Of a stretch of 64,000 nt of DNA, positions 1 to 64,000 are shown piece by piece; within the stretch, counting starts at the first letter, position 1, and every line of letters begins with the position of its first letter. A program made the position numbers and the translations under genes. The notes under the pieces are model-generated. The model was not told the DNA's origin. It did not search any database and saw nothing but the letters and a program-made list of their open reading frames with translations. Origin of the DNA: Veillonella magna DSM 19857 (GTDB lineage Bacteria > Bacillota > Negativicutes > Veillonellales > Veillonellaceae); assembly GCF_000428745.1 (NCBI RefSeq), contig NZ_KE386795.1, positions 580,692-644,691 of the forward strand, in the 5' to 3' direction.

Positions 1-2327
1 TCATCCGCCTGAATCATTACCTTATAGTTTTTACCAAACTCATTGAAATCATTTACCTGAATACCACCATAGAAACCCTGTAACGCCGTGTAAATATCAG
101 CCACCGATACACCGTCACGAGCAGCTTTATCGCGGTTAACATCAAAGTTATATGTCGGCGTAGAATCGTTATAGGTGGTATATACCGAAGCAAACACCGG
201 GCTCTTGCGCGCTTCTGCCAAGAAGGAATTTGCTACCGTCATCATCTTCGCCGGCGAATCCCCTACTTTATTTACAAGATACATCGTGAAACCACCGGAG
301 CTACCTAACCCAGGAATCGGTGGTGGATTCAAAGCCAAAATCGTTGCCTGCGGTTCATGTGCCGCAAAGCCAAACACTTTACCAATTTTTGCTTCTACAC
401 CTTGCGTCGGGCCTTTACGTTGACTCCAATCCGCCAAGGTAGCAAACATAACGCCGGAGCTGGATTGCTGTGCGTTGGACAAGATATCAAAGCCTGATAC
501 ACCGGCAACTTCCGTTATATCCGAATCATTCTGTAAGAAGTTACTTACATCCTGGATTACCTTCATAGTACGGCTGGACGAAGCCCCCGGCGGCAGATTA
601 ATAGCTATCATGAAGTAACCGTTATCTTCAGCCGGCACGAAGGAAGTCGGCAATACGCGGAATACACCTGCTGCAATTGCCACGAAAGCAATCAATGCAA
701 CCACCGTAAGCCATAACTTACGCGCCAACTTAGCCAACTGGAATCCATACCAATCGCTGAAACGTTCCAACAATTCATTAAAGCGATCCAGTGATCGAGA
801 TAGCCAGTTAGATTGTGACCCCGGCACATGCGGCTTTAACATAGTCGCACACAACGCCGGTGTCAATGTTAACGCAATAAAAGCTGAGATAACTACCGAC
901 ACGGCAATAGTCAAGGCAAACTGCTTATACAGAATCCCCGTCATACCACCCATAAAGGATACCGGTACGAATACGGATACCAATACGAAAGCAATACCAA
1001 TAACAGGGCCCTGTACATTTTTCATCGCAGCCAAAGCCGCTTCTTTCGGATGAAGTCCGTTAACCTTCATTTCATACTCAACGGCTTCAATAACAACGAT
1101 AGCATCATCAACGACAAGACCGATTGCCAGTACCATAGCAAACAAGGTCAACGTATTAATGGTGAAGTCCAAAACTTCGAACGCGGCAAAGGTACCCAGC
1201 AAGGATACCGGCACCGCAATCATCGGGATAATCGTAGACCGCCAAGACTGAAGGAAAATGTATACAATCAAGGCAACCAAAATCAACGCTTCTATGAAGG
1301 TATGAATAACTTCTTCAATTGACGCCGATACAAACATGGTATTATCAACGATAACGCTGTATTCCATATCAGGCGGTAAGCTCTTTGCCTGTTCTTCCAA
1401 GATTTTTTTGATAGCTCCGATTGTTTTAATTGCATTCGCATCATTGGTAAGCGATACGGCAAACACTGCAACCGGTTTACCATCACTTTTAGCCGTGATA
1501 CTGTAATCCTTGGATCCCAAATTAATTTTCGCAATATCCTTCAAATGAAGAAGATTGCCGTTTACGTCCTTCTTAACGATAATGTTTCCAAATTCCATAG
1601 GACTGATTAAACGACCCTGTACGGTAATAGGCATCGTACGTTGCTGTTCTATAGGCGTCGGATTGGCACCGATAGTACCTGCCGCCGCCTGTTTATTTTG
1701 CGCCTGAATAGCCGAGGTTACATCCGTTACCGTCACGCCCAACTGGGACATTTTTGCCGGATCCAACCAAATACGCATTGCAAAGTCGGAACCGAATTCC
1801 TGTACACTACCGACACCGTTTACCGACTTAATTTCATCCATCATATAGTTGGATGCATAGTTCTTTAAGAATGTCTGATCATAGGTACCGTTCGGTGATT
1901 TCAATGAAAATACCAAGGCCATATCGCCGGTAGATTTTGTCGTGGTTACACCCAATGTCTGTACTTCAGTCGGCAACTGTGCCAACGCACGCTGCACACG
2001 GTTTTGTGTATTAACCGTATCCATATCCGCATCGGTGCCTTGGTCAAACTGAACAGTCAATGAATAGGTACCATTACTCGTACTGGTGGATACCATGTAA
2101 TCCATGTTTTGAACACCAATAATCTGACTTTCAATAACCGATGCCACTGTATCACTGACTACTTGCGCCGAAGCCCCCGTATATGCCGCCGATACACGAA
2201 CTTGCGGTGGTGTAATCTGCGGATATCGAGCAACCGGCAGGGTAAACATAGCCAACAACCCTACCAAGGTAATAATCAATGATATAACAATGGCAAATAT
2301 CGGTCGGCTAATAAAAAATTTCGACAC
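1..2327 (-). CDS. RND multidrug efflux pump inner-membrane subunit, AcrB/HAE1 family (C-terminal part cut off by window edge)
   Basis: Proton-driven inner-membrane exporter that works with the adaptor encoded just upstream and an outer-membrane channel. About 775 residues are visible. The N-terminus MSKFFISRPIFA has the usual family opening; periplasmic porter sequence follows (VARYPQITPPQV), and then the transmembrane block with LAIGLVVDDAIVVIE, which holds the paired aspartates of the proton relay. FVPAEDNGYF marks the start of the second porter half. The start is a GTG at 2325-2327 preceded by a run of six G, part of which overlaps the adaptor stop codon. The C-terminal third lies outside the window. 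Substrate cannot be told from sequence. Confidence 0.95.
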   Translation of the reverse strand, partial: MSKFFISRPIFAIVISLIITLVGLLAMFTLPVARYPQITPPQVRVSAAYTGASAQVVSDTVASVIESQIIGVQNMDYMVSTSTSNGTYSLTVQFDQGTDADMDTVNTQNRVQRALAQLPTEVQTLGVTTTKSTGDMALVFSLKSPNGTYDQTFLKNYASNYMMDEIKSVNGVGSVQEFGSDFAMRIWLDPAKMSQLGVTVTDVTSAIQAQNKQAAAGTIGANPTPIEQQRTMPITVQGRLISPMEFGNIIVKKDVNGNLLHLKDIAKINLGSKDYSITAKSDGKPVAVFAVSLTNDANAIKTIGAIKKILEEQAKSLPPDMEYSVIVDNTMFVSASIEEVIHTFIEALILVALIVYIFLQSWRSTIIPMIAVPVSLLGTFAAFEVLDFTINTLTLFAMVLAIGLVVDDAIVVIEAVEYEMKVNGLHPKEAALAAMKNVQGPVIGIAFVLVSVFVPVSFMGGMTGILYKQFALTIAVSVVISAFIALTLTPALCATMLKPHVPGSQSNWLSRSLDRFNELLERFSDWYGFQLAKLARKLWLTVVALIAFVAIAAGVFRVLPTSFVPAEDNGYFMIAINLPPGASSSRTMKVIQDVSNFLQNDSDITEVAGVSGFDILSNAQQSSSGVMFATLADWSQRKGPTQGVEAKIGKVFGFAAHEPQATILALNPPPIPGLGSSGGFTMYLVNKVGDSPAKMMTVANSFLAEARKSPVFASVYTTYNDSTPTYNFDVNRDKAARDGVSVADIYTALQGFYGGIQVNDFNEFGKNYKVMIQAD

Positions 2328-2337
2328 GATATCCCCC

Positions 2338-3471
2338 CTATTTATTCACTTCAATTTGTTCTTTAGTAATGGCATGCGCATTAACCTTCATGCCGGTACG
2401 CACCTTGGTAAGGCCGTCAACGATAACATCCATACCCGGTTTCAAGCCACTCTTGACGATGGTATATACGCCCTGTGTGCCTCCGGTTTCTACCGGCACC
2501 TGTTCAACCATGCCGTTTTCGCCTACCACCATAACAAAGCTCTTATCCAATACCTGAACCAAAGCCTTCGTCGGAACCAGGATTGCATCTTTGATAATAT
2601 CTCCCGGAGAAATAACCGTAGCATACATATTCGGCAACAACAAATTGTCATTATTCGGGAAGGAAGCTTTAAGTACGAGCTTACCGGTGCCATTATCCAA
2701 TGTTTTGGCCGCCTGCACCAGCGTGCCCGTAAACGGATACATAGTACCGTCTGCTAGACGAAGCTGTAAATCCTTGGTAGCGTCTAATGCTTTCATGTCC
2801 TTGTTCTTCATGAAATCAAGGTATTCGGATTCGCTCATGCTAAACTGAACAAAAATCGGATTGGTAGAATCGATGGTAACCAATGTAGTCTGACCTGCCG
2901 TAACATAAGTACCTAAGTCCACATCATCCATTTTAAGCGTACCGTCATACGGTGCATATACTACTGTGTCCTCTACATTGTCCTGGGCAATGCGAATCGC
3001 TGCTTGATTTGCTTCATAAGCCGCCTTGTTTTGCTCTGCCACGCTGGCCTGTGTGTCTACCGTCTGGCGAGCAATCGCATCTTGACTAGCCAATTGTTCG
3101 TAACGCTGTAAATCACGCTGTGCATTTTGGTAGGCTGCATTCGAGCGAGCGGCTGTTGCCTGTGCACTGGCCAAATCTGCTTCATATTGACGCGAGTCCA
3201 AACGATACAAAGGCTGTCCCTTAGTTACATATTGACCACCTTTAACATACTTTTCTACCACATGACCGGATACACGAGCATGTACCGCCACGGAATTCTG
3301 TGCGATTACCGTACCATTAAAGGACTCTGGTATTTGCGTATCGGACGCTGCTATTTTAAAGGTATTGACGTCCACCTCACCTTGCTGCTGTTGACCCTTG
3401 CCACAGCCTGCCAACGCGAGCATAACCGCCAAAAACGCGGCCACTACTCCGAAATAACGAAATTTTTTCAT
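2338..3471 (-). CDS. RND efflux periplasmic adaptor (membrane fusion protein), lipoprotein
   Basis: Adaptor of the AcrA/MexA type linking the inner-membrane pump to an outer-membrane channel. 377 residues. The N-terminus has a hydrophobic signal ending in a lipobox, LAGC, with the acylated cysteine near residue 23. A lipoyl half-motif (AVHARVSGHV), a coiled-coil hairpin rich in Ala, Gln and Asn (about residues 95-165), the second lipoyl half (VVYAPYDGTLK) and a beta-barrel region follow in family order. It overlaps the TetR stop codon by ATGA and is followed 10 bases later by the pump gene, so the three are one operon. Confidence 0.95.
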   Translation of the reverse strand: MKKFRYFGVVAAFLAVMLALAGCGKGQQQQGEVDVNTFKIAASDTQIPESFNGTVIAQNSVAVHARVSGHVVEKYVKGGQYVTKGQPLYRLDSRQYEADLASAQATAARSNAAYQNAQRDLQRYEQLASQDAIARQTVDTQASVAEQNKAAYEANQAAIRIAQDNVEDTVVYAPYDGTLKMDDVDLGTYVTAGQTTLVTIDSTNPIFVQFSMSESEYLDFMKNKDMKALDATKDLQLRLADGTMYPFTGTLVQAAKTLDNGTGKLVLKASFPNNDNLLLPNMYATVISPGDIIKDAILVPTKALVQVLDKSFVMVVGENGMVEQVPVETGGTQGVYTIVKSGLKPGMDVIVDGLTKVRTGMKVNAHAITKEQIEVNK

Positions 3472-4031
3472 GCGTTATCTGCTCCCTCGTTTAAAATACC
3501 ACGTAATAAAATATCAATTGCTTCCGGTAAAACATGCAGGCACTCTTCCGGATTACGTTTGTTGTCGTACACAATTGATCGTGCGATTCCCCGCAACATC
3601 ATGATTAGAACATCAATATCGATATCCTTAATAACTCCTATCTGTTTCTGTGTTTCCAAATAGGCCTGTAGCTGATCCCAGTCCTTGTCAAAGGTGGCCA
3701 TAGCTTGATCGACAAGATATGGGATGGAATTGAACATTTCACGGAAATGATCTCCGTTCAGGGTATTGTACAAGTCCGATTTAACAGAAAAATACTGTTT
3801 CAGCTTTTGGGCGCACGTTAACTGCTCATCCGCTAAAATAGCCTGATGCTGCTCATAAAAATCGCGGGCTTTTTCCGATAAAATTCTTTCCAAAATTTCA
3901 TTTTTAGAGCGAAAGTTTTCATATAGTGTTCGTTTACTAATATTTAAACGCCGCGCTAAATCCTCCATTCGGAATGATGATCCGTGAAGCCGAATTTCCT
4001 CAGTAGCAGCTGCTAAAATACTGTCCTTCAT
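3468..4031 (-). CDS. TetR/AcrR family transcriptional regulator of the efflux operon
   Basis: Probable repressor of the RND operon it heads. 187 residues from the ATG at 4029-4031, which has GGAGG five bases upstream; an upstream in-frame TTG at 4052 lacks this. The N-terminal helix-turn-helix reads FRMEDLARRLNISKRTLYE, a textbook TetR recognition region; the C-terminal two thirds are helical and variable and should hold the ligand pocket. Its stop overlaps the adaptor start. A palindrome in the promoter upstream is the likely operator. The inducer is unknown. Confidence 0.93.
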   Translation of the reverse strand: MKDSILAAATEEIRLHGSSFRMEDLARRLNISKRTLYENFRSKNEILERILSEKARDFYEQHQAILADEQLTCAQKLKQYFSVKSDLYNTLNGDHFREMFNSIPYLVDQAMATFDKDWDQLQAYLETQKQIGVIKDIDIDVLIMMLRGIARSIVYDNKRNPEECLHVLPEAIDILLRGILNEGADNA

Positions 4032-4120
4032 CCTCTCCTCCAATCTAACCAAACTAATTACTCAGATACAACAACTTACCCTGTCTGAAAACTTAACAGA
4101 AAACTCCAGTACCATTCCTT

Positions 4121-4149
4121 AGTTTAGCTAAAAAGCTAGTAAATGTCAA
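4121..4149 (-). promoter_or_regulatory. Promoter and probable TetR operator for the efflux operon
   Basis: On the minus strand TTGACA (4144-4149), 17 bases, then TAAACT (4121-4126), a near-consensus housekeeping promoter. The spacer and -10 carry the palindrome TAGCT-4-AGCTA (4126-4139), well placed for autorepression by the TetR protein. The operator role is inferred. Confidence 0.75.
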
Positions 4150-4241
4150 CTTTTTTGGTAGGTGTGTCCAGCTTCCTATCTCTGCGCAAGCCGTGTATCT
4201 CAACTTTTATTTTTCGGCATGAATACTATCTTTTTATACAC

Positions 4242-4270
4242 TTACATAGTTTCTCCTTTTATGCTATACT
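4242..4270 (+). promoter_or_regulatory. Promoter of the plus-strand membrane-protein gene
   Basis: TTACAT (4242-4247), 17 bases, then TATACT (4265-4270) on the plus strand. It lies about 60 bases before the chosen start codon at 4332. Confidence 0.65.
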
Positions 4271-4331
4271 ACGTAAGAATTATAAATACTATATCATGAG
4301 TTGTTATTCACAGATATTACGGGAGTTTGTT

Positions 4332-4991
4332 ATGCGAATTGATTTACTGCGACCGGTATGGCATCCATTAACTTGGCTCGCATTTATAGCGTTACCTTTT
4401 ATAGGACCGCATTTACCATTATACTTTGGTTGGGAAAGTGGTCCTTTCGAGCTGTTTCAAGCGTTTATCTTATTTATCGGCGGCTGTGTGTCCTTCTATA
4501 TTGTCTTTCGTCCCAAACCGGATATTTCTCTCTCTTTAGCCAATGCTGTGCCCAAGGCCCTTCTTCTGGCAATTACATTTATATGGTGGTTTATGTGCCT
4601 TAGAGAGCTAAGTTGGGGCGCTGTTTTCTTGTCCCCTCTTGGTTTTGATCCTATTGAAGGATATAAATTTTCAGCTCATGAGCAATTACCTTACTATACC
4701 GCAATTCATATTGTCTGCGGCATCCTGGCCTTTTTTTCCTTCTTGGCCATAATACGTTGCCGCTACTATTTACTGGCCTATTGGAAAGTACGACGCTTCC
4801 CCTTGCCGGAAGTTATACTGGCTGTTGTTATGCAGCTGTTCGCCACTACGGCCGAAGGTCATTTATTACCATTGGGTTCTCTCTGGCTCACTATGGGAGT
4901 CCCTCCCCAAATTGTTAAAGAATGGTGTGAACTCTTATCGTATCTTAGTTTACTTGTAGGTCAAATTATTTTTTTATTTAATCGCCGCTAA
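4332..4991 (+). CDS. Integral membrane protein of unknown function
   Basis: Not recognised as a named family. 219 residues from ATG 4332, with GGGAG ten bases upstream; the in-frame ATG at 4143 would sit inside the divergent efflux promoter and is unlikely. Strongly hydrophobic stretches near residues 15-35, 45-65, 75-95, 125-145, 165-185 and 195-215 suggest about six transmembrane segments. A short polar motif RELSWGAVF lies between the third and fourth. It has its own promoter and terminator, stands between the efflux operon and rpe, and is one of only three plus-strand genes here. No function can be assigned. Confidence 0.8.
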   Translation: MRIDLLRPVWHPLTWLAFIALPFIGPHLPLYFGWESGPFELFQAFILFIGGCVSFYIVFRPKPDISLSLANAVPKALLLAITFIWWFMCLRELSWGAVFLSPLGFDPIEGYKFSAHEQLPYYTAIHIVCGILAFFSFLAIIRCRYYLLAYWKVRRFPLPEVILAVVMQLFATTAEGHLLPLGSLWLTMGVPPQIVKEWCELLSYLSLLVGQIIFLFNRR

Positions 4992-5024
4992 CATTATCTG
5001 TGTTATAACATTTATATTATACGT

Positions 5025-5064
5025 AAACAGGCTGTGATGCATCTTTGCATCACAGCCTGTTTTA
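5025..5064. terminator. Bidirectional terminator between the convergent membrane-protein gene and rpe
   Basis: Perfect stem AAACAGGCTGTGATGCA with a four-base loop, followed by a T run on the plus strand and an A-rich start that gives T on the minus strand. Confidence 0.9.
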
Positions 5065-5109
5065 TATATTATTTACATCTTATACAATTTTATTTCTTAA
5101 TGCATTTAC

Positions 5110-5763
5110 TCATTTGCCCCCGCGAAGCAACTCAATCATTGCTTTACGATCATCAGCTCCGAACACGGCCGACCCGGCTACCAAGATATCAGCCCCTGCA
5201 TTACGTACGGCTTCTACGGTTTTAGCGTTAACGCCACCGTCAACTTCTACTACCGCATCTTTATTTCCTACAAATTCCAATAAATTTTTTGCCTTTTGAA
5301 TTTTACGCACTGCATGAGGAATAAAGGATTGTCCCCCAAAGCCAGGGTTTACACTCATAACGAGTATCATATCCAAATCAGATGCTATATCTTCCAGTAC
5401 GGCTACCGGTGTAGACGGATTCAGAGATACTCCCGCTTTCATACCATGTTCCTTAATCGTCTGTATCAATCGATGCATATGTGCTGTTGCTTCGGCATGA
5501 AATGTAAAATATTCTACGCCGATAGTAGCAAAACTTTCTACATAATCTTCCGGGTTCGTTACCATCAGATGAACATCAAAAGGTAATGCCGTATGTGCTC
5601 GAAGTGCTTGTACCACTGGAGCGCCAAATGTCAAATTCGGTACAAAATGGCCATCCATTACATCTATATGAAGCAAATCAGCGCCCGCTTCTTCTATCTC
5701 TTTTATTTCGGCAGCCAACTTCGAAAAGTCAGCCGACAACATTGACGGAGCAATTTTTACCAT
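5110..5763 (-). CDS. rpe: Ribulose-phosphate 3-epimerase
   Basis: Interconverts ribulose 5-phosphate and xylulose 5-phosphate in the pentose phosphate pathway. 217 residues, normal length. TIM-barrel family motifs are all present: IAPSMLSADF at the N-terminus, HIDVMDGHFVPN and HLMV with the metal-binding His and Asp residues, MSVNPGFGGQ, and EVDGGVN near the C-terminus with the phosphate loop. It follows rsgA by four bases and ends the operon at the bidirectional terminator. The rpe-rsgA-prkC-prpC order is common in Firmicutes. Confidence 0.97.
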   Translation of the reverse strand: MVKIAPSMLSADFSKLAAEIKEIEEAGADLLHIDVMDGHFVPNLTFGAPVVQALRAHTALPFDVHLMVTNPEDYVESFATIGVEYFTFHAEATAHMHRLIQTIKEHGMKAGVSLNPSTPVAVLEDIASDLDMILVMSVNPGFGGQSFIPHAVRKIQKAKNLLEFVGNKDAVVEVDGGVNAKTVEAVRNAGADILVAGSAVFGADDRKAMIELLRGGK

Positions 5764-5767
5764 ACTA

Positions 5768-6628
5768 TCACCTTTTCCTTTGACTTACAATTTCTTCTCG
5801 AATCGCTAAGTATGAAGCATATCTTTCTTTATGGATTATTCCGCTTTCTACCGCTTCTTTTACTGTACACACCGGCTCATGCTCATGGTAGCACGGACTG
5901 AATTTGCATCCATCCTCATAGATCATAAACTCGGGATACAGCGAAGTCAATCGCTCCGGACTGATATCGCTGAAGTCAATGGCACTGAAGCCCGGCGTAT
6001 CCATAATAAACGAGTGATCGTTCAACGCATATAATGACGCGTGACGCGTCGTATGACGTCCCCGCTTTATTTTATCACTGACTTCACCAGTCTGAAAAGC
6101 AAAATTAGGTTCCACCGCATTGAGCAAGCTACTCTTGCCGACGCCGGATGGTCCTGCGAAGGCACTGACATGACCATCAAGTATAGTGCGCAATGTATCG
6201 ATGCCTTCGCCGGTATACGTCGATGTCATAACTACCGTATATCCTACTTTTTGGTAACGCTCCACAATCTCCGCCGTTGTTTCATCTGCCAAATCGCTTT
6301 TGTTGATACATACTACCAAAGGAATATCTGCATGTTCAATCATAACGAGCAATTTATCCAGCAGCAAACTATTAATATCCGGCGCATGAGCCGCCACTAC
6401 TAATACGACTTGATCGATATTAGCAATGTGCGGTCTCTTTAACTCATTGCGCCGCGGCAGAATATTTTCAATGGTACCCTCATTGCCATAGATGACACGA
6501 TCGCCCACCAAGAGTGAATAACGCCCCTTTTTGAGGCGTCCTCGCACCTTACATTCTGTGATAGTACCGTCCTCACCTTGCACATAGAAGTAGCCATTCA
6601 TGTTTTTTACTACTATTCCGGTTTTCAT
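5768..6628 (-). CDS. rsgA: Small-ribosomal-subunit biogenesis GTPase RsgA (YloQ/YjeQ)
   Basis: Circularly permuted GTPase that checks late 30S subunit assembly. 286 residues. An OB-fold N-terminal domain (about 1-70) precedes the G domain, whose motifs appear in permuted order: INKSDL (G4), then GPSGVGKSSLLNA (G1), then DTPGF (G3). The C-terminal zinc-binding segment has CKFSPCYHEHEPVC. It lies directly downstream of the PASTA kinase gene with a seven-base gap and is probably co-transcribed with it. Confidence 0.97.
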   Translation of the reverse strand: MKTGIVVKNMNGYFYVQGEDGTITECKVRGRLKKGRYSLLVGDRVIYGNEGTIENILPRRNELKRPHIANIDQVVLVVAAHAPDINSLLLDKLLVMIEHADIPLVVCINKSDLADETTAEIVERYQKVGYTVVMTSTYTGEGIDTLRTILDGHVSAFAGPSGVGKSSLLNAVEPNFAFQTGEVSDKIKRGRHTTRHASLYALNDHSFIMDTPGFSAIDFSDISPERLTSLYPEFMIYEDGCKFSPCYHEHEPVCTVKEAVESGIIHKERYASYLAIREEIVSQRKR

Positions 6629-6635
6629 AAACCTC

Positions 6636-8558
6636 CTACAATGCTTGATCTTGAATTAATGCACCATCTAAGTATACCTGAACACGTACCTTACCAACGC
6701 CGGATACGTCCTTATCTACACGGTCGCCCGGATGGTTTACTCCATCATAAATTGTCTTTGATCCATTATCATCGACAACTACAATACGTACCTTTTGATT
6801 TTGTTTTCCCGACGGTACGGTCACATTTACGCTACCTTTAGCCGTCTGCGGCGTTGGCTCTGCCGGCTTAGACGCCTCAGCAGCCAATGCTACGGAACTA
6901 CCGTCATCCACTTTACTGCCCGGCGACGGGGATTGACTGGTAATTACTGCAGTATCATCACCGGATCCACTAATTTGCCCTACTGATAACCCCATGGACG
7001 CCAACGCATCTTTGGCATCTTTCAATGTCATTCCCACTACTCTGGGAACCGTTACCGTTTTAGCCTGTATTTTGTTGACTGTAACATCAATAGTGGTTCC
7101 CTTGTTAACTTTAGAATTAGCCGGCGGACTTTGCATTAGGATAACACCATCTTCTTTGCTATCATCAGATGCTGTTGTAACCTTGCCCAGTATGAGTCCC
7201 ATATCTTTTAATTTTGTCCGTGCTTGATCAAGACTCATACCGGTAATATCCGGCATCGTAAGATCTCCCGCGCCTTTACTTACTACGAGATGAATCGTCC
7301 GCTGTTCCTTAACCTCTTCGCCGGCTTCCGGACTCTGCGAGATGACCTGCCCCGCCGGTACATCGGAGTTCGTTACTTCACTTACCGATACACGTAAATG
7401 GTTATCTTCCAAAATATGTTTTGCCACCGTTACCTGTTTTCCGACTACATTTGGTACCGTTACGGTAGCATTGCTCCAGAAATTACCAAAGCTTAAAAAG
7501 GCCCATAAAAATGCCAACAAAAAGATTACTACAGATCCTAGCAGAATATATTTTTGCGGCAATCGTGACAGCAGTGCAATCATTGAGCGTTTCTTACTGT
7601 TTTTTCCTTCACCCTCGTCATCATACAACGGTTCTTCATAAGCCGTAGTATCCTGTACCGTCGGTAATACTTGCGTTGCAAAATCATGGGGAATCATGCG
7701 ACCGCTTTTTGAATTGACAAATCCCTGAGACAATCGTAAATCACTAATCATATCAGTGATAGATGCAAACCGATCCTCCGGATTTTTAGCCAATGCTTTC
7801 ATTACTGCCCCTTCCAACAAGGGAGGAATGCTTGGATTATAACGCATAGGTGACACTAAGCGTTCGCGCACATGCTTCAAGGCAACACTAATAGGCGTAT
7901 CTCCTTCATAAGGTACACGACCTGTTAGCATTTCGTACAGTACTACACCTAAGGAATAAATATCGGTACTTCCGTTGACAGGTTTCCCGCTGGCCTGTTC
8001 CGGGGATAAGTAATGTGCCGATCCCATAACAGAATTTGTATACATTACAGTATTACTGGCATTCATTGCTCTGGCAATGCCGAAATCAGTTACCTTCACG
8101 CGTCCCGTTTTAGTAATTAAAACATTATGAGGTTTAATGTCGCAATGAACAATACCCATAGCATGTGCATGTTCCAGCCCTTCGGCAATGGCAATCGTGA
8201 ATTTCACGGCGTTATCAATAGATAAACGCTTATGCCGCACTATATATTCCTTAAGTGTTTCCCCCTCTACATATTCCATAACGATGTAATGATAGCCTTG
8301 ATCATAGCCTACATCATACATGCTGACAATATTGGGATGACTCAGCTTCCCGGCTGCCTGCGCCTCACGTTTGAACCTGGCTACAAATTCTTCGTCACCT
8401 GCAAAATTTTGGTGTAAGATTTTAATCGCCACCGGACGACCCAGTAACCCATCTTCACCTTTGTAGACATCGGCCATACCACCAATTCCGATTTTTTCGA
8501 GGATTTTATAGCGATTATCTAAAATAATGCCGCGCATTCTATTATCTGCTTCTTTCAT
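6636..8558 (-). CDS. prkC: PASTA-domain Ser/Thr protein kinase (PrkC/PknB type)
   Basis: Membrane receptor kinase that senses muropeptides or lipid II and controls wall growth and division. 640 residues. The cytoplasmic kinase has GIGGMADVY (glycine loop, about 24-32), AIKIL (ATP lysine 46), HCDIKPHN (catalytic loop) and DFGIA. A basic linker leads to one transmembrane helix near residue 350, followed by three PASTA repeats and a Ser/Thr/Pro-rich tail ending in a small beta domain. The catalytic loop has Cys rather than Arg before the catalytic Asp, so it is a non-RD kinase. It sits next to its cognate phosphatase gene. Start ATG 8558 has GGAGG ten bases upstream; ATG 8537 is an alternative. 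Confidence 0.96.
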   Translation of the reverse strand: MKEADNRMRGIILDNRYKILEKIGIGGMADVYKGEDGLLGRPVAIKILHQNFAGDEEFVARFKREAQAAGKLSHPNIVSMYDVGYDQGYHYIVMEYVEGETLKEYIVRHKRLSIDNAVKFTIAIAEGLEHAHAMGIVHCDIKPHNVLITKTGRVKVTDFGIARAMNASNTVMYTNSVMGSAHYLSPEQASGKPVNGSTDIYSLGVVLYEMLTGRVPYEGDTPISVALKHVRERLVSPMRYNPSIPPLLEGAVMKALAKNPEDRFASITDMISDLRLSQGFVNSKSGRMIPHDFATQVLPTVQDTTAYEEPLYDDEGEGKNSKKRSMIALLSRLPQKYILLGSVVIFLLAFLWAFLSFGNFWSNATVTVPNVVGKQVTVAKHILEDNHLRVSVSEVTNSDVPAGQVISQSPEAGEEVKEQRTIHLVVSKGAGDLTMPDITGMSLDQARTKLKDMGLILGKVTTASDDSKEDGVILMQSPPANSKVNKGTTIDVTVNKIQAKTVTVPRVVGMTLKDAKDALASMGLSVGQISGSGDDTAVITSQSPSPGSKVDDGSSVALAAEASKPAEPTPQTAKGSVNVTVPSGKQNQKVRIVVVDDNGSKTIYDGVNHPGDRVDKDVSGVGKVRVQVYLDGALIQDQAL

Positions 8559-8572
8559 TATTCCATCGCCTC

Positions 8573-9274
8573 CTACTCAATCGTGCCTACTACAATCGTT
8601 ACATTATCTTTCGCCCCTGCATCATATACAAGTGCCATTAAATCTTCCAGTAAACGTTCGTCATCAGACTGCTCATTGAACATGGCCTCTATCGTGTCTT
8701 GAGGGATATACCCCGTCAGTCCGTCCGAGCAAAGAAGAATTCGATTCCCCGATTCAACCGACAAGTGACCACAATCCACTTCTACATTAGCACCTACACC
8801 GACAGCCCGTGTCAATATATTACGTTGCGGATGCGTTAACATTTCATCACTTGACAAAGTACCTGCTTCATATAAGCTCTGCACCATAGAGTGATCCGTG
8901 GAAATCTGCACCAAGCCATCATCATCAAATAAATAAAGACGACTGTCACCCACATTGGCCCAGTATAATGTATGACACTGTTCATAGGCAACAACTGCTG
9001 TCGTTCCCATTCCTTTGAGCTCGGGTTCCGTAAATACCCGTTCATACACCATTCGATTAGCTTCACTAACAGCATGTTGCAAAGCCTCCTTAGAAGGCGT
9101 CTCCAATTTACGTAATGCTTCTGCGATGCTGTCAATAGCTAGCGTGCTGGCAATTTCCCCGCCTTTATAGCCTCCCATTCCATCAGTGACTATACAAAAC
9201 GGTCCCTCGATACAAAATCTATCTTCATTTCGTTTTCGCACTAAACCGATTTTACTCATACCAATACACTTCAT
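8573..9274 (-). CDS. prpC: PP2C-family Ser/Thr protein phosphatase (Stp/PrpC)
   Basis: Metal-dependent phosphatase that reverses phosphorylation by the adjacent PASTA kinase. 233 residues. Conserved PP2C motifs: GLVRKRNEDR, VTDGMGGY with metal-binding Asp, ANVGDSRLYL, CSDGLTGY and DNVTIVV at the end, each in its usual place. It precedes the kinase gene in the transcript (14-base gap) and follows rlmN (nine bases). The rlmN-prpC-prkC-rsgA-rpe order is a standard Firmicute cluster. Confidence 0.97.
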   Translation of the reverse strand: MKCIGMSKIGLVRKRNEDRFCIEGPFCIVTDGMGGYKGGEIASTLAIDSIAEALRKLETPSKEALQHAVSEANRMVYERVFTEPELKGMGTTAVVAYEQCHTLYWANVGDSRLYLFDDDGLVQISTDHSMVQSLYEAGTLSSDEMLTHPQRNILTRAVGVGANVEVDCGHLSVESGNRILLCSDGLTGYIPQDTIEAMFNEQSDDERLLEDLMALVYDAGAKDNVTIVVGTIE

Positions 9275-9283
9275 AGGCTTACC

Positions 9284-10342
9284 TCATTTCTCGCTTTGCG
9301 CTTTTTCTGCCTGCTGACGCATATGCTGAACCTTTAGCTGTCCGCAAGCAGCTTGAATCGCATCTCCCATTTCCTTGCGTACTGTAACAGCTACTCCATA
9401 GGAGGCCACTATCGACTTGAAAGCATCAATGGCTCGCGGCGATGGTTTAAATAACTGTATATGTTCGTTCCCGTTGACCGGGATTAGATTAACATTACAG
9501 TTTGGAAAGGTCTTTACCAAGGCTCCTAACTCATGAGCCTGTTCTCTAGACGCATTCACGCCGTCTATCAAAATATATTCAAACGTAATCCGTCGTTCCG
9601 TTTTCTCATAATAAGTCTTAACTGCATCCAATACATCTTTAATGTCGTAATATGCACCGATAGGCATAATCTCACGACGTATTGTATCATTGGGAGCATG
9701 CAAGGATAATGCCAACGTAATCGGAATACCTTCATCTGCCAAAAGATAAATATTTTCGACAATGCCGCAAGTAGATAAGGTCATTCGCCGGTAGCCAATA
9801 TCAAAGCTTTCTTTTTCATGCAGAAAACGTAAAGCGCCGATTGTATTTTCATAATTCTGTAAAGGCTCTCCGGCCCCCATAACAACGATGGAATGTATAC
9901 GTTCTTTAAGTACGTACGCAAACAGCAATACCTGTGCTACGATTTCATGAACCTCCAGGTTGCGGAACAAGCCACCTGTGGTAGAAGCACAAAAAATGCA
10001 TCCCATAGCACAACCTACTTGTGAAGACACGCACACCGAATTGCCGTAATGCTGCTTCATCAATACGGTTTCTACTTGGCTGCCGTCACTAAGCTTTAGC
10101 AATAACTTCTTAGTATTACCGTCAGGTGCCGTTTTCTCCGTCACAACCGTCGGTAAACTGATAACGCAGTATTCCTTCAGCCATGTCCGTAAATCTGTTG
10201 GCAGCTGTGCCATGTCATCAAAAGAGAATATATAGCGTTTATAAATATAATCCATCAGCTGTTTTGCTCGGAACCGCTGAAAGCCTGCAGCCGTTATAAG
10301 TTGCTGTAGCTCCTCCAATGATTTACCCAACAGCTCTGTCAT
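9284..10342 (-). CDS. rlmN: Dual-specificity 23S rRNA/tRNA adenine-C2 methyltransferase RlmN
   Basis: Radical-SAM enzyme that methylates A2503 of 23S rRNA and A37 of some tRNAs. 352 residues. The iron-sulfur motif CAMGCIFC is present, as are GAGEPLQNY, the SAM-binding region and the C-terminal cysteine (AACGQLK) that forms the covalent intermediate. Its ATG overlaps the rsmB stop as ATGA, so translation is probably coupled. Confidence 0.97.
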   Translation of the reverse strand: MTELLGKSLEELQQLITAAGFQRFRAKQLMDYIYKRYIFSFDDMAQLPTDLRTWLKEYCVISLPTVVTEKTAPDGNTKKLLLKLSDGSQVETVLMKQHYGNSVCVSSQVGCAMGCIFCASTTGGLFRNLEVHEIVAQVLLFAYVLKERIHSIVVMGAGEPLQNYENTIGALRFLHEKESFDIGYRRMTLSTCGIVENIYLLADEGIPITLALSLHAPNDTIRREIMPIGAYYDIKDVLDAVKTYYEKTERRITFEYILIDGVNASREQAHELGALVKTFPNCNVNLIPVNGNEHIQLFKPSPRAIDAFKSIVASYGVAVTVRKEMGDAIQAACGQLKVQHMRQQAEKAQSEK

Positions 10343-11715
10343 AGAACCTCCTTGCGCATGCGCGCTATAAAAAAGCCATCCATCTCATCTTTATGTGGCA
10401 TTAAAGTAACCATAGGCCCTTTAGTCTCGAAAGGCAGCAATGTTGCTGCATCTTCAATGATAAATTCAGGATGCTCCTTTAAAAAAGCAGTGACTACGCC
10501 CTCATTTTCAGCCTTATTGATTGTACAAGTAGAATAAATCAAATGACCACCGGTCTTTACAGCTTTTGCAGCGCGTTCTAAAATACGTCCTTGTAATTCC
10601 GGCAGTGCATCAATAGCTTTTTCTTCCTTACGCCACCGCATATCGGGTTTCTTCTGTAATATACCAAGTCCCGAACAAGGCACATCAACCAGTACTTTAT
10701 CGAATACATTATCATATGATTCCGGCAATGTTGTAGCATCCTGTTCATACAAGGAAACAATGGACACATGCAAGCGCTGAGCATTTTGTTTCATCAATTC
10801 GATTTTATGACTGTGAATATCATTGGCTACAATAGTTCCTTTATTTTGCATTAAAGCAGCCATGTGCATTGTCTTTCCGCCCGGTGCTGCGCAACAGTCC
10901 AACACCTTGTCTCCTGGTTTTGGCTGTACAACATAAGCTACTGCCATAGAAGCTTCGTCCATAAAAGTGATTGACCCCTCTTTCACCCATTTTGCAGCTT
11001 CTAAACTACCTCGATGGCTAAGAATTCGCAACGCCTCAGGTATTTTAGTACTCTGTTCTACCCGCCATCCGGCTTTCTCCATTTCAGAAACAATCACTTC
11101 AGGCGTAGCTACCAAGGTGTTGACGCGAGCTATAAGTGCCGGATTGTCATTACACCAAGACAACAGTCCCAACGTTGTATCTTCACCGTATTCGCTAAGC
11201 CAACGCTGTATTAGCCATTCCGGTTGATTATACACATATGACCAACGCTGCGCTTCACTGTTTGCCATTGCTTCAATACTTAATTCTTCGCGACGGCGTT
11301 CACTATTACGCAAGACACCATTAACGAATCCATGCAATCCGCGCGTAAGCTTCCGTGCTAATTTTACACTTTCATTCACTGCTGCCGAATGAGGGACACG
11401 ATCTAAATACCATAATTGATATAACCCAAGACGTAAAATTTCTACAACCATGGCGGATAATTTTTTAATAGGTCGTCCCGTCAGTTTAATTATCATGGCA
11501 TCCAAATAATTTCTTCGTCTGATAACACCATACACGAGCTCGGTAAAAAAGCGGCGATCTACATCCGTAAAATGATACTGACTAATATATTGTTGTAAAA
11601 CAATATTAGCGTATCCGCCATCGCGGTTAATCTCCAACAATGCTCGTACAGCTGCCAAGCGCACATTTACCCGGTTTCCTGTCCTCAATACCGAATCTTG
11701 TTTTTTAGTATCCAT
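10339..11715 (-). CDS. rsmB: 16S rRNA cytosine-967 C5-methyltransferase RsmB
   Basis: 458 residues. An N-terminal NusB-like RNA-binding domain (about 15-150) is followed by a Rossmann methyltransferase with VLDCCAAPGGKTMHMA (SAM binding), DVPCSGLG and STCTINKAENE, the two catalytic cysteines of m5C enzymes. Its start overlaps the end of the DUF116 gene by 11 bases and its stop overlaps rlmN. The fmt-rsmB-rlmN order is widely conserved. Confidence 0.97.
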   Translation of the reverse strand: MDTKKQDSVLRTGNRVNVRLAAVRALLEINRDGGYANIVLQQYISQYHFTDVDRRFFTELVYGVIRRRNYLDAMIIKLTGRPIKKLSAMVVEILRLGLYQLWYLDRVPHSAAVNESVKLARKLTRGLHGFVNGVLRNSERRREELSIEAMANSEAQRWSYVYNQPEWLIQRWLSEYGEDTTLGLLSWCNDNPALIARVNTLVATPEVIVSEMEKAGWRVEQSTKIPEALRILSHRGSLEAAKWVKEGSITFMDEASMAVAYVVQPKPGDKVLDCCAAPGGKTMHMAALMQNKGTIVANDIHSHKIELMKQNAQRLHVSIVSLYEQDATTLPESYDNVFDKVLVDVPCSGLGILQKKPDMRWRKEEKAIDALPELQGRILERAAKAVKTGGHLIYSTCTINKAENEGVVTAFLKEHPEFIIEDAATLLPFETKGPMVTLMPHKDEMDGFFIARMRKEVL

Positions 11716-12505
11716 TAATTAATCTCTCCACAACTGCTTGAATCCTCTTTGTATCTACTCGCGTATTACAGCAAGGACCACATGGTCGTTCGTTAAGAAC
11801 ACCTACTACAGGAATAGGGAACACATCATTCATACCGCTTACCAAATCACGTTCACAGGCAATAGCTACAATAGCTTTGGGACGTATTTTTTTTATCATC
11901 ATCCGTGCAAGCGTCCCTCCGGTCACAACTACGAAGTGGCAACCGTACGTATCAGCTATATCTAACAGTTCACCAACCTGACAACGTCCACAGCGCTTGC
12001 AATTATGGACATCCGTGGTTACCTTATGAACGCAATCACTTTGCTGTAAACAGTGAGGTGTCAATAACAACACTCTTTCTGCCGGCACTTTATACAAATT
12101 AAGCTCTACCAAATGATTAATAAGAGCAATCAGAGACTGACTTATGCGGTCCTTATCAACACCACATAGTTTTCCCAGCCCCAATACCGCCGGAAAAAAA
12201 GCGTACAACCACCGATTACTGATGCGTAATACTATCGGTGAAATTCGTATTCCCTTTTTAGCTGCCGCAAGCATGATTCCCCACATAACCCAGCATACGA
12301 TAGGAAACGATGCCAGCAAAACCTCGCCGGTCATAGCCGCTCCAATACCGAAGGCCTGCATGCCCGGCCACAGTAAAAACATGAGTGTAGACCAGGCAAA
12401 AGATAGAATGACAAACACGGTAAAGGTTAATTGAAAATATAGCGGATATTGACCATATTTACTGTGCGTACTTTGCTTATCACATAGATTGTGTGTATTG
12501 CTCAT
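11705..12505 (-). CDS. DUF116 family membrane-associated cysteine-rich protein
   Basis: 266 residues from ATG 12503-12505; a TTG one codon earlier is also possible. The first 110 residues contain two or three hydrophobic segments (about 25-48, 60-82 and 95-112). The C-terminal half is cysteine-rich: LQQSDCVHKV, HNCKRCGRCQVGEL, IACERDLVSG and ERPCGPCCN, in the pattern of DUF116 proteins and suggestive of metal or Fe-S binding. It is embedded between fmt (26-base overlap) and rsmB (11-base overlap), a position it often holds in Firmicutes. The family has no established function that I know of. Confidence 0.85.
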   Translation of the reverse strand: MSNTHNLCDKQSTHSKYGQYPLYFQLTFTVFVILSFAWSTLMFLLWPGMQAFGIGAAMTGEVLLASFPIVCWVMWGIMLAAAKKGIRISPIVLRISNRWLYAFFPAVLGLGKLCGVDKDRISQSLIALINHLVELNLYKVPAERVLLLTPHCLQQSDCVHKVTTDVHNCKRCGRCQVGELLDIADTYGCHFVVVTGGTLARMMIKKIRPKAIVAIACERDLVSGMNDVFPIPVVGVLNERPCGPCCNTRVDTKRIQAVVERLINGY

Positions 12506-13466
12506 CAAATACCATCCCCGCCTTCAGCTGATGGCCCCGGCAAAAATCACCGGCCTTCATACGTTTTTTATTTTCCGGTTGAACCTCGGTAATAGCTAAC
12601 ACGCCGTTTCCTGTCTGTACGGCAAATCCGTTATCATTTATTCCAATAACAGTGCCTATTGCTCCTACCTGTGCCCCGGGGAATTCATGCGCCACCCCTG
12701 CTTCAGTAAGCGCATAAGCTTTCCATATTTTAAGTCGCTTACCATTCAAAAAAGTTACACAACCCGGCGACGGAGAAAGGCCTCTAATTTTTCGTGCCAA
12801 TACAACAGCATCTTCCTGCCATTGCAAATACCCCATATCCTTCGTCACCTTGCGAGTATGCGTAGCACAACTATTGTCTTGCGGTGTTGCCGTTACCGTA
12901 CCGGCCACTAACCCGTCTATTGCTTCATTGATCATCGAGCCCCCCAAAAGAGCCAATCGATCAAACAACTCACCCGTAGTTTCCTCCGGTTCGATTTCAA
13001 CCTCAGTTTGTACCAAGATATCTCCGGTGTCCAGCCCTTCATCCATCTGCATAATAGTAATGCCCGTCGTTGTATCGCCGTTTAAGATAGCCCAGTGAAT
13101 CGGCGCTGCTCCACGATATGCCGGAAGTAATGAGGCATGTACATTAATGCATCCCCACTGCGGCTGATGAATTAACCATGGTGGCAAAATCTTACCATAG
13201 GCTACCACTACCACAATATCCGGGCGCAATTCATGAAGGCATTCCTTTATATCCTCTGTTTTTAGCGTATCCGGCTGAAAAACAGGAACATTTGCTTCCA
13301 GAGCTATTTCTTTAACCGGTGGCATTTGAACCTTTTTACCTCGCCCTTTAGCCTTATCCGGCTGGCAAAATACACCTACTACCTCATGAGGCCCTTCAAT
13401 CAATGCCTGTAACGTAGGCACTGCAAAATCCGGCGTCCCCATAAATACAACTCTCAAGTGTTGCAT
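12480..13466 (-). CDS. fmt: Methionyl-tRNA formyltransferase
   Basis: Formylates initiator Met-tRNA with 10-formyl-tetrahydrofolate. 328 residues, close to the family norm. The N-terminal catalytic domain has VFMGTPDFAVPTL, the active-site region INVHASLLPAYRGAAPIHWA (Asn, His) and MQMDEGLDTGDIL with the catalytic Asp; the C-terminal OB-like domain binds tRNA. It follows def by 20 bases, the usual pairing for N-formyl-methionine addition and removal. Confidence 0.97.
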   Translation of the reverse strand: MQHLRVVFMGTPDFAVPTLQALIEGPHEVVGVFCQPDKAKGRGKKVQMPPVKEIALEANVPVFQPDTLKTEDIKECLHELRPDIVVVVAYGKILPPWLIHQPQWGCINVHASLLPAYRGAAPIHWAILNGDTTTGITIMQMDEGLDTGDILVQTEVEIEPEETTGELFDRLALLGGSMINEAIDGLVAGTVTATPQDNSCATHTRKVTKDMGYLQWQEDAVVLARKIRGLSPSPGCVTFLNGKRLKIWKAYALTEAGVAHEFPGAQVGAIGTVIGINDNGFAVQTGNGVLAITEVQPENKKRMKAGDFCRGHQLKAGMVFDEQYTQSM

Positions 13467-13486
13467 ATCTATCTTCTCCTTATGAC

Positions 13487-14017
13487 CTATACAGAAGTCG
13501 TCATCGATGTTTTTGTTTCCTCAGCTGCCTCGTTGGCCGCTTCCTCTATCTGACTTGCTTGATCTTTTGCCACATATACTTTTTCCAGACGTTCCACGAA
13601 CAAAATACCATTTAAGTGATCAATTTCATGTTGTAAAATGCGGGCTAAAAATCCTTCAGCTTTAATTTTTTTCTTCTTATTGTGACGGTCAATATAATGT
13701 ACTTCCACAAAATTATACCGTTTTACATCACCAAAATAACCTGGCACGCTAAGGCATCCTTCTAATCCAATTTGTTCACCGTCAGCTTTTACAATTTCAG
13801 GATTAATGAACTCTTGTAAACCGTTACCGTCATCCAATACCAACATTCTCTGTGACACACCTACCTGCGGTGCTGCCAACCCTACACCGTCGGATGCATA
13901 CATAGTTTCCGCCATATCGTCCAACAGCTGACGAATCTTCTTATTCACAAATTCCACTGGTGTTGCCACCTGCTTTAACACCGGATGTCCTGCTTTAATT
14001 ACTTCTAATACTGCCAT
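13487..14017 (-). CDS. def: Peptide deformylase
   Basis: Removes the formyl group from new proteins. 176 residues from ATG 14015-14017, which has GGAGG four bases upstream; earlier in-frame starts would overlap priA. All three motifs are intact: GVGLAAPQVG, EGCLSVPGY with the metal Cys, and QHEIDHLNG with the two metal His and catalytic Glu. A C-terminal tail of about 25 residues, rich in Ala, Glu and Thr, extends beyond the catalytic core and has no evident role. Confidence 0.96.
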   Translation of the reverse strand: MAVLEVIKAGHPVLKQVATPVEFVNKKIRQLLDDMAETMYASDGVGLAAPQVGVSQRMLVLDDGNGLQEFINPEIVKADGEQIGLEGCLSVPGYFGDVKRYNFVEVHYIDRHNKKKKIKAEGFLARILQHEIDHLNGILFVERLEKVYVAKDQASQIEEAANEAAEETKTSMTTSV

Positions 14018-14027
14018 ATAACCTCCG

Positions 14028-16205
14028 TTACATCGGGTCCACATCAATAGCTAACCCATCTTGCGTAAATATCCAAGAATGATAAATATATTTTTTTACA
14101 TCTGATAAGGTATCTCCGCGTATCATAACCGATATGCGATACAGATTGCGTACTCGATTAACACCTTCTTCGTATGGTCCCAGTACTTCAACATCATTGT
14201 CAAACACTTTACTAAGCTCTTCTACAATAGCCGTTGCTATCTGCATTGCTTTATCTTTTTTTTCATGCTGCATACGGAAATGAATCATCTCGCCACACGG
14301 TGGATACCCCAACGCTTCACGCGCCTCGATTTCTTCCTTATAAAACCCTTTGTAGTCGTGGGCCTTACTCTTTATTATAGCATAATGCAGTGGATTGTAA
14401 GTTTGAATTACCACATGCCCTTCCGATTTTCCGCGACCGGCTCGTCCCGCTGCTTGCGTCAATAAATCAAATGTTCTTTCAGCCGCCGTATAAAGCGGTA
14501 TATTCAATACAGAATCCGCTGTCAAAATGCCAACAGCCGTAACACCTTCAAAGTCGTGACCTTTAGCTACCATTTGAGTACCTAATAAAATATCATACTC
14601 ACCAGCAGCAAAACCGTGCAACACATCTTCGCCACGTCCTTTTTTCGCTGCTACATCCTGATCCAGCCTTGCAATGCGTGCCCGGGGAAATCGTTTTGCC
14701 AATTCCTCCTCCACTCGCTGCGTGCCGGATCCAAAAAATTTGATTTTCCTGCTACCACATTTAGGACACACCTCAGGTACCGGTGCATGGTATTCACAAT
14801 AATGACATCGTAAGGCTTCATTTGCCCTATGATATACCAACGATACATCGCAATGCGGACAGTTCACCGGTTCACCGCACTCGCGACACATAACAAAGGT
14901 ACTGTAACCCCGCCGATTAAGGAGCATAATCATCTGTTCCTTTTTTTCTAATGTGCGTTGAATGAGATCCGTCATAGCATCGGAAAATACAGAGTAGTTT
15001 CCATGAAGTAATTCTTCTTTCATATCCACTAACAACACTGTTGGCAACGGCTGATGATGAATACGTTCCGGCAACTCCAACAACGTGTAGATTCCCTTCT
15101 TAGCCTTATAATATGAATCTACCGACGGCGTGGCCGATCCTAAAATAACAGGACAGCGGTTGCTTTCTGCGCGCCATAAAGCAACCTGCCGCGCATGATA
15201 TCTAACCATGTCTTCTTGCTTATATGATCCATCGTGTTCTTCATCAACTACGATAAGGCCGATATCATCAGTCGGTGCAAATACCGCTGAACGTGCGCCG
15301 ATAATGATATGACTATCCTTACGACGTAATCGCTCCCAATTATTATAGCGCTCGCTGATTGTCAGCTTACTATGAAAAACAACTACTTCATCACCGAAAG
15401 CTTCCACAAAACGAGTAACGATTTGATCCGTCAACATAATCTCCGGCACTAAAATAACGGCTATACGATTTTCCGCTATACATGCTGCTGCTGCCTTTAT
15501 ATATACTTGTGTCTTACCGCTACCTGTTACCCCGTGAAGTAAAAACGGACTAAATCTCCGATGAATAATCGCATCATGAACCGGTGCGTACACCTTTTCT
15601 TGTGCATTTGTTAACGGTATATCCGGTATTTCTCGAGCATCGTAATTCGTGTACGTGTGTCGATATTTTTCTTCACGTCGCACCCCTCTAAGCTCTGAAA
15701 CCTGTTTAATGATAGGTAATGAGAATCCTTGCTCTTTAAGCATATCATAGGAGGCACCGCCAACGGACAATAAATACGCCACTGCTTCACGTTGTCTCTT
15801 TTTTCGAGCCGGTATGGATTCCACGGTAAGAAATGATTCGGGATATAACCAGGCTACCTTAGGGCGCTCATAGCTTTTTAATTCTTTTTTATCAATAGTA
15901 AATAAGCGAAGTGCATCAGGATAGGAGCAAAGATAATAATGGCTGAGCCTTTTGGCGGTAGCCAGCATCTCCGGTGTAAACCAAGGTGTTTTATCGAGTA
16001 CGGAGAGAATAGGCTTAACCGTAAAATTAAGAGCCACTCTTTCAGGCGCATAACCAACAATAATCCCCTCTTCTTTACCGCGCCCCAATGGTATGACAAC
16101 CCGCGTCCCAACCGGTACCACGCCAAGTGCATCCGGCACTTCATAAGTAAACGGCTTGTTCAACTGTTTAGCCGGTCTATTGACAATAACTTCTGCTAAT
16201 CGCAC
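14028..16205 (-). CDS. priA: Primosomal protein N' (replication restart helicase PriA)
   Basis: 3'-to-5' DNA helicase that reloads the replisome at stalled forks. 725 residues. After the N-terminal DNA-binding domain come Walker A HGVTGSGKTQVY, the DEEH box (VVDEEHDGSY) and GSATPS. The zinc-binding insert has CRECGEPVNCPHC and CHYCEYHAPVPEVCPKC, eight cysteines in all. QAAGRAGRG closes the helicase core. The start is GTG 16203-16205 with AAGGAGGT six bases before it. It heads the priA-def-fmt-DUF116-rsmB-rlmN-prpC-prkC-rsgA-rpe run. Confidence 0.97.
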   Translation of the reverse strand: MRLAEVIVNRPAKQLNKPFTYEVPDALGVVPVGTRVVIPLGRGKEEGIIVGYAPERVALNFTVKPILSVLDKTPWFTPEMLATAKRLSHYYLCSYPDALRLFTIDKKELKSYERPKVAWLYPESFLTVESIPARKKRQREAVAYLLSVGGASYDMLKEQGFSLPIIKQVSELRGVRREEKYRHTYTNYDAREIPDIPLTNAQEKVYAPVHDAIIHRRFSPFLLHGVTGSGKTQVYIKAAAACIAENRIAVILVPEIMLTDQIVTRFVEAFGDEVVVFHSKLTISERYNNWERLRRKDSHIIIGARSAVFAPTDDIGLIVVDEEHDGSYKQEDMVRYHARQVALWRAESNRCPVILGSATPSVDSYYKAKKGIYTLLELPERIHHQPLPTVLLVDMKEELLHGNYSVFSDAMTDLIQRTLEKKEQMIMLLNRRGYSTFVMCRECGEPVNCPHCDVSLVYHRANEALRCHYCEYHAPVPEVCPKCGSRKIKFFGSGTQRVEEELAKRFPRARIARLDQDVAAKKGRGEDVLHGFAAGEYDILLGTQMVAKGHDFEGVTAVGILTADSVLNIPLYTAAERTFDLLTQAAGRAGRGKSEGHVVIQTYNPLHYAIIKSKAHDYKGFYKEEIEAREALGYPPCGEMIHFRMQHEKKDKAMQIATAIVEELSKVFDNDVEVLGPYEEGVNRVRNLYRISVMIRGDTLSDVKKYIYHSWIFTQDGLAIDVDPM

Positions 16206-16233
16206 CGTAGCACCTCCTTAGTCACTTCTTTTG

Positions 16234-16262
16234 ATTATACCATTTCCGTTAGTAATTGAAAA
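16234..16262 (-). promoter_or_regulatory. Promoter of the priA operon
   Basis: TTTTCA (16257-16262), 17 bases, TATAAT (16234-16239) on the minus strand. It starts right where the metK terminator T run ends. Confidence 0.65.
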
Positions 16263-16311
16263 ATGGATGCCTCACCATTCTCTATATTACAAGAAGGTAA
16301 AAGCATCCATT
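16258..16311 (-). terminator. Probable terminator after metK
   Basis: Nine-base stem AATGGATGC / GCATCCATT with a 32-base loop that can fold further, followed by T5C on the minus strand. The loop is longer than usual. Confidence 0.6.
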
Positions 16312-16358
16312 ATTACATCTTCACTTAAGGTTTATGAATCAATCCTCAAGCTATCCAA

Positions 16359-17549
16359 TTAAAGTCCTGCTTCCTGACGAAGGATATCCGCTTTGTCAGT
16401 TTCTTCCCAAGGAAGATCGATATCGGTACGACCGAAGTGACCGTATGCCGCCGTCTGACGATAAATCGGGCGAAGCAAGTTAAGCATTTCGATAATCCCT
16501 GCCGGGCGAAGGTCAAAATGTTTGCGCACCAATTCTCCAATGCGTTCTTCGGAAATTTTACCGGTACCAAACGTTTCTACCATGATGGAAACCGGCTGTG
16601 CTACACCGATAGCATAGGCAATCTGAATTTCGCATTTATCTGCCAAACCGGCAGCAACGATATTCTTTGCCACATAACGAGCCGCATAAGCAGCACTACG
16701 GTCAACCTTTGTAGGATCCTTACCGGAGAAAGCACCGCCACCGTGACGAGCCATACCGCCATAGGTATCAACAATAATCTTACGACCTGTCAATCCTGCA
16801 TCCCCCTGCGGTCCGCCAATAACAAAACGTCCCGTCGGGTTAATAAAGAATTTCGTATTTTCATCAACAAAGCTTTCCGGCAATACCGGGGCAATTACAT
16901 ACTTCTTCAAATCTGCTTCAATCTGTTCGCGCGTTACTTCCGGACCGTGCTGCGTAGAAATTACGATTGTTTCAATGCGCTTCGGTACACCGTCAACATA
17001 TTCAACAGTTACCTGCGTTTTACCATCCGGACGAAGATAATTAAGAGTTCCGTCTTTGCGCACCTTCGTCAACTGACGAGACAAACGATGAGCCAACGCA
17101 ATCGGCATCGGCATGAATTCTTCGGTTTCATTAGTTGCATAACCGAACATCATACCTTGGTCGCCGGCACCAATTTTATCAAACTTATCCTGACCGCCTT
17201 GGCGGGTTTCCAAAGCTTCATCAACACCCATGGCAATATCGGCGGATTGTTCGTCAATAGCTACATTAACGCCGCAAGTATCGCAGTCAAATCCAAATTT
17301 AGCGCGAGTATATCCAATTTCACGGATTGTTTCACGAACAATATGATTAATGTCCACATAGCAATTTGTAGAAATTTCACCTACTACATGTACCTGTCCG
17401 GTTGTTACCAACGTTTCGCAAGCAACATGCGCAGTCGGATCTTTAGCTAAAATAGCATCCAATACCGCATCGGAAATCTGGTCAGCGATTTTATCAGGAT
17501 GACCTTCCGTAACGGATTCGGACGTGAAAAATACGTGTTTTTCAGCCAT
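16359..17549 (-). CDS. metK: S-adenosylmethionine synthetase
   Basis: Makes S-adenosylmethionine from methionine and ATP. 396 residues, standard length. Family signatures: [20 protein letters not shown] (ATP and methionine site), [31 protein letters not shown] and the C-terminal [10 protein letters not shown]. It is monocistronic here: its own promoter and a SAM-I riboswitch lie upstream and a hairpin lies downstream. SAM made here feeds the several methyltransferases in the window (RlmN, RsmB, RsmD). Confidence 0.98.
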
Positions 17550-17565
17550 TCATCTTACCTCCAAC

Positions 17566-17704
17566 AAAAAAAATTCCTCATCAATAAGATGAGGAACCTA
17601 AACCCCATCTTTCGGCTGTTACCGTCGGAATTAGCACCTTTTCTTCACAGAATGGTTGCTGTAGCTTCATTGGGCCTTTCCCTCCACTACTCTTGATGAG
17701 TCAT
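17566..17704 (-). promoter_or_regulatory. SAM-I (S-box) riboswitch with intrinsic terminator
   Basis: The minus-strand leader contains the S-box signature blocks in order: AGAGTAGTGGAGGGAAAGGCCC, here split as AGAGTAGTGGAGG then GAAAGGCCC, then GAAGCTACAGCAACC, GGTGCTAATTCC and AGATGGGG. The 3' strand of P1 (GATGGGG) can pair with CCTCATC, the 5' arm of a terminator (TTCCTCATC / GATGAGGAA, then eight T at 17566-17573). This gives the classical switch: with SAM bound, P1 forms and the terminator folds, stopping metK. It is the only such leader in the window. Confidence 0.95.
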
Positions 17705-17746
17705 ATCATTTCTAATTTAACTGTAGTAACTTTTGTTACCTCGCAT

Positions 17747-17775
17747 ATTATACTACAAAAGTATGATTCTGCCAA
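17747..17775 (-). promoter_or_regulatory. metK promoter
   Basis: TTGGCA (17770-17775), 17 bases, TATAAT (17747-17752) on the minus strand, about 40 bases before the riboswitch P1 stem. Confidence 0.85.
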
Positions 17776-17800
17776 GGCCACAATGTAATATATCTTTTTA

Positions 17801-18982
17801 CTATAATTCAGCTACGGCTGCAATAATTCGCTTTGCCACATCTTGCTTACTCATAAGTGGCAGATTAGTAATCTGCTCACCGGGATAAATAAATGTAACT
17901 TCATTAGTATCCACATTAAAGCCGGCATTTTCCTTACTTACATCATTGGCTACAAGCATATCTAAGTTTTTATTACGCACTTTTGCACGGCCGTATTCGA
18001 TAACGTCATTAGTTTCTGCTGCAAAACCAATAAGCTTTTGATGCGTTTTCTTCTCTCCCAGCCCCTTTAAGATATCCGGATTTTTTACCAAATCCAAAGA
18101 CATATGCTCCATCTTTTTTATCTTTTGCTCTGCTGCCTCAGCCACGCGGAAATCCGCCACTGCGGCTGCCATAATAACCGCATCACACTCTTCATATACT
18201 GCTTCTACCTGTTGCTGCATATCACAGGCCGACTGAACAGGCACAAACTGCACACCATACGGAACCTCAAGATGAGTCGGCGCCGATACCAAGATTGTAC
18301 GCGCACCGGCTAACGCAGCCTGTTCGGCAATAGCATATCCCATTTTTCCGCTGGATTTATTGCTAATGAATCGTACCGGATCAATAGCTTCCTGTGTGCC
18401 ACCGGCTGTTACAACCACAGTTTTCCCTTTTAACAAATCTGTTTTCATAAGATGAAATTGTAACCATTTCACAATATCCACCGGTTCCGGTAATCGACCA
18501 ATACCACTGGTTCCGCAAGCCAACGATCCGCTGGCAGCTTCTAATATATGGTACCCCAATTGACGCAATGTGTTCATATTGCGTTGCGTAATTGGATTCA
18601 AATACATATTTGTATTCATAGCCGGACAAAGAAAGACCGGTGCCTGTGTAGCCATAATTTGCGTAGTTAACATATCGTCCGCAATACCGGAGGCGATTTT
18701 ACCGATTACATTAGCTGTTGCCGGAGCCACTACATAAGCATCTGCCCATGTAGCCAACGCAATGTGTTCGACATTCCAATCATGAACATCTTCAAACATC
18801 TTTACAGCTACCGGATGCCCACTAATCTCGCCGAAGGTCATAGGAGAAACAAATTTAGTAGCATTTTCCGTCATCACTACCTTTACTTCCGCTCCTAACT
18901 TACGCAAACGACTTACTACTTCCACAGCTTTATAAGCTGCAATTCCTCCCGATACCCCTACAATAATATGCTTGTTCTTCAT
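17801..18982 (-). CDS. coaBC: Bifunctional phosphopantothenoylcysteine decarboxylase / phosphopantothenate-cysteine ligase
   Basis: Catalyses two steps of coenzyme A synthesis. 393 residues from ATG 18982, with GGAG upstream; a longer frame would run back into rpoZ. The N-terminal flavin-dependent CoaC domain has GVSGGIAAYKAVE, APATANVIGKIASG and PAMNTNMYLNP; the C-terminal CoaB domain has VTAGGTQEAIDPVRFISN and KSSGKMGYA. CoaD, the next but one enzyme, lies in another operon at 23.5 kb. Confidence 0.97.
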   Translation of the reverse strand: MKNKHIIVGVSGGIAAYKAVEVVSRLRKLGAEVKVVMTENATKFVSPMTFGEISGHPVAVKMFEDVHDWNVEHIALATWADAYVVAPATANVIGKIASGIADDMLTTQIMATQAPVFLCPAMNTNMYLNPITQRNMNTLRQLGYHILEAASGSLACGTSGIGRLPEPVDIVKWLQFHLMKTDLLKGKTVVVTAGGTQEAIDPVRFISNKSSGKMGYAIAEQAALAGARTILVSAPTHLEVPYGVQFVPVQSACDMQQQVEAVYEECDAVIMAAAVADFRVAEAAEQKIKKMEHMSLDLVKNPDILKGLGEKKTHQKLIGFAAETNDVIEYGRAKVRNKNLDMLVANDVSKENAGFNVDTNEVTFIYPGEQITNLPLMSKQDVAKRIIAAVAEL

Positions 18983-19000
18983 CGCCTCTGCTCCTATAGA

Positions 19001-19025
19001 AAATACCGGTATGATACCGGTATTT
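19001..19025. repeat. Doubled palindrome ATACCGGTAT between rpoZ and coaBC
   Basis: Two copies of the 10-base palindrome ATACCGGTAT separated by one base, together a 25-base inverted repeat. On the minus-strand transcript it could fold as a hairpin followed by a short T run (weak attenuator), or act as a paired protein site. Role unknown. Confidence 0.6.
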
Positions 19026-19034
19026 ATAACGTTC

Positions 19035-19247
19035 TTATTTAATGCCATCCTTAATGCGGGCAAACCCGATTTTATTTTCTGCGATTTCATGTAACGCTAC
19101 AGAAACCGGTTTATCGGAATCTACATCATTCACCAGAGCCGGATCGCCATCGGTCAATTCCCGTGCGCGTTTAGCCGCCAATGTAACTAACGTATATTTA
19201 CTATCCACATGTTTTTCCAAATCCTTTAATAGCGGTTTTACCATCAT
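19035..19247 (-). CDS. rpoZ: RNA polymerase omega subunit
   Basis: Small subunit that helps assemble RNA polymerase. 70 residues. Family core: KYTLVTLAAKRARELTDGD, followed by KPVSVALHEIAENKI. Its position between gmk and coaBC is the standard Firmicute arrangement and settles the assignment despite its short length. The start is one of two adjacent ATG codons with GAGGTG upstream. Confidence 0.95.
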   Translation of the reverse strand: MMVKPLLKDLEKHVDSKYTLVTLAAKRARELTDGDPALVNDVDSDKPVSVALHEIAENKIGFARIKDGIK

Positions 19248-19282
19248 AACTGCAACACCTCTTCCATAAATTACCTACACGG

Positions 19283-19903
19283 TTAGTCATTCGTATAATT
19301 TTTGTAAATATCCTGAATCTTTTCTTTATTGCGTTTTATCTTACACGTTTCTGCGCGTAAAATAGAGGCCACTTTTTCCACAGCATCCTCTAATACATCA
19401 TTTACTACAATATAGTCGTAACGGTGCGCTAAAGCTAATTCAGAACTAGCCTTTGACAATCGCTTGTTAATAACATCCGTCGCATCGGTGCCACGATCGC
19501 GCAACCGATTCGACAAAATATCCAAGGAAGGCGGAACAATATAGATAAACACAGCATCACTGAAACGATCTTTTACCTGCATTGCACCTTGAATATCAAT
19601 CTCTAGGATAACACTTTTACCTTCCTCGAGCAACTTCATAACATGACTCTTCGGTGTCCCGTAGTAGTTATCATATACCTGTGCATATTCCAAGAACGCA
19701 TCCTCTGCGATAAGTTCTTTAAATTCTTCTTTAGTGCGGAAAAAGTAGCTAATACCTTCCTCTTCTCCCACCCGTGGCGCCCGTGTTGTCATTGACACAG
19801 AGTACACCAGATTCGGCATCTCCTTGCGAAGCGCCGCACAAATTGTGCCTTTACCCGCTCCGGACGGACCGGAAAGCACGATTAAAATTCCCTTCTCCGT
19901 CAT
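19283..19903 (-). CDS. gmk: Guanylate kinase
   Basis: Phosphorylates GMP to GDP. 206 residues. P-loop SGPSGAGKGTI near the N-terminus; the GMP-binding stretch SMTTRAPRVGE and YFFRTKEEF follow; ILEIDIQGAMQVK and the lid region RLRDRGTD are typical. It lies seven bases downstream of remA and 35 bases upstream of rpoZ, in one transcript. Confidence 0.98.
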   Translation of the reverse strand: MTEKGILIVLSGPSGAGKGTICAALRKEMPNLVYSVSMTTRAPRVGEEEGISYFFRTKEEFKELIAEDAFLEYAQVYDNYYGTPKSHVMKLLEEGKSVILEIDIQGAMQVKDRFSDAVFIYIVPPSLDILSNRLRDRGTDATDVINKRLSKASSELALAHRYDYIVVNDVLEDAVEKVASILRAETCKIKRNKEKIQDIYKNYTND

Positions 19904-19910
19904 TTGCCTA

Positions 19911-20174
19911 TCATCCCTCCACTGTTTCTTCCGTATGCTGCACTACACGATGAGCCACTGTTTCCGGTTGAATAGCAGACAATACAATTTGTCCGCTGTC
20001 CATTACTAAAACAGCCCGCGTTTTACGACCGTATGTAGCATCAATAAGAATGCTTTTATCCCGTGCATCCTGTATCATTCTTTTAATCGGTGCCGAGTCA
20101 GGACTGATAATAGCCACCAACCGTGAAGCGGACACCATATTACCAAAACCGATATTTAGCAGTTTCGTACCCAT
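19911..20174 (-). CDS. remA: RemA-like DUF370 regulator
   Basis: 87 residues. Matches the RemA/YlzA family: [19 protein letters not shown] and [26 protein letters not shown]. In Bacillus subtilis RemA is a DNA-binding activator of biofilm matrix and osmoprotection genes that oligomerises. It keeps the conserved yicC-remA-gmk order. The target genes in this organism are unknown. Confidence 0.92.
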
Positions 20175-20198
20175 ACTCCAACTCCTTATCTTTGGGAC

Positions 20199-21077
20199 TT
20201 ACTCGATATTTTGTATCTGCTCTCGTATCTTCTCAAGTTCACATTTCAATGCTACTACTCTATCCGTAATCGACAGGTCCGCCCCCTTGGAGCCCATCGT
20301 ATTCACTTCTCGATTCATTTCCTGAATGAGGAAATCCAATTTACGGCCTATCGGTTCCGTATCATTGAGGGTGTTTCTTAATTGTACCACATGAGACCCG
20401 AATCGTACAATTTCTTCTGAAATATCTGTTTTATCCGCCATAATGGCTACTTCCTGCAGTATTCTATCCTCATCAACGGTCTTGCCGAGTGCAGATAACA
20501 TGTCATCCAGTCGTCGGCGCAATCGTTCTTCATACGCCGTTAGCACATCAGTTTTATGACAATCGATGGCCTCAACAATATTTTCCAGCGTCTGTAGACG
20601 CGCTTCAATATCAAGGCGCAACGCTTCACCTTCCTTAGCCCTCATTTTTAGCAGATTTGTTATCGCTTCCTCTGCAGCCTTCATGGTCAACATAGCAATC
20701 GTATCCGGTGTTATGTCCACCTCTTCCACGGAAAAACATTCATTGCTAACAGCCGTAACAGCCGACAAGGGCACTTCTTGTTCGGATCCATAAAAACCTT
20801 CCCGCACCAACGCACGACGAACTTCTTGCACTAATGCGCTGTCCACCGTCAAAGTCCGTCCCTTTGTCCCCGATTTATAAGAAATGCTCACCTCTATCTT
20901 ACCTCGAGCCAATGATCCCTTCACCATCCGCCGTATCTCATCCTCTACAGCGGTAAATAAGCGAGGAACTTTGCATATGATGTCGCAATACCGAGAATTT
21001 ACCGATTTCATCTCTATGGTAACATCCAATTGTTCATTAGCAGCGCGGCCACTGCCAAAGCCTGTCATACTATTCAT
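20199..21077 (-). CDS. yicC: YicC-family endoribonuclease
   Basis: 292 residues. N-terminal motif MNSMTGFGSG with ITIEMKSVNSRY-like sequence (VTIEMKSVNSRYCDI), a central coiled-coil region and the C-terminal DUF1732 block GRKLDFLIQEMNREVNTMGSK. YicC proteins are reported RNA endonucleases that affect small-RNA turnover in Escherichia coli. It is the first gene of the yicC-remA-gmk-rpoZ-coaBC run, divergent from rqcH. Confidence 0.93.
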   Translation of the reverse strand: MNSMTGFGSGRAANEQLDVTIEMKSVNSRYCDIICKVPRLFTAVEDEIRRMVKGSLARGKIEVSISYKSGTKGRTLTVDSALVQEVRRALVREGFYGSEQEVPLSAVTAVSNECFSVEEVDITPDTIAMLTMKAAEEAITNLLKMRAKEGEALRLDIEARLQTLENIVEAIDCHKTDVLTAYEERLRRRLDDMLSALGKTVDEDRILQEVAIMADKTDISEEIVRFGSHVVQLRNTLNDTEPIGRKLDFLIQEMNREVNTMGSKGADLSITDRVVALKCELEKIREQIQNIE

Positions 21078-21156
21078 TATCGTATCCTCTCATATAGGTC
21101 ATTTAATATCAATATTTATTCTAACACTAATAACCACCTAAAAAAAGGTATAAATA

Positions 21157-21165
21157 TGATATACT
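21157..21165 (+). promoter_or_regulatory. Extended -10 promoter element of rqcH
   Basis: TGATATACT on the plus strand, a TGn extended -10 box, 26 bases before the start codon. No convincing -35 is seen. Confidence 0.5.
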
Positions 21166-21190
21166 AGCTAGTATGAAAGGAGAGGATAAA

Positions 21191-22927
21191 ATGAATTTAG
21201 ACGGATTGACTTTATCCGTATTGGTCAGAGAATTGGCAGCTCATATCGTGAACAGTCAAATTCAACGCCTCTTACAGATAGATAAGACAACATTGCTGTT
21301 TCGCTTAAACACGCATAACGGCAATCGTAATTTAATCATAACCGTCGGTGCCAAACCGAGCATATATATGGCCAATCACTTAACAGATATTCCTAAAGAG
21401 CCGACCTCACTTTGTATGTTTCTGCGTAAACACATAGAAGGCGCTCGTCTTACGTCCATCGAACAAGTAAATGGTGATCGTATCATCCACATTACGGCTG
21501 ATAAATTAGCCTTAGACGGTACACTCGTTGCTACCCATATTTACGTAGAACTTATGGGAAAATACTCCAACTGTATTTTCGTCCAAGACGGTGTGGTATT
21601 AGAGTCACTCATCCATGTATCACCGGTTATGAACCGTGAACGTACCGTCTCCCCCAAGCAACCTTATGAGTTACCTCCCAACGCGGAGCGAACAAGCATC
21701 TTTGATTTTTCCGAAAAAGAAATTAAAGGTATATTACATTCATTTCCGGATGATACAGTCGGCAAAACAATACGAAAACTCTTCAATGGTTTTGGTCCCG
21801 TATTACTGCGCGAAGTATGCTACCGTGCCAAAATAAATGAAAAGGATATATGGGGAAACTTGTCCGAAGATTCAATCGATCAATTAGCTACAGCACTATA
21901 CTCACTGAGATGTGAGTTAGCTACTGCCAACGTACTCTATGAATACACATTGACTTCAGGCAAAAAAATTGCATCACCTATCCCCCTATCCTATCTCACA
22001 ACCGATGAGTCCGCATCACAAACTGTTCACGACTCACTTTCTTATGCGATAGAGACAGATATAACTGCCTCCGGCTCCATCCATACCGCCGGTCACGATT
22101 TAGAACGTTTGCTTACACAAGCTATAAAAAAAGAAGAATTGCGTCACAGTAAAATCGAAGCAGAAGTGTCCGATACCAGTAAAGCAGATACCTATAAAGC
22201 CTATGGTGATTTATTGATGATCAATGCCTATCAAGATAGTCATTACGCCGCTTCTATTACCGTTGACAATGTGTTAATCGATCCGGTTGTACCGATTACT
22301 ATTCCTCTTACACCGGAACTAAGCATCGTTGAAAATGCCCAATCCTACTACAAGTTATATACCAAGTTAAAAAATCGCACTAAGAGTGGTCGGTATCAAT
22401 TAGAACAAAGCCGTATTCGCATCGACTATTTACAGTCCATTCTTTACAGTTTAGAACTGGCTACAACGAGTAATGAAGTCCAGGCCATCCGCACGGAATG
22501 CGAATCAGCAGGGTTAATCAAAAAATCGAAAAAACCTTTACCGTACAAACCGGCGAAAGATAATTTTATACGCATCCATCTCGATGGGGGCGAGCTTATT
22601 ATCGGTCGTAACAATCAGCAAAATGACTATCTTACTCATCGTTGGGCAAAACCCTTTGACACATGGTTTCATACCTTACATACTCAGGGATCCCATGTCA
22701 TTTTAAAATGTGATGGAGAACCCACTGAAGAACTCTTGGAGCTAGCCGCTCGTTACGCTGCTTACTTCAGTAAAGCCAGAGAGTCTTCCAAGGTGCCGGT
22801 TGACTATACGTTAGTAAAATATATTAAAAAGCCACCTGCCTCTCCTCCGGGATTTGTTATTTATACACATCAAAAAACATTATATGTAGACCCGCTCATT
22901 CCTCAGGAAGACGTTATACAACAATAA
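21191..22927 (+). CDS. rqcH: Ribosome quality-control protein RqcH (NFACT / FbpA family)
   Basis: Binds stalled 50S-peptidyl-tRNA complexes and adds C-terminal alanine tails. 578 residues from ATG 21191, which follows AAAGGAGAGG at the right distance; ATG 21173 overlaps that site. The NFACT-N domain has LCMFLRKHIEGARL and the NGDRI motif at residues 94-98, holding the Asp-Arg pair needed for tRNA binding in RqcH. A helix-hairpin-helix and coiled-coil middle (about 180-440) precedes the NFACT-R domain (RIHLDGGELIIGRNNQQND, WFHTLHTQGSHVIL). It is alone on the plus strand between terminated minus-strand operons. Confidence 0.95.
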   Translation: MNLDGLTLSVLVRELAAHIVNSQIQRLLQIDKTTLLFRLNTHNGNRNLIITVGAKPSIYMANHLTDIPKEPTSLCMFLRKHIEGARLTSIEQVNGDRIIHITADKLALDGTLVATHIYVELMGKYSNCIFVQDGVVLESLIHVSPVMNRERTVSPKQPYELPPNAERTSIFDFSEKEIKGILHSFPDDTVGKTIRKLFNGFGPVLLREVCYRAKINEKDIWGNLSEDSIDQLATALYSLRCELATANVLYEYTLTSGKKIASPIPLSYLTTDESASQTVHDSLSYAIETDITASGSIHTAGHDLERLLTQAIKKEELRHSKIEAEVSDTSKADTYKAYGDLLMINAYQDSHYAASITVDNVLIDPVVPITIPLTPELSIVENAQSYYKLYTKLKNRTKSGRYQLEQSRIRIDYLQSILYSLELATTSNEVQAIRTECESAGLIKKSKKPLPYKPAKDNFIRIHLDGGELIIGRNNQQNDYLTHRWAKPFDTWFHTLHTQGSHVILKCDGEPTEELLELAARYAAYFSKARESSKVPVDYTLVKYIKKPPASPPGFVIYTHQKTLYVDPLIPQEDVIQQ

Positions 22928-22928
22928 T

Positions 22929-22971
22929 AAAAGGCCCGTTGCACTACGAATCATAGTACAACGGGCCTTTC
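22929..22971. terminator. Bidirectional terminator between rqcH and the coaD operon
   Basis: Twelve-base stem AAAGGCCCGTTG / CAACGGGCCTTT with an inner ACTA/TAGT pairing; T-rich on the plus side and A-rich (T on minus) on the other. Confidence 0.9.
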
Positions 22972-22980
22972 ATTATTAAT

Positions 22981-23439
22981 TTATTGCTGCTCACGGCCGG
23001 ACTGTTTTAAGTTTTCCTGTTCCTGACGAAGGCTTTCCAATACCTTTTCTAAATTATTTTCTAAGAACTTAAGAACATCCGACGCATACTGCAAAGAACT
23101 ATTCTTTAATTCCTTAGAAGACTGATTAGCTAATGTAATCGTCTGGTTAGCATATTCTTGCGCCTGTTTAGCCAACTCACTTTCTTCTGTCAGCTTAGCA
23201 ATATATTCTTTTGCCTGTGCAATCAGCGTGTCAGCTTGACGCTGGGCTTCCGCCATAATCTTGTCCTTTTCGGCTACCACGCGGCGAGATTCTTCCAGCT
23301 CCAACGGTAGGGATTCGTTGATAGAGTCAAGAATGCGCATGATATCTTCTTCTTCAATTACACGCTTGGTCGTCATCGGAATGCGACCACTATTTTCAAT
23401 TAAGTTTTCCAAATCTTCTAACAGCTTTTCCGTTTTCAT
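22981..23439 (-). CDS. Coiled-coil protein of the coaD operon (unknown function)
   Basis: 152 residues from ATG 23437-23439, eight bases after GGAG. Highly charged, rich in Glu, Gln, Lys and Ala, with an almost continuous heptad-like region from about residue 35 to 145 (ESRRVVAEKDKIMAEAQRQA). Such proteins near coaD are often labelled ATP-synthase-B-like or DivIVA-like, but the similarity is of coiled-coil type only. The last gene of rsmD-coaD. A scaffold or division role is possible but unproven. Confidence 0.75.
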   Translation of the reverse strand: MKTEKLLEDLENLIENSGRIPMTTKRVIEEEDIMRILDSINESLPLELEESRRVVAEKDKIMAEAQRQADTLIAQAKEYIAKLTEESELAKQAQEYANQTITLANQSSKELKNSSLQYASDVLKFLENNLEKVLESLRQEQENLKQSGREQQ

Positions 23440-23459
23440 TCTTTCCACTCCTAGTGTCA

Positions 23460-23942
23460 TCATTTACCGTTAAATTTTGCTTCCAAAGCTTCCTTTACCA
23501 CAGGCGGTACTAAGCCTGTCAGCTTGCCGTTAAACTTCGCCAACTCGCGAATACCTGTTGAGCTGACAAAAGAATATTTATTATTTGTCATAATAAATAT
23601 AGTTTCTATGTTATCATCCAAAAATTTAGAGAACAACGCACGCTGGAACTCATATTCAAAATCGCTAAGCGCGCGAAGACCGCGAATAATAATATGGCTA
23701 TCCTTGGATTTTACATATTCGTTTAATAATCCACCGGCACAATCTACTTCGATATTCGGGATATGTGTTACCGACGCTTCAATCAGTGCCACTCGCTCTT
23801 CCATCGTAAATAGCGAATGCTTATTGGGATTATCCAATACAGCTACCACCAATTTATCCACCAATTTGCTAGCACGTTCAAAAATATCAACATGCCCGTT
23901 AGTCACGGGATCAAAACTCCCCGGGCAAACGCCTATGCGCAC
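23460..23942 (-). CDS. coaD: Phosphopantetheine adenylyltransferase
   Basis: Penultimate enzyme of coenzyme A synthesis. 160 residues from GTG 23940-23942, eight bases after AAAGGAG. The nucleotidyltransferase signature GVCPGSFDPVTNGHVDIFERA is split here as GVCPGSFDP then VTNGHVDIF, and the second signature SSTGIRELA is present. Gap to rsmD is four bases; rsmD-coaD is a conserved pair. Confidence 0.97.
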   Translation of the reverse strand: MRIGVCPGSFDPVTNGHVDIFERASKLVDKLVVAVLDNPNKHSLFTMEERVALIEASVTHIPNIEVDCAGGLLNEYVKSKDSHIIIRGLRALSDFEYEFQRALFSKFLDDNIETIFIMTNNKYSFVSSTGIRELAKFNGKLTGLVPPVVKEALEAKFNGK

Positions 23943-23946
23943 AGTA

Positions 23947-24501
23947 TTAACTCCTTTCAAGCTCATCACGCCTAATATAGGTTACCCTGGTATACCCAAA
24001 ACGCTGTTCGCGTACAATCTGCCAACCTTTGGGTAACACCGGTTCTTCCTTTTCGTGGCGCTCAATGACGAGCATTCCATCGTTTTTTAACAAATCCGTT
24101 GCTATTACAGCATCCAATGTCTGTTGAACAAATCCCTTTTCGTAAGGCGGATCTGCGAATATATAATCAAAATTACGGCCTTGCAAGCGTTTGACAGCTA
24201 GCATTAGCGGATGCGACCATACCTCTACACGATCTTCTAGGTGACAGTGTACGGCGTTCTCCTTAATCAGCTTCGCCGTCGCTACATCAACGCAGACAGC
24301 ACTGCGCGCACCGCGACTTAACGCTTCCAATGCCAATGCCCCGGTACCAGAAAAAAAATCTAATACCGTAGCATTAAAAAGGCCGTAGTTAGACAATATA
24401 TTAAACATACTCTCACGCACTCTATCCTGGGTTGGACGTGTCGCGTGGCCCTTAGGAGCTTTTATTGTATGCCCCTTGGCTGTTCCGGCAATAATTCTCA
24501 T
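23947..24501 (-). CDS. rsmD: 16S rRNA guanine-966 N2-methyltransferase RsmD
   Basis: 184 residues. N-terminus MRIIAGTAKGH and the family block RPTQDRVRESMFNIL, SAM-binding VLDFFSGTGALALEAL and the catalytic FADPPYEKG motif. First gene of rsmD-coaD-coiled-coil; a 125-base A+T-rich gap with likely promoter (TATACT repeats) separates it from gpsA. Confidence 0.97.
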   Translation of the reverse strand: MRIIAGTAKGHTIKAPKGHATRPTQDRVRESMFNILSNYGLFNATVLDFFSGTGALALEALSRGARSAVCVDVATAKLIKENAVHCHLEDRVEVWSHPLMLAVKRLQGRNFDYIFADPPYEKGFVQQTLDAVIATDLLKNDGMLVIERHEKEEPVLPKGWQIVREQRFGYTRVTYIRRDELERS

Positions 24502-24626
24502 ATATCCTCTTTATGACTACATTCCTTCTACTAGTATAGTATATAATTCATTAAAATAAAAGTAGGCTTACATTATTTCTAATGCTTTCTTCATAAAATA
24601 CAATAGCACGAAGTATAATCATCATA

Positions 24627-25628
24627 CTATATATTCATTTCATCCTTCAAATCCCGCGCCATGAGACTCCACAATGCTTCGGACGGTGCCTTTTGATGAT
24701 ACAACACATCGTAAAGAGAGGAAGTAATCGGTAGTTCTACGCCCAACTGTTCGGCTTTCTCGTACACGGCAGCAACTGCAAAAAATCCTTCCACTACCAT
24801 ATTGGTATGCGTCACAATATCATCCATTGTCATACCATCTGCTAATTTTTGTCCGGCCGCTCGATTACGACTGTGTTTACTCATACAAGTGGCTATTAAG
24901 TCACCCATTCCCGCCAATCCGGCATAGGTTTCTCGGCGAGCTCCCATAGCAATGCCTAACTTCGTCATCTCATGAAGTCCTCTTGTCAAAAGCGCAGCCT
25001 TTGCATTATCGCCCAACTTCATACCATCGGCAATGCCTGTTGCTAAAGCAATAATATTCTTTGTCGTTGCTGCCAGTTCCACGCCGGTCATGTCTTCATT
25101 AACATAGACACGGAATGTGCCGGAATTCAATACTCGTTGGACTACTTCTGCTGTAGCCAGCCGTCTTGCTGCAACCACTGTAGCCGCCGGTAAATTGCGG
25201 CCAACTTCTTCCGCATGATTTGGTCCCGATAGAATAGCAATATTATCAGTAACCTTATCTAATATCTCATCAGCCACCTGCGACAAACGTTTCCCTGTTT
25301 CGCGCTCAATACCTTTAGAGCACAATACTACTGTCGCCGATTCTCGAATATAAGTGACGATTTCCATCAAAGTACTCCTCACATATACGGAAGGAGTAAC
25401 AATCAAAATGACATCTGCCAAGTTAACAGCTTGTCTGCAATTATCACTAATTTTTAAAGTAGGCGGTAAGGTAACACCTGCTAAGTACTCTCGATTTTCG
25501 CGGTAGCGGAGCATAGCCGTCGCATGTTCCGGGCGTCGACAATATAATATAGTATCGTTACCAGCCTGCAGGGATTTCAAGGCCAGTGCTGTTCCCCAGC
25601 TACCGGCTCCGATAACAGTCACTTTCAT
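24627..25628 (-). CDS. gpsA: Glycerol-3-phosphate dehydrogenase [NAD(P)+]
   Basis: Makes sn-glycerol 3-phosphate for phospholipid synthesis. 333 residues. N-terminal VIGAGSWGTALALK for NAD(P) binding, LSGPNHAEEV with the catalytic-lysine region following, and AGMGDLIATC in the C-terminal domain. It overlaps plsY by four bases; der-plsY-gpsA is a conserved unit that supplies the plsY acyl acceptor. Confidence 0.98.
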   Translation of the reverse strand: MKVTVIGAGSWGTALALKSLQAGNDTILYCRRPEHATAMLRYRENREYLAGVTLPPTLKISDNCRQAVNLADVILIVTPSVYVRSTLMEIVTYIRESATVVLCSKGIERETGKRLSQVADEILDKVTDNIAILSGPNHAEEVGRNLPAATVVAARRLATAEVVQRVLNSGTFRVYVNEDMTGVELAATTKNIIALATGIADGMKLGDNAKAALLTRGLHEMTKLGIAMGARRETYAGLAGMGDLIATCMSKHSRNRAAGQKLADGMTMDDIVTHTNMVVEGFFAVAAVYEKAEQLGVELPITSSLYDVLYHQKAPSEALWSLMARDLKDEMNI

Positions 25629-26233
25629 TTTGTGTCACCACTCTTTGTACGTACTACCTTTAATTCCTTGCCTTGCAGAAGTCGAACGATATTTTCCCGA
25701 TGACGTACAATAACGAACAGTGCTGCCACAGCACCAAAGACAATATACCACAAGGGTGCATTAAATGCCCACATCAGAATTGGCACCAATGCTGCTGCTA
25801 CTATGGATCCCAAAGACACTAACTTTGTAAAATAAACGATAATGGCCCAGACGGCAAAACACATAGCCGAAACAGTCGGAACAAGAAAAATCAATACTCC
25901 TAGACCAGTAGCTACGCCGCGACCACCTTTAAACCCTAAAAACAGAGACCAGTTATGACCGACCATGGCAAGAATACCACCAATAAGCATATTTTCTGGT
26001 ATCGGTCCCATAAGCCAAACACCGAGCATTCCTTTTGCTGCGTCACAAATAAATACAGGGAGCGCTGCTTTCAGGCCCAACACGCGATACGTATTAGTAG
26101 CGCCTATATTTTTACTACCGTAAAGTCGTACATCAGTATTAAAAAATAGTTTACCGATTAGCAGCCCACTGGGAATACTTCCAACCACATAAGCCAATAC
26201 TGCTGTCAACCACGGAGAAAATACGTCCGTCAT
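25625..26233 (-). CDS. plsY: Acyl-phosphate:glycerol-3-phosphate acyltransferase PlsY
   Basis: Membrane enzyme of the first acylation step in phospholipid synthesis. 202 residues with five likely transmembrane helices. Motifs: GSIPSGLLIG, GSKNIGATN and GHNWSLFLGFKGGRGVATG, the three conserved loops of the active site. Overlaps der and gpsA by four bases on either side. The second acyltransferase (PlsC) is at 29.7 kb. Confidence 0.97.
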   Translation of the reverse strand: MTDVFSPWLTAVLAYVVGSIPSGLLIGKLFFNTDVRLYGSKNIGATNTYRVLGLKAALPVFICDAAKGMLGVWLMGPIPENMLIGGILAMVGHNWSLFLGFKGGRGVATGLGVLIFLVPTVSAMCFAVWAIIVYFTKLVSLGSIVAAALVPILMWAFNAPLWYIVFGAVAALFVIVRHRENIVRLLQGKELKVVRTKSGDTK

Positions 26234-27564
26234 TCGTCGTCATTTCCTTTCTTACCGCGTAAAATCAGTCGTATCGGCGTTCCTTCAAATCCAAACGATT
26301 CCCGAAGGCGATTTTCTAAGAAACGCATATACGAAAAATGTATTAACTCCGGTTCATTGACGAAAAGAATAAATGTAGGCGGTTTTACGCTAGCCTGTGT
26401 CATATAATAAATTTTAGGCACACGCCCATTTCTTGACGGTACCGGATTAACTGACTGTGCATCAGATAATACTTGATTAAGAACACTGGTAGAAATACGC
26501 ATATGTTGCTGTTCAGATACAAATTTAATCATATCCGCTAGTCGGTGAATACGCTGTTTTGTTAATGCAGAAGCAAACAAAATAGGGGCATACTGGAGGA
26601 AGCCCATTTCATCATAAATATCTTCGGTAAACTTGTTGGTTGTCTTGTCATCCTTTTCGATAAGGTCCCATTTGTTTACTACAATAATCATGCCCTTACC
26701 GGCCTCATGCGCATAACCGGCAATTTTTTTATCCTGCTCAGTTACACCATCCGTAGCATCCAAAACCAAGACAACTACATCGGCGCGGTCAACCGACCGA
26801 AGCGAGCGTACAATACTATATCGTTCTACGGGAGCATCAATCTTTGCCTTACGTCGCATACCTGCCGTATCAATCAGCACAAACTTCTGATCGCCATGTG
26901 TCCAATGCGTGTCAATAGAATCACGAGTTGTTCCGGCCACATCGCTGACAATCACTCGCTCCTGACCCAACAATGCATTGGTCAAAGATGACTTGCCCAC
27001 ATTAGGACGCCCAATCAATGCCACATGAATGGTATCTTCTTCACTCTCGCTAGTCCCGGCATCGGGAAAATTTTTAACCACATCATCTAACAAATCACCA
27101 AGGTTCATTAGATTTTTTGCCGAGATTCCGATAGGATCACCAATACCTAGGTTATAAAATTCATAAATATTGGCTTCCTGTGCCTGGCTATCAATTTTAT
27201 TAACCACCAAAATAACTGGCTTACCACTACTGCGCAGTATATTAGCCACTTCCTCATCAGCCGGTACGATACCTGTCTTACCATCTACAACAAATAAAAT
27301 AACATCTGCTTCTTCAATAGCAAGCTGTGCCTGCAAACGCATCATCTTTGGAATAACATGACTGCCAGCAGTTACAAATTCAATCCCGCCTGTATCAATC
27401 ATGGTGAATTCTTTATTTAGCCACTCTGCATCGAAATAAATACGATCGCGAGTAACGCCAGGAATATCTTCCACAATGGAAATTCTCTTATTTACAATCG
27501 CATTAAACAGTGTCGACTTTCCTACATTTGGACGACCGACAACTGCCACTAACGGTTTTGCCAT
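26230..27564 (-). CDS. der: Ribosome-associated GTPase Der (EngA)
   Basis: Double GTPase for 50S assembly. 444 residues from ATG 27562-27564. Two G domains: GRPNVGKSTLFNAI with VVNKIDS in the first and GRPNVGKSSLTNAL with VVNKWDL in the second; DTGGIEF and DTAGMRR are the switch II motifs. A C-terminal KH-like domain ends with RLILRGKKGNDDE. A GTG-to-ATG choice a few codons earlier is possible. Confidence 0.98.
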   Translation of the reverse strand: MAKPLVAVVGRPNVGKSTLFNAIVNKRISIVEDIPGVTRDRIYFDAEWLNKEFTMIDTGGIEFVTAGSHVIPKMMRLQAQLAIEEADVILFVVDGKTGIVPADEEVANILRSSGKPVILVVNKIDSQAQEANIYEFYNLGIGDPIGISAKNLMNLGDLLDDVVKNFPDAGTSESEEDTIHVALIGRPNVGKSSLTNALLGQERVIVSDVAGTTRDSIDTHWTHGDQKFVLIDTAGMRRKAKIDAPVERYSIVRSLRSVDRADVVVLVLDATDGVTEQDKKIAGYAHEAGKGMIIVVNKWDLIEKDDKTTNKFTEDIYDEMGFLQYAPILFASALTKQRIHRLADMIKFVSEQQHMRISTSVLNQVLSDAQSVNPVPSRNGRVPKIYYMTQASVKPPTFILFVNEPELIHFSYMRFLENRLRESFGFEGTPIRLILRGKKGNDDE

Positions 27565-27631
27565 GCTCCTCACCTCAAATACTCATATATTAACTATTTC
27601 ATTGTACCATATTTCACTTTATTCAATAAAG

Positions 27632-27710
27632 AAAAAAGACCAACCGATTTATACGGCTAGCCTTTTCAAAAGAAAGGGAGACACGGCAACGTCTCATTGC
27701 CACATCTCCC
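27632..27710 (-). terminator. Tandem terminators after the ispH-S1 gene
   Basis: First hairpin GGGAGA / TCTCCC (27676-27710) with an inner GGCAA/TTGCC stem, then T3CT4. Second hairpin (27638-27662), with several G-U pairs, is followed by T6. Both read on the minus strand. Confidence 0.75.
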
Positions 27711-27720
27711 ACTTAGTATC

Positions 27721-29625
27721 TTATTCTGCGTCTTCAGAGGAAGCTACAGGTTCCATAAGCTCAGTCAAAGCCAAACCTAATTTCTTTTCGTCTTTGCTGA
27801 AGGAAATTACTTTAACTTCTACTTCCTGACCACGGTTGAGGTAATCTTCCACTTTAGCATTTCTCTGTTTAGTAATCTGAGAAATATGAAGCAGACCCTG
27901 GATATCGTCGTTAACGGCAACAAATGCACCATAAGCTACCAAACGAACAACTTTACCGGTCAAAACATCGCCAACGCTAATAGTTTCTTCGGCCAAATCC
28001 CATGGGCTCTTTGTCAAAGCCTTTAAGGACAAGGAAAGTTTGTGGCTTTCCGGATCGAAGGACTGCAATTTAACTTCGATTTCCTGACCTACGGAAAGTA
28101 CATCTTCTACCTTTTTAATCTTATGCCAGGAAATGTCGGAAATATGAAGCAAACCTTCAATGCCTCCGATATCAACGAAAGCACCGTACGGCATAATCTT
28201 ACGAACCACACCTTTGTAGTTTTCACCAACAGCAATTTTCTTCAAGGCTTCTTCTAATTTAGCCTGACGTTCTACTTCAAGTACAGCACGACGAGAAAGA
28301 ACTAAGCGGTTTTTCTTTTCATCGATTTCAAGTACTTTAGCTTCAAATTCGGTACCTACCAAATTTTCAAGAGATTTTACGAAGTATACGTCACCTTGGG
28401 ACAACGGAATGAAGCCGCGCAAGGAATTTACAGTTACTACAAGACCTGCCGGAATTGCATCAATACCTTTACAAATGATTGGCTGATCTTTTTCCTGAGC
28501 TTCGATAACATACTGCCAATCTTCGTCCTTAGCTAAACGAGTCACAGAAAGATATACCGGGTTATCTTCTTTAATATGGTTCATAATAACCGCTTTAATC
28601 TGGTCACCTTCCTTAAGAACATCTTTTGCGGAAGCCGGTGCCGGATATGCGATTTCCGTACGATTCAAGATTGCTTCCGTTTTATAACCGAAAGAAACCC
28701 ATGCACGTTCATCTTCTACCTGTGCAACAGTACCTTCTACTACAGATCCTTTCTTAAGATCTTCGTCCCAGTTTGCTTGTGCAGTTAATAATTCTTCAAA
28801 TTCATTCATTGTCTCAATGACCTCCTTAATTATCCAGTCGGGTGTCGATGCACCGGCTGTAACCCCTACTGTTTGGACCCCTTGGAACCAGGCCACTTCT
28901 AATTCAGCAGCGGTCTCTATGTGATATGTGGTACAGCCTACATCTCGGCAAACTTCCGCCAGCCGATTTGTATTGCCACTATTTTTACCACCTATCACAA
29001 TCATAAGGTTTACTTCTTTCGCAAGTTCTACAGCCGAGTTTTGACGCTCCTGCGTAGCCGTGCAAATAGTTTTGAAAACCTTTAGATTCTTAGTTTTTTT
29101 CTCTAATATACCTATTATACTTTGAAACTTAAATTGTGAAAAGGTCGTCTGTACAACTACCCCCATATTTTCCACGAAAGGAATAATTTCGGCGTCTTTT
29201 TCAGATTCAACGATTATTCCTTTATTTCCAGCCCATAAATTAATGCTAATTACCTCTGGATGCTTTTTTTCGCCCAAAATAACCAACGTCATATTATCAT
29301 CCACAACAGACTTAGCATCTTGCTGTGCTTTTTTTACATGAGGACAAGTAGCATCGACTACATCTAAGCCTTTATCTTTTGCTTCTTTATAAATAGCAGG
29401 CCCTACCCCATGGGAACGAATAATTACTTGTCCATCCGGAATTTCCTCCAGACTGTTAACGGCACGCACTCCGTCATCGGCTAAGGACTGTACTACCTGC
29501 GGATTATGAATAATCGGTCCCAATGTATAACTGGTAAAATCATTCTCTGCTGTTTTCTGTGCCATAGCCACCGCGCGCTTAACACCATAGCAAAAACCAC
29601 AATTCTCTGCAATGCGAATTTCCAT
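27721..29625 (-). CDS. ispH: Fused 4-hydroxy-3-methylbut-2-enyl diphosphate reductase (IspH) and S1 RNA-binding protein
   Basis: 634 residues from ATG 29623-29625, six bases after AAAGGAGG (the ATG at 29631 touches that site). Residues 1-280 are IspH, last step of the MEP isoprenoid pathway: cluster cysteines in CGFCYGV, DATCPHVKK and CTATQER, plus GGKNSGNTNRL. From about 290 to the end come four S1 OB-fold repeats, the third and fourth with the strong motif YGAFVDIGGIEGLLHISDIS and YGAFVAVNDDIQGLLHISQI. The S1 part resembles ribosomal protein S1 and may stand in for it. This fusion is known in Negativicutes and some Clostridia. An acidic tail ends the protein. Confidence 0.96.
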   Translation of the reverse strand: MEIRIAENCGFCYGVKRAVAMAQKTAENDFTSYTLGPIIHNPQVVQSLADDGVRAVNSLEEIPDGQVIIRSHGVGPAIYKEAKDKGLDVVDATCPHVKKAQQDAKSVVDDNMTLVILGEKKHPEVISINLWAGNKGIIVESEKDAEIIPFVENMGVVVQTTFSQFKFQSIIGILEKKTKNLKVFKTICTATQERQNSAVELAKEVNLMIVIGGKNSGNTNRLAEVCRDVGCTTYHIETAAELEVAWFQGVQTVGVTAGASTPDWIIKEVIETMNEFEELLTAQANWDEDLKKGSVVEGTVAQVEDERAWVSFGYKTEAILNRTEIAYPAPASAKDVLKEGDQIKAVIMNHIKEDNPVYLSVTRLAKDEDWQYVIEAQEKDQPIICKGIDAIPAGLVVTVNSLRGFIPLSQGDVYFVKSLENLVGTEFEAKVLEIDEKKNRLVLSRRAVLEVERQAKLEEALKKIAVGENYKGVVRKIMPYGAFVDIGGIEGLLHISDISWHKIKKVEDVLSVGQEIEVKLQSFDPESHKLSLSLKALTKSPWDLAEETISVGDVLTGKVVRLVAYGAFVAVNDDIQGLLHISQITKQRNAKVEDYLNRGQEVEVKVISFSKDEKKLGLALTELMEPVASSEDAE

Positions 29626-29730
29626 TGCCATCCTCCTTTAATCTATATATGATGCCCACAACCGTTTATGTATGCTACTACAATAAAACGATTGCAGCAA
29701 TAAAGCAACAGTATTGCTACACATATAGTA

Positions 29731-30336
29731 TCATGAATCGGTCCTTGCATGATAGTCCGCAATCATAGTTTCTATTGATTCTTTTACTTTAGCATTTAAT
29801 GCATCAATAGCTTCCTGTGTCGGTTTAGCTTTTTCTACTTCTATTACATCACCAATAATAATGGCAATTTTTCCCCGTTTCATCTCACGTGTGCCAATAA
29901 CTGCTACAGGGACTACCGGTACGGCAGTACGCAAAGCCATAGAAGCTACACCATCATGAAAGCGTCCCAGCTTTCCCGGTTTTTGGCGACTGCCTTCAGG
30001 AAAAATTCCCAATACCCACCTCTTTTTCAAGAGGTTCATAGCATGACGAATAGCAATTTTATCGACTCCGCCTCTACGCACCGGAAATGCTCCCAACCAT
30101 TGAATTACAGTACGCAAAAATGGATTACGGAAAAGTTCCTCTTTGGCCATAAAATGGACAGCTCGAGGTAATGCATAGCCTATGACCGGTGGATCGTTAT
30201 TACTTAAATGATTGGGTGCTACAATGAGAGGACCTTCCATAGGAAATTTTTCACGCCCTTCCACATGGACATTGAATCCCCAACCGTAGATTACTTTGAA
30301 CGCAGTACGCCATATACATTCTACTACCGGATTCAT
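29731..30336 (-). CDS. plsC: 1-acyl-sn-glycerol-3-phosphate acyltransferase
   Basis: Second acylation in phosphatidic acid synthesis. 201 residues. Catalytic HX4D box APNHLSNNDPP, then FMAKEELFRNPFLR, GAFPVRRGGVD and FPEGSRQKPGKLGRF, the four acyltransferase blocks in order. It overlaps cmk by four bases. A 105-base gap with only weak promoter-like sequence separates it from ispH. Confidence 0.95.
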   Translation of the reverse strand: MNPVVECIWRTAFKVIYGWGFNVHVEGREKFPMEGPLIVAPNHLSNNDPPVIGYALPRAVHFMAKEELFRNPFLRTVIQWLGAFPVRRGGVDKIAIRHAMNLLKKRWVLGIFPEGSRQKPGKLGRFHDGVASMALRTAVPVVPVAVIGTREMKRGKIAIIIGDVIEVEKAKPTQEAIDALNAKVKESIETMIADYHARTDS

Positions 30337-31052
30337 TTTTCATCCCCCTTTACCTGTATTGCCTCTTCAGCCAGCAAAGCAGACTTATCAATGATAAGCT
30401 TCATAATGTGCTCCACCGTATTGTCAAAGCTCATATTACTGGAATCCACCACTACTGCCTCAGGTACACATATAAGCGGTGATTCCTTACGGGTAGTATC
30501 CATCAAATCCCGTTCTTTTACGCTACGCTTAATATCTTCTAATGAAACCTCTTCAATATCCTTCACTTCCAACCACCGACGGTGCGCCCTGGCATCAACA
30601 GAAGCCGTTAAATATATTTTAAGTTCTGCATCAGGCAAGACAACCGAACCTATATCTCGGCCATCCAAAATGACACCGCCGCAACGTGCCATCTGTCGTT
30701 GCTTTTCTACCAGAAATTCACGCACCGATTTATAAGATGCTACTTGAGAAACATGTCCCGTCACAGCCTGTGACCGAATATCTGCTGTAATCTCACGATT
30801 GTTAACATATACGCGAAAGCTGTCTTTTGTCGGCTCTAAGCGAAGATCTATCGATGGCAATAACGCCGTTACCTTTATTTCGTCCTTTACGTCCACGCCG
30901 GCATGTAATGCAGCCCAAGTGATTGCCCGATACATGGCTCCCGTATCAATATATAAATAGCCTAACCTTTGAGCCACTAATTTTGAAATACTGCTTTTAC
31001 CCGCACCGGCCGGCCCATCAACGGCCACCGCAATTTTTCGTATACTGCTCAT
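30333..31052 (-). CDS. cmk: Cytidylate kinase
   Basis: Phosphorylates CMP and dCMP. 239 residues from ATG 31050-31052, nine bases after AAGGAG; the frame is open further back without a good site. P-loop VDGPAGAGKSSISK, YIDTGAMYRA, GRDIGSVVLPDAELKIYLTAS and RRW are standard. The cmk-plsC-ispH order with an S1 domain nearby is a common Firmicute/Clostridial cluster. Confidence 0.97.
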   Translation of the reverse strand: MSSIRKIAVAVDGPAGAGKSSISKLVAQRLGYLYIDTGAMYRAITWAALHAGVDVKDEIKVTALLPSIDLRLEPTKDSFRVYVNNREITADIRSQAVTGHVSQVASYKSVREFLVEKQRQMARCGGVILDGRDIGSVVLPDAELKIYLTASVDARAHRRWLEVKDIEEVSLEDIKRSVKERDLMDTTRKESPLICVPEAVVVDSSNMSFDNTVEHIMKLIIDKSALLAEEAIQVKGDEK

Positions 31053-31090
31053 GTATGTCACTCCTTGTACGTTCTGTTTCATAGATCATA

Positions 31091-32344
31091 TCACTCGGCA
31101 TCATTACCATGCGCCGCATGCATCGCCGCCACATAGCCGGTAGAAAATGCCGCTTGCAGATTATAACCACCGGTAAAGGCATCAATATCAAGTACTTCAC
31201 CTGCCGCATATAGACCTTTAATTTTCTTTGACTCCATGGTTTTAGGTGAAAATTCCTTCACCGATATGCCTCCAGCCGTTACGATAGCCTCCGCTACCGG
31301 ACGCGTTCCCTTCACAGTCAACTGTAAATCGCGTAATGTGTGAACCAATCGCTGCCGCTCTTCTCGACTGATTTGATTAATCACTTTATCCGCCTGTAAA
31401 TCTGCCTCGGCAATTACTCTACCGATAAGGCGTTGCGGCAAAATATCTTTCAAACCGTTGGCCAATTGCTTTTTGGAGTATGTCGTAAAGTCACGTTGCA
31501 CACGCTTATCCAACACCTCTTCCGTAAGTGCCGGCTTTAAATTAATCGACAATGTAATAGGTCTTGCCTTTTTACGTAATAATTTGGAAACCGTATGGCT
31601 CAAAGATAAAACAATCGGTCCCGTGACCCCAAAATGCGTAAACATCATCTCACCAAATTGCTTTGCTTGTAGCTTTCCTTTGGCATATACCGACAATTCA
31701 ACATTGCGCAGGCTTAGCCCCATAAGCTCCTTCACCCACGGCTCCTCAACCTCTAGCGGGATTAAGGACGGTCTTAATTCTGTTACCCTGAGCCCCAATG
31801 CTTCTGCTATCTTATGCCCATCACCGGTAGAGCCCGTCAAAGGATAAGATACGCCGCCGGTCGCCAAAATAACAGCATCACAGTAATACGTCTCCTTATC
31901 AGTTACTACTGCTTTTATTCGATCTTCTTCCACGAGAATATTGGTGACCGCCTCATTAAGATGGAGTGTGCCACCATAGTTCTTAAAAACTCGACGAAAC
32001 ATATCGCGCACTTCCAGGGCCGAATCGGATACGGGGAATACGCGCCCGCCGCGTTCCTCCTTAACGGCCAGCTTCCACTCTGTCAACAAAGCCAATAAAT
32101 CCGTATTATTAAATTGCCCATATGCACTGTAAAGAAAACGACCATTTCCCGGAGTATGTGCAATTAATTCATCTACACTACAGGTATTCGTTATGTTGCA
32201 TCGCCCTTTTCCGGTAATGCCCATTTTCTTACCTACCATATTCATTTTTTCTAGGAGCAATACTTTAGCCCCTTCGCGAGCCGCAATAGTTCCTGCCATC
32301 AATCCTGCTGCTCCGGCCCCAATAACTATAATACGTCGCATCAT
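31091..32344 (-). CDS. NAD(P)/FAD-dependent oxidoreductase, HI0933/YhiN family
   Basis: Flavoprotein of unclear physiological substrate. 417 residues. N-terminal FAD site VIGAGAAGLMAGTIAA, the family hallmark GKGRCNITN, and C-terminal GLYAAGEVLDIDAFTGGYNLQ are all present. Related proteins are annotated as aminoacetone oxidases on limited evidence. It lies four bases after the pseudouridine synthase gene and 39 bases before cmk. Confidence 0.92.
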   Translation of the reverse strand: MMRRIIVIGAGAAGLMAGTIAAREGAKVLLLEKMNMVGKKMGITGKGRCNITNTCSVDELIAHTPGNGRFLYSAYGQFNNTDLLALLTEWKLAVKEERGGRVFPVSDSALEVRDMFRRVFKNYGGTLHLNEAVTNILVEEDRIKAVVTDKETYYCDAVILATGGVSYPLTGSTGDGHKIAEALGLRVTELRPSLIPLEVEEPWVKELMGLSLRNVELSVYAKGKLQAKQFGEMMFTHFGVTGPIVLSLSHTVSKLLRKKARPITLSINLKPALTEEVLDKRVQRDFTTYSKKQLANGLKDILPQRLIGRVIAEADLQADKVINQISREERQRLVHTLRDLQLTVKGTRPVAEAIVTAGGISVKEFSPKTMESKKIKGLYAAGEVLDIDAFTGGYNLQAAFSTGYVAAMHAAHGNDAE

Positions 32345-32347
32345 AGA

Positions 32348-33076
32348 TTATTCCTCCGTCTGCTGTTTCAGCTGTCGCACCTCATCATCCGTCAACGAAC
32401 GATAGGCACCGCGCTTTACCCCAGACAAATTGAGGCCACCGTAACTGATGCGCTTCAAATTCTGAATACGATATCCGAAGTGTTCAAACATGCGCCGTAC
32501 TTGACGATTTCTACCCTCGTGAATTGTTATATCAATCGTCGTTAAACCTGTTTTTGCATCAAAACCATAATCTATTAATTCAGCAGGAGAGGTTATCCCA
32601 TCCTCCAATGCGACACCTTCGCTAATCGTTGTTAAATGGTCATCGTTAACACGTCCCTTTAAGCGCACTTCGTACGTCTTCTTCACACCCGCCGATGGGT
32701 GAGAGAGCATCTGTGCCAAGGCACCGTCATTTGTCAGCAGTAAAAGGCCCTCCGTATTATAGTCCAATCGCCCTACCGGATATACCCGTTCGTCAACACC
32801 CTTTAGATAGTCCATGACTGTCGTTCTTCCTTCCGGATCGCTGACAGAAGTAATAACGCCTTTCGGTTTATTGAGTAAAAAATATAATGGTTTAGGCGGA
32901 TGTATTAGCTTCCCCTCTACCTTTACACGATCAATGTCCGGATTAATTTTAGTGCCCAACTCCGTAACATAACGACCATTTACCTGTACAACACCTTTTG
33001 TAATAAGCTCTTCTGCTTTACGACGGGATGTATAACCGCATCGTGCAATATATTTTTGCAATCGTTCTTTTTCCAT
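32348..33076 (-). CDS. rluB: Pseudouridine synthase, RluB/RsuA family
   Basis: Modifies rRNA uridine. 242 residues. An N-terminal S4 domain (LQKYIARCGYTSRRKAEELI) is followed by the catalytic core with the active Asp in GRLDYNTEGLLLLTNDG, and by EGRNRQVRRMFEHFGY. The scpB-rluB order supports RluB (23S U2605) over RsuA, but the target is inferred from family and context only. Confidence 0.94.
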   Translation of the reverse strand: MEKERLQKYIARCGYTSRRKAEELITKGVVQVNGRYVTELGTKINPDIDRVKVEGKLIHPPKPLYFLLNKPKGVITSVSDPEGRTTVMDYLKGVDERVYPVGRLDYNTEGLLLLTNDGALAQMLSHPSAGVKKTYEVRLKGRVNDDHLTTISEGVALEDGITSPAELIDYGFDAKTGLTTIDITIHEGRNRQVRRMFEHFGYRIQNLKRISYGGLNLSGVKRGAYRSLTDDEVRQLKQQTEE

Positions 33077-33146
33077 GTATAAGTCCTTTCTCTTATGAAT
33101 ACGTATTTCTTTATTCGTTAACGAGTTCTTCCTCTATCATTTATAG

Positions 33147-33737
33147 TTATTCTGCTGTAAATTCGGCTTCTTCCGTATTCGCAGATTCTTTCGCATCCTC
33201 TTTTGTCTCTGTCGATGATACTTCGCTTAGTTCCAAGCTTTCCTGAATACGAATTTCCCGTTGCAATGTATCTATGGAAGAAATACCGACACTACGCAAA
33301 AAAGTATCCGTCGTACCGAACAAAACAGGACGTCCAACAGTATCCTTGCGTCCTAGCTCAGCTATTAAATCACGATTTAACAACTGTTTCAATACTTTTT
33401 CACTATTGACACCGCGAATTTCTTCTATTTCAGCCTTAGTAACCGGCTGTTTAAAAGCTACGACTGCCAATGTTTCCATAGCTGCGGCCGATAGCTTGTC
33501 CTCCCGCTGTCGAATACGACTTACATAGCGTCCCGTCTCTGGAGCCGTGACGAGCTCAATGCCGGCACCACTACGTCTAATGCGAATCCCACGGGCTTCC
33601 TGCACAAGCGCCTTCTCATACTGCGATAATGCCACTTCCATAGTTTGCGGCGTTACTGAAAACACCTCTGCCAATACATCCAGCGGCATCGGCTTGGCCG
33701 CTGAAAATAAAACGGCTTCAATATCCGATTGTGTCAT
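33147..33737 (-). CDS. scpB: Segregation and condensation protein B
   Basis: Kleisin partner in the SMC-ScpAB condensin. 196 residues from ATG 33735-33737, chosen because GGGGG is eight bases upstream; ATG 33743 is too close. Contains two winged helices; AAMETLAVVAFKQPVTKAE and GRPVLFGTTDTFLRSVGI are diagnostic. The tail is acidic. Its start overlaps the end of scpA by 20 bases. Confidence 0.96.
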   Translation of the reverse strand: MTQSDIEAVLFSAAKPMPLDVLAEVFSVTPQTMEVALSQYEKALVQEARGIRIRRSGAGIELVTAPETGRYVSRIRQREDKLSAAAMETLAVVAFKQPVTKAEIEEIRGVNSEKVLKQLLNRDLIAELGRKDTVGRPVLFGTTDTFLRSVGISSIDTLQREIRIQESLELSEVSSTETKEDAKESANTEEAEFTAE

Positions 33738-34506
33738 CCGCATCACCCCCTCGTATCACTTCACTGCCTGTTCCTCGTATTAACCAAACATCACGCTCAG
33801 CATAAACATCTTCTGTTCCCAACTTCTGTTTATTTTCGTCAATAAGCAGAACCTGCCTCTTAAGTAATTCTAACACAGCAATAAAGGTCACTACCTTTTC
33901 CTCGCGGTACAGTGAGGAGTGCATTAATGTATAAAAGCTGAGACGCCCTTCACGGTGCAAACGATGAAGTAGGCTGCGAATGGTCTCTTCTATACTGAAC
34001 GTTTCTCGCACTACCTGTACTATCGGTGTTGATATAACCGATTTGTGTTCTCTAGCCATACTGGCCCTAAAAATTTTATACAACTCGCTTAACTCAAATC
34101 GGTATACCCTTTCTCGGCCCCATTGGCTTAGCGCCTCAACGCGCGGAAAAAGCATATCGCTCTCATCGGATTTTGCCTGAAGTACCGTCGTCAACTCTTT
34201 AATCTGTTTGTATTCTAATAGCCGCGTTACCAATTCGTCTCGTGGATCCTCATCCTCTCCATCGGATAGTATTGTCGTACGTGGTAACAACATCCGTGAT
34301 TTTATATGCAACAATGTCGCCGCCATGACAAGGAACTCACTACTGTAATGAATATCAAACTGCTGCCATTGCTCCAGCTGCTCCATATATTGCGATGTAA
34401 TATCCACTATTGGGATGTCATAAATATCAATTTTATGTTTTTCAATTAAGTGTAGCAACAAGTCAAGCGGCCCTTCAAAAACAGCCAGCTTATACTCGTA
34501 CTGCAT
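33718..34506 (-). CDS. scpA: Segregation and condensation protein A (kleisin)
   Basis: Bridges the SMC heads in condensin. 262 residues from ATG 34504-34506. The N-terminus LAVFEGPLDLLLHLIEKHK and IDIYDIPIVDIT is the family signature; the LLPR and VRETFSIEE regions lie in the middle, and the C-terminal winged helix ends near FIAVLELLKRQ. Its ribosome site GGAGG is only two to three bases from this ATG, so a start at 34533 cannot be excluded. First gene of the scpA-scpB-rluB run. Confidence 0.95.
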   Translation of the reverse strand: MQYEYKLAVFEGPLDLLLHLIEKHKIDIYDIPIVDITSQYMEQLEQWQQFDIHYSSEFLVMAATLLHIKSRMLLPRTTILSDGEDEDPRDELVTRLLEYKQIKELTTVLQAKSDESDMLFPRVEALSQWGRERVYRFELSELYKIFRASMAREHKSVISTPIVQVVRETFSIEETIRSLLHRLHREGRLSFYTLMHSSLYREEKVVTFIAVLELLKRQVLLIDENKQKLGTEDVYAERDVWLIRGTGSEVIRGGDADDTIGY

Positions 34507-34847
34507 CTCCTCCGCTTTCACTATCATACTCATTATAAAAAGCGGTGCTCTTCATGCATCCGCTTCTCCCTTTCCAAAGATTCAAATGCCTCTTCGGCCT
34601 CATCCTATTGTACTGTATATACGCATTTATTATACAGAAATATCTCCTAAAAAACCAGTATTCACTTCCATCTGCTGAATTTTTGTCACTCCACGGCAAA
34701 TCTTAGAAGTAAAGCTATTTTATATTGTATTTTTTGTCTCCTTCTGCTATCTTTAGTAAGGATATACTATTATCTAGTCATTGTAATCACAGTTACATAA
34801 TTATAAATAATACATGCAGGCATGCATGCTAAAGAGAGGAACTCTTC
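34507..34847. other. Divergent intergenic region between scpA and the phosphoethanolamine transferase gene
   Basis: 341 bases, A+T-rich. On the minus strand TATAAT at 34629-34634 is a likely -10 for scpA with a poor -35. On the plus strand TATACT (34763-34768) and TTGTAA/TATAAA (34781-34807, 15-base spacer) are weak candidates for the transferase. A GCATGC-rich palindromic stretch sits at 34813-34830, just before the AGAGAGGA ribosome site. No gene is seen apart from a 22-codon stop-bounded reading frame on minus. Confidence 0.5.
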
Positions 34848-36704
34848 ATGAAACACACACTACTATCCATGTACAACAGGTTCCGTTGGCCGTACTTACT
34901 AACGACACTTGTCATCTACATCATTTTACAGCTTACATATGAACCCATTACTCTGGGCTTTGACCTTGAAGACATAACTACCCTGGCCTTACCGCTATTG
35001 ATTGGACTAATAGGGCTACAGCTTATAATTAAAGCTCCACTATATCGTAAAATATACGGAGGTCATGGTTTAGTAGGCGTTGCTTGGGCTTTTACTTTTC
35101 CCTTGCTCTTCCATTGGTCTTACAGTAAGCCTTTTTATTTTTACGAATTTGCCGGTGACTTTCTCTTTGCCTTAACCGCCTTTATCAGTCTGACATTACT
35201 GCAATACGGCCTGGCCCGGATTGGACGCTTTCTTCGCTTATCATCAATATGCTTTGCACTCATTGATTGGCTACTGCTTTTAATCCCTTTGGGACAGATT
35301 GGGTATTATGTATCTACATGGCATTGCCTGACACCGGCTACATTAATGGCCCTCTATCAAACAAATCCGGAGGAAGCTTTCGGTTTCTTAAAAAGCGCCG
35401 CCGGCATTCCCGGACTTATAGGCATTGTCATTGGTCTCGCTCTTTTATTTTTGTACCTTTACCACGTGAATTACTGCTTAGCTCGCTTTGCTGCTAACCC
35501 TATTAGTTCAGAGACAACCTATAACGATACTCTATCTTCCAAGACATCGGTTCTTTGGCGCTGGCTACTTACAGTAATCATTAGCATATATGCTTTTGGT
35601 TTCCTTTTACCCGGTACCTGTATTCTTCGTAACTGGAGCGATGTTACCAAATACATGCACGAGCTTCAGCAGTACAATACTCTGCATCATGATGTATTCG
35701 ATTCCTTACAGATAAATGAAAAAACAACAGCAGCCCAACGAATTCCAGGAACAATCATCCTAGTTATCGGGGAGTCGGCTTCACGCAACTATATGAAAGT
35801 GTATAATCCCGACTTTCCTTACGAAGATACACCATGGCAGTCAGAAGAAGCTTCTAATCCAAACTTTATCTTTTTCAACCATGCTTATTCCTCTTACGTA
35901 CAAACAGTACCAACTTTAGAGCGTGCCTTAACAGAACGCAATCAATATGACGATGCGCCCTTCCTTCAATCCGCCAATATTATGGATGTCGCTAAAAAAG
36001 CCGGCTACACTACCTATTGGCTAAGTAACCAAGGCGTATATGGGGAATATGATACGGCAATTTCCTTAATCGCCAAAACATCCGACCATACAAAATGGGC
36101 TCATGAATCCTATATGTTCTCTGATAAATACGATGGCGTGTTATTGCCTTTATTACAAGAAGTACCTAAGGATACACCAAACTTTATCGTAATTCACATT
36201 ATGGGCAGTCACATTTATTACAACGATCGTTATCCTCATGAATTTAGCAAATGGAAAGTCGGCGAAGTGCCGAAGGGGATGGAAGCGTATGCTAACAGCC
36301 AACTTTATACGGACTGGGTATTAAAATCAATTTATAACTATGCTAAGGAACATCTGAATTTACAAGCTATGATTTACTTCTCCGACCACGGAGAAAGCTT
36401 GCATTTATCACACAACCCTGATATCTTTGATTTTGACATGGCACGAATTCCATTCTGGATTTACCTGTCACCACAGTATCAAGCTGCCTACCCGGCAACA
36501 GCACAACTCTTACGTCAACGTGAACATCAATATTTTACTAACGATTTATTGTATGATACCGTGTCCGGACTCTTACAAGCACCATCGAATCGTTATGATG
36601 CACATCGCGATCTGAGTAATCCGGCTTACAAATATAACAAAAATAATTTAACTACTTTACTCGGCCAACAACCTTTGACTAACGATCCGGAAGTTGACAA
36701 GTAG
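34848..36704 (+). CDS. Phosphoethanolamine transferase-like sulfatase-fold membrane protein
   Basis: 618 residues. About five transmembrane helices fill the first 280 residues; the rest is a periplasmic sulfatase-fold domain. Visible active-site features: VIGESASRNY (metal-binding Glu), YVQTVPTLERA holding the likely nucleophile Thr, and FSDHGESL (metal-binding Asp and His). This is the plan of EptA/CptA-type enzymes that add phosphoethanolamine to lipid A or core sugars, giving resistance to cationic peptides. Fits a diderm with lipopolysaccharide, but the acceptor is inferred. Single gene on plus, with AGAGAGGA eight bases before its ATG and its own terminator. Confidence 0.88.
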   Translation: MKHTLLSMYNRFRWPYLLTTLVIYIILQLTYEPITLGFDLEDITTLALPLLIGLIGLQLIIKAPLYRKIYGGHGLVGVAWAFTFPLLFHWSYSKPFYFYEFAGDFLFALTAFISLTLLQYGLARIGRFLRLSSICFALIDWLLLLIPLGQIGYYVSTWHCLTPATLMALYQTNPEEAFGFLKSAAGIPGLIGIVIGLALLFLYLYHVNYCLARFAANPISSETTYNDTLSSKTSVLWRWLLTVIISIYAFGFLLPGTCILRNWSDVTKYMHELQQYNTLHHDVFDSLQINEKTTAAQRIPGTIILVIGESASRNYMKVYNPDFPYEDTPWQSEEASNPNFIFFNHAYSSYVQTVPTLERALTERNQYDDAPFLQSANIMDVAKKAGYTTYWLSNQGVYGEYDTAISLIAKTSDHTKWAHESYMFSDKYDGVLLPLLQEVPKDTPNFIVIHIMGSHIYYNDRYPHEFSKWKVGEVPKGMEAYANSQLYTDWVLKSIYNYAKEHLNLQAMIYFSDHGESLHLSHNPDIFDFDMARIPFWIYLSPQYQAAYPATAQLLRQREHQYFTNDLLYDTVSGLLQAPSNRYDAHRDLSNPAYKYNKNNLTTLLGQQPLTNDPEVDK

Positions 36705-36720
36705 ATTAAAATAATTGCAA

Positions 36721-36763
36721 AAAGGTCTCGCAACGAAGAACTCTCTTCGTTGCGAGACCTTTC
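36721..36763. terminator. Bidirectional terminator between the transferase and the acetyltransferase genes
   Basis: Nineteen-base perfect stem AAAGGTCTCGCAACGAAGA with a four-base loop, T-rich on both outer flanks. Confidence 0.92.
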
Positions 36764-36789
36764 TAATATACCATTCAATACAATTGTTA

Positions 36790-37251
36790 TTATGCTTCCT
36801 TTACCAACGGTAAGGTAAGATGAACTACAGTACGAATCGGTCGTTTTGTTTCTGCGTCAGTGCTACGGAATCCCAATACATTGTACAGCTGTTTAGCACT
36901 TTCCATGCTCGGCAAACTATCTAAAAGAAGCCGTTTATAGCCGTTTTCTTTTGCCTCTTCCACTACAATCTTAGCCATTGACATACCAAGACCGGTACGA
37001 CGGAAGTCAGGACGTACATATAAACGTTTCATTTCGGCTGTCGATGCATCCACGCGGCGAATCGCTACACAGCCTGCCGGTTTACTATCTACAAAGGCAA
37101 TATACATAGCTTCGCCTTCACCTTTATACTTCTTTTCTAAACCTTCAAACTCTTTGACATCTGCCGTAACACCCAAGGACTTTACATACTCTACAAACAA
37201 CAACTTCATTTCATCAATGTATTCATGTCCGTCTCTCATTTCGAAATTCAT
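36790..37251 (-). CDS. GNAT family N-acetyltransferase
   Basis: 153 residues from ATG 37249-37251, seven bases after AGGAGG. The acetyl-CoA loop is clear: MKRLYVRPDFRRTGLGMSM, preceded by PAGCVAIRR and followed by LLLDSLPSMESAKQLYNVLGF. The acceptor is unknown. It stands alone between a strong terminator and a 200-base A+T-rich gap. Confidence 0.9.
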   Translation of the reverse strand: MNFEMRDGHEYIDEMKLLFVEYVKSLGVTADVKEFEGLEKKYKGEGEAMYIAFVDSKPAGCVAIRRVDASTAEMKRLYVRPDFRRTGLGMSMAKIVVEEAKENGYKRLLLDSLPSMESAKQLYNVLGFRSTDAETKRPIRTVVHLTLPLVKEA

Positions 37252-37396
37252 AACAATCCCTCCTAGTATACACATATGTCAGTAATGCAATCGCCATTCC
37301 GCGCACATTGCTGTTTATCTCTTGTATATAAGATTCGCCATCTTGTATCTAATCTCCTCTAAAAATATATTTTATTTTATATACTTTCAAGTTCCC

Positions 37397-37462
37397 CTAT
37401 ATTCAAGATTATTTACGCTATATATTTAAGATTATTATGCTGTATATTCAAACTTATTTACG
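37397..37462. repeat. Three imperfect 21-23-base A+T-rich tandem repeats
   Basis: Units starting at 37397, 37418 and 37440 share the form CTATATTCAAGATTATTTACG with a few changes. The third unit covers the stop codon of the DUF523 gene. No pairing or coding role seen. Confidence 0.6.
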
Positions 37463-37993
37463 CTGATGCGTATCATGCGTATCTGTAAAGTAAATGGCTG
37501 CCTCTGCTTCCGTAATGACCTCTATACCGACTGCACGTAACGCCTCTACAGTAACACCGTCACCACTTCGTAATGTATGGGTGAAGGTTCCATCATATAT
37601 TGTTCCATTACCACAACTGGGGCTTTTAGATTTCATAATAGCTAAACAGCAATCTTCCCGAATTGCTAATGTTACTGCTTGCTTTGCTCCTTTTTCGAAT
37701 GCCTCCGTAACATCATCACCATCAGCAGTGATTACTCGAAGACCACACCGTTCTGCCGGTGTTCGTGGTGTAGACAGTCCTCCGGCTTCTTCGGGACAAA
37801 AAGAAATAATATCTCCCATAGTTTTAATTTTCTCCACAATTTGTTTATAGTTATGCCCTCCGTCGTAGCGACAAGCCTCTCCCATTAAACACGCACTGAT
37901 CAAGATTTTTTCCCTTTTTTTCCTACTTGCTCCATCGCGAATTCGTTGAATGATATCTGCTATAGCACTCACATTCCTTGTTTGTTGCATCAT
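37454..37993 (-). CDS. DUF523 family protein
   Basis: 179 residues from ATG 37991-37993, seven bases after GGGAGG; the longer open frame runs backward through tRNA genes and is not real. An N-terminal extension of about 30 basic residues precedes the family core ISACLMGEACRYDGGHN, SFCPEEAGGLSTPRTPAE and IMKSKSPSCGNGTIYDG. The conserved cysteines suggest metal or Fe-S binding; DUF523 proteins have no firm function that I know of. It follows the tRNA operon terminator. Confidence 0.88.
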   Translation of the reverse strand: MMQQTRNVSAIADIIQRIRDGASRKKREKILISACLMGEACRYDGGHNYKQIVEKIKTMGDIISFCPEEAGGLSTPRTPAERCGLRVITADGDDVTEAFEKGAKQAVTLAIREDCCLAIMKSKSPSCGNGTIYDGTFTHTLRSGDGVTVEALRAVGIEVITEAEAAIYFTDTHDTHQRK

Positions 37994-38021
37994 TAATTTT
38001 CCTCCCATTAAATTTGGGCAT

Positions 38022-38047
38022 AAAAAAAACAGACTGAAATCAGTCTG
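38022..38047 (-). terminator. Terminator of the tRNA operon
   Basis: CAGACTGA / TCAGTCTG stem with a two-base loop, then eight T on the minus strand, directly after tRNA-Leu. Confidence 0.92.
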
Positions 38048-38050
38048 TAA

Positions 38051-38140
38051 TGGTGCCGAGGACCGGAATCGAACCGGTACGGTTGTCTCCAACCGACGGA
38101 TTTTAAGTCCGTTGCGTCTGCCTGTTCCGCCACCCCGGCA
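38051..38140 (-). tRNA. tRNA-Leu (UAA)
   Basis: Class II tRNA with long variable arm; anticodon loop CTTAAAA gives UAA. Acceptor pairs with seven bases and the T loop GGTTCGATTCC is intact; CCA is encoded. Last gene of the operon. Confidence 0.95.
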
Positions 38141-38149
38141 GGAAATGTG

Positions 38150-38224
<75 letters not shown>

Positions 38225-38233
38225 ACATAAAAA

Positions 38234-38308
38234 TGGAGCGGAAAACGAGATTCGAACTCGCGACCCCCGCCTTGGCAAGGCGGTGCTCTACCGCTGAGCT
38301 ATTTCCGC
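38234..38308 (-). tRNA. tRNA-Gly (GCC)
   Basis: Anticodon loop TTGCCAA gives GCC. GCGGAAA acceptor, D arm AGCTCAGCGGTAGAGC, T loop AGTTCGAATCT, encoded CCA. Confidence 0.96.
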
Positions 38309-38313
38309 ATGTA

Positions 38314-38389
<76 letters not shown>

Positions 38390-38396
38390 GAACAAA

Positions 38397-38472
38397 TGGC
38401 GACCCCGATCAGATTTGAACTGACGATCTTCGCCGTGACAGGGCGACATGTTAACCGCTACACCACGGGGCC
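38397..38472 (-). tRNA. tRNA-Asp (GUC)
   Basis: Anticodon loop CTGTCAC gives GUC. GGCCCCG acceptor, T loop AGTTCAAATCT, encoded CCA. First gene of the operon, 20 bases after the proximal -10. Confidence 0.96.
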
Positions 38473-38491
38473 GTTCATAAGCTACTTCGTT

Positions 38492-38520
38492 ATTATATGA
38501 TAACCATCATTCATTGTCAA
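38492..38520 (-). promoter_or_regulatory. Proximal promoter of the tRNA operon
   Basis: Perfect consensus on the minus strand: TTGACA (38515-38520), 17 bases, TATAAT (38492-38497). Confidence 0.93.
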
Positions 38521-38589
38521 GTCATTTTTTCTTAACAATCTACGATTACCACTTCTAACGCAGTCGACTCTATGAAGAGTACGTTGTAT

Positions 38590-38618
38590 ATAATACAGCA
38601 TCCCCTTCATTCCGTCAA
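38590..38618 (-). promoter_or_regulatory. Distal promoter of the tRNA operon
   Basis: TTGACG (38613-38618), 17 bases, TATTAT (38590-38595) on the minus strand, 98 bases upstream of the proximal promoter. May add transcription to the same tRNA run. Confidence 0.75.
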
Positions 38619-38648
38619 CTGTTTTTTTCTATTTTGTTAATCTTTTTT

Positions 38649-39323
38649 TCAACTTGGCCTACCAGTATCCGACGTATTAATATACGACTTAAGTTTTTCA
38701 TTATATAATAACTCACGTCCTAAGGTAGTTATCTCTGCATGTCCCGGCAATATAATCAGCGATGGATCCCAGAAGCTTAAACGTCGTAGCGTTTGTGTTA
38801 ACGATTGCTCATCACCGTTATAATTTTTTGTTGTGCCTATAGAATCCTTGAACAGCGTATCTCCGGTAAATAAGTAGCCCTCCAACTGAAACATAACACT
38901 GCCACGACTATGTCCGGGCATTTCATATACATAAAAAGATAATCCACCTACATCTAAAATAGATTCACTAATAGTAATGAAAGGTGCCGTAAACATCCCC
39001 TTGTACGATGACGGCATACGGCGCTTTGCATGAAGAAGTTCCTCATCACCGGCATGCATATACACAGGTGCCTTCGTCATTGCATATACACCATCGACGG
39101 CACAAACATGATCACAATGACCGTGAGTCAACAAAATAGCCGTCACCTTTGCCTTCCCCACCATATCCATCACTTGTTTGGCATGTAATCCCGGATCAAT
39201 AACTACCGCTTTCTCTCCCTCTACATCCTTATAGATAATTACATAACAATTTGCCTTATATAACCCCAAAGGCTGCTTTATAATTCGATAGCGCTCCGTA
39301 TGAGCTACAACTTCTCTGTTCAT
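38649..39323 (-). CDS. MBL-fold metallohydrolase (glyoxalase II-like)
   Basis: 224 residues. The metal-binding motif THGHCDH is intact, with Cys in the variable position; further ligands are seen in EMPGHSRGS, FTGDTLF and LPGHAE. These give a binuclear hydrolase of the YcbL/glyoxalase II type; the substrate is not known. It is the last gene of the obgE-to-MBL run and is followed by the tRNA promoters. Confidence 0.92.
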   Translation of the reverse strand: MNREVVAHTERYRIIKQPLGLYKANCYVIIYKDVEGEKAVVIDPGLHAKQVMDMVGKAKVTAILLTHGHCDHVCAVDGVYAMTKAPVYMHAGDEELLHAKRRMPSSYKGMFTAPFITISESILDVGGLSFYVYEMPGHSRGSVMFQLEGYLFTGDTLFKDSIGTTKNYNGDEQSLTQTLRRLSFWDPSLIILPGHAEITTLGRELLYNEKLKSYINTSDTGRPS

Positions 39324-39344
39324 ACTTTACCTCATGCCTTCCGC

Positions 39345-40832
39345 TTATCGCATGACAACACGATAACTACGCTTTCGTTGCTTAACAAAATAGCCTTGCC
39401 AGAAATCTGGATGCAACAACACCAAAAGGGTAAACAGCTCCAAACGTCCCAACAGCATATCTACAACACAGGTTAATTTAGCTACCGGATGTAATATAGC
39501 AAAAGAGTCTGTAGGCCCTAATGTACCAAAAGCCAACCCAACATTACCTAAAATACCGGCCACACATTGCAAGGATTCACCGACATTCAGTCCCGTACCG
39601 GCAATGATAATCGAAGAAATTGCAAATATCATCATATAAAGGAAGAAAAAGTGCTGTGCTAATTGTATCCATTTTACCGGCATTGGTTTGCCATTGATAC
39701 GCACTGCTTGCACCATATCAGGATGTATTGCTTTACGCAGATAAATAATGCTGCTCTTCACTAAAATAATAATACGGATAATTTTAATTCCACCCGTCGT
39801 CGATCCGCTACAGCCACCAAAGAATGTAGACAAAAATAATACCATCTGTGCCATCATAGGCCATACATCATAGTCAGCAACAGCAAATCCCGAGCCGGTT
39901 TGCATAGAAATGAGCATAAAGGTAGCATCATTAAAAGACTGCAAAAACGATTCCGTTCCCTGTACACTAAGAGCCAATGTGATGAGCATAATGCCGATGC
40001 CCAGGATTAAGAGATACATACGATATTCAAAATCATACCAAATTTCCTTAATTCCTCGTTGAAATACGCTGTAGTAGACAGTAAAATTCCCTCCGGCCAA
40101 TATCATGAATACTACTAAGATATAGCGTATCCAATAATTATCAGCATAGGCAAACGTTCCCGCTGCATTAGGCGTAAAGCCACCGGTAGCAATCGTGGAA
40201 AATGTCATATTAATAGCATCAAACCAACTCATTCCCGCACCGTAAAGAAGTATGCAGCAAACAGCTGTAAACAGCAAGTAAATGCGCCATAACTTAACTG
40301 CCATGGACTGAATCCGCGGCAAAACAACTCCGGGGCGTGGCACCGAAGCCTCAGCATTAAATAAATGGGCAGCATCGGCCCCTAAGTTTTTTAGAAAAGC
40401 CAATACCAAAACGATAATACCCATACCGCCCAACCAGTGTGTAAGCCCGCGCCAGAGAACAAAACTTTTCGGTACATTATCCAAATCTGCAATAACGCTG
40501 GCACCGGTAGCTGTGATACCCGATACCGATTCAAAAAGCGCATCAATAAAGGATGGTAAAATACCGCTAAAATAAAAAGGCAGCGCCGAAGCTAACGAAG
40601 ATAGCAGCCACGTAGCGCTGACAATTAAAAAGCCATCACGCAGGCTGTAGTTAGTACCGGGCCGCCCCCAATAATAGAGTGCTCCACCTGTCAATGCCGT
40701 TAAAGCACTGACCGCTATAAATGAATAATATGGTTCCTCCCAGAGAAGACCATAACCAAAAGGTACCAACATAATGGTTGCCAATAGCAACAACAGCTGG
40801 CCCACGAGGTGCATGACAATCTGTATCTTCAT
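39345..40832 (-). CDS. trkH: Potassium uptake protein TrkH/KtrB family
   Basis: Channel subunit for K+ import. 495 residues with some ten hydrophobic segments. Four pore-loop (P-loop) repeats are recognisable from selectivity-filter-like glycine motifs: GITATGASV, TIATGGFTP, QTGSGFA and GNVGLAFG. The partner TrkA gene lies 13 bases upstream. Uptake through this system is gated by the TrkA RCK domains. Confidence 0.95.
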   Translation of the reverse strand: MKIQIVMHLVGQLLLLLATIMLVPFGYGLLWEEPYYSFIAVSALTALTGGALYYWGRPGTNYSLRDGFLIVSATWLLSSLASALPFYFSGILPSFIDALFESVSGITATGASVIADLDNVPKSFVLWRGLTHWLGGMGIIVLVLAFLKNLGADAAHLFNAEASVPRPGVVLPRIQSMAVKLWRIYLLFTAVCCILLYGAGMSWFDAINMTFSTIATGGFTPNAAGTFAYADNYWIRYILVVFMILAGGNFTVYYSVFQRGIKEIWYDFEYRMYLLILGIGIMLITLALSVQGTESFLQSFNDATFMLISMQTGSGFAVADYDVWPMMAQMVLFLSTFFGGCSGSTTGGIKIIRIIILVKSSIIYLRKAIHPDMVQAVRINGKPMPVKWIQLAQHFFFLYMMIFAISSIIIAGTGLNVGESLQCVAGILGNVGLAFGTLGPTDSFAILHPVAKLTCVVDMLLGRLELFTLLVLLHPDFWQGYFVKQRKRSYRVVMR

Positions 40833-40845
40833 AAACGCCCCTCCG

Positions 40846-42189
40846 TCAACCTTGCTTCAAATATGTCAGCAATTTATTTACATGCTCCGGCAACGAGAAA
40901 AAAACGATATGATCATTATCATACAATATCGTCGAACCTGTCGGCACAATCGTAGTATCACCGCGTACTACGGCACCTACCAACGCTTTCCCCGGAAGCC
41001 GTATATCCTTCAAGGCTTTTCCCACTAACGGAGAAATAGATGTCAATACGACCTCTACTGCTTCTGCTTTAGAGCCTTCAAATGTAGAGATACGAACTAC
41101 ATCCTCACCGGTACGAACCATACGCAAAATTTCACCGGATGTCAACAGCCGCGGTGAAAATACAATATCAATCCCTACCTGTTCCATCAGCGTAATGTAT
41201 TCCGGTCGGCCTACGCGAACAATAGTTTTGGGCACGCCTAAATGCTTTGCTAAAAGAGCAACCAACAAGTTTAACTTATCGTCATCAGTCAGGCAAATAA
41301 TAACATCGCTATCGGCTACTTCTTCTGCTTCCAACAAGCTCATGTCCGTACCATCGCCACAGATAACCATTGAGTTATTGACCTGGGTAGCCAATAACTC
41401 ACAGCGTTCCATGTTTTTATCAATAACCTTCACATAATAGCCCGCCTCTTCCAATAGACGTGTTAAATTACGACCTATAAGACCGGCTCCAATAATGACT
41501 ACATTCTTGGTTGGCCTCTGACTTACATGGAACCATCCTTCCACTTCACTGATAGCTGCCGTTGCTCCCAGGAAAAATACACTATCCATATATTCCAACG
41601 TACTTTCCCCATGAGGAATAATCATTTCCCCTTCGCGTAGTATACCTACCACCAAGACACCTTTCGGGAATTCTATATCCCGCAACGGACGACCACACAC
41701 ATCCAGATGTTCACGAATTTTAAATTCCATTAAGCGTACAGCACCGCTGGCAAAATCTTCTACATCAAGTGCAGCCGGTGTCTGAAGCACCTGTAATATT
41801 TCTTGAGCGGTAACCATCTCCGGATTAATAAATAAATCTACTCCCAACTTCTCCTGAAGTTCCCTATTACCGGCTTTTAAGTAATCATTATCGCGCACAC
41901 GTGCAATGGTACGTGGTATACCGCCAAGCTTGGCCACGGTGCACGCCAACATGTTTACTTCATCGGAATCAGTAACAGCAATAAGCATCCCTACATCATC
42001 CATACCTATTTCTTGTAGCAATCGTAAACTGCTGCCGTTACCGTTAACCAAGCTAACATCCAAATTATTTTCTAGATTTTTAATGCGTTCCGCAGATTTT
42101 TCAACGATATATACGTCATGTTCGTCCTTTACCAATCGATCGGCTACAGAGTAGCCTACCTTGCCGGCACCGACGACAATAATCTTCAT
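40846..42189 (-). CDS. trkA: Trk potassium transport regulatory protein TrkA
   Basis: 447 residues from ATG 42187-42189, which overlaps the cvfB stop by ATGA; a GTG three codons earlier is less likely. Two tandem RCK units: VVGAGKVGYSVADRL with NGNGSSLRLLQ, then IIGAGLIGRNLTRLL with CGDGTDMSLL, each followed by a TrkA-C domain. The full-length double arrangement is the form paired with TrkH. Binds NAD(H) and controls the adjacent channel. Confidence 0.96.
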   Translation of the reverse strand: MKIIVVGAGKVGYSVADRLVKDEHDVYIVEKSAERIKNLENNLDVSLVNGNGSSLRLLQEIGMDDVGMLIAVTDSDEVNMLACTVAKLGGIPRTIARVRDNDYLKAGNRELQEKLGVDLFINPEMVTAQEILQVLQTPAALDVEDFASGAVRLMEFKIREHLDVCGRPLRDIEFPKGVLVVGILREGEMIIPHGESTLEYMDSVFFLGATAAISEVEGWFHVSQRPTKNVVIIGAGLIGRNLTRLLEEAGYYVKVIDKNMERCELLATQVNNSMVICGDGTDMSLLEAEEVADSDVIICLTDDDKLNLLVALLAKHLGVPKTIVRVGRPEYITLMEQVGIDIVFSPRLLTSGEILRMVRTGEDVVRISTFEGSKAEAVEVVLTSISPLVGKALKDIRLPGKALVGAVVRGDTTIVPTGSTILYDNDHIVFFSLPEHVNKLLTYLKQG

Positions 42190-43118
42190 CTTCCGCACTC
42201 CTCTTCATGGTGTCCTTTAGCATTGTTTCCATCATTTGCCTTTAAGAACGCCTCTTTACCCTTATCCGTGAGGAATGTCCAGCCCTCTTCCTGATATACT
42301 AAACCATCTTTCATTAGATGACCTATGGCACGCTTAAAGGCCGCTTTGCTAAATCCAAACTTAGCTTTGATAATATCAGAAGCACTTTTATCGCTATACG
42401 GCATGCGACCGTTACGCTGTCCTAAATATGTCAACAGTGTATCACCGTCCGATACAAGAGCTGCTTCCTTCACAGGTCGCATAGACGCATTCAACCGTCC
42501 ATCTTCACGCTTATAGGTAACGCGCGCTTTTACCATTTCGCCTACCTTTAACGATCTTGTCATTTCACTGCGATGAATAAAAGCTAACCAACGTTCCGGC
42601 GTAATAAAAAAAGCTCCCTCTGCGGTTATATTATAAATCGCTCCACGAATTTCACTGCCTAAGACAGCCGCCTCCGCTGGCTTAGCTGCCCGCCGCATCG
42701 CATCATCCACATCCATAGAAACCGCTAAACGCCCCGATTTATCCTCGTACAAACGAACCCATACTTTTTCGCCTACCTGGGGACGACCACGCATTTCTGC
42801 ATGAGGCATAAAAATACCACGCTCCGTGCCGACCTCTACGAAGCAACCAAAACTTGTGCGATTAATAACTTCCACATAACCAATTTGTCCTACCGACATA
42901 GCCGGCAGACGCATACTGGCCGTCATGCGCCCCTTAGGGTCCTTGTAGAGGAATACCGTCACTTCGTCACCGATGGTAACCGGTGTTGTTTGTTGATCAC
43001 GGTGTAAGAGAATATCATCATTGGTATTACCCGTGCCGCCATCTAAAAAAGCACCCTGCTCACTTTGACGCAACACCTTGAGAGTGGCAATTGTATTTTC
43101 TGCCAATGCTGTTGCCAT
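42186..43118 (-). CDS. cvfB: S1 RNA-binding protein CvfB/YitL family
   Basis: 310 residues. Three to four S1-like OB units: the first covers about 10-75, the second is marked by NRTSFGCFVEVGTERGIF and the third by NITAEGAFFITPERWLAFIHRSE. The C-terminal winged helix follows the pattern KSASDIIKAKFGFSKAAFKRAI. In Staphylococcus aureus CvfB affects virulence gene expression through RNA. It is translationally coupled to trkA and sits two bases after rsfS. Confidence 0.93.
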   Translation of the reverse strand: MATALAENTIATLKVLRQSEQGAFLDGGTGNTNDDILLHRDQQTTPVTIGDEVTVFLYKDPKGRMTASMRLPAMSVGQIGYVEVINRTSFGCFVEVGTERGIFMPHAEMRGRPQVGEKVWVRLYEDKSGRLAVSMDVDDAMRRAAKPAEAAVLGSEIRGAIYNITAEGAFFITPERWLAFIHRSEMTRSLKVGEMVKARVTYKREDGRLNASMRPVKEAALVSDGDTLLTYLGQRNGRMPYSDKSASDIIKAKFGFSKAAFKRAIGHLMKDGLVYQEEGWTFLTDKGKEAFLKANDGNNAKGHHEEECGR

Positions 43119-43120
43119 GA

Positions 43121-43480
43121 TTACTCTCCTTCAAAAGGAACAGTGGACGCATCACTCCACAATTCTTCCAAGCCATAAAAGTCACGCGCTTCTCCGCTAA
43201 ATATATGACAAATAATATCACCAAAATCAAGAAGAATCCATTCGCCTTCGCGATAGCCTTCACGATGAACCACGGTCACCCCGGCTTCTGCACCGGCATC
43301 TTCCATCTCGTCAGCCACACTTTGTGCATGCTTTGGATTAGAAGCACTAACGACAACAAAATAATCCGACAGCATGGAAATACCTTCTAAATCCATAATA
43401 GTAATATTCTGGCCCTTCTTGTCGTATGCTTTTTGCGCCAACATAAGGGCAATTTTTTTAATATCTACTTTTTCCTTCAT
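43121..43480 (-). CDS. rsfS: Ribosomal silencing factor RsfS
   Basis: Binds uL14 and keeps the subunits apart under starvation. 119 residues from ATG 43478-43480, five bases after GGAG. Family motifs KKGQNITIMDLEGISMLSDYF, split as ITIMDLEGIS and MLSDYFVV, then EGEWILLDFGDIICHIF. The yqeK-LCP-rsfS order is a Firmicute hallmark. Confidence 0.96.
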   Translation of the reverse strand: MKEKVDIKKIALMLAQKAYDKKGQNITIMDLEGISMLSDYFVVVSASNPKHAQSVADEMEDAGAEAGVTVVHREGYREGEWILLDFGDIICHIFSGEARDFYGLEELWSDASTVPFEGE

Positions 43481-43600
43481 ATAAACTCCTTTTCTACATA
43501 TAACCGTTGCGAACAACATATTCCTATTTTAACCAGCAAGCATTACTTGTCTTTGGCTCGCTACATTGATATAGATAACAATTAGTTATCACAATCTTAC

Positions 43601-44746
43601 TTAAATGCCTTTATCCTTTTCCGCTTCGGTTTCACTACTATTCTTGGTACCGGCTTCATTTATTTTTCCGTTGGCATCACTGTTACTTTTTGATGTACCG
43701 GATCCCGTAGTTGGTTCCGAACCAATATCAACAGGCTCATTTCCCATAGTAATTCCAATCAGTTGCTGCGCCTCCGTAGGATCATATGCCCAATACGTAG
43801 TCCCATCGATTGTTTCTTTTGTGCCCGGCAAAATAAAGTATCGAATCTGCTTAGCTTCCATAGATCGCATAGCAAAGGTTAACTTCATCGCATCCCAGGA
43901 TGAAATATTTGTCGTAAAATCACCCCAAATACGCCATACATTCCATAGTTTGCTCACCGTTAGTGACTCAGTTTGACGACTAATGATTTCCTTAATCAAG
44001 CGTTCCGTACGAACCGTACGGCTAAAAGCATTTCCGTCTTCATCGAGAAAGCGCATATATTGCAATGCTTTATCATCAGTAAGTCGCTGATAACCGCGAG
44101 CCAGATTGATATCTGCCGTATCTGCACCAGATTCAAAATGCACCATATCACGTTCCACATAAAGATCCGGTGTTCCCCAAACATTAACCATTTTTTTAAA
44201 TGCTTCTTCATCAACAATAACATAATAGGGAACAGAAATATGGAACATATCCTCCACTACTGCTTTAGTCAATTTAATATTGCCAGCACTATAAAAGGTA
44301 TCAATGGCTTGCTGTGAAGTCTTATCGCGACTTTCTATTTTTGTATTAGACGGTATGCCGATAATATCCAGCTTACCTTGATCCTTATTAAGGGCTGCCA
44401 AGAAAATAGCATCCCCTTCACCTTGCTGTGATGCATCGCGGCCAACTACCAAAATATAAATCGGCTTATCCAGTGCCTTTTGTTCCACAGGTATAGTCGC
44501 CACTGCTTCCGGTCGTGTTGGCGATGCCGACGTACTGTTGGTAGCGGGTGAAGACACATAACGCATAACGGCACCGATGCCATAGACAAGTGCGCTTATA
44601 ATCACAATAACTATAACAAAGGCTACCGCGATGCGGTCCCAACGGATTCCACGTTTTTTCTTGCGGCGTCGCCGTTTAGGACGTTGTATCGCCTCCGTCT
44701 CATTCGACTGTCCTTGCCTCTCTTGTTGTTCCTGCTGTTCATCCAT
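43601..44746 (-). CDS. LytR-CpsA-Psr family protein with altered catalytic motif
   Basis: 381 residues from ATG 44744-44746. A basic cytoplasmic head (Arg/Lys run near residue 25) and one transmembrane helix (about 38-60) precede the extracytoplasmic LCP domain: ILVVGRDA with the metal-site Asp, then IIGIPSNT where most members have IPRDT. A late Arg cluster SRTVRTERLI is present. The C-terminal 50 residues are Ser/Thr/Asn-rich. LCP enzymes transfer undecaprenyl-linked glycans to peptidoglycan; the missing first arginine may weaken or alter this activity. Next to yqeK by five bases. Confidence 0.85.
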   Translation of the reverse strand: MDEQQEQQERQGQSNETEAIQRPKRRRRKKKRGIRWDRIAVAFVIVIVIISALVYGIGAVMRYVSSPATNSTSASPTRPEAVATIPVEQKALDKPIYILVVGRDASQQGEGDAIFLAALNKDQGKLDIIGIPSNTKIESRDKTSQQAIDTFYSAGNIKLTKAVVEDMFHISVPYYVIVDEEAFKKMVNVWGTPDLYVERDMVHFESGADTADINLARGYQRLTDDKALQYMRFLDEDGNAFSRTVRTERLIKEIISRQTESLTVSKLWNVWRIWGDFTTNISSWDAMKLTFAMRSMEAKQIRYFILPGTKETIDGTTYWAYDPTEAQQLIGITMGNEPVDIGSEPTTGSGTSKSNSDANGKINEAGTKNSSETEAEKDKGI

Positions 44747-44751
44747 GGCTC

Positions 44752-45327
44752 TCACCTGCTACGTTTCATCTGTGCCAAACAATCATTTCTACCTAAAATA
44801 GTTTTAAAATAAATACTTAGTTTCTGCTCTAATAAGTGAGCAATCGTCGAGTCATAGCCGGCTAATACGGCTTCATCTAAATCTATAAACGCCAATTTTC
44901 GCAGTGCATCAACACCGGGAAATTTACGCGACGGCTCAATATAATCAGCGAGAAATACGACCTTATCTAGCGCAGACATACCTACCTTGCCGGTAGTATG
45001 TACTCGAATAGCCTCCAATACCTCTTCATCATCGATACCATAATAGTCACGTGCCATCACAGCTCCGGCCAAACCATGTAGTAATGCCCCATTCTCATAG
45101 ACAGCACGATCTACTAATACATTAGCTTCATCTACCATGGCTTGCATCTGACTTAAAGGTAATTCTTTGGCGCAATCATGGAGTAGCCCGGCCAGATATG
45201 CTTTATCCGGATCGGCACCATACCTTTTTGCCAATATTTCTGCTGTCTTGGTAACACCCATAATATGTGTAAATCGCTTAGGTGAAATGCGACGCTTCAA
45301 ATCATTATATATATCTTCCATTGTCAT
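44752..45327 (-). CDS. yqeK: HD-domain hydrolase YqeK
   Basis: 191 residues. HD residues: FTHIMGVTKTAEILA, LAGLLHDCAKEL and the HGLAGAVMA region, with ADYIEPSRKFPG at the end. YqeK homologues hydrolyse diadenosine tetraphosphate to ADP. Lies 17 bases after nadD, the normal pairing in Firmicutes. Confidence 0.95.
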   Translation of the reverse strand: MTMEDIYNDLKRRISPKRFTHIMGVTKTAEILAKRYGADPDKAYLAGLLHDCAKELPLSQMQAMVDEANVLVDRAVYENGALLHGLAGAVMARDYYGIDDEEVLEAIRVHTTGKVGMSALDKVVFLADYIEPSRKFPGVDALRKLAFIDLDEAVLAGYDSTIAHLLEQKLSIYFKTILGRNDCLAQMKRSR

Positions 45328-45344
45328 GCTAGTAATGCCTCACT

Positions 45345-45953
45345 TCATAAATAGATGTCATGCTCTGCTATATATGTACAAACCGCCTTCGGAACCATAT
45401 AGCGAATACTCTGTCCCGTACGCAATCGGCGGCGCAACTCTGTAGCCGATAATTCCATGGCCGGTACTACCAACGAATGTATTTTTTCTCGTCCCACATC
45501 ACCGAAATAAGCAATGATATTTTCTATATCCGCCGTTCCATCGGGACGCGTAGCACCGATAAAATGACACAATTCTAAAAGTTCATCGATGTGTTTCCAT
45601 GTTGGTAAATCCTGAATGGTATCCGTACCGGCAATAAAATAATATTCCACATCTTCGCCGTAGATTGTATGAAAATGGCGTACTGTATCCACCGTATACG
45701 ACGGTCCTCCCCGGGCCAATTCTACATCCGACACAGTAAACTTCGGATTATCCATAATTGCGGCTGCCGTCATTTCATAGCGATAACGTGCTTCGATAAC
45801 ATCAGTATGCTTATGTGGTGGCTGGAATGCAGGTACAAAAATAACACGCTCCAACTCATAGGCTTCCAAGGCCCGCTCGGCAATCATCAGATGACCGAGG
45901 TGGATAGGATTAAAGGTACCACCAATAATCCCGATACGCCCCCGTTGTTTCAT
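45345..45953 (-). CDS. nadD: Nicotinate-nucleotide adenylyltransferase
   Basis: Makes NaAD in NAD synthesis. 202 residues from ATG 45951-45953. N-terminal signature IGIIGGTFNPIHLGHLMIAE, given here as IIGGTFNPIHLGH, and SATELRRRLRTG near the C-terminus are typical. No close ribosome site is seen; the ATG overlaps the stop of a small membrane-protein frame as ATGA, suggesting coupling. Confidence 0.96.
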   Translation of the reverse strand: MKQRGRIGIIGGTFNPIHLGHLMIAERALEAYELERVIFVPAFQPPHKHTDVIEARYRYEMTAAAIMDNPKFTVSDVELARGGPSYTVDTVRHFHTIYGEDVEYYFIAGTDTIQDLPTWKHIDELLELCHFIGATRPDGTADIENIIAYFGDVGREKIHSLVVPAMELSATELRRRLRTGQSIRYMVPKAVCTYIAEHDIYL

Positions 45954-46117
45954 AAACTTTTCACTATCCTTATAAGAATAAGAGAAATAACCAACCATAA
46001 TACAATGGCTTTTACATAAGATACCCACTCATAACGACCCTTGGCAGTGTTTATATACGCCAAGTAGCAACGTATATAATAGTACCACCGCAGTATATGA
46101 TATCTTCCTTTAGCCAC
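45950..46117 (-). CDS. Putative small membrane protein coupled to nadD
   Basis: About 55 residues if it begins at GTG 46115-46117, which overlaps the last codons of proA (ATG 46129 is the alternative). The basic, Tyr-rich N-terminal part (KGRYHILRWYYYIRCY) is followed by a clear hydrophobic helix (SYVKAIVLWLVISLILIRIV). Its stop overlaps the nadD start as ATGA, and nadD lacks a good ribosome site of its own. Not recognised as a named family. Reality of this gene is moderate. Confidence 0.45.
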   Translation of the reverse strand: MAKGRYHILRWYYYIRCYLAYINTAKGRYEWVSYVKAIVLWLVISLILIRIVKSL

Positions 46118-47369
46118 GCGTCTGTCCATCTCCGTAAACAAGAAATTTATACGAAGTCAACGCCGGCAACCCCATCGGTCCGCGAGCATGCAGCTTTTGC
46201 GTACTGATGCCTATTTCTGCACCATAGCCAAACTCAAATCCGTCCGTAAAGCGCGTCGATGCGTTAACGTATACCGATGATGCATCCACATCACGCATAA
46301 AAGTATCTGCTGTGGCCTTGTTTTCCGTAACAATACATTCAGAATGCTTCGTTCCATACCGATTGATATGGTCTATTGCCTCTTCCAAAGAGTCCACAAC
46401 TCGACAATTCATAACCAAATCATTATATTCTGTGTACCAGCTCTCTTCCGTCGCCGGCATAGCTGCCGCTGTCAAACGTTGTATCGCTTCATCACCATAT
46501 AAATGCACTCCGGCTTTTATTAGTGCATCAATAACATCAGGTAATATTGTATCTACCGCTTCACGATGAACAAGTAGCGTCTCTGCTGCGTTGCATACCG
46601 AAGGGCGTTGTGTCTTTGCGTTGATAACAATGGGAACTACCTTGGCCGGATCAGCTTCTTTATCCACGTACACATGTACTACACCACTTCCCGTTTCAAT
46701 AACGGGAATACGGCTTTCTTCAACAATGCGTCTGATAAGGCCAGCTCCACCGCGAGGAATAACCACATCAATGTACGCGCGCTGGCGCAATAAATCGGAT
46801 ACCGCTTCGCGATCTGTCACTTCCACCAACTGCACCGCATCCTCCGGCAGTCCCGATTCCTTTAATGCTCTTCGCAACACCGCCACCAATGCACGATTCG
46901 ATGCCATTGCTTCCTTGCCACCGCGCAAAATAACGGCATTCCCCGTTTTTAAGCACAATACAGCTGCATCAATCGTTACATTCGGTCTTGCTTCGTAAAT
47001 CATAGCAATAACACCTAAAGGTACACGTCGTTTCTCAATACGTATACCGTTAGGACGCGTTGTGCGCTCCATACACTCACCGATAGGATCCGGCAAATCA
47101 ATAACTTGACGCACCCCCAAAGCTATCTGTCGGATGCGCTCTGCTGTAAGCTGCAAACGATCCATCATCACCGGTGGCACGCCGTTTGCAGCCGCATGCT
47201 TCATGTCTTCCTCATTAGCCGTCAATATGGTAGCCATATCGGCTTCAAGTATATCCGCTACACGAGCAAGCACATCATTTTTCATTTTCGTCGATGCCTT
47301 CTGCATATCGAACGCCGCCGTCTTTGCCTGTCGCCCCATCGTTTCAAATAACGTCTTGTAGTCCATCAT
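46110..47369 (-). CDS. proA: Gamma-glutamyl phosphate reductase
   Basis: Second step of proline synthesis. 419 residues from ATG 47367-47369 after GAGGTG. Aldehyde-dehydrogenase fold; the catalytic Cys lies in RPSVCNAAETLL, with VIPRGGAGLIR and YGTKHSECIV elsewhere and the C-terminal FEFGYGAEIGISTQKLHARG-type ending, here GAEIGISTQKLHARGPMG. Lies 14 bases after proB. Confidence 0.97.
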   Translation of the reverse strand: MMDYKTLFETMGRQAKTAAFDMQKASTKMKNDVLARVADILEADMATILTANEEDMKHAAANGVPPVMMDRLQLTAERIRQIALGVRQVIDLPDPIGECMERTTRPNGIRIEKRRVPLGVIAMIYEARPNVTIDAAVLCLKTGNAVILRGGKEAMASNRALVAVLRRALKESGLPEDAVQLVEVTDREAVSDLLRQRAYIDVVIPRGGAGLIRRIVEESRIPVIETGSGVVHVYVDKEADPAKVVPIVINAKTQRPSVCNAAETLLVHREAVDTILPDVIDALIKAGVHLYGDEAIQRLTAAAMPATEESWYTEYNDLVMNCRVVDSLEEAIDHINRYGTKHSECIVTENKATADTFMRDVDASSVYVNASTRFTDGFEFGYGAEIGISTQKLHARGPMGLPALTSYKFLVYGDGQTRG

Positions 47370-47383
47370 TGCCTTCACCTCTC

Positions 47384-48505
47384 TTAACGAAGCATAACTA
47401 AATTATCTCTGTGAATCACCTCTTCATATGTGCTGCCTATCTGTAATAACTCCGCAATATCTCGCGAGGAATGTCCTTTAATACGATCCAAGTCATAGGA
47501 AGAATAATTCACCATACCGCGACCGATTTCTTCACCTTCAAATACAATACTCACCGTTTCACCTTCATCAAATTCACCTTCTACTGCCGTAATACCAACA
47601 GCCAGCAAACTTGATCCCTGCGTCATCAGTGCATGAGCGCAGCCTTCATCAACAATGATTGTCCCCTGCAACCGAGAACCGAAGGCCATCCAACGTTTTT
47701 TCATATGAGGCTTCGTTGTACGCGGTACAAAATGAGTACCTACCTTTTCACCGGAGGCAACGCGACTGATAACTAACGGAGCTGCCCCCAAGGCAATAAC
47801 CATATGAACACCGGAATTCACCGCAATATTGGCGGCTTCAATTTTTGTATACATTCCTCCGGTACCACGACTCGATCCGGCACCACCGGAAATCTCATAA
47901 ATATGCGGTGTAATCTGATCTACTTCTTCGATCAGCGTTGCTGTCGGATCCGTCTGCGGATTAGCCGTATATAAGCCTTCAATATCCGATAAGATAATGA
48001 GCATATCCGCTTCTATGATACTTGCTACCGATGCCGACAACGTATCATTATCACCAATCTTCAATTCATCAACAGCGACAACGTCATTTTCATTGATAAT
48101 AGGAATAACGCCTAATGTCAATAGCGATAGCAGAGTATTACGCAAATTAACGTAACGGCTGCGCTTGGTACTATCTTCGCGCGTCAATAAAACTTGGCCT
48201 ACGGTATGACCGTATTCACCGAATAATTTTTCATACATATGAAGCAAAATGCCTTGCCCCACTGCAGCTGCCGCCTGTTTTGTGGCAATATCCTTCGGTT
48301 TTTCCTTAAGCCCCAGAGGAGCCAACCCCGCACCTACAGCCCCGGAGGATACAAGAATAACCTCCTTACCTTGATTAGCAAGATCTGCCAGTTGTTTAAC
48401 TAACGATTCAATACGCAATATATTTAATCGTCCGTTCTCGTGAGTTAGCGTACTTGTCCCCACCTTTACGACGATACGCTTTGCTTGCTGTAATGCCTCT
48501 CTCAT
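47384..48505 (-). CDS. proB: Glutamate 5-kinase with PUA domain
   Basis: First step of proline synthesis. 373 residues: kinase domain (VVKVGTSTLT, VSSGAVGAGL, NENDVVAVDE, GTGGMYTKIEAA) to about 265, then a PUA domain (GTIIVDEGCAHALM) that is common in enzymes of this length and may bind RNA. It follows yhbY by a 90-base gap. Confidence 0.97.
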   Translation of the reverse strand: MREALQQAKRIVVKVGTSTLTHENGRLNILRIESLVKQLADLANQGKEVILVSSGAVGAGLAPLGLKEKPKDIATKQAAAAVGQGILLHMYEKLFGEYGHTVGQVLLTREDSTKRSRYVNLRNTLLSLLTLGVIPIINENDVVAVDELKIGDNDTLSASVASIIEADMLIILSDIEGLYTANPQTDPTATLIEEVDQITPHIYEISGGAGSSRGTGGMYTKIEAANIAVNSGVHMVIALGAAPLVISRVASGEKVGTHFVPRTTKPHMKKRWMAFGSRLQGTIIVDEGCAHALMTQGSSLLAVGITAVEGEFDEGETVSIVFEGEEIGRGMVNYSSYDLDRIKGHSSRDIAELLQIGSTYEEVIHRDNLVMLR

Positions 48506-48595
48506 AATATGGCTCCTTTTTTCTAATACAACGTACAGGGTCAGCTATCGGATCACCGTCTTCACAGTGCCGGAGTCAGTGTACTACGCATCGAT

Positions 48596-48883
48596 CTATT
48601 CGGGCAATATAATCTTCGGTTCTTCTTTAGCCTTATACAAAACGCCGTTATGACCAATAACCTGTACCAATTCAGCGCCCAACATGTCTGCTAAATCCTC
48701 AAAGGTCTCTTTCGGATCCACCGGTGCATTATTAAGGACTTTTACCTTAATCAACTCCCGTGCCGTAATGGCATCTCGTGCACTATCAATAACCGCGTTT
48801 TCCAAGCCGCCCTTACCAATAAACACTACTGCCGGCATCGTGCTGGCCATAGCTCTTAAAAATCGTTTCTGTTTGCCTTTCAT
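48596..48883 (-). CDS. yhbY: CRM-domain RNA-binding protein YhbY
   Basis: 95 residues. KQKRFLRAMAS, VVFIGKGGLENAV with the conserved GxxG RNA-binding loop, and ELIKVKVLNN are family features. YhbY associates with pre-50S subunits, in keeping with its position next to obgE (17-base gap). Confidence 0.95.
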   Translation of the reverse strand: MKGKQKRFLRAMASTMPAVVFIGKGGLENAVIDSARDAITARELIKVKVLNNAPVDPKETFEDLADMLGAELVQVIGHNGVLYKAKEEPKIILPE

Positions 48884-48900
48884 ATATACTCCTACATAAT

Positions 48901-50172
48901 TTAATCATGATATACAAAGCGCTGATCGCCAATAACAACTTCGTCACCGTCTTTACAACCCTTCTCTTGGAGTTTTTTATCAAGTTCCATATATTTCCAA
49001 ATTTTTTGGAAGCGACGTAAGGATTGTTCATCATCTAAATTTGTCATAGCTACTAGTTTTTCAATACGCGCTCCGGTAATAATAAAGGCTGCATCATCAC
49101 CACGGGTAATGACAAAATCCACATCCGGTTTTGCTTCATACATTACCACATCATCCGTAGCATCCGGTTCCGGTACATAGTTTTCCACGTAATACCATGC
49201 TCGATGAACTAAATCGGATAAACCTTCACCGGTCAAAGCATTAACAGTAAATACTTCGTAGCCGTTTTCTTCAAAGTACGAACGTACCCTATCAATTGTT
49301 GCTACATCTTCTACGAGATCAATTTTATTCAAAGCAATCAATTGCGGTTTTTTACTGAGCTTTTCGCTGTACTTTTTCAATTCTTCGTTAATCTTATGGA
49401 AGTCCTCAATGGGATCGCGACCTTCGATACCAGACACATCTAAGACGTGAATTAAAATATTACTACGCTCTACATGGCGAAGGAAGTTATGACCTAAACC
49501 AACACCTTCGCTGGCCCCTTCAATAAGCCCCGGAATATCCGCCATGACAAAGCTCTTTCCATCATCTACGGAAACCACGCCAAGTACCGGCGTAAGCGTG
49601 GTAAAGTGGTATGCTGCTACCTCCGGCTTAGCCGAAGATACTTTACGAATAATACTGGATTTACCTACACTAGGATACCCCAAAAGGCCTACATCGGCCA
49701 GCACCTTTAACTCCAAACGCACCCAACGTTCTTCACCGGGCTCGCCTTTTTCCGCAAAGGTCGGCGCACGATTGGAACTAGTATGGAAGTGCGCATTACC
49801 GCGACCGCCTCGTCCGCCTTTGGCAACCACAAAAGTCTGACCGTCCTCAATGAGATCCGCCATTAACAACCCACTTTCCTCATCCCGCACCGTTGTCCCC
49901 ATCGGTACGGGAATTATCAAGGACTCTGCATTACGTCCATATTTATTACTACTTTGCCCACCTTCACCGGCCGGGCCTTTAAACTGTCGTTTATATCTAA
50001 AATCAACGAGTGTGTTGATATTTCTGTCTGCTTTTAAAATAATATCCGCGCCTCTACCGCCGTCACCACCGTTCGGTCCGCCGTTAGGCACATATTTTTC
50101 GCGACGGAAACTACTCATCCCGTTGCCGCCGTCACCGGCCTTTACAAAAATTCTGGCAGAATCGATAAACAT
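48901..50172 (-). CDS. obgE: GTPase ObgE
   Basis: Essential GTPase for ribosome maturation and stress control. 423 residues from ATG 50170-50172, chosen because AAGGATGG is five bases upstream; ATG 50181 overlaps it. The Gly-rich Obg domain (GGDGGRGADIIL, GGRGGRGNAHF) is followed by the G domain (GYPSVGKSSIIRKV, DIPGLIEGAS, NKIDLV) and the C-terminal OCT domain (about 340-423). Confidence 0.97.
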   Translation of the reverse strand: MFIDSARIFVKAGDGGNGMSSFRREKYVPNGGPNGGDGGRGADIILKADRNINTLVDFRYKRQFKGPAGEGGQSSNKYGRNAESLIIPVPMGTTVRDEESGLLMADLIEDGQTFVVAKGGRGGRGNAHFHTSSNRAPTFAEKGEPGEERWVRLELKVLADVGLLGYPSVGKSSIIRKVSSAKPEVAAYHFTTLTPVLGVVSVDDGKSFVMADIPGLIEGASEGVGLGHNFLRHVERSNILIHVLDVSGIEGRDPIEDFHKINEELKKYSEKLSKKPQLIALNKIDLVEDVATIDRVRSYFEENGYEVFTVNALTGEGLSDLVHRAWYYVENYVPEPDATDDVVMYEAKPDVDFVITRGDDAAFIITGARIEKLVAMTNLDDEQSLRRFQKIWKYMELDKKLQEKGCKDGDEVVIGDQRFVYHD

Positions 50173-50210
50173 ATTTTCCATCCTTTTCTTCACGTAACCG
50201 AATACTGATA

Positions 50211-50253
50211 GTAATCAGGCGGTAACGATACTACGTTACCGCCACCCGATTAC
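50211..50253. repeat. Long inverted repeat between ctpA and obgE
   Basis: Ten-base perfect stem GGCGGTAACG / CGTTACCGCC (50218-50227 and 50234-50243) with a six-base loop, extended by GTAATC / GATTAC outer arms around internal mismatches. The outer arm includes the ctpA stop codon. No T run follows. Could be an RNA-processing or factor-dependent stop stem. Confidence 0.7.
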
Positions 50254-51416
50254 CGTGACTGTAAAATTTCAATTGCTTTGGCCAACTGTGTGTCATCCAC
50301 GAAATCACCCTTTGTTCCCGTTCTTCCCTCAGGAGACGGTAGTTCCACAGTGACATCCGGTGCGATGCCAGTTCCATCGATAACGCGATCATTTGGCGTA
50401 TGGTATTTGGCAATGGTAATTTTAATGCCTTCATCACCGAATGCATTAACAACGGTTTGTACCGTCCCCTTGCCATAACTATTGGTTCCCACAATGGTCC
50501 CCACTTTTTCATCTTGTACAGCGCCGGCTATAATCTCCGACGCACTGGCCGATCCTTTATTGATAAGTACTACCAAAGGAATCGGTGTTTCCAGACCATC
50601 CGAATCATAACTTTCAGTATGTCCGCTCCTATCTTTTATAGTCACAATAGGACCTTTAGGTAGAATATAGCTGCCTACCTCCTGAGCTGCCGTCAACAAA
50701 CCACCCGGATTATTACGCAAATCCAAGACCAACTTTTTCATGCCTTTGCCCTGTAATTCTTTATAGGCCTCTGCGAATTCCGTTCCTGTCTTTTCGGCAA
50801 ATTGACTAATTCGAATATAGCCAATATCGTTGGTAAGCATCTTAGAACGCACCGTAGGTAATGTAATCTGTTCTCTTACAATAGAAATATCCATTGTTTC
50901 TTGACCGCGGGCAATACCGAGAACAACAGTAGTCCCCGCCTCGCCGCGTACCAAGGCAGATGCTTCTGACAAGGACATTGATTTGGTAGACGTACCGTTA
51001 ATCGATGTAATTCTGTCACCTGTCTTAACTCCGGCTTTAGCCGCCGGCTGTTCCTCAATAGCGGATACAACCTCTAGACCATCCGGCCCCATACCCATAA
51101 CGATACCAACACCGCTATACGTAGCCGAGGTTTGTTTCATAATCTGATCAAAATCATTTCGATCAAGATATTGACTGTGTGGCTCACCTAAGGACTCCAT
51201 CATTCCTTTTAAGCTGCCGGTAAACAATGTTTCTTTTGCTACCGGATCCATGAAAAAATGCGTAGCAACAAAGTACGTGTAAAAAAATCGCACCATGCCC
51301 AACGGTGAGCCCGAAAGATACCAAAAGGTAAGCCACATCACTACCAGCCCAGCAAATATGTACTGTGCTGCTCGACGCAACAGGCCGAGTAATGTACCGC
51401 CTTCTCGTATATGCAT
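50250..51416 (-). CDS. C-terminal processing peptidase, S41 family (CtpA/CtpB-like)
   Basis: Periplasmic or cell-wall-side serine protease. 388 residues: one N-terminal membrane helix (about 15-37), a PDZ domain (SGVGIVMGMG to DRITSINGTS) and the S41 catalytic core with the Ser in NKGSASASEIIAGA and Lys in SYGKGTVQTV. It lies one base after the EnvC-like gene, and CtpA partners often act on wall hydrolases, so control of that enzyme is possible. Confidence 0.94.
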   Translation of the reverse strand: MHIREGGTLLGLLRRAAQYIFAGLVVMWLTFWYLSGSPLGMVRFFYTYFVATHFFMDPVAKETLFTGSLKGMMESLGEPHSQYLDRNDFDQIMKQTSATYSGVGIVMGMGPDGLEVVSAIEEQPAAKAGVKTGDRITSINGTSTKSMSLSEASALVRGEAGTTVVLGIARGQETMDISIVREQITLPTVRSKMLTNDIGYIRISQFAEKTGTEFAEAYKELQGKGMKKLVLDLRNNPGGLLTAAQEVGSYILPKGPIVTIKDRSGHTESYDSDGLETPIPLVVLINKGSASASEIIAGAVQDEKVGTIVGTNSYGKGTVQTVVNAFGDEGIKITIAKYHTPNDRVIDGTGIAPDVTVELPSPEGRTGTKGDFVDDTQLAKAIEILQSR

Positions 51417-51417
51417 A

Positions 51418-52623
51418 TTATAAGTACCCCATCGGATCTACCGGTTCGCCATTTTGACGAACTTCAAAGTGAACGTGCGGACCTGTCGAGTTACCGGTAC
51501 TACCGGCATAGGCAATAACCGATCCTTTCGATACCGTCTGCCCTTCACTGACTGCCAATTCGGAATTATGCCCGTAAAGAGTAGAAATACCATTACCGTG
51601 ATCGATAATAACCGCATAACCGTAACCTGAAATCCAGCCGGATAATACGACTACACCGCCGTCAGCCGCATGAACCGGCGTGCCTTCATCAACACCGATA
51701 TCAATACCGGAGTGTAAAATACTGGTACCCCAAATCGGATGCGTACGCCAACCAAACGGCGATGTAATTACACCGTTAACCGGCCAACTCAGTTGCCCTG
51801 TGCCTTGCACGTAGCCACCGCCGCCACCACCGGAGCTGCCTCCTGATGATTGCTGCTGTGCAGCAGCTGCCGCTGCAGCCGCCGCTGCTCGACGTTCAGC
51901 TTCACGTTGCTGCAACATGGCCTTAATATTAGCCGATGCTGCGGCTAATTCCGCATAGGCTTCTTCTGCTGCCGCTTTATCATTCATAGCCCGCTGTAAG
52001 ACAACCTGACGTTCCTGTTTTTTCTTTTCAATAACTGCTTGTTCTTCTTGTGCTTCTTTTTCAAGAGCCACTAATTTTTGTTTATTCGCTTCCAGTGCAG
52101 CCCGTTGCTGTTCAATGGTTTCTCGTTCTGCTTTAATATCGGCAATAAGCTTCAAATCTGCATCAATAATACGTTTGAGCATTTCTAAACGATTAGCAAA
52201 ATCGCTGAAATCCTTGGCGCCGATAACCACATCCAAATAACTGAGACGGCCGTTAATATAGATATCGCGAACACGCTTGGAGAAAATGCCTTCACGTTTT
52301 TTTAGACGCGCTTGCGCTTCGGCCAATTGTTTTTCATTTTTAACAATTTCCTTTTCCACGGCTAGCCGTTGCTGTTGTACGGATTTTAATTTATTAACGG
52401 CAGCATCCAATTCTACCTGAATCTGTCGTAGCTGCTCATTAACACTGCCGATGGTTGCTTCCGCATTCGCCTTTTTATTTGCCTGTTCGCTCATCTGTTG
52501 TTCAACGCCGGACAGCTGATTGGTTAAGTCTTCATCTTCTGCGTACGTCAGCGGAAAGCCTCCGATGAAGGTGGCACAGAGCATAACCGCTACGGCCTTT
52601 GAAAGCTTTGTTTGTTTTAACAT
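51418..52623 (-). CDS. Murein hydrolase activator / M23 peptidase, EnvC-like
   Basis: 401 residues from ATG 52623, six bases after GAGGA; ATG 52629 is too close. A signal peptide ends near TYAED. A long coiled coil (about 30-255) leads to an Ala-, Gln-, Ser- and Gly-rich linker and the LytM domain: HSGIDIGVDEGTPVHAA (His, Asp ligands), LYGHNS and HVHFEVR. All four metal-site residues of an active M23 endopeptidase are present, so it may cut peptidoglycan itself rather than only activate amidases. It follows ftsEX directly. Confidence 0.93.
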   Translation of the reverse strand: MLKQTKLSKAVAVMLCATFIGGFPLTYAEDEDLTNQLSGVEQQMSEQANKKANAEATIGSVNEQLRQIQVELDAAVNKLKSVQQQRLAVEKEIVKNEKQLAEAQARLKKREGIFSKRVRDIYINGRLSYLDVVIGAKDFSDFANRLEMLKRIIDADLKLIADIKAERETIEQQRAALEANKQKLVALEKEAQEEQAVIEKKKQERQVVLQRAMNDKAAAEEAYAELAAASANIKAMLQQREAERRAAAAAAAAAAQQQSSGGSSGGGGGGYVQGTGQLSWPVNGVITSPFGWRTHPIWGTSILHSGIDIGVDEGTPVHAADGGVVVLSGWISGYGYAVIIDHGNGISTLYGHNSELAVSEGQTVSKGSVIAYAGSTGNSTGPHVHFEVRQNGEPVDPMGYL

Positions 52624-52635
52624 AGCCATTCCTCT

Positions 52636-53523
52636 TTACACCTTCATATACTGCTTTAACGAAATCGTACTGCCGATAGCACCGATAACAATGCCCAGTC
52701 CAAGAAGAATGCCCGTCAAATTATAGAAAAACGGGAGCATTGGAATCAGCGGTAAAAAGGCTAACGACTGCTCTACTTCCACTGTTACAAAGTGGTAGAA
52801 TTCCCATACACAGGCAGTAGCAATCGCCGCTCCCACAAAACCAAGCATCATTCCTTCGATAAGGAACGGCCAACGAATAAACCAATTCGTAGCCCCTACG
52901 TATTTCATGATGGCAATTTCCTTGCGTCGTGCAAATACAGTAAGACGAATAGTGTTGGAAATAATAAAGAGCGTAGCCCCTGCAAGGAATACAATTAATG
53001 CAATCCCTCCGATGCGGATCACCTGGGTCACTTTAAAAATCTGTTCGATTACATCTTGCCCGTAATGCGCACTTTCTACTTCCGGGAATGTGCTTACCAA
53101 CTTAGCCGCATTCTTTACCTCTTCCGGATTTTTAAAGGTCAAAATATAGGAGTTAGGCAATGGATTGTTGCCGTTTAAAGCATCAACCAACTGTGCTTGA
53201 TCACCGAGGCGTTCCTTAAAACGCTTCATCGCCTCTTCCTTATTCACCCATTCCAAATTTTTTAAATCCGGCATAGCCTTTAACTTCTTCCCCACACCCA
53301 TAATCTGTTGTGTTGTAAGACCATCCTTTAAATACACACTGATTTCTACTTGATTTTCTAAATTAGAGGCCAAGTTATTTAAATTCATAACCCCGCAAGT
53401 AAATACACCCAAGATAAACAAGGACAGTGCCACCGTCGAAATAGACGCCAAGGTCATTAGCCCATTGCGACGCATCGACTTTAGGGCTTCTTTAATATAA
53501 TAGCCAAAAGTTCTAAGCTTCAT
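52636..53523 (-). CDS. ftsX: Cell division protein FtsX
   Basis: Membrane subunit of the FtsEX complex, which transmits ATP hydrolysis to wall hydrolases. 295 residues from ATG 53523. Transmembrane helices near 25-50, 170-195, 215-240 and 265-285; the large loop between first and second (EVSVYLKDGLTTQQI-like, VEISVYLKDG) faces the wall and should bind the coiled coil of the adjacent EnvC-like protein. The start overlaps the end of ftsE by 11 bases. Confidence 0.96.
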   Translation of the reverse strand: MKLRTFGYYIKEALKSMRRNGLMTLASISTVALSLFILGVFTCGVMNLNNLASNLENQVEISVYLKDGLTTQQIMGVGKKLKAMPDLKNLEWVNKEEAMKRFKERLGDQAQLVDALNGNNPLPNSYILTFKNPEEVKNAAKLVSTFPEVESAHYGQDVIEQIFKVTQVIRIGGIALIVFLAGATLFIISNTIRLTVFARRKEIAIMKYVGATNWFIRWPFLIEGMMLGFVGAAIATACVWEFYHFVTVEVEQSLAFLPLIPMLPFFYNLTGILLGLGIVIGAIGSTISLKQYMKV

Positions 53524-54199
53524 TGAATTCGGCACCTCGCAATCGATCACTTACTACGCGGCCTGCATCCAATGCAATTACACGCTTATCTAAATACTGA
53601 ACCATCTGCATATCATGCGTTACCATCACAATGGTAGTACCTGAATTATTGATGGCCTTAAACAATTCCATAATATCCCGACTTGTATTGGGATCAAGAT
53701 TTCCTGTCGGTTCATCAGCGATGAGAACCAACGGCTTATTTACAATTGCTCTGGCAATAGCCACACGCTGTTGTTCCCCACCGCTCAGGTCTTCCGGCAA
53801 ATCATTGGCCTTATGTGCCAAGCCTACCAATTCCAACACTTCTTCTACACGGCGACGAATAACACTGCGCTTCTCTTCGATAACTTCCAACGCAAAGGCA
53901 ATATTTTCAAATACCGTCTTATTAGGCAACAAACGGAAATCCTGGAACACTACGCCGATGCGTCGACGCAGATGAGGAATCTTGCTCTTCTTCAACCGCG
54001 TTACATCGATATCATTGACAATAACCGTGCCCGAATCCGGCACCACTTCGTGGGACAACAGCTTAATGAATGTTGATTTGCCCGCACCGCTGGCTCCGCA
54101 GATAAGGACAAACTCGCCCTTATCCACATGAACTGTAACATCTTCTAAGGCAACCGAACCATTGTCATATACCTTATTGACGTGATTAAATTCAATCAT
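53513..54199 (-). CDS. ftsE: Cell division ATP-binding protein FtsE
   Basis: ABC ATPase of FtsEX. 228 residues. Walker A GASGAGKSTFIK, signature LSGGEQQRVAIARA, Walker B VLIADEPTGNLD and switch MVTHD are intact. First gene of ftsE-ftsX-envC-like-ctpA. Confidence 0.98.
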   Translation of the reverse strand: MIEFNHVNKVYDNGSVALEDVTVHVDKGEFVLICGASGAGKSTFIKLLSHEVVPDSGTVIVNDIDVTRLKKSKIPHLRRRIGVVFQDFRLLPNKTVFENIAFALEVIEEKRSVIRRRVEEVLELVGLAHKANDLPEDLSGGEQQRVAIARAIVNKPLVLIADEPTGNLDPNTSRDIMELFKAINNSGTTIVMVTHDMQMVQYLDKRVIALDAGRVVSDRLRGAEFNEA

Positions 54200-54216
54200 T
54201 CTCTAAACTTCCTTTA

Positions 54217-55149
54217 CTATTTGCGTTTCATGACCTTTTCGGCAGCTGCCACAATATTGTCAGCACTTAGGCCATATTTAGCCATCAACTCTTTCGGCGT
54301 ACCGGATTCACCAAAGGTATCGGCCACTCCGATACGTTCCATCGGTACCGGCACCGTGCTTACCAGCACTTCTGCTACAGCGGCACCTAGTCCACCGATG
54401 ATATTATGTTCTTCAGCAGTAACAATCGCGCCAATTTCCTTGGCAGCCGCTACAATAGCTTCTTCGTCAATCGGTTTAATAGATGCCATATTGATGACGC
54501 GTGCTTCAATTCCTTTAGCATGTAACGCATCAGCTGCTTCCATGGCCGGACCAACTAAGGCTCCGCAAGCAATGATGGCTACATCCTTACCATCGCGCAA
54601 TACCTGCGCTTTACCCGGAGTGAACATGTAACCTTCCGGCGTTACATCAGCTACGCCGGCACGACCGAGTCGTACATATACGGGGCCTTCATAATCGGCA
54701 GCCCAATGAATAACAGCTTTTGTTTCTGCTGCATCGGCCGGTACGATTACTTTCATATTAGCCACGGCACGCATGCAAGCAATATCCTCCAAGCTCTGAT
54801 GGGTAGCACCATCTTCACCTACGGTAATCCCTGCATGGGTAGCACAGATTTTTACATTTAACTTAGGATAGCAAACAGCGTTGCGCACCTGTTCAAAGGC
54901 ACGACCTACCGCAAACATTGCAAAAGAAGATACGAACGGTACTTTACCGGCAGCAGCCAAACCGGCTCCCACGCTAATAAGATTCTGTTCCGCAATCCCT
55001 ACATTAAAGAAGCGATCCGGATAGGCCTTTTTAAAACCATCCGTCTTTGTAGATTTAGATAAATCCGCATCTAATACAACAATATTATTATTTTTAGCAC
55101 CGATTTCTACCAATGCTTCGCCATATGCTTCACGTGTTGCTTTGCCCAT
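54217..55149 (-). CDS. Transketolase, C-terminal subunit
   Basis: 310 residues from ATG 55147-55149, seven or eight bases after GGAGGTG. Holds the pyrimidine-binding domain of transketolase: VGIAEQNLISVGAGLAAAG with the catalytic Glu, and ATHAGITVGEDGATHQ, then the C-terminal transketolase domain (PMERIGVADTFGESG). It works with the N-terminal half encoded two bases upstream. The split form is common in archaea and Firmicutes. Confidence 0.96.
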   Translation of the reverse strand: MGKATREAYGEALVEIGAKNNNIVVLDADLSKSTKTDGFKKAYPDRFFNVGIAEQNLISVGAGLAAAGKVPFVSSFAMFAVGRAFEQVRNAVCYPKLNVKICATHAGITVGEDGATHQSLEDIACMRAVANMKVIVPADAAETKAVIHWAADYEGPVYVRLGRAGVADVTPEGYMFTPGKAQVLRDGKDVAIIACGALVGPAMEAADALHAKGIEARVINMASIKPIDEEAIVAAAKEIGAIVTAEEHNIIGGLGAAVAEVLVSTVPVPMERIGVADTFGESGTPKELMAKYGLSADNIVAAAEKVMKRK

Positions 55150-55151
55150 GC

Positions 55152-55985
55152 TTACACCTCCAAAACTTCCGCTACAAATGTATCGCACTGTTCCTGAGAC
55201 GGTGCTTTACCATGCCAACCGGCCTGGCCTTCCATTTCAGCTACGCCCTTACCTTTTACAGTATGCATAACAATCACTGTCGGTTTATCTGTCACTTGAC
55301 GAGCTTCTTCGATAGCATTATGTAAGGCGTCCAAATCATGGCCGTCCACTTCAATTACATTCCAATTAAAGGCGGCAAATTTTTCACCGATCGGCAACGG
55401 AGACATAACTTCTCGAATATCGCCATCGATTTGCAAACCGTTAAAGTCAACGAAAGCTGTCAAATTACTCAACTTATAGAATCCTGCAAGCATAGCTGCT
55501 TCCCATACCTGCCCTTCTTCGAGTTCACCATCTCCCAAGATGGAAAACACGTGGTACGGTGCCTTATCAATGCGTCCGGCTAAAGCCATGCCGCAAGCAG
55601 CACTGATACCTTGCCCCAAGGAACCAGTAGACATATCAACACCCGGTGTATGTTTCATATCCGGATGACCTTGAAGCATTGCATTAATCTTGCGTAGCTT
55701 CATTAACTCTTCTTTCGGAAAATACCCTTTTTCTGCCAAGGTAGCATATAGGGCCGGTGCTGCATGGCCCTTCGACAATACGAAGCGGTCTCTTTTGGGA
55801 TCCTTCGGATTTGCCGGGTCAACATTCATTTCTACATAGTATAACAGCGCCATTACATCCGCGATGGATAGCGATCCACCGGGATGTCCCGATTTAGCCT
55901 CTGTTACCGATTTCAAAATGCTTACGCGAATTGCCTTCGCTTTTTCCTGAACCAATTGTTTTTGTTCAGCACTTAACTTTGTCAT
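55152..55985 (-). CDS. Transketolase, N-terminal subunit
   Basis: 277 residues. Pyrophosphate-binding half: SGHPGGSLSIADVMALLYY, RFVLSKGHAAPALY and the thiamine-diphosphate motif GDGELEEGQVWEA with FVDFNGLQIDG. With its C-terminal partner it forms one transketolase active site for the non-oxidative pentose phosphate pathway, in line with rpe at 5 kb. Confidence 0.96.
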   Translation of the reverse strand: MTKLSAEQKQLVQEKAKAIRVSILKSVTEAKSGHPGGSLSIADVMALLYYVEMNVDPANPKDPKRDRFVLSKGHAAPALYATLAEKGYFPKEELMKLRKINAMLQGHPDMKHTPGVDMSTGSLGQGISAACGMALAGRIDKAPYHVFSILGDGELEEGQVWEAAMLAGFYKLSNLTAFVDFNGLQIDGDIREVMSPLPIGEKFAAFNWNVIEVDGHDLDALHNAIEEARQVTDKPTVIVMHTVKGKGVAEMEGQAGWHGKAPSQEQCDTFVAEVLEV

Positions 55986-56068
55986 AAAGACCCTCCAATC
56001 ATCGGTTTAAAACCATTGCTACGTATTGCAAACTCAGACGTAATCGTCATAAGTGAATGACTCTATTG

Positions 56069-57166
56069 TTACTCTACTTTCTTCGACAGAAGAGATAATG
56101 CGATGTGAGCATTCTTAAGCGACTCTTCCCGTAAACTGATAATGCGTTGACGCACCTCGTTTTGCAAGGCTCGATCCGTCAAGACCTTCGTCGCTTCCGT
56201 CGTCAGTGCATCTGCGGAAATATCATCCAGTGTACCAATAGGAACTTCTCCAATCATATGTAAAAAATTGGCTATCTTTGGATCGTAGGATATACCGATT
56301 ACCGGTTTTTCCATAAGCGATGCAAAGACCAATGCATGTAATCGGACACCAATAAGCATATCCATTGAACCGGCTAATGCCAAAAGCTCCGTAGTCGTGT
56401 ATACGCGATTCAGAACAACCGGTTTATACTTCATCATACAGCTGATAGCCTCCGCCTCTGCCGTATCCGCCGGATGCTGCATAGGAATAAAGACAACATC
56501 TACGTCCAATGTTTCTTGTAAGGTATCCAGTGCTGTAGCCAATTCTTTACGATATGACGTCGATTGCTTCCACTGTCGTACAGAAACACCGATGCGCTTT
56601 TTTACACCGGATAACTGATACGGCGCCAGTAGTCTTTTACCGATAGTAGTGTCCACCGGATGCATAGCCAGCACCGCATCTGCCGTTACCTGAATAGGTA
56701 CCTTGGTAACCCCCATTGCTTCTAATTCATGCCGCGACTTTTCATCACGTACAGTAATCATAGTTACCTTATTTAAAACACGGCCCACAGTTTTTCGCGC
56801 CCGCTCACTGCGTAAAGGCCCGATTCCCTGTGCATACAACATAATGCGTTTGCCAAACCACTGTGCCAAAGTAATAATACTGAGATAATAATATAAACTT
56901 CGTTTACTTGTTACATCCTGTAAAAGACTGCCGCCACCGCTGATTAACAAATCACAGCGAGCAATAGCCGACAAAATGCCAAGACCGTCAAAGCGACCAA
57001 CAGCTTTAATGCCGTGTCGCTCCGCCGTCACCTTAGGATTGCCGGATATTACCGTAATATCCGCATTGGGCACAACTTCTAGGATAGCTTCCAAAATAGC
57101 GGCCAACATAGCCTCGTCACCGGCATTACCGAAACCGTAATAACCGGAGATTACAATCCTATTCAT
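56069..57166 (-). CDS. csaB: Polysaccharide pyruvyl transferase CsaB
   Basis: Adds ketal pyruvate to a cell-wall glycan so that SLH-domain proteins can bind. 365 residues. Family opening ISGYYGFGNAGDEAMLAAI, then SGGGSLLQDVTSKRSLYYYL, YAQGIGPL and GVRLHALVFASL. In Negativicutes, outer-membrane anchoring proteins carry SLH domains that need a modified wall polymer; such a link is inferred here. It is three bases before DUF5693. Confidence 0.95.
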   Translation of the reverse strand: MNRIVISGYYGFGNAGDEAMLAAILEAILEVVPNADITVISGNPKVTAERHGIKAVGRFDGLGILSAIARCDLLISGGGSLLQDVTSKRSLYYYLSIITLAQWFGKRIMLYAQGIGPLRSERARKTVGRVLNKVTMITVRDEKSRHELEAMGVTKVPIQVTADAVLAMHPVDTTIGKRLLAPYQLSGVKKRIGVSVRQWKQSTSYRKELATALDTLQETLDVDVVFIPMQHPADTAEAEAISCMMKYKPVVLNRVYTTTELLALAGSMDMLIGVRLHALVFASLMEKPVIGISYDPKIANFLHMIGEVPIGTLDDISADALTTEATKVLTDRALQNEVRQRIISLREESLKNAHIALSLLSKKVE

Positions 57167-57169
57167 TGC

Positions 57170-59197
57170 TCACCCCCTACGCTGATACCATGCCGTCGTA
57201 TACATTAAGAACCGAATAATAAGAACGGCAATCACGCCTATAACAAGCCCCATCCACAGTCCATCTAAGCCGCGGGCAATCGACATGAGCACCGGTGTCC
57301 TAATATGGCAGAAGGTTTCTACCATAGATCCGATACCAATAACACCGGCAATGGTAAGCAAGAAATGAATTACCATCGGCCACCGCCGAAGTACAGCGTA
57401 ACCGGCGAGTAACAACGCCGGATGTCCGATAAGGAATTCCTTCTCACGAGGACGTGCATATAATGTATTTTCCAGGAACCGTCTGAGGGCAAGTTCAAAA
57501 CTCGGTACCGGTACGCCAGCCGTATGACCACTGCGACCTACAAACACCCAGGCTGCACCGCCTAATACGGCCAAGACAGCTACCATATAGAGCTTCACAT
57601 CTGTCGTCATAAATTCCCGAATAAACTGTTTTGTTTCTGACCAATTATGTAGCGTACGCCCCTTCCACAGTGGAAAGCGTTGTAAGTAAGCAATTGCTGT
57701 TAAAATAACCGGCGCTACAAACACTAATTTCACACCGCGGAACAGAGCAAATTCCATAAAGAATTTCGTATTCCCTAAAATAGCTGCAATGTAAATACCG
57801 CCGATAGCAGCCAAAATCGCTGCACCAATAACATACACTGCGGCTTCCGCCATAGCTCTGGTAGCCCCTACCTTGGGCCCTTGGCTTCGTATCTGCCAAC
57901 AATTCATCAATAATATAATTGCGACAACCGGTGCACAAATTGCTGCTGACAATGCCCACACCTGCGTAATCAAGGTCGCGCCTGTTACCACGTAAGCAAC
58001 AATCGTCAATAACATTAAGGTAAAAGCTGCTACTAACTGGCGATGCTGTTTCATAGGGATAAAGAGATTCACCATGAATACGAAGAGAGCCGCTGAACCG
58101 CACATCGTAAGGGCCAAAGCAATCGGACTCGGCGTATACGGCGGATATACGGAGGCACGACCAAAGGTAAAGCCGCGGTCCTCTAATTTATCCTTCACAT
58201 CCTTCATATAACCGATACTTGTCTGCAGTGCTGTTTCATTGTTCTTACCTTCTTCGTAAATCGGATACAGATTAAAGCGGATATTACGTTCAATATCACT
58301 AATGTAGAACCACTGCGCTACTTCGGTAGGACTCAGTTTTTTCATTTCCTCTTTCGTAACTGTATACAAGCGTCCTACACTGTATTCCGACTTAGCGGCT
58401 AACTCATCAAATCCGGCTTGCGGATCATACTGCAATTGATTAACCGCTTCGATTCCCATAACCGGAATGTGGTTTTCCTTCAACAATTCTTCAGTTAAGT
58501 CCAAATTCTTCGGATATCCCAACGCTTCTTTGCCTACGAAGACCATTCCCGTCACATTCGGAATCCCTTTGATGCGGTTAAACACATGCTCTACATCGGC
58601 TTTAGTTTCATTTTTATAATTGGTAGGTCGTACAATAACATTAAAACCTGCATTACTTACAGCTTGTGCTTGTAAGCGGGAAATACCCAGCTTCATTTCC
58701 ATCAACGCCTGATGAGGCTGCGTTAAAGCTAACACCTCACCGCGGTCACTGTACAATACCCGTACTTTATCCTGCCCTACACGGCGAATCAAGTCCTCCT
58801 TGATTTCACGATAGTAGCCTTCTTTGCCCGGCAAGCTTCCCACATAAGTAGTACCGGCCTGCGGTTCAATGCCATACAAGGTTAGACGCCGTGCTTCTTC
58901 ACCGCTATATACGGCAATCTCACCGGCATCATGGGCCTTTTCCAACGTGCGATCGTAGATGGCCATAGCCGTTACACCCGCATCACGCAGGGCAGCAAAG
59001 GCGTCTTCGGTGCTTCGTTTCTCAAACGAGGAGGCTCTTAGCACGCCATCATACTCCACAATATTTTCAATTTGATGTTGTGCTTGTTCGATTTGATAGC
59101 GCTGATGCACCAGAAACAGGCCTGCCAACAGCCCGATTATAATACATATAACCAGCACCGGTGAATAGTATTTCTTTTGTTGCATTGCTCTGTTCAC
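57170..59197 (-). CDS. DUF5693 multi-pass membrane protein (CsaB neighbour)
   Basis: 675 residues. A signal-anchor helix (about 13-32) leads to an extracytoplasmic N-terminal domain of some 320 residues (ISDIERNIRFNLYPIYE near its end), then eight to ten transmembrane helices to the C-terminus. The start is GTG 59197 with AAGG seven bases upstream; ATG 59185 is the alternative. The gene is found beside csaB in many Firmicutes, so a role in surface glycan handling or pyruvylation is inferred; no reaction is known. Confidence 0.85.
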   Translation of the reverse strand: MNRAMQQKKYYSPVLVICIIIGLLAGLFLVHQRYQIEQAQHQIENIVEYDGVLRASSFEKRSTEDAFAALRDAGVTAMAIYDRTLEKAHDAGEIAVYSGEEARRLTLYGIEPQAGTTYVGSLPGKEGYYREIKEDLIRRVGQDKVRVLYSDRGEVLALTQPHQALMEMKLGISRLQAQAVSNAGFNVIVRPTNYKNETKADVEHVFNRIKGIPNVTGMVFVGKEALGYPKNLDLTEELLKENHIPVMGIEAVNQLQYDPQAGFDELAAKSEYSVGRLYTVTKEEMKKLSPTEVAQWFYISDIERNIRFNLYPIYEEGKNNETALQTSIGYMKDVKDKLEDRGFTFGRASVYPPYTPSPIALALTMCGSAALFVFMVNLFIPMKQHRQLVAAFTLMLLTIVAYVVTGATLITQVWALSAAICAPVVAIILLMNCWQIRSQGPKVGATRAMAEAAVYVIGAAILAAIGGIYIAAILGNTKFFMEFALFRGVKLVFVAPVILTAIAYLQRFPLWKGRTLHNWSETKQFIREFMTTDVKLYMVAVLAVLGGAAWVFVGRSGHTAGVPVPSFELALRRFLENTLYARPREKEFLIGHPALLLAGYAVLRRWPMVIHFLLTIAGVIGIGSMVETFCHIRTPVLMSIARGLDGLWMGLVIGVIAVLIIRFLMYTTAWYQRRG

Positions 59198-59210
59198 TGC
59201 TCTGCCTTTC

Positions 59211-59903
59211 TTACTTTGCTTTTGGTTTTACAAAAATATGAATTTCTCCGTTAGAGGTGTCGATGCGTTCTGCATCCACCGGAATCGGGAATTTCTCAAA
59301 ATCATAAATAACAATTCGTTTCAAAATAGCAGTATTCAAACCACCGACGCCAATACCGTTAATGGCAAAACGCTGTGGTGAAAATACCAAGGAGTTACCA
59401 TCAAGTTCGAGAGTTCCTTTGATTTCCGCATCACCAGAAATAATACCGCCGATATCAATGCTGCCGTTGACCGTAATTCCGCCGGCTGTCACTTCCACAT
59501 TAGAAATTGTCAGTCCGTGTACGGAATTTTCCATAAACCGCTGCAAATCATCCTGCGTTACGGTTCCTTCAATCTCACCGCGCCCCATATCGGTAATCAC
59601 CACTTGACGATTCAACAGGAGCTGCAGCACATCCAGTTTCATATTGGAAATATCGAAATGAACATCTGCAAAATTCAGTCGTCCCAAAGATACATTTTCC
59701 ACATCGCCGCGGAATACGGCCACATCACCTAAGGCTAACTTAATAGCCGGCGACGATTCAGCTCTGACGGATACTGTATCCGCCTCCAAGCGCTCGCTAA
59801 TTTGCTTTTCCAATTGCGTACTCACAAAGGAAGGCAGGAACATCTGCGCAGCGCCCAACACAATACCGACGAGAATCACCAGAAATAAAATAAATTTTTT
59901 CAT
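59211..59903 (-). CDS. DUF2993 / LmeA-like phospholipid-binding protein
   Basis: 230 residues. One N-terminal membrane helix (KKFILFLVILVGIVLGAA) followed by a beta-rich extracytoplasmic domain with repeated hydrophobic strands (LKLDVLQLLLNRQV-like, GEIEGTVTQDDLQRFM, ITVNGSIDIGG). This fits DUF2993; the mycobacterial member LmeA binds phospholipids. Lies 13 bases before DUF5693 and 70 after prfB. Confidence 0.8.
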   Translation of the reverse strand: MKKFILFLVILVGIVLGAAQMFLPSFVSTQLEKQISERLEADTVSVRAESSPAIKLALGDVAVFRGDVENVSLGRLNFADVHFDISNMKLDVLQLLLNRQVVITDMGRGEIEGTVTQDDLQRFMENSVHGLTISNVEVTAGGITVNGSIDIGGIISGDAEIKGTLELDGNSLVFSPQRFAINGIGVGGLNTAILKRIVIYDFEKFPIPVDAERIDTSNGEIHIFVKPKAK

Positions 59904-59973
59904 CTACCGCTCCATACTTCATGTAACGAACTTTTTATAGCCACCTTAGCAGCATACTGTAAATGGCGGGCCG

Positions 59974-61090
59974 TTAATAGGAAAGATTAGCTTCTTTTTT
60001 CAAAAATCCTTCAATAAATTCATCCAGGTTACCATCCATCACAGCTTGCACATTACCGGTTTCAACACCGGTGCGATGATCCTTTACCATGTTGTACGGA
60101 TGGAATACATAGGAACGAATCTGGCTGCCCCACTCGATAGCTTGGTAGGTACCACCGATTTTTTCCTTTAATTCCGCCTGTTTTTCCAATTCTAATTCAA
60201 ATAATTTAGCACGCAATAAACGTAACGCCTGTTCACGGTTTTGAATCTGTGAACGTTCACTTTGACATTGTACGACAATCCCGGTCGGGCGGTGTGTCAT
60301 ACGCACGGCGGAGTCTGTCTTGTTAATATGCTGACCGCCGGCACCGCTGGCTCGATATGTATCTACCTGAACGTCCTTCATATCTAAATGTATTTCCACA
60401 GTATCGTCGATTTCCGGCATAACGTCTACAGCCGCAAAAGATGTATGACGACGGGCTGCCGCATCAAACGGTGAAATACGTACCAATCGATGAACTCCTT
60501 TTTCAGAACGTAAGTACCCAAATGCGTTTTCTCCTTTAATAAGGAACGTGGCACTCTTAATACCGGCTTCATCACCGGGCTGCTCGTCCATCATAGTAAT
60601 GCCAAAGCCATGTTTTTCTGCCCATCGCAAATACATACGGATAAGCATGGATGCCCAGTCCTGTGCCTCCGTTCCGCCCGCACCGGCATGGAATGTAAGA
60701 ATAGCATTATTCTTATCATACTCACCACTGAGGAGCAAGAGTACTTCACGTTTTTCCACCTCTTGATGAATGCCTTCTACAAAATCGGCAATCTCTTTTT
60801 CCATGGACACATCTTCCTCTTCGATGGCCATTTCCAGCATCAAGCGAGCATCCTCAATATCGTTAACCAACGATTTATAGCCTTCCACAGCATCTTTTAG
60901 CTGTGTCGCTTCCTGTGAGATTTCTCGCGCTTCTTCTGGATTATCCCAGAAGGTAGGATCACTCATCTTAACATCTAATGTAAATATACGGTCTTCCTTT
61001 TGAGCGATGTTAAAGTGAATCCCTCATTCCATAAATTCGCTCTTCCAGATTTTCGATGGGACCTTTCAAATCCTCTAGCAAATTTTTCAC
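59974..61090 (-). CDS. prfB: Peptide chain release factor 2, made by programmed +1 frameshift
   Basis: Recognises UGA and UAA stop codons. The product is about 371 residues. A short first frame starts at GTG 61090 (or TTG 61081), reads LLEDLKGPIENLEERIYGMRDSL and is broken by TAA at 61010-61012; after one base is skipped the second frame opens with NIAQKEDRIF and leads into MSDPTFWDNPEEA. RF2-specific SPF (RISPFDAAARRH) and the catalytic GGQ (GAGGQHINKTDS) are present. The reading across the shift aligns with known RF2 sequences. Confidence 0.95.
61009..61024 (-). promoter_or_regulatory. prfB +1 programmed frameshift site
   Basis: Minus strand AGGGAT, TCA, CTT, TAA, C. The internal Shine-Dalgarno-like AGGGAT is at the classical distance from the CUU slippery codon, and slippage to UUU restores the RF2 frame. 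The stop here is UAA where UGA is usual. Confidence 0.9.
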
Positions 61091-61140
61091 CTCTTTCCTT
61101 GGCAAACACCTTACGGTATCTACCGGTAAAACAACGATTA

Positions 61141-61187
61141 TAAAAACAGAAAATGGCCGTCGCGACGATTGCAACGAGCCATTTTCA
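61141..61187 (-). terminator. Terminator after secA
   Basis: AAAATGGC / GCCATTTT stem with a 20-base loop, then G and five T on the minus strand, just after the secA stop. Confidence 0.8.
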
Positions 61188-61189
61188 GT

Positions 61190-63634
61190 CTAATCTACAT
61201 CTTGCGGCTCCAACACATCGTCATGATGGGTTTGCGCATTCTTCAGCGGATCGCTGGTTTCTTCTTCACCTTCCACTGCTTCTGCCAATTCGATACGAAT
61301 TCGATAGAGATACATAACCGTATCTTCCTGAATTGCTTCAATCATGTTTTCAAACATGTCATACGCTTCGAATTTATATTCCACGAGAGGATTCTTCTGC
61401 CCGTAAGCACGCAGACCAATCCCTTCACGCAGCATATCCATGGAGTCGAGATGCTCCATCCACTTGCTGTCTACCACTTTGAGCATAACTGCTTTTTCCA
61501 GTTCTCTCATGTTGGCTTCACCGATAAGAGCTTCTCGTTTTTCATATTCTTTATGCGCAAAATCAATTAACATTTCTTCCAGTTCACCGCGGCCCAACTC
61601 TTCCATTTGTGCCACTGTAATCTGTCCCGGATCTAGGAAATAAATTTCAAGGTGTTTCAACAACCCTTCATAATCCCATTCTTCCGGATATAACTTTTCA
61701 TCGGCATAGTGATCCATCGCTTTGGTAATAATAGAATCTACCATGTCCATAACCGTGTCGCGCAATGAATCATTGCCGAGAATTTTACGGCGCTGCTCAT
61801 ACAACACTTCACGTTGCTGGTTCATAACATCATCATATTCAAGGATATATTTACGAATATTAAAGTTATGATTTTCCACCTTTTTCTGCGCCCGTTCAAT
61901 AGAACGCGTAATCAAGGAATGTTCAATCGGTTCATCCTCTTCCATACCGAGCTTATCCATCATATTAGAAATATTATCGGCTCCGAAAATACGCATCAAA
62001 TCGTCTTCCAAGGACAAGAAGAATTGGGATGAACCGGGGTCTCCCTGACGACCGGAACGACCGCGGAGCTGATTATCGATACGACGGCTTTCATGGCGTT
62101 CCGTACCGAGAATATGAAGACCGCCCAATTCGGCAACACCTTCACCGAGACTAATATCCGTACCGCGACCGGCCATGTTGGTAGCAATCGTTACCATCCC
62201 CCGTTGACCGGCATTCTTAACGATTTCTGCTTCCTTTTCATGATGCTTAGCATTAAGCACATTATGCGGCACACCGCTTTTGGTGAGCATATCACTAAGC
62301 TCTTCAGATTGTGTAATCGACGTAGTACCTACCAATATCGGCTGACCTGTGGCATGACGCGCCACTACATCGCGTACAACGGCTCTGTACTTAGCTGCCT
62401 TCGTTTTAAAAATAAGATCAGGCATATCGATACGACGTAACGGTTTATTTGGTGGAATTTCATATACTTCTAAGCCGTAAATATTATTAAATTCCTGTTC
62501 TTCCGTCTTTGCCGTACCGGTCATACCGGACAACTTTTCATACATGCGGAAGTAATTCTGGAAAGTAATAGATGCCAATGTCTGACTTTCTCGTTCTACC
62601 TTAAGACCTTCCTTTGCTTCGATGGCTTGATGTAAACCATCGGAGTAACGACGACCGAACATAAGTCGACCTGTAAATTCATCAACAATAACAACCTGGC
62701 CGTCTTTTACTACATAATCCTTATCGCGATGCATCATGGCATACGCACGCAACGAAGCAATAAGTAAATGGTTAAGCTCCAAGTTTTCAGAATCATACAG
62801 GTTCTCTACATGAAGCATCTTTTCTACCTTCGCGATTCCCGCTTCCGTCGGCGCAATGGTCTTTTGCTTTTCATCGATGGTATAATCTTCATCCTTTACC
62901 AATTTAGGGACAATCGCCGCCAAGGTGTAATACCTATCGGTGGATCGTTCCCCCGGACCGGAAATGATAAGCGGTGTACGCGCTTCATCGATGAGGATAG
63001 AGTCAACTTCATCGACAATAGCAAAATTCAACGGTCGCTGTACCATCTGCTCCGCATGAACTACCATGTTGTCACGAAGGTAATCGAAACCGAATTCGTT
63101 GTTTGTACCATAAGTAATATCACAGCCGTATGCATGCTTACGTTGACCATAATCAAGACCGGCAATGATAAGACCGACGGACATACCCAAATAATTATAA
63201 AGCTTGCCCATCCATTCACTGTCACGACGAGCCAAATAATCATTAACCGTTACTACGTGAACCCCTTTGCCTGTCAGTGCATTCAAGTATACCGGCAAAG
63301 TAGCTACCAACGTTTTACCTTCACCGGTACGCATTTCTGCAATGTTACCGCGATGCAAAGTAATCCCACCGATGAGCTGTACATCATAATGACGCAATCC
63401 CAAGACACGAACCGATGCTTCACGTACAACCGCAAAAGCTTCAGGCAAAATATCATCCAAGGTTTCACCGTTTTGCAAACGATCTTTAAACTCCTGTGTC
63501 TTTGCCTTTAGCGACGCATCGCTAAGTCCTGTCATATCTTTTTCTAAACTATTTATTTCTTCTACAATCGAGCGCATCTTTTTAATCTCTCGTGCGCTGT
63601 TGTTACCGATTAGTTTCTGTAAAAAACCAAACAA
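61190..63634 (-). CDS. secA: Preprotein translocase ATPase SecA
   Basis: Motor for protein export through SecYEG. 814 residues from TTG 63634, nine bases after AAGGAG, giving the usual [10 protein letters not shown] opening; the ATG at 63676 would be almost at the transcription start. Walker [46 protein letters not shown] and [14 protein letters not shown] are intact. The C-terminus ends in acidic residues and lacks the zinc-binding SecA_C motif seen in many homologues. The prfB gene follows, but behind a terminator. Confidence 0.97.
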
Positions 63635-63683
63635 GCAGATCAACTCCTTAGCCTGTGTATTTGCTTTCATCCTCATTCAATTC

Positions 63684-63712
63684 ATTGTAGCAAAAAGCCC
63701 GGTAATAGTCAA
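63684..63712 (-). promoter_or_regulatory. secA promoter
   Basis: TTGACT (63707-63712), 17 bases, TACAAT (63684-63689) on the minus strand. The expected transcript start is close to 63677. Confidence 0.85.
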
Positions 63713-63773
63713 AATTATCAGTTACATTCTCTCAAGGTTTCGCAAACACTCTCTCATGAATGCATATGTTCAT

Positions 63774-63820
63774 AAAAAAGCGTCTTGGCAAATCATCACC
63801 TAAGTCACCAAGACGCCTTT
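63774..63820 (-). terminator. Terminator after pheT
   Basis: GCGTCTTGG / CCAAGACGC stem followed by six T on the minus strand. Confidence 0.88.
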
Positions 63821-63849
63821 TATATAAATGTATAATACTTAACTAATAC

Positions 63850-64000
63850 TTAACGAAGCTTGCAATCCTTTTCGGCCAATGCATTGATAATCGCCTGAAT
63901 CGGTTCATCCACATCCGCATCAGTCAAGGTGCCTTCCGTCGAGCGGAAACCAATGGTGTATGCTAAGCTACGGAAACCTTCGGCTATGTGTTCCCCTTCG
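63850..64000 (-). CDS. pheT: Phenylalanyl-tRNA synthetase beta subunit, C-terminal end (partial)
   Basis: Only the last 49 codons are in the window: AEGFRSLAYTIGFRSTEGTL, shown here as FRSLAYTIGFRST and TLTDADVDEPIQ, ending in AEKDCKLR. The pattern of the anticodon-binding FDX-ACB domain (SLAY-x4-FRS-x-EGTLTD) at the end of PheT is clear. The rest lies outside the window. Confidence 0.85.
   Translation of the reverse strand, partial: EGEHIAEGFRSLAYTIGFRSTEGTLTDADVDEPIQAIINALAEKDCKLR

Follow-up and report, generated by a model that had tools for sequence, protein, structure and literature searches.

What can the autoregulatory frameshift of release factor 2 (RF2) sense when its in-frame stop codon is not UGA? 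The question is raised by prfB of Veillonella magna DSM 19857, which lies in a stretch of 64,000 nucleotides analysed here as a whole and referred to below as the window. In the published view, the near-universal UGA at prfB shift sites demonstrates that RF2 autoregulation is what the frameshift is for; in the portion of that survey dealing with stop codons, TAA is described as poorly tolerated and TAG as absent (PMC12421855). A literature search for a Veillonella release factor 2 frameshift found no paper.

The prfB shift cassette in the window

On the minus strand the cassette reads AGGGAT-UCA-CUU-UAA-C (Table 1), after which the +1 frame, resuming at AAC (61011-61009), opens into a complete RF2. 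The +1-frame product scores 520.1 bits against the NCBIfam prfB model TIGR00020 (cut-off 370) and matches solved RF2 chains down to an E-value of 4.7e-128. The peptide of the zero-frame ORF, 23 codons up to the UAA, is MLEDLKGPIENLEERIYGMRDSL. The initial annotation had described the shift-site geometry (AGGGAT, a three-base spacer and CUU) correctly, and its UAA-C after the slippery codon is indeed what the letters at 61012-61009 spell.

This arrangement is that of the classical prfB of E. coli and B. subtilis (CUU UGA C): a short zero-frame ORF with RF2 in the +1 frame, a Shine-Dalgarno (SD)-like element three bases before CUU, a CUU-U slip before the stop, and C at the +4 position. By the known specificity of RF2, the stop is also one that RF2 can read. 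Unlike in the classical RF2-only loop, however, it is UAA instead of the RF2-specific UGA, so that RF1 can also terminate there. The SD-like element, AGGGAT as opposed to the classical AGGGGG, differs as well, in a form that is shared with UGA-bearing relatives. All duplex energies in this work were calculated with an assumed anti-SD sequence; the internal AGGGAT is predicted to pair with it at -8.4 kcal/mol, and the E. coli comparison site, in the sequence we take it to have, at -10.7 kcal/mol.

Sites of this kind have been seen before. In the prfB survey of Prince et al. 2025, TAA accounts for 1.4% of 8,164 motif genomes (PMC12421855), and the consensus given by Antonov et al. 2013 is YTT_TRA_C (PMC3711429), which means that UAA sites were known in 2013. 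The CTT TAA C of the window stands at the same place as in the TAA variants and YTT_TRA_C sites of these two studies. Judged from the sequences compared, prfB of the window is best described as a UAA variant of the known +1 frameshift mechanism, and the variant is real and clade-fixed.

Table 1. Coordinates of prfB and of its shift cassette in the window
Feature	Position	Strand	Basis
prfB, whole locus	61093-59974	minus	
Shine-Dalgarno GAGGTGA of zero-frame ORF	61087..61093	minus	sequence; predicted anti-SD duplex -11.7 kcal/mol
prfB ORF1, zero frame: TTG start, 23 codons, UAA stop	61010..61081	minus	sequence
TTG start codon of prfB ORF1	61081-61079	minus	sequence, after GAGGTGA
SD-like internal element AGGGAT	61024-61019	minus	sequence and 60-genome conservation
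Spacer UCA, 3 bases	61018-61016	minus	same triplet in 60/60 order genomes
Slippery CUU, P-site Leu codon predicted to slip to UUU	61015-61013	minus	same in 60/60 order genomes
In-frame stop UAA replacing UGA, probable sensor codon	61012-61010	minus	UAA in 28/28 family genomes
+4 base C, weak termination context	61009	minus	kept across the order
prfB ORF2, +1 frame, remaining RF2, 345 aa	59974..61011	minus	NCBIfam TIGR00020 and solved RF2 chains

The stop codon across the order

The order-level sample comprised 61 genomes searched with TIGR00020, of which 60 gave an RF2 gene whose shift site was read by script; the single genome with no RF2 match is 75% complete (G034). The totals were 45 UAA, 14 UGA and 1 UAG (n = 60). 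All 28 genomes of the window's family carry UAA, in the form AGGGATTCACTTTAAC. The second family, which we call Megasphaera-like on the basis of one lead and general taxonomy, has UAA in 16 genomes and UAG in one (n = 17), all GGGGATTCACTTTARC. UGA was found in ten of the 11 genomes of the third family and in all four of the fourth (UAA 0/4). Pooled by pairs, the first two families thus have UAA in 44/45 and the other two UGA in 14/15. The one UAA site of the third family (G039) comes from a genome that is 75% complete, and the contig bearing it measures 12.7 kb; the RF2 of G039 groups with the third family. The UGA relatives in the order share the rest of the cassette: AGGGATTCACTTTGAC.

Named Veillonella records (L040-L055; V. 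parvula, including strain SKV38 as L043, V. atypica, V. ratti, V. seminalis and others) turned out to have UAA in 16 cases out of 16. Two of them, V. seminalis (L041) and V. ratti (L048), have shift sites identical over 60 bases to those of members of the window's genus-level group, which suggests that the species of the window is close to these two. The Sporomusa and Pelosinus loci examined carry UGA.

A cassette at the same place, with UAA, UGA or UAG, is thus present in 59 order genomes besides that of the window, 44 of them with UAA, which excludes both chance and a private sequencing error. The idea that the UAA is an error or a lesion confined to the window's genome has a practically negligible probability and is refuted by the 45 UAA sites among the 60 order genomes together with the 16 named Veillonella records. 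UAA is not peculiar to this genome: two families have it as their usual stop at this site (44/45), and such sites are already in print (PMC12421855, PMC3711429). The initial annotation had named UAA as the rule in the lineage, together with a normal RF2-only response, as what would speak against its reading; the first half of this holds (28/28 and 16/17).

Prince et al. 2025 characterize TAA variants as randomly distributed and not broadly fixed in particular clades (PMC12421855). As far as this part of the survey goes, the description does not fit the window's family, in which UAA is fixed, and it differs from the near-fixation in the second family. By its spread, UAA appears to be inherited and to have been present already in the ancestors of each of the two families. 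In the RF2 tree the two families are joined at a support of 9, with a single UAA origin neither shown nor rejected, and at least three stop-codon changes are required.

Codon conservation, start codons and SD strength

The cassette codons GAT-TCA-CTT are identical in 60/60 order genomes. As a comparison, the +1-frame codons 1-300 with an invariant amino acid were taken, Met and Trp being excluded: only 1 of 102 such codons is invariant in the order genomes. Within the two UAA families (45 genomes), the cassette codons are invariant in 3/3 cases vs. 1/129 for the comparison codons. With six codons available for Ser and for Leu alike, protein-level selection alone is a poor explanation of the cassette identity. 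This codon conservation argues that selection maintains the frameshift even with UAA as the stop. The SD-like element in the order is AGGGAT in 42 genomes and GGGGAT in 18 (n = 60).

The same data bear on the possibility that the frameshift is vestigial and that translation of RF2 begins at a start codon within the +1 frame itself. A candidate does exist, namely an ATG at +1-frame codon 16, which is conserved in 45/45 genomes of both UAA families. However, its predicted SD is weak, -1.6 kcal/mol in the window and -3.1 kcal/mol in the UAG-bearing genome G053, the range for +1-frame internal starts in three genes being -1.4 to -3.5 kcal/mol, whereas the zero-frame start retains a strong SD of -9.4 kcal/mol or better in 45 genes of both UAA families. 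Given also the strict nucleotide conservation of the cassette, production of RF2 from an internal start is very improbable.

In the window's family the zero-frame start lies 23 codons ahead of the stop in 28/28 genomes (TTG 26, ATG 2). In the second family, the start chosen by the best SD is GTG in 15/17, with a strong SD before each. Taking both families together, TTG or GTG is the start by best-SD choice in 42 of 43 distinct UAA genes, one of the 42 (L022) being a tie between TTG and an adjoining ATG, and in the one UAG gene. A non-ATG start was considered as a compensation for UAA and rejected: UGA sites elsewhere in the class likewise mostly have TTG or GTG (22/24), and no link to the stop codon is seen. 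Non-ATG prfB starts are common throughout the class. The strength of the internal SD fared no better as a compensating feature, as the predicted energies, for one example gene per family, fail to separate the UAA families (-8.4 and -5.7 kcal/mol) from the UGA families (-5.4 and -5.3 kcal/mol).

What UAA and UAG sites may sense

The RF1 gene is intact in 11/11 genomes searched, that of the window included, which has an intact RF2 gene as well. The window's RF2 carries the Ala form, RASGAGGQ, whose Ala we take to be residue 246. In E. coli strains whose RF2 is of the Ala246 type, RF1 as well as RF2 decodes UAA (PMC5373646), and both release factors were likewise reported to read UAA in E. coli (PMC4989110). 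As UAA is read by both factors, RF1 would compete with the slip and RF2 output should track RF1 plus RF2. That RF1 can compete with frameshifting had been reasoned in the initial annotation, and the argument holds, with UAA read by both factors and the window's RF2 in the Ala form; the weaker loop that it also suggested would be a prediction.

The UAA site is likely to function in RF2 autoregulation by +1 frameshifting, with UAA as the sensor codon. A ribosome that arrives at UAA-C with tRNA-Leu on CUU would either terminate or slip one base to UUU; base pairing between AGGG and the anti-SD of 16S rRNA would aid the slip, and translation would resume at AAC and yield RF2. RF1 and RF2 would both compete with the slip at UAA, and RF2 synthesis would follow the combined activity of the two factors. 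RF2 output would respond to RF2 with a sensitivity of -(1-f)s at UAA vs. -(1-f) at UGA, where f stands for the frameshifted fraction and s for RF2's share of UAA terminations. Feedback by RF2 would accordingly be kept in a diluted form, scaled by that share. Frameshifting in vivo would be predicted from the conservation of the cassette, RF1 competition is expected from release-factor specificity, and the loop gain should behave as in the expressions above.

It may also be that UAA is nearly equivalent to UGA in function: RF2 would do nearly all UAA termination, the loop would be classical in effect, and a near-neutral change would have been kept by descent. We take this possibility seriously while leaning against it. 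PMC12421855 cites evidence for RF2 as the main reader of TAA in most bacterial taxa, and if this applies here, the loop would be a nearly normal RF2-only one. Apart from the stop, the cassette of the UGA relatives is alike, with no compensating change in predicted SD (one gene per family), and the change from UGA to UAA merely turns the junction residue from Asp into Asn. Against it speak the intact RF1 gene, the reading of UAA by both factors in E. coli (PMC5373646, PMC4989110), and the stop codon usage. The latter was counted on ORFs of at least 200 aa in 140-184 kb per genome, one genome each: the window's genome has TAA 69, TGA 28 and TAG 22 of 119 ORFs, G053 has TAA 56, TGA 16 and TAG 8 of 80, and the UGA relative G030 has TAA 46, TGA 28 and TAG 2 of 76. 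UAG is thus not rare in the window's genome (22/119 vs. 2/76 in the UGA relative), and RF1 is presumably needed there. These counts hint that RF1 has more terminations to carry out in the UAA lineages, in a sample too small for a claim. Near-equivalence and the sensor-codon model with RF1 competition overlap where RF1's share of UAA termination is small, and our confidences in the two overlap too.

The UAG site belongs to G053 (L035), a genome of the second family in a single contig of 2,652,760 bases, with a G+C content of 51.9% over 140 kb. Its prfB (shift site at G053:C1:2452090-2452105) reads GTG-CTA-TTA ... GGG-GAT-TCA-CTT-UAG-C, with a stop specific to RF1, beyond which the RF2 frame runs on intact for 350 residues (520.9 bits); the RF1 gene is retained. 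The RF2 falls inside the second family, on a branch of 0.095 compared with an end-branch median of 0.084. UAG is one mutation away from UAA and two from UGA, and the junction residue would be Asp, Asn or Ser with UGA, UAA or UAG, respectively. The case comes from one genome and may be a sequencing error. In E. coli, an extensive set of substitutions at the CUU shift site was studied with UAG rather than UGA as the stop, and the values agreed with those for UGA (PMC5009743), which indicates that a UAG site can work.

The sensor codon may have moved from UGA to UAA to UAG within the order, UAA being both a stable, clade-wide state that senses RF1 plus RF2 and a one-mutation bridge, and RF2 synthesis in G053 being gated by RF1 alone. 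We propose this tentatively and rate it a little below an even chance. If it is true, autoregulation in G053 has become cross-regulation, in which RF1 governs RF2 synthesis. The UAG case is new with respect to the survey of Prince et al. 2025, whose account of 8,164 motif genomes gives no TAG (PMC12421855). UAA kept across two families and a UAG relative qualify the published view (PMC12421855), and it is this pattern across the phylogeny that makes a site of a known variant more interesting. The order offers a natural series of UGA, UAA and UAG in otherwise matching cassettes, on which it could be tested to what the loop responds and whether RF2 has to feed back on its own synthesis.

Shift sites in the class, the phylum and Clostridia

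Elsewhere in the class, 25 shift sites, a non-random selection from the match listing and named records, all carry UGA. A pattern scan of 380 class genomes for UAA and UAG revealed RF2 sites only in the two UAA families and in G039; of 21 class places outside the order that matched the pattern, 17 were inspected and none was RF2. Among 398 genomes sampled from the phylum, the UAA/UAG pattern occurred at 79 places. Four of them are RF2, all in the window's order, and the other 75 gave no RF2 by tblastn with the window's RF2 as query (E up to 1e-3). Two exact GGGGATTCACTTTAGC matches in the phylum, in G543 and G441, looked promising and were ruled out in this way. Among the non-RF2 places, L334 is some 200 bases away from the end of its contig, and a gene could be truncated there. 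The scan patterns required GGG and a TCN spacer, and sites of other form may be missed.

In Clostridia, an order-level sample around L080 (146 genomes) gave 3 UAA and 17 UGA among the RF2 sites inspected, figures that do not represent a rate, UAA candidates having been picked preferentially. In a sample of 120 genomes of one clostridial family, at least 70 places with GGGATTCACTTTGAC and at least 11 with GGGATTCACTTTAAC were counted by hand among the matches listed. UAA thus makes up 11 of the 81 listed sites; all 11 are RF2 genes, the UGA places being counted as matches to the cassette. No GGGATTCACTTTAGC was found among the matches listed for these 120 genomes. In another clostridial family (48 genomes), G764, G765 and G913 carry GGGACTCACTTTAAC in RF2. 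UAA at prfB shift sites thus recurs outside the window's order. Among the matches listed for the 380 class, 398 phylum and 48 plus 120 clostridial genomes, no UAG in an RF2 gene was found besides G053, and the six UAG places listed in the two clostridial families gave no RF2 by tblastn. Added here to the published record are a family in which UAA is fixed and another in which it nearly is, a clostridial family with a high share of UAA, and the UAG site of G053, a kind of derivative absent from the stop codon account of Prince et al. 2025 (PMC12421855).

Several other deviations were noted on the way. In a large family of the class (f14), 25 loci among the best 30 class matches have no shift at the expected place and encode RF2 in one frame, and three other genomes of the family (L224-L226) retain a UGA shift. 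At the prfB site of L148 (G082, same class), CTCTTTTGAC, TTT and not CTT seems to precede TGA, and the SD-like AGGG is displaced. The prfB site of an uncultured Eubacteriales genome (L118) has A, not C, after the stop (CTTTGAA).
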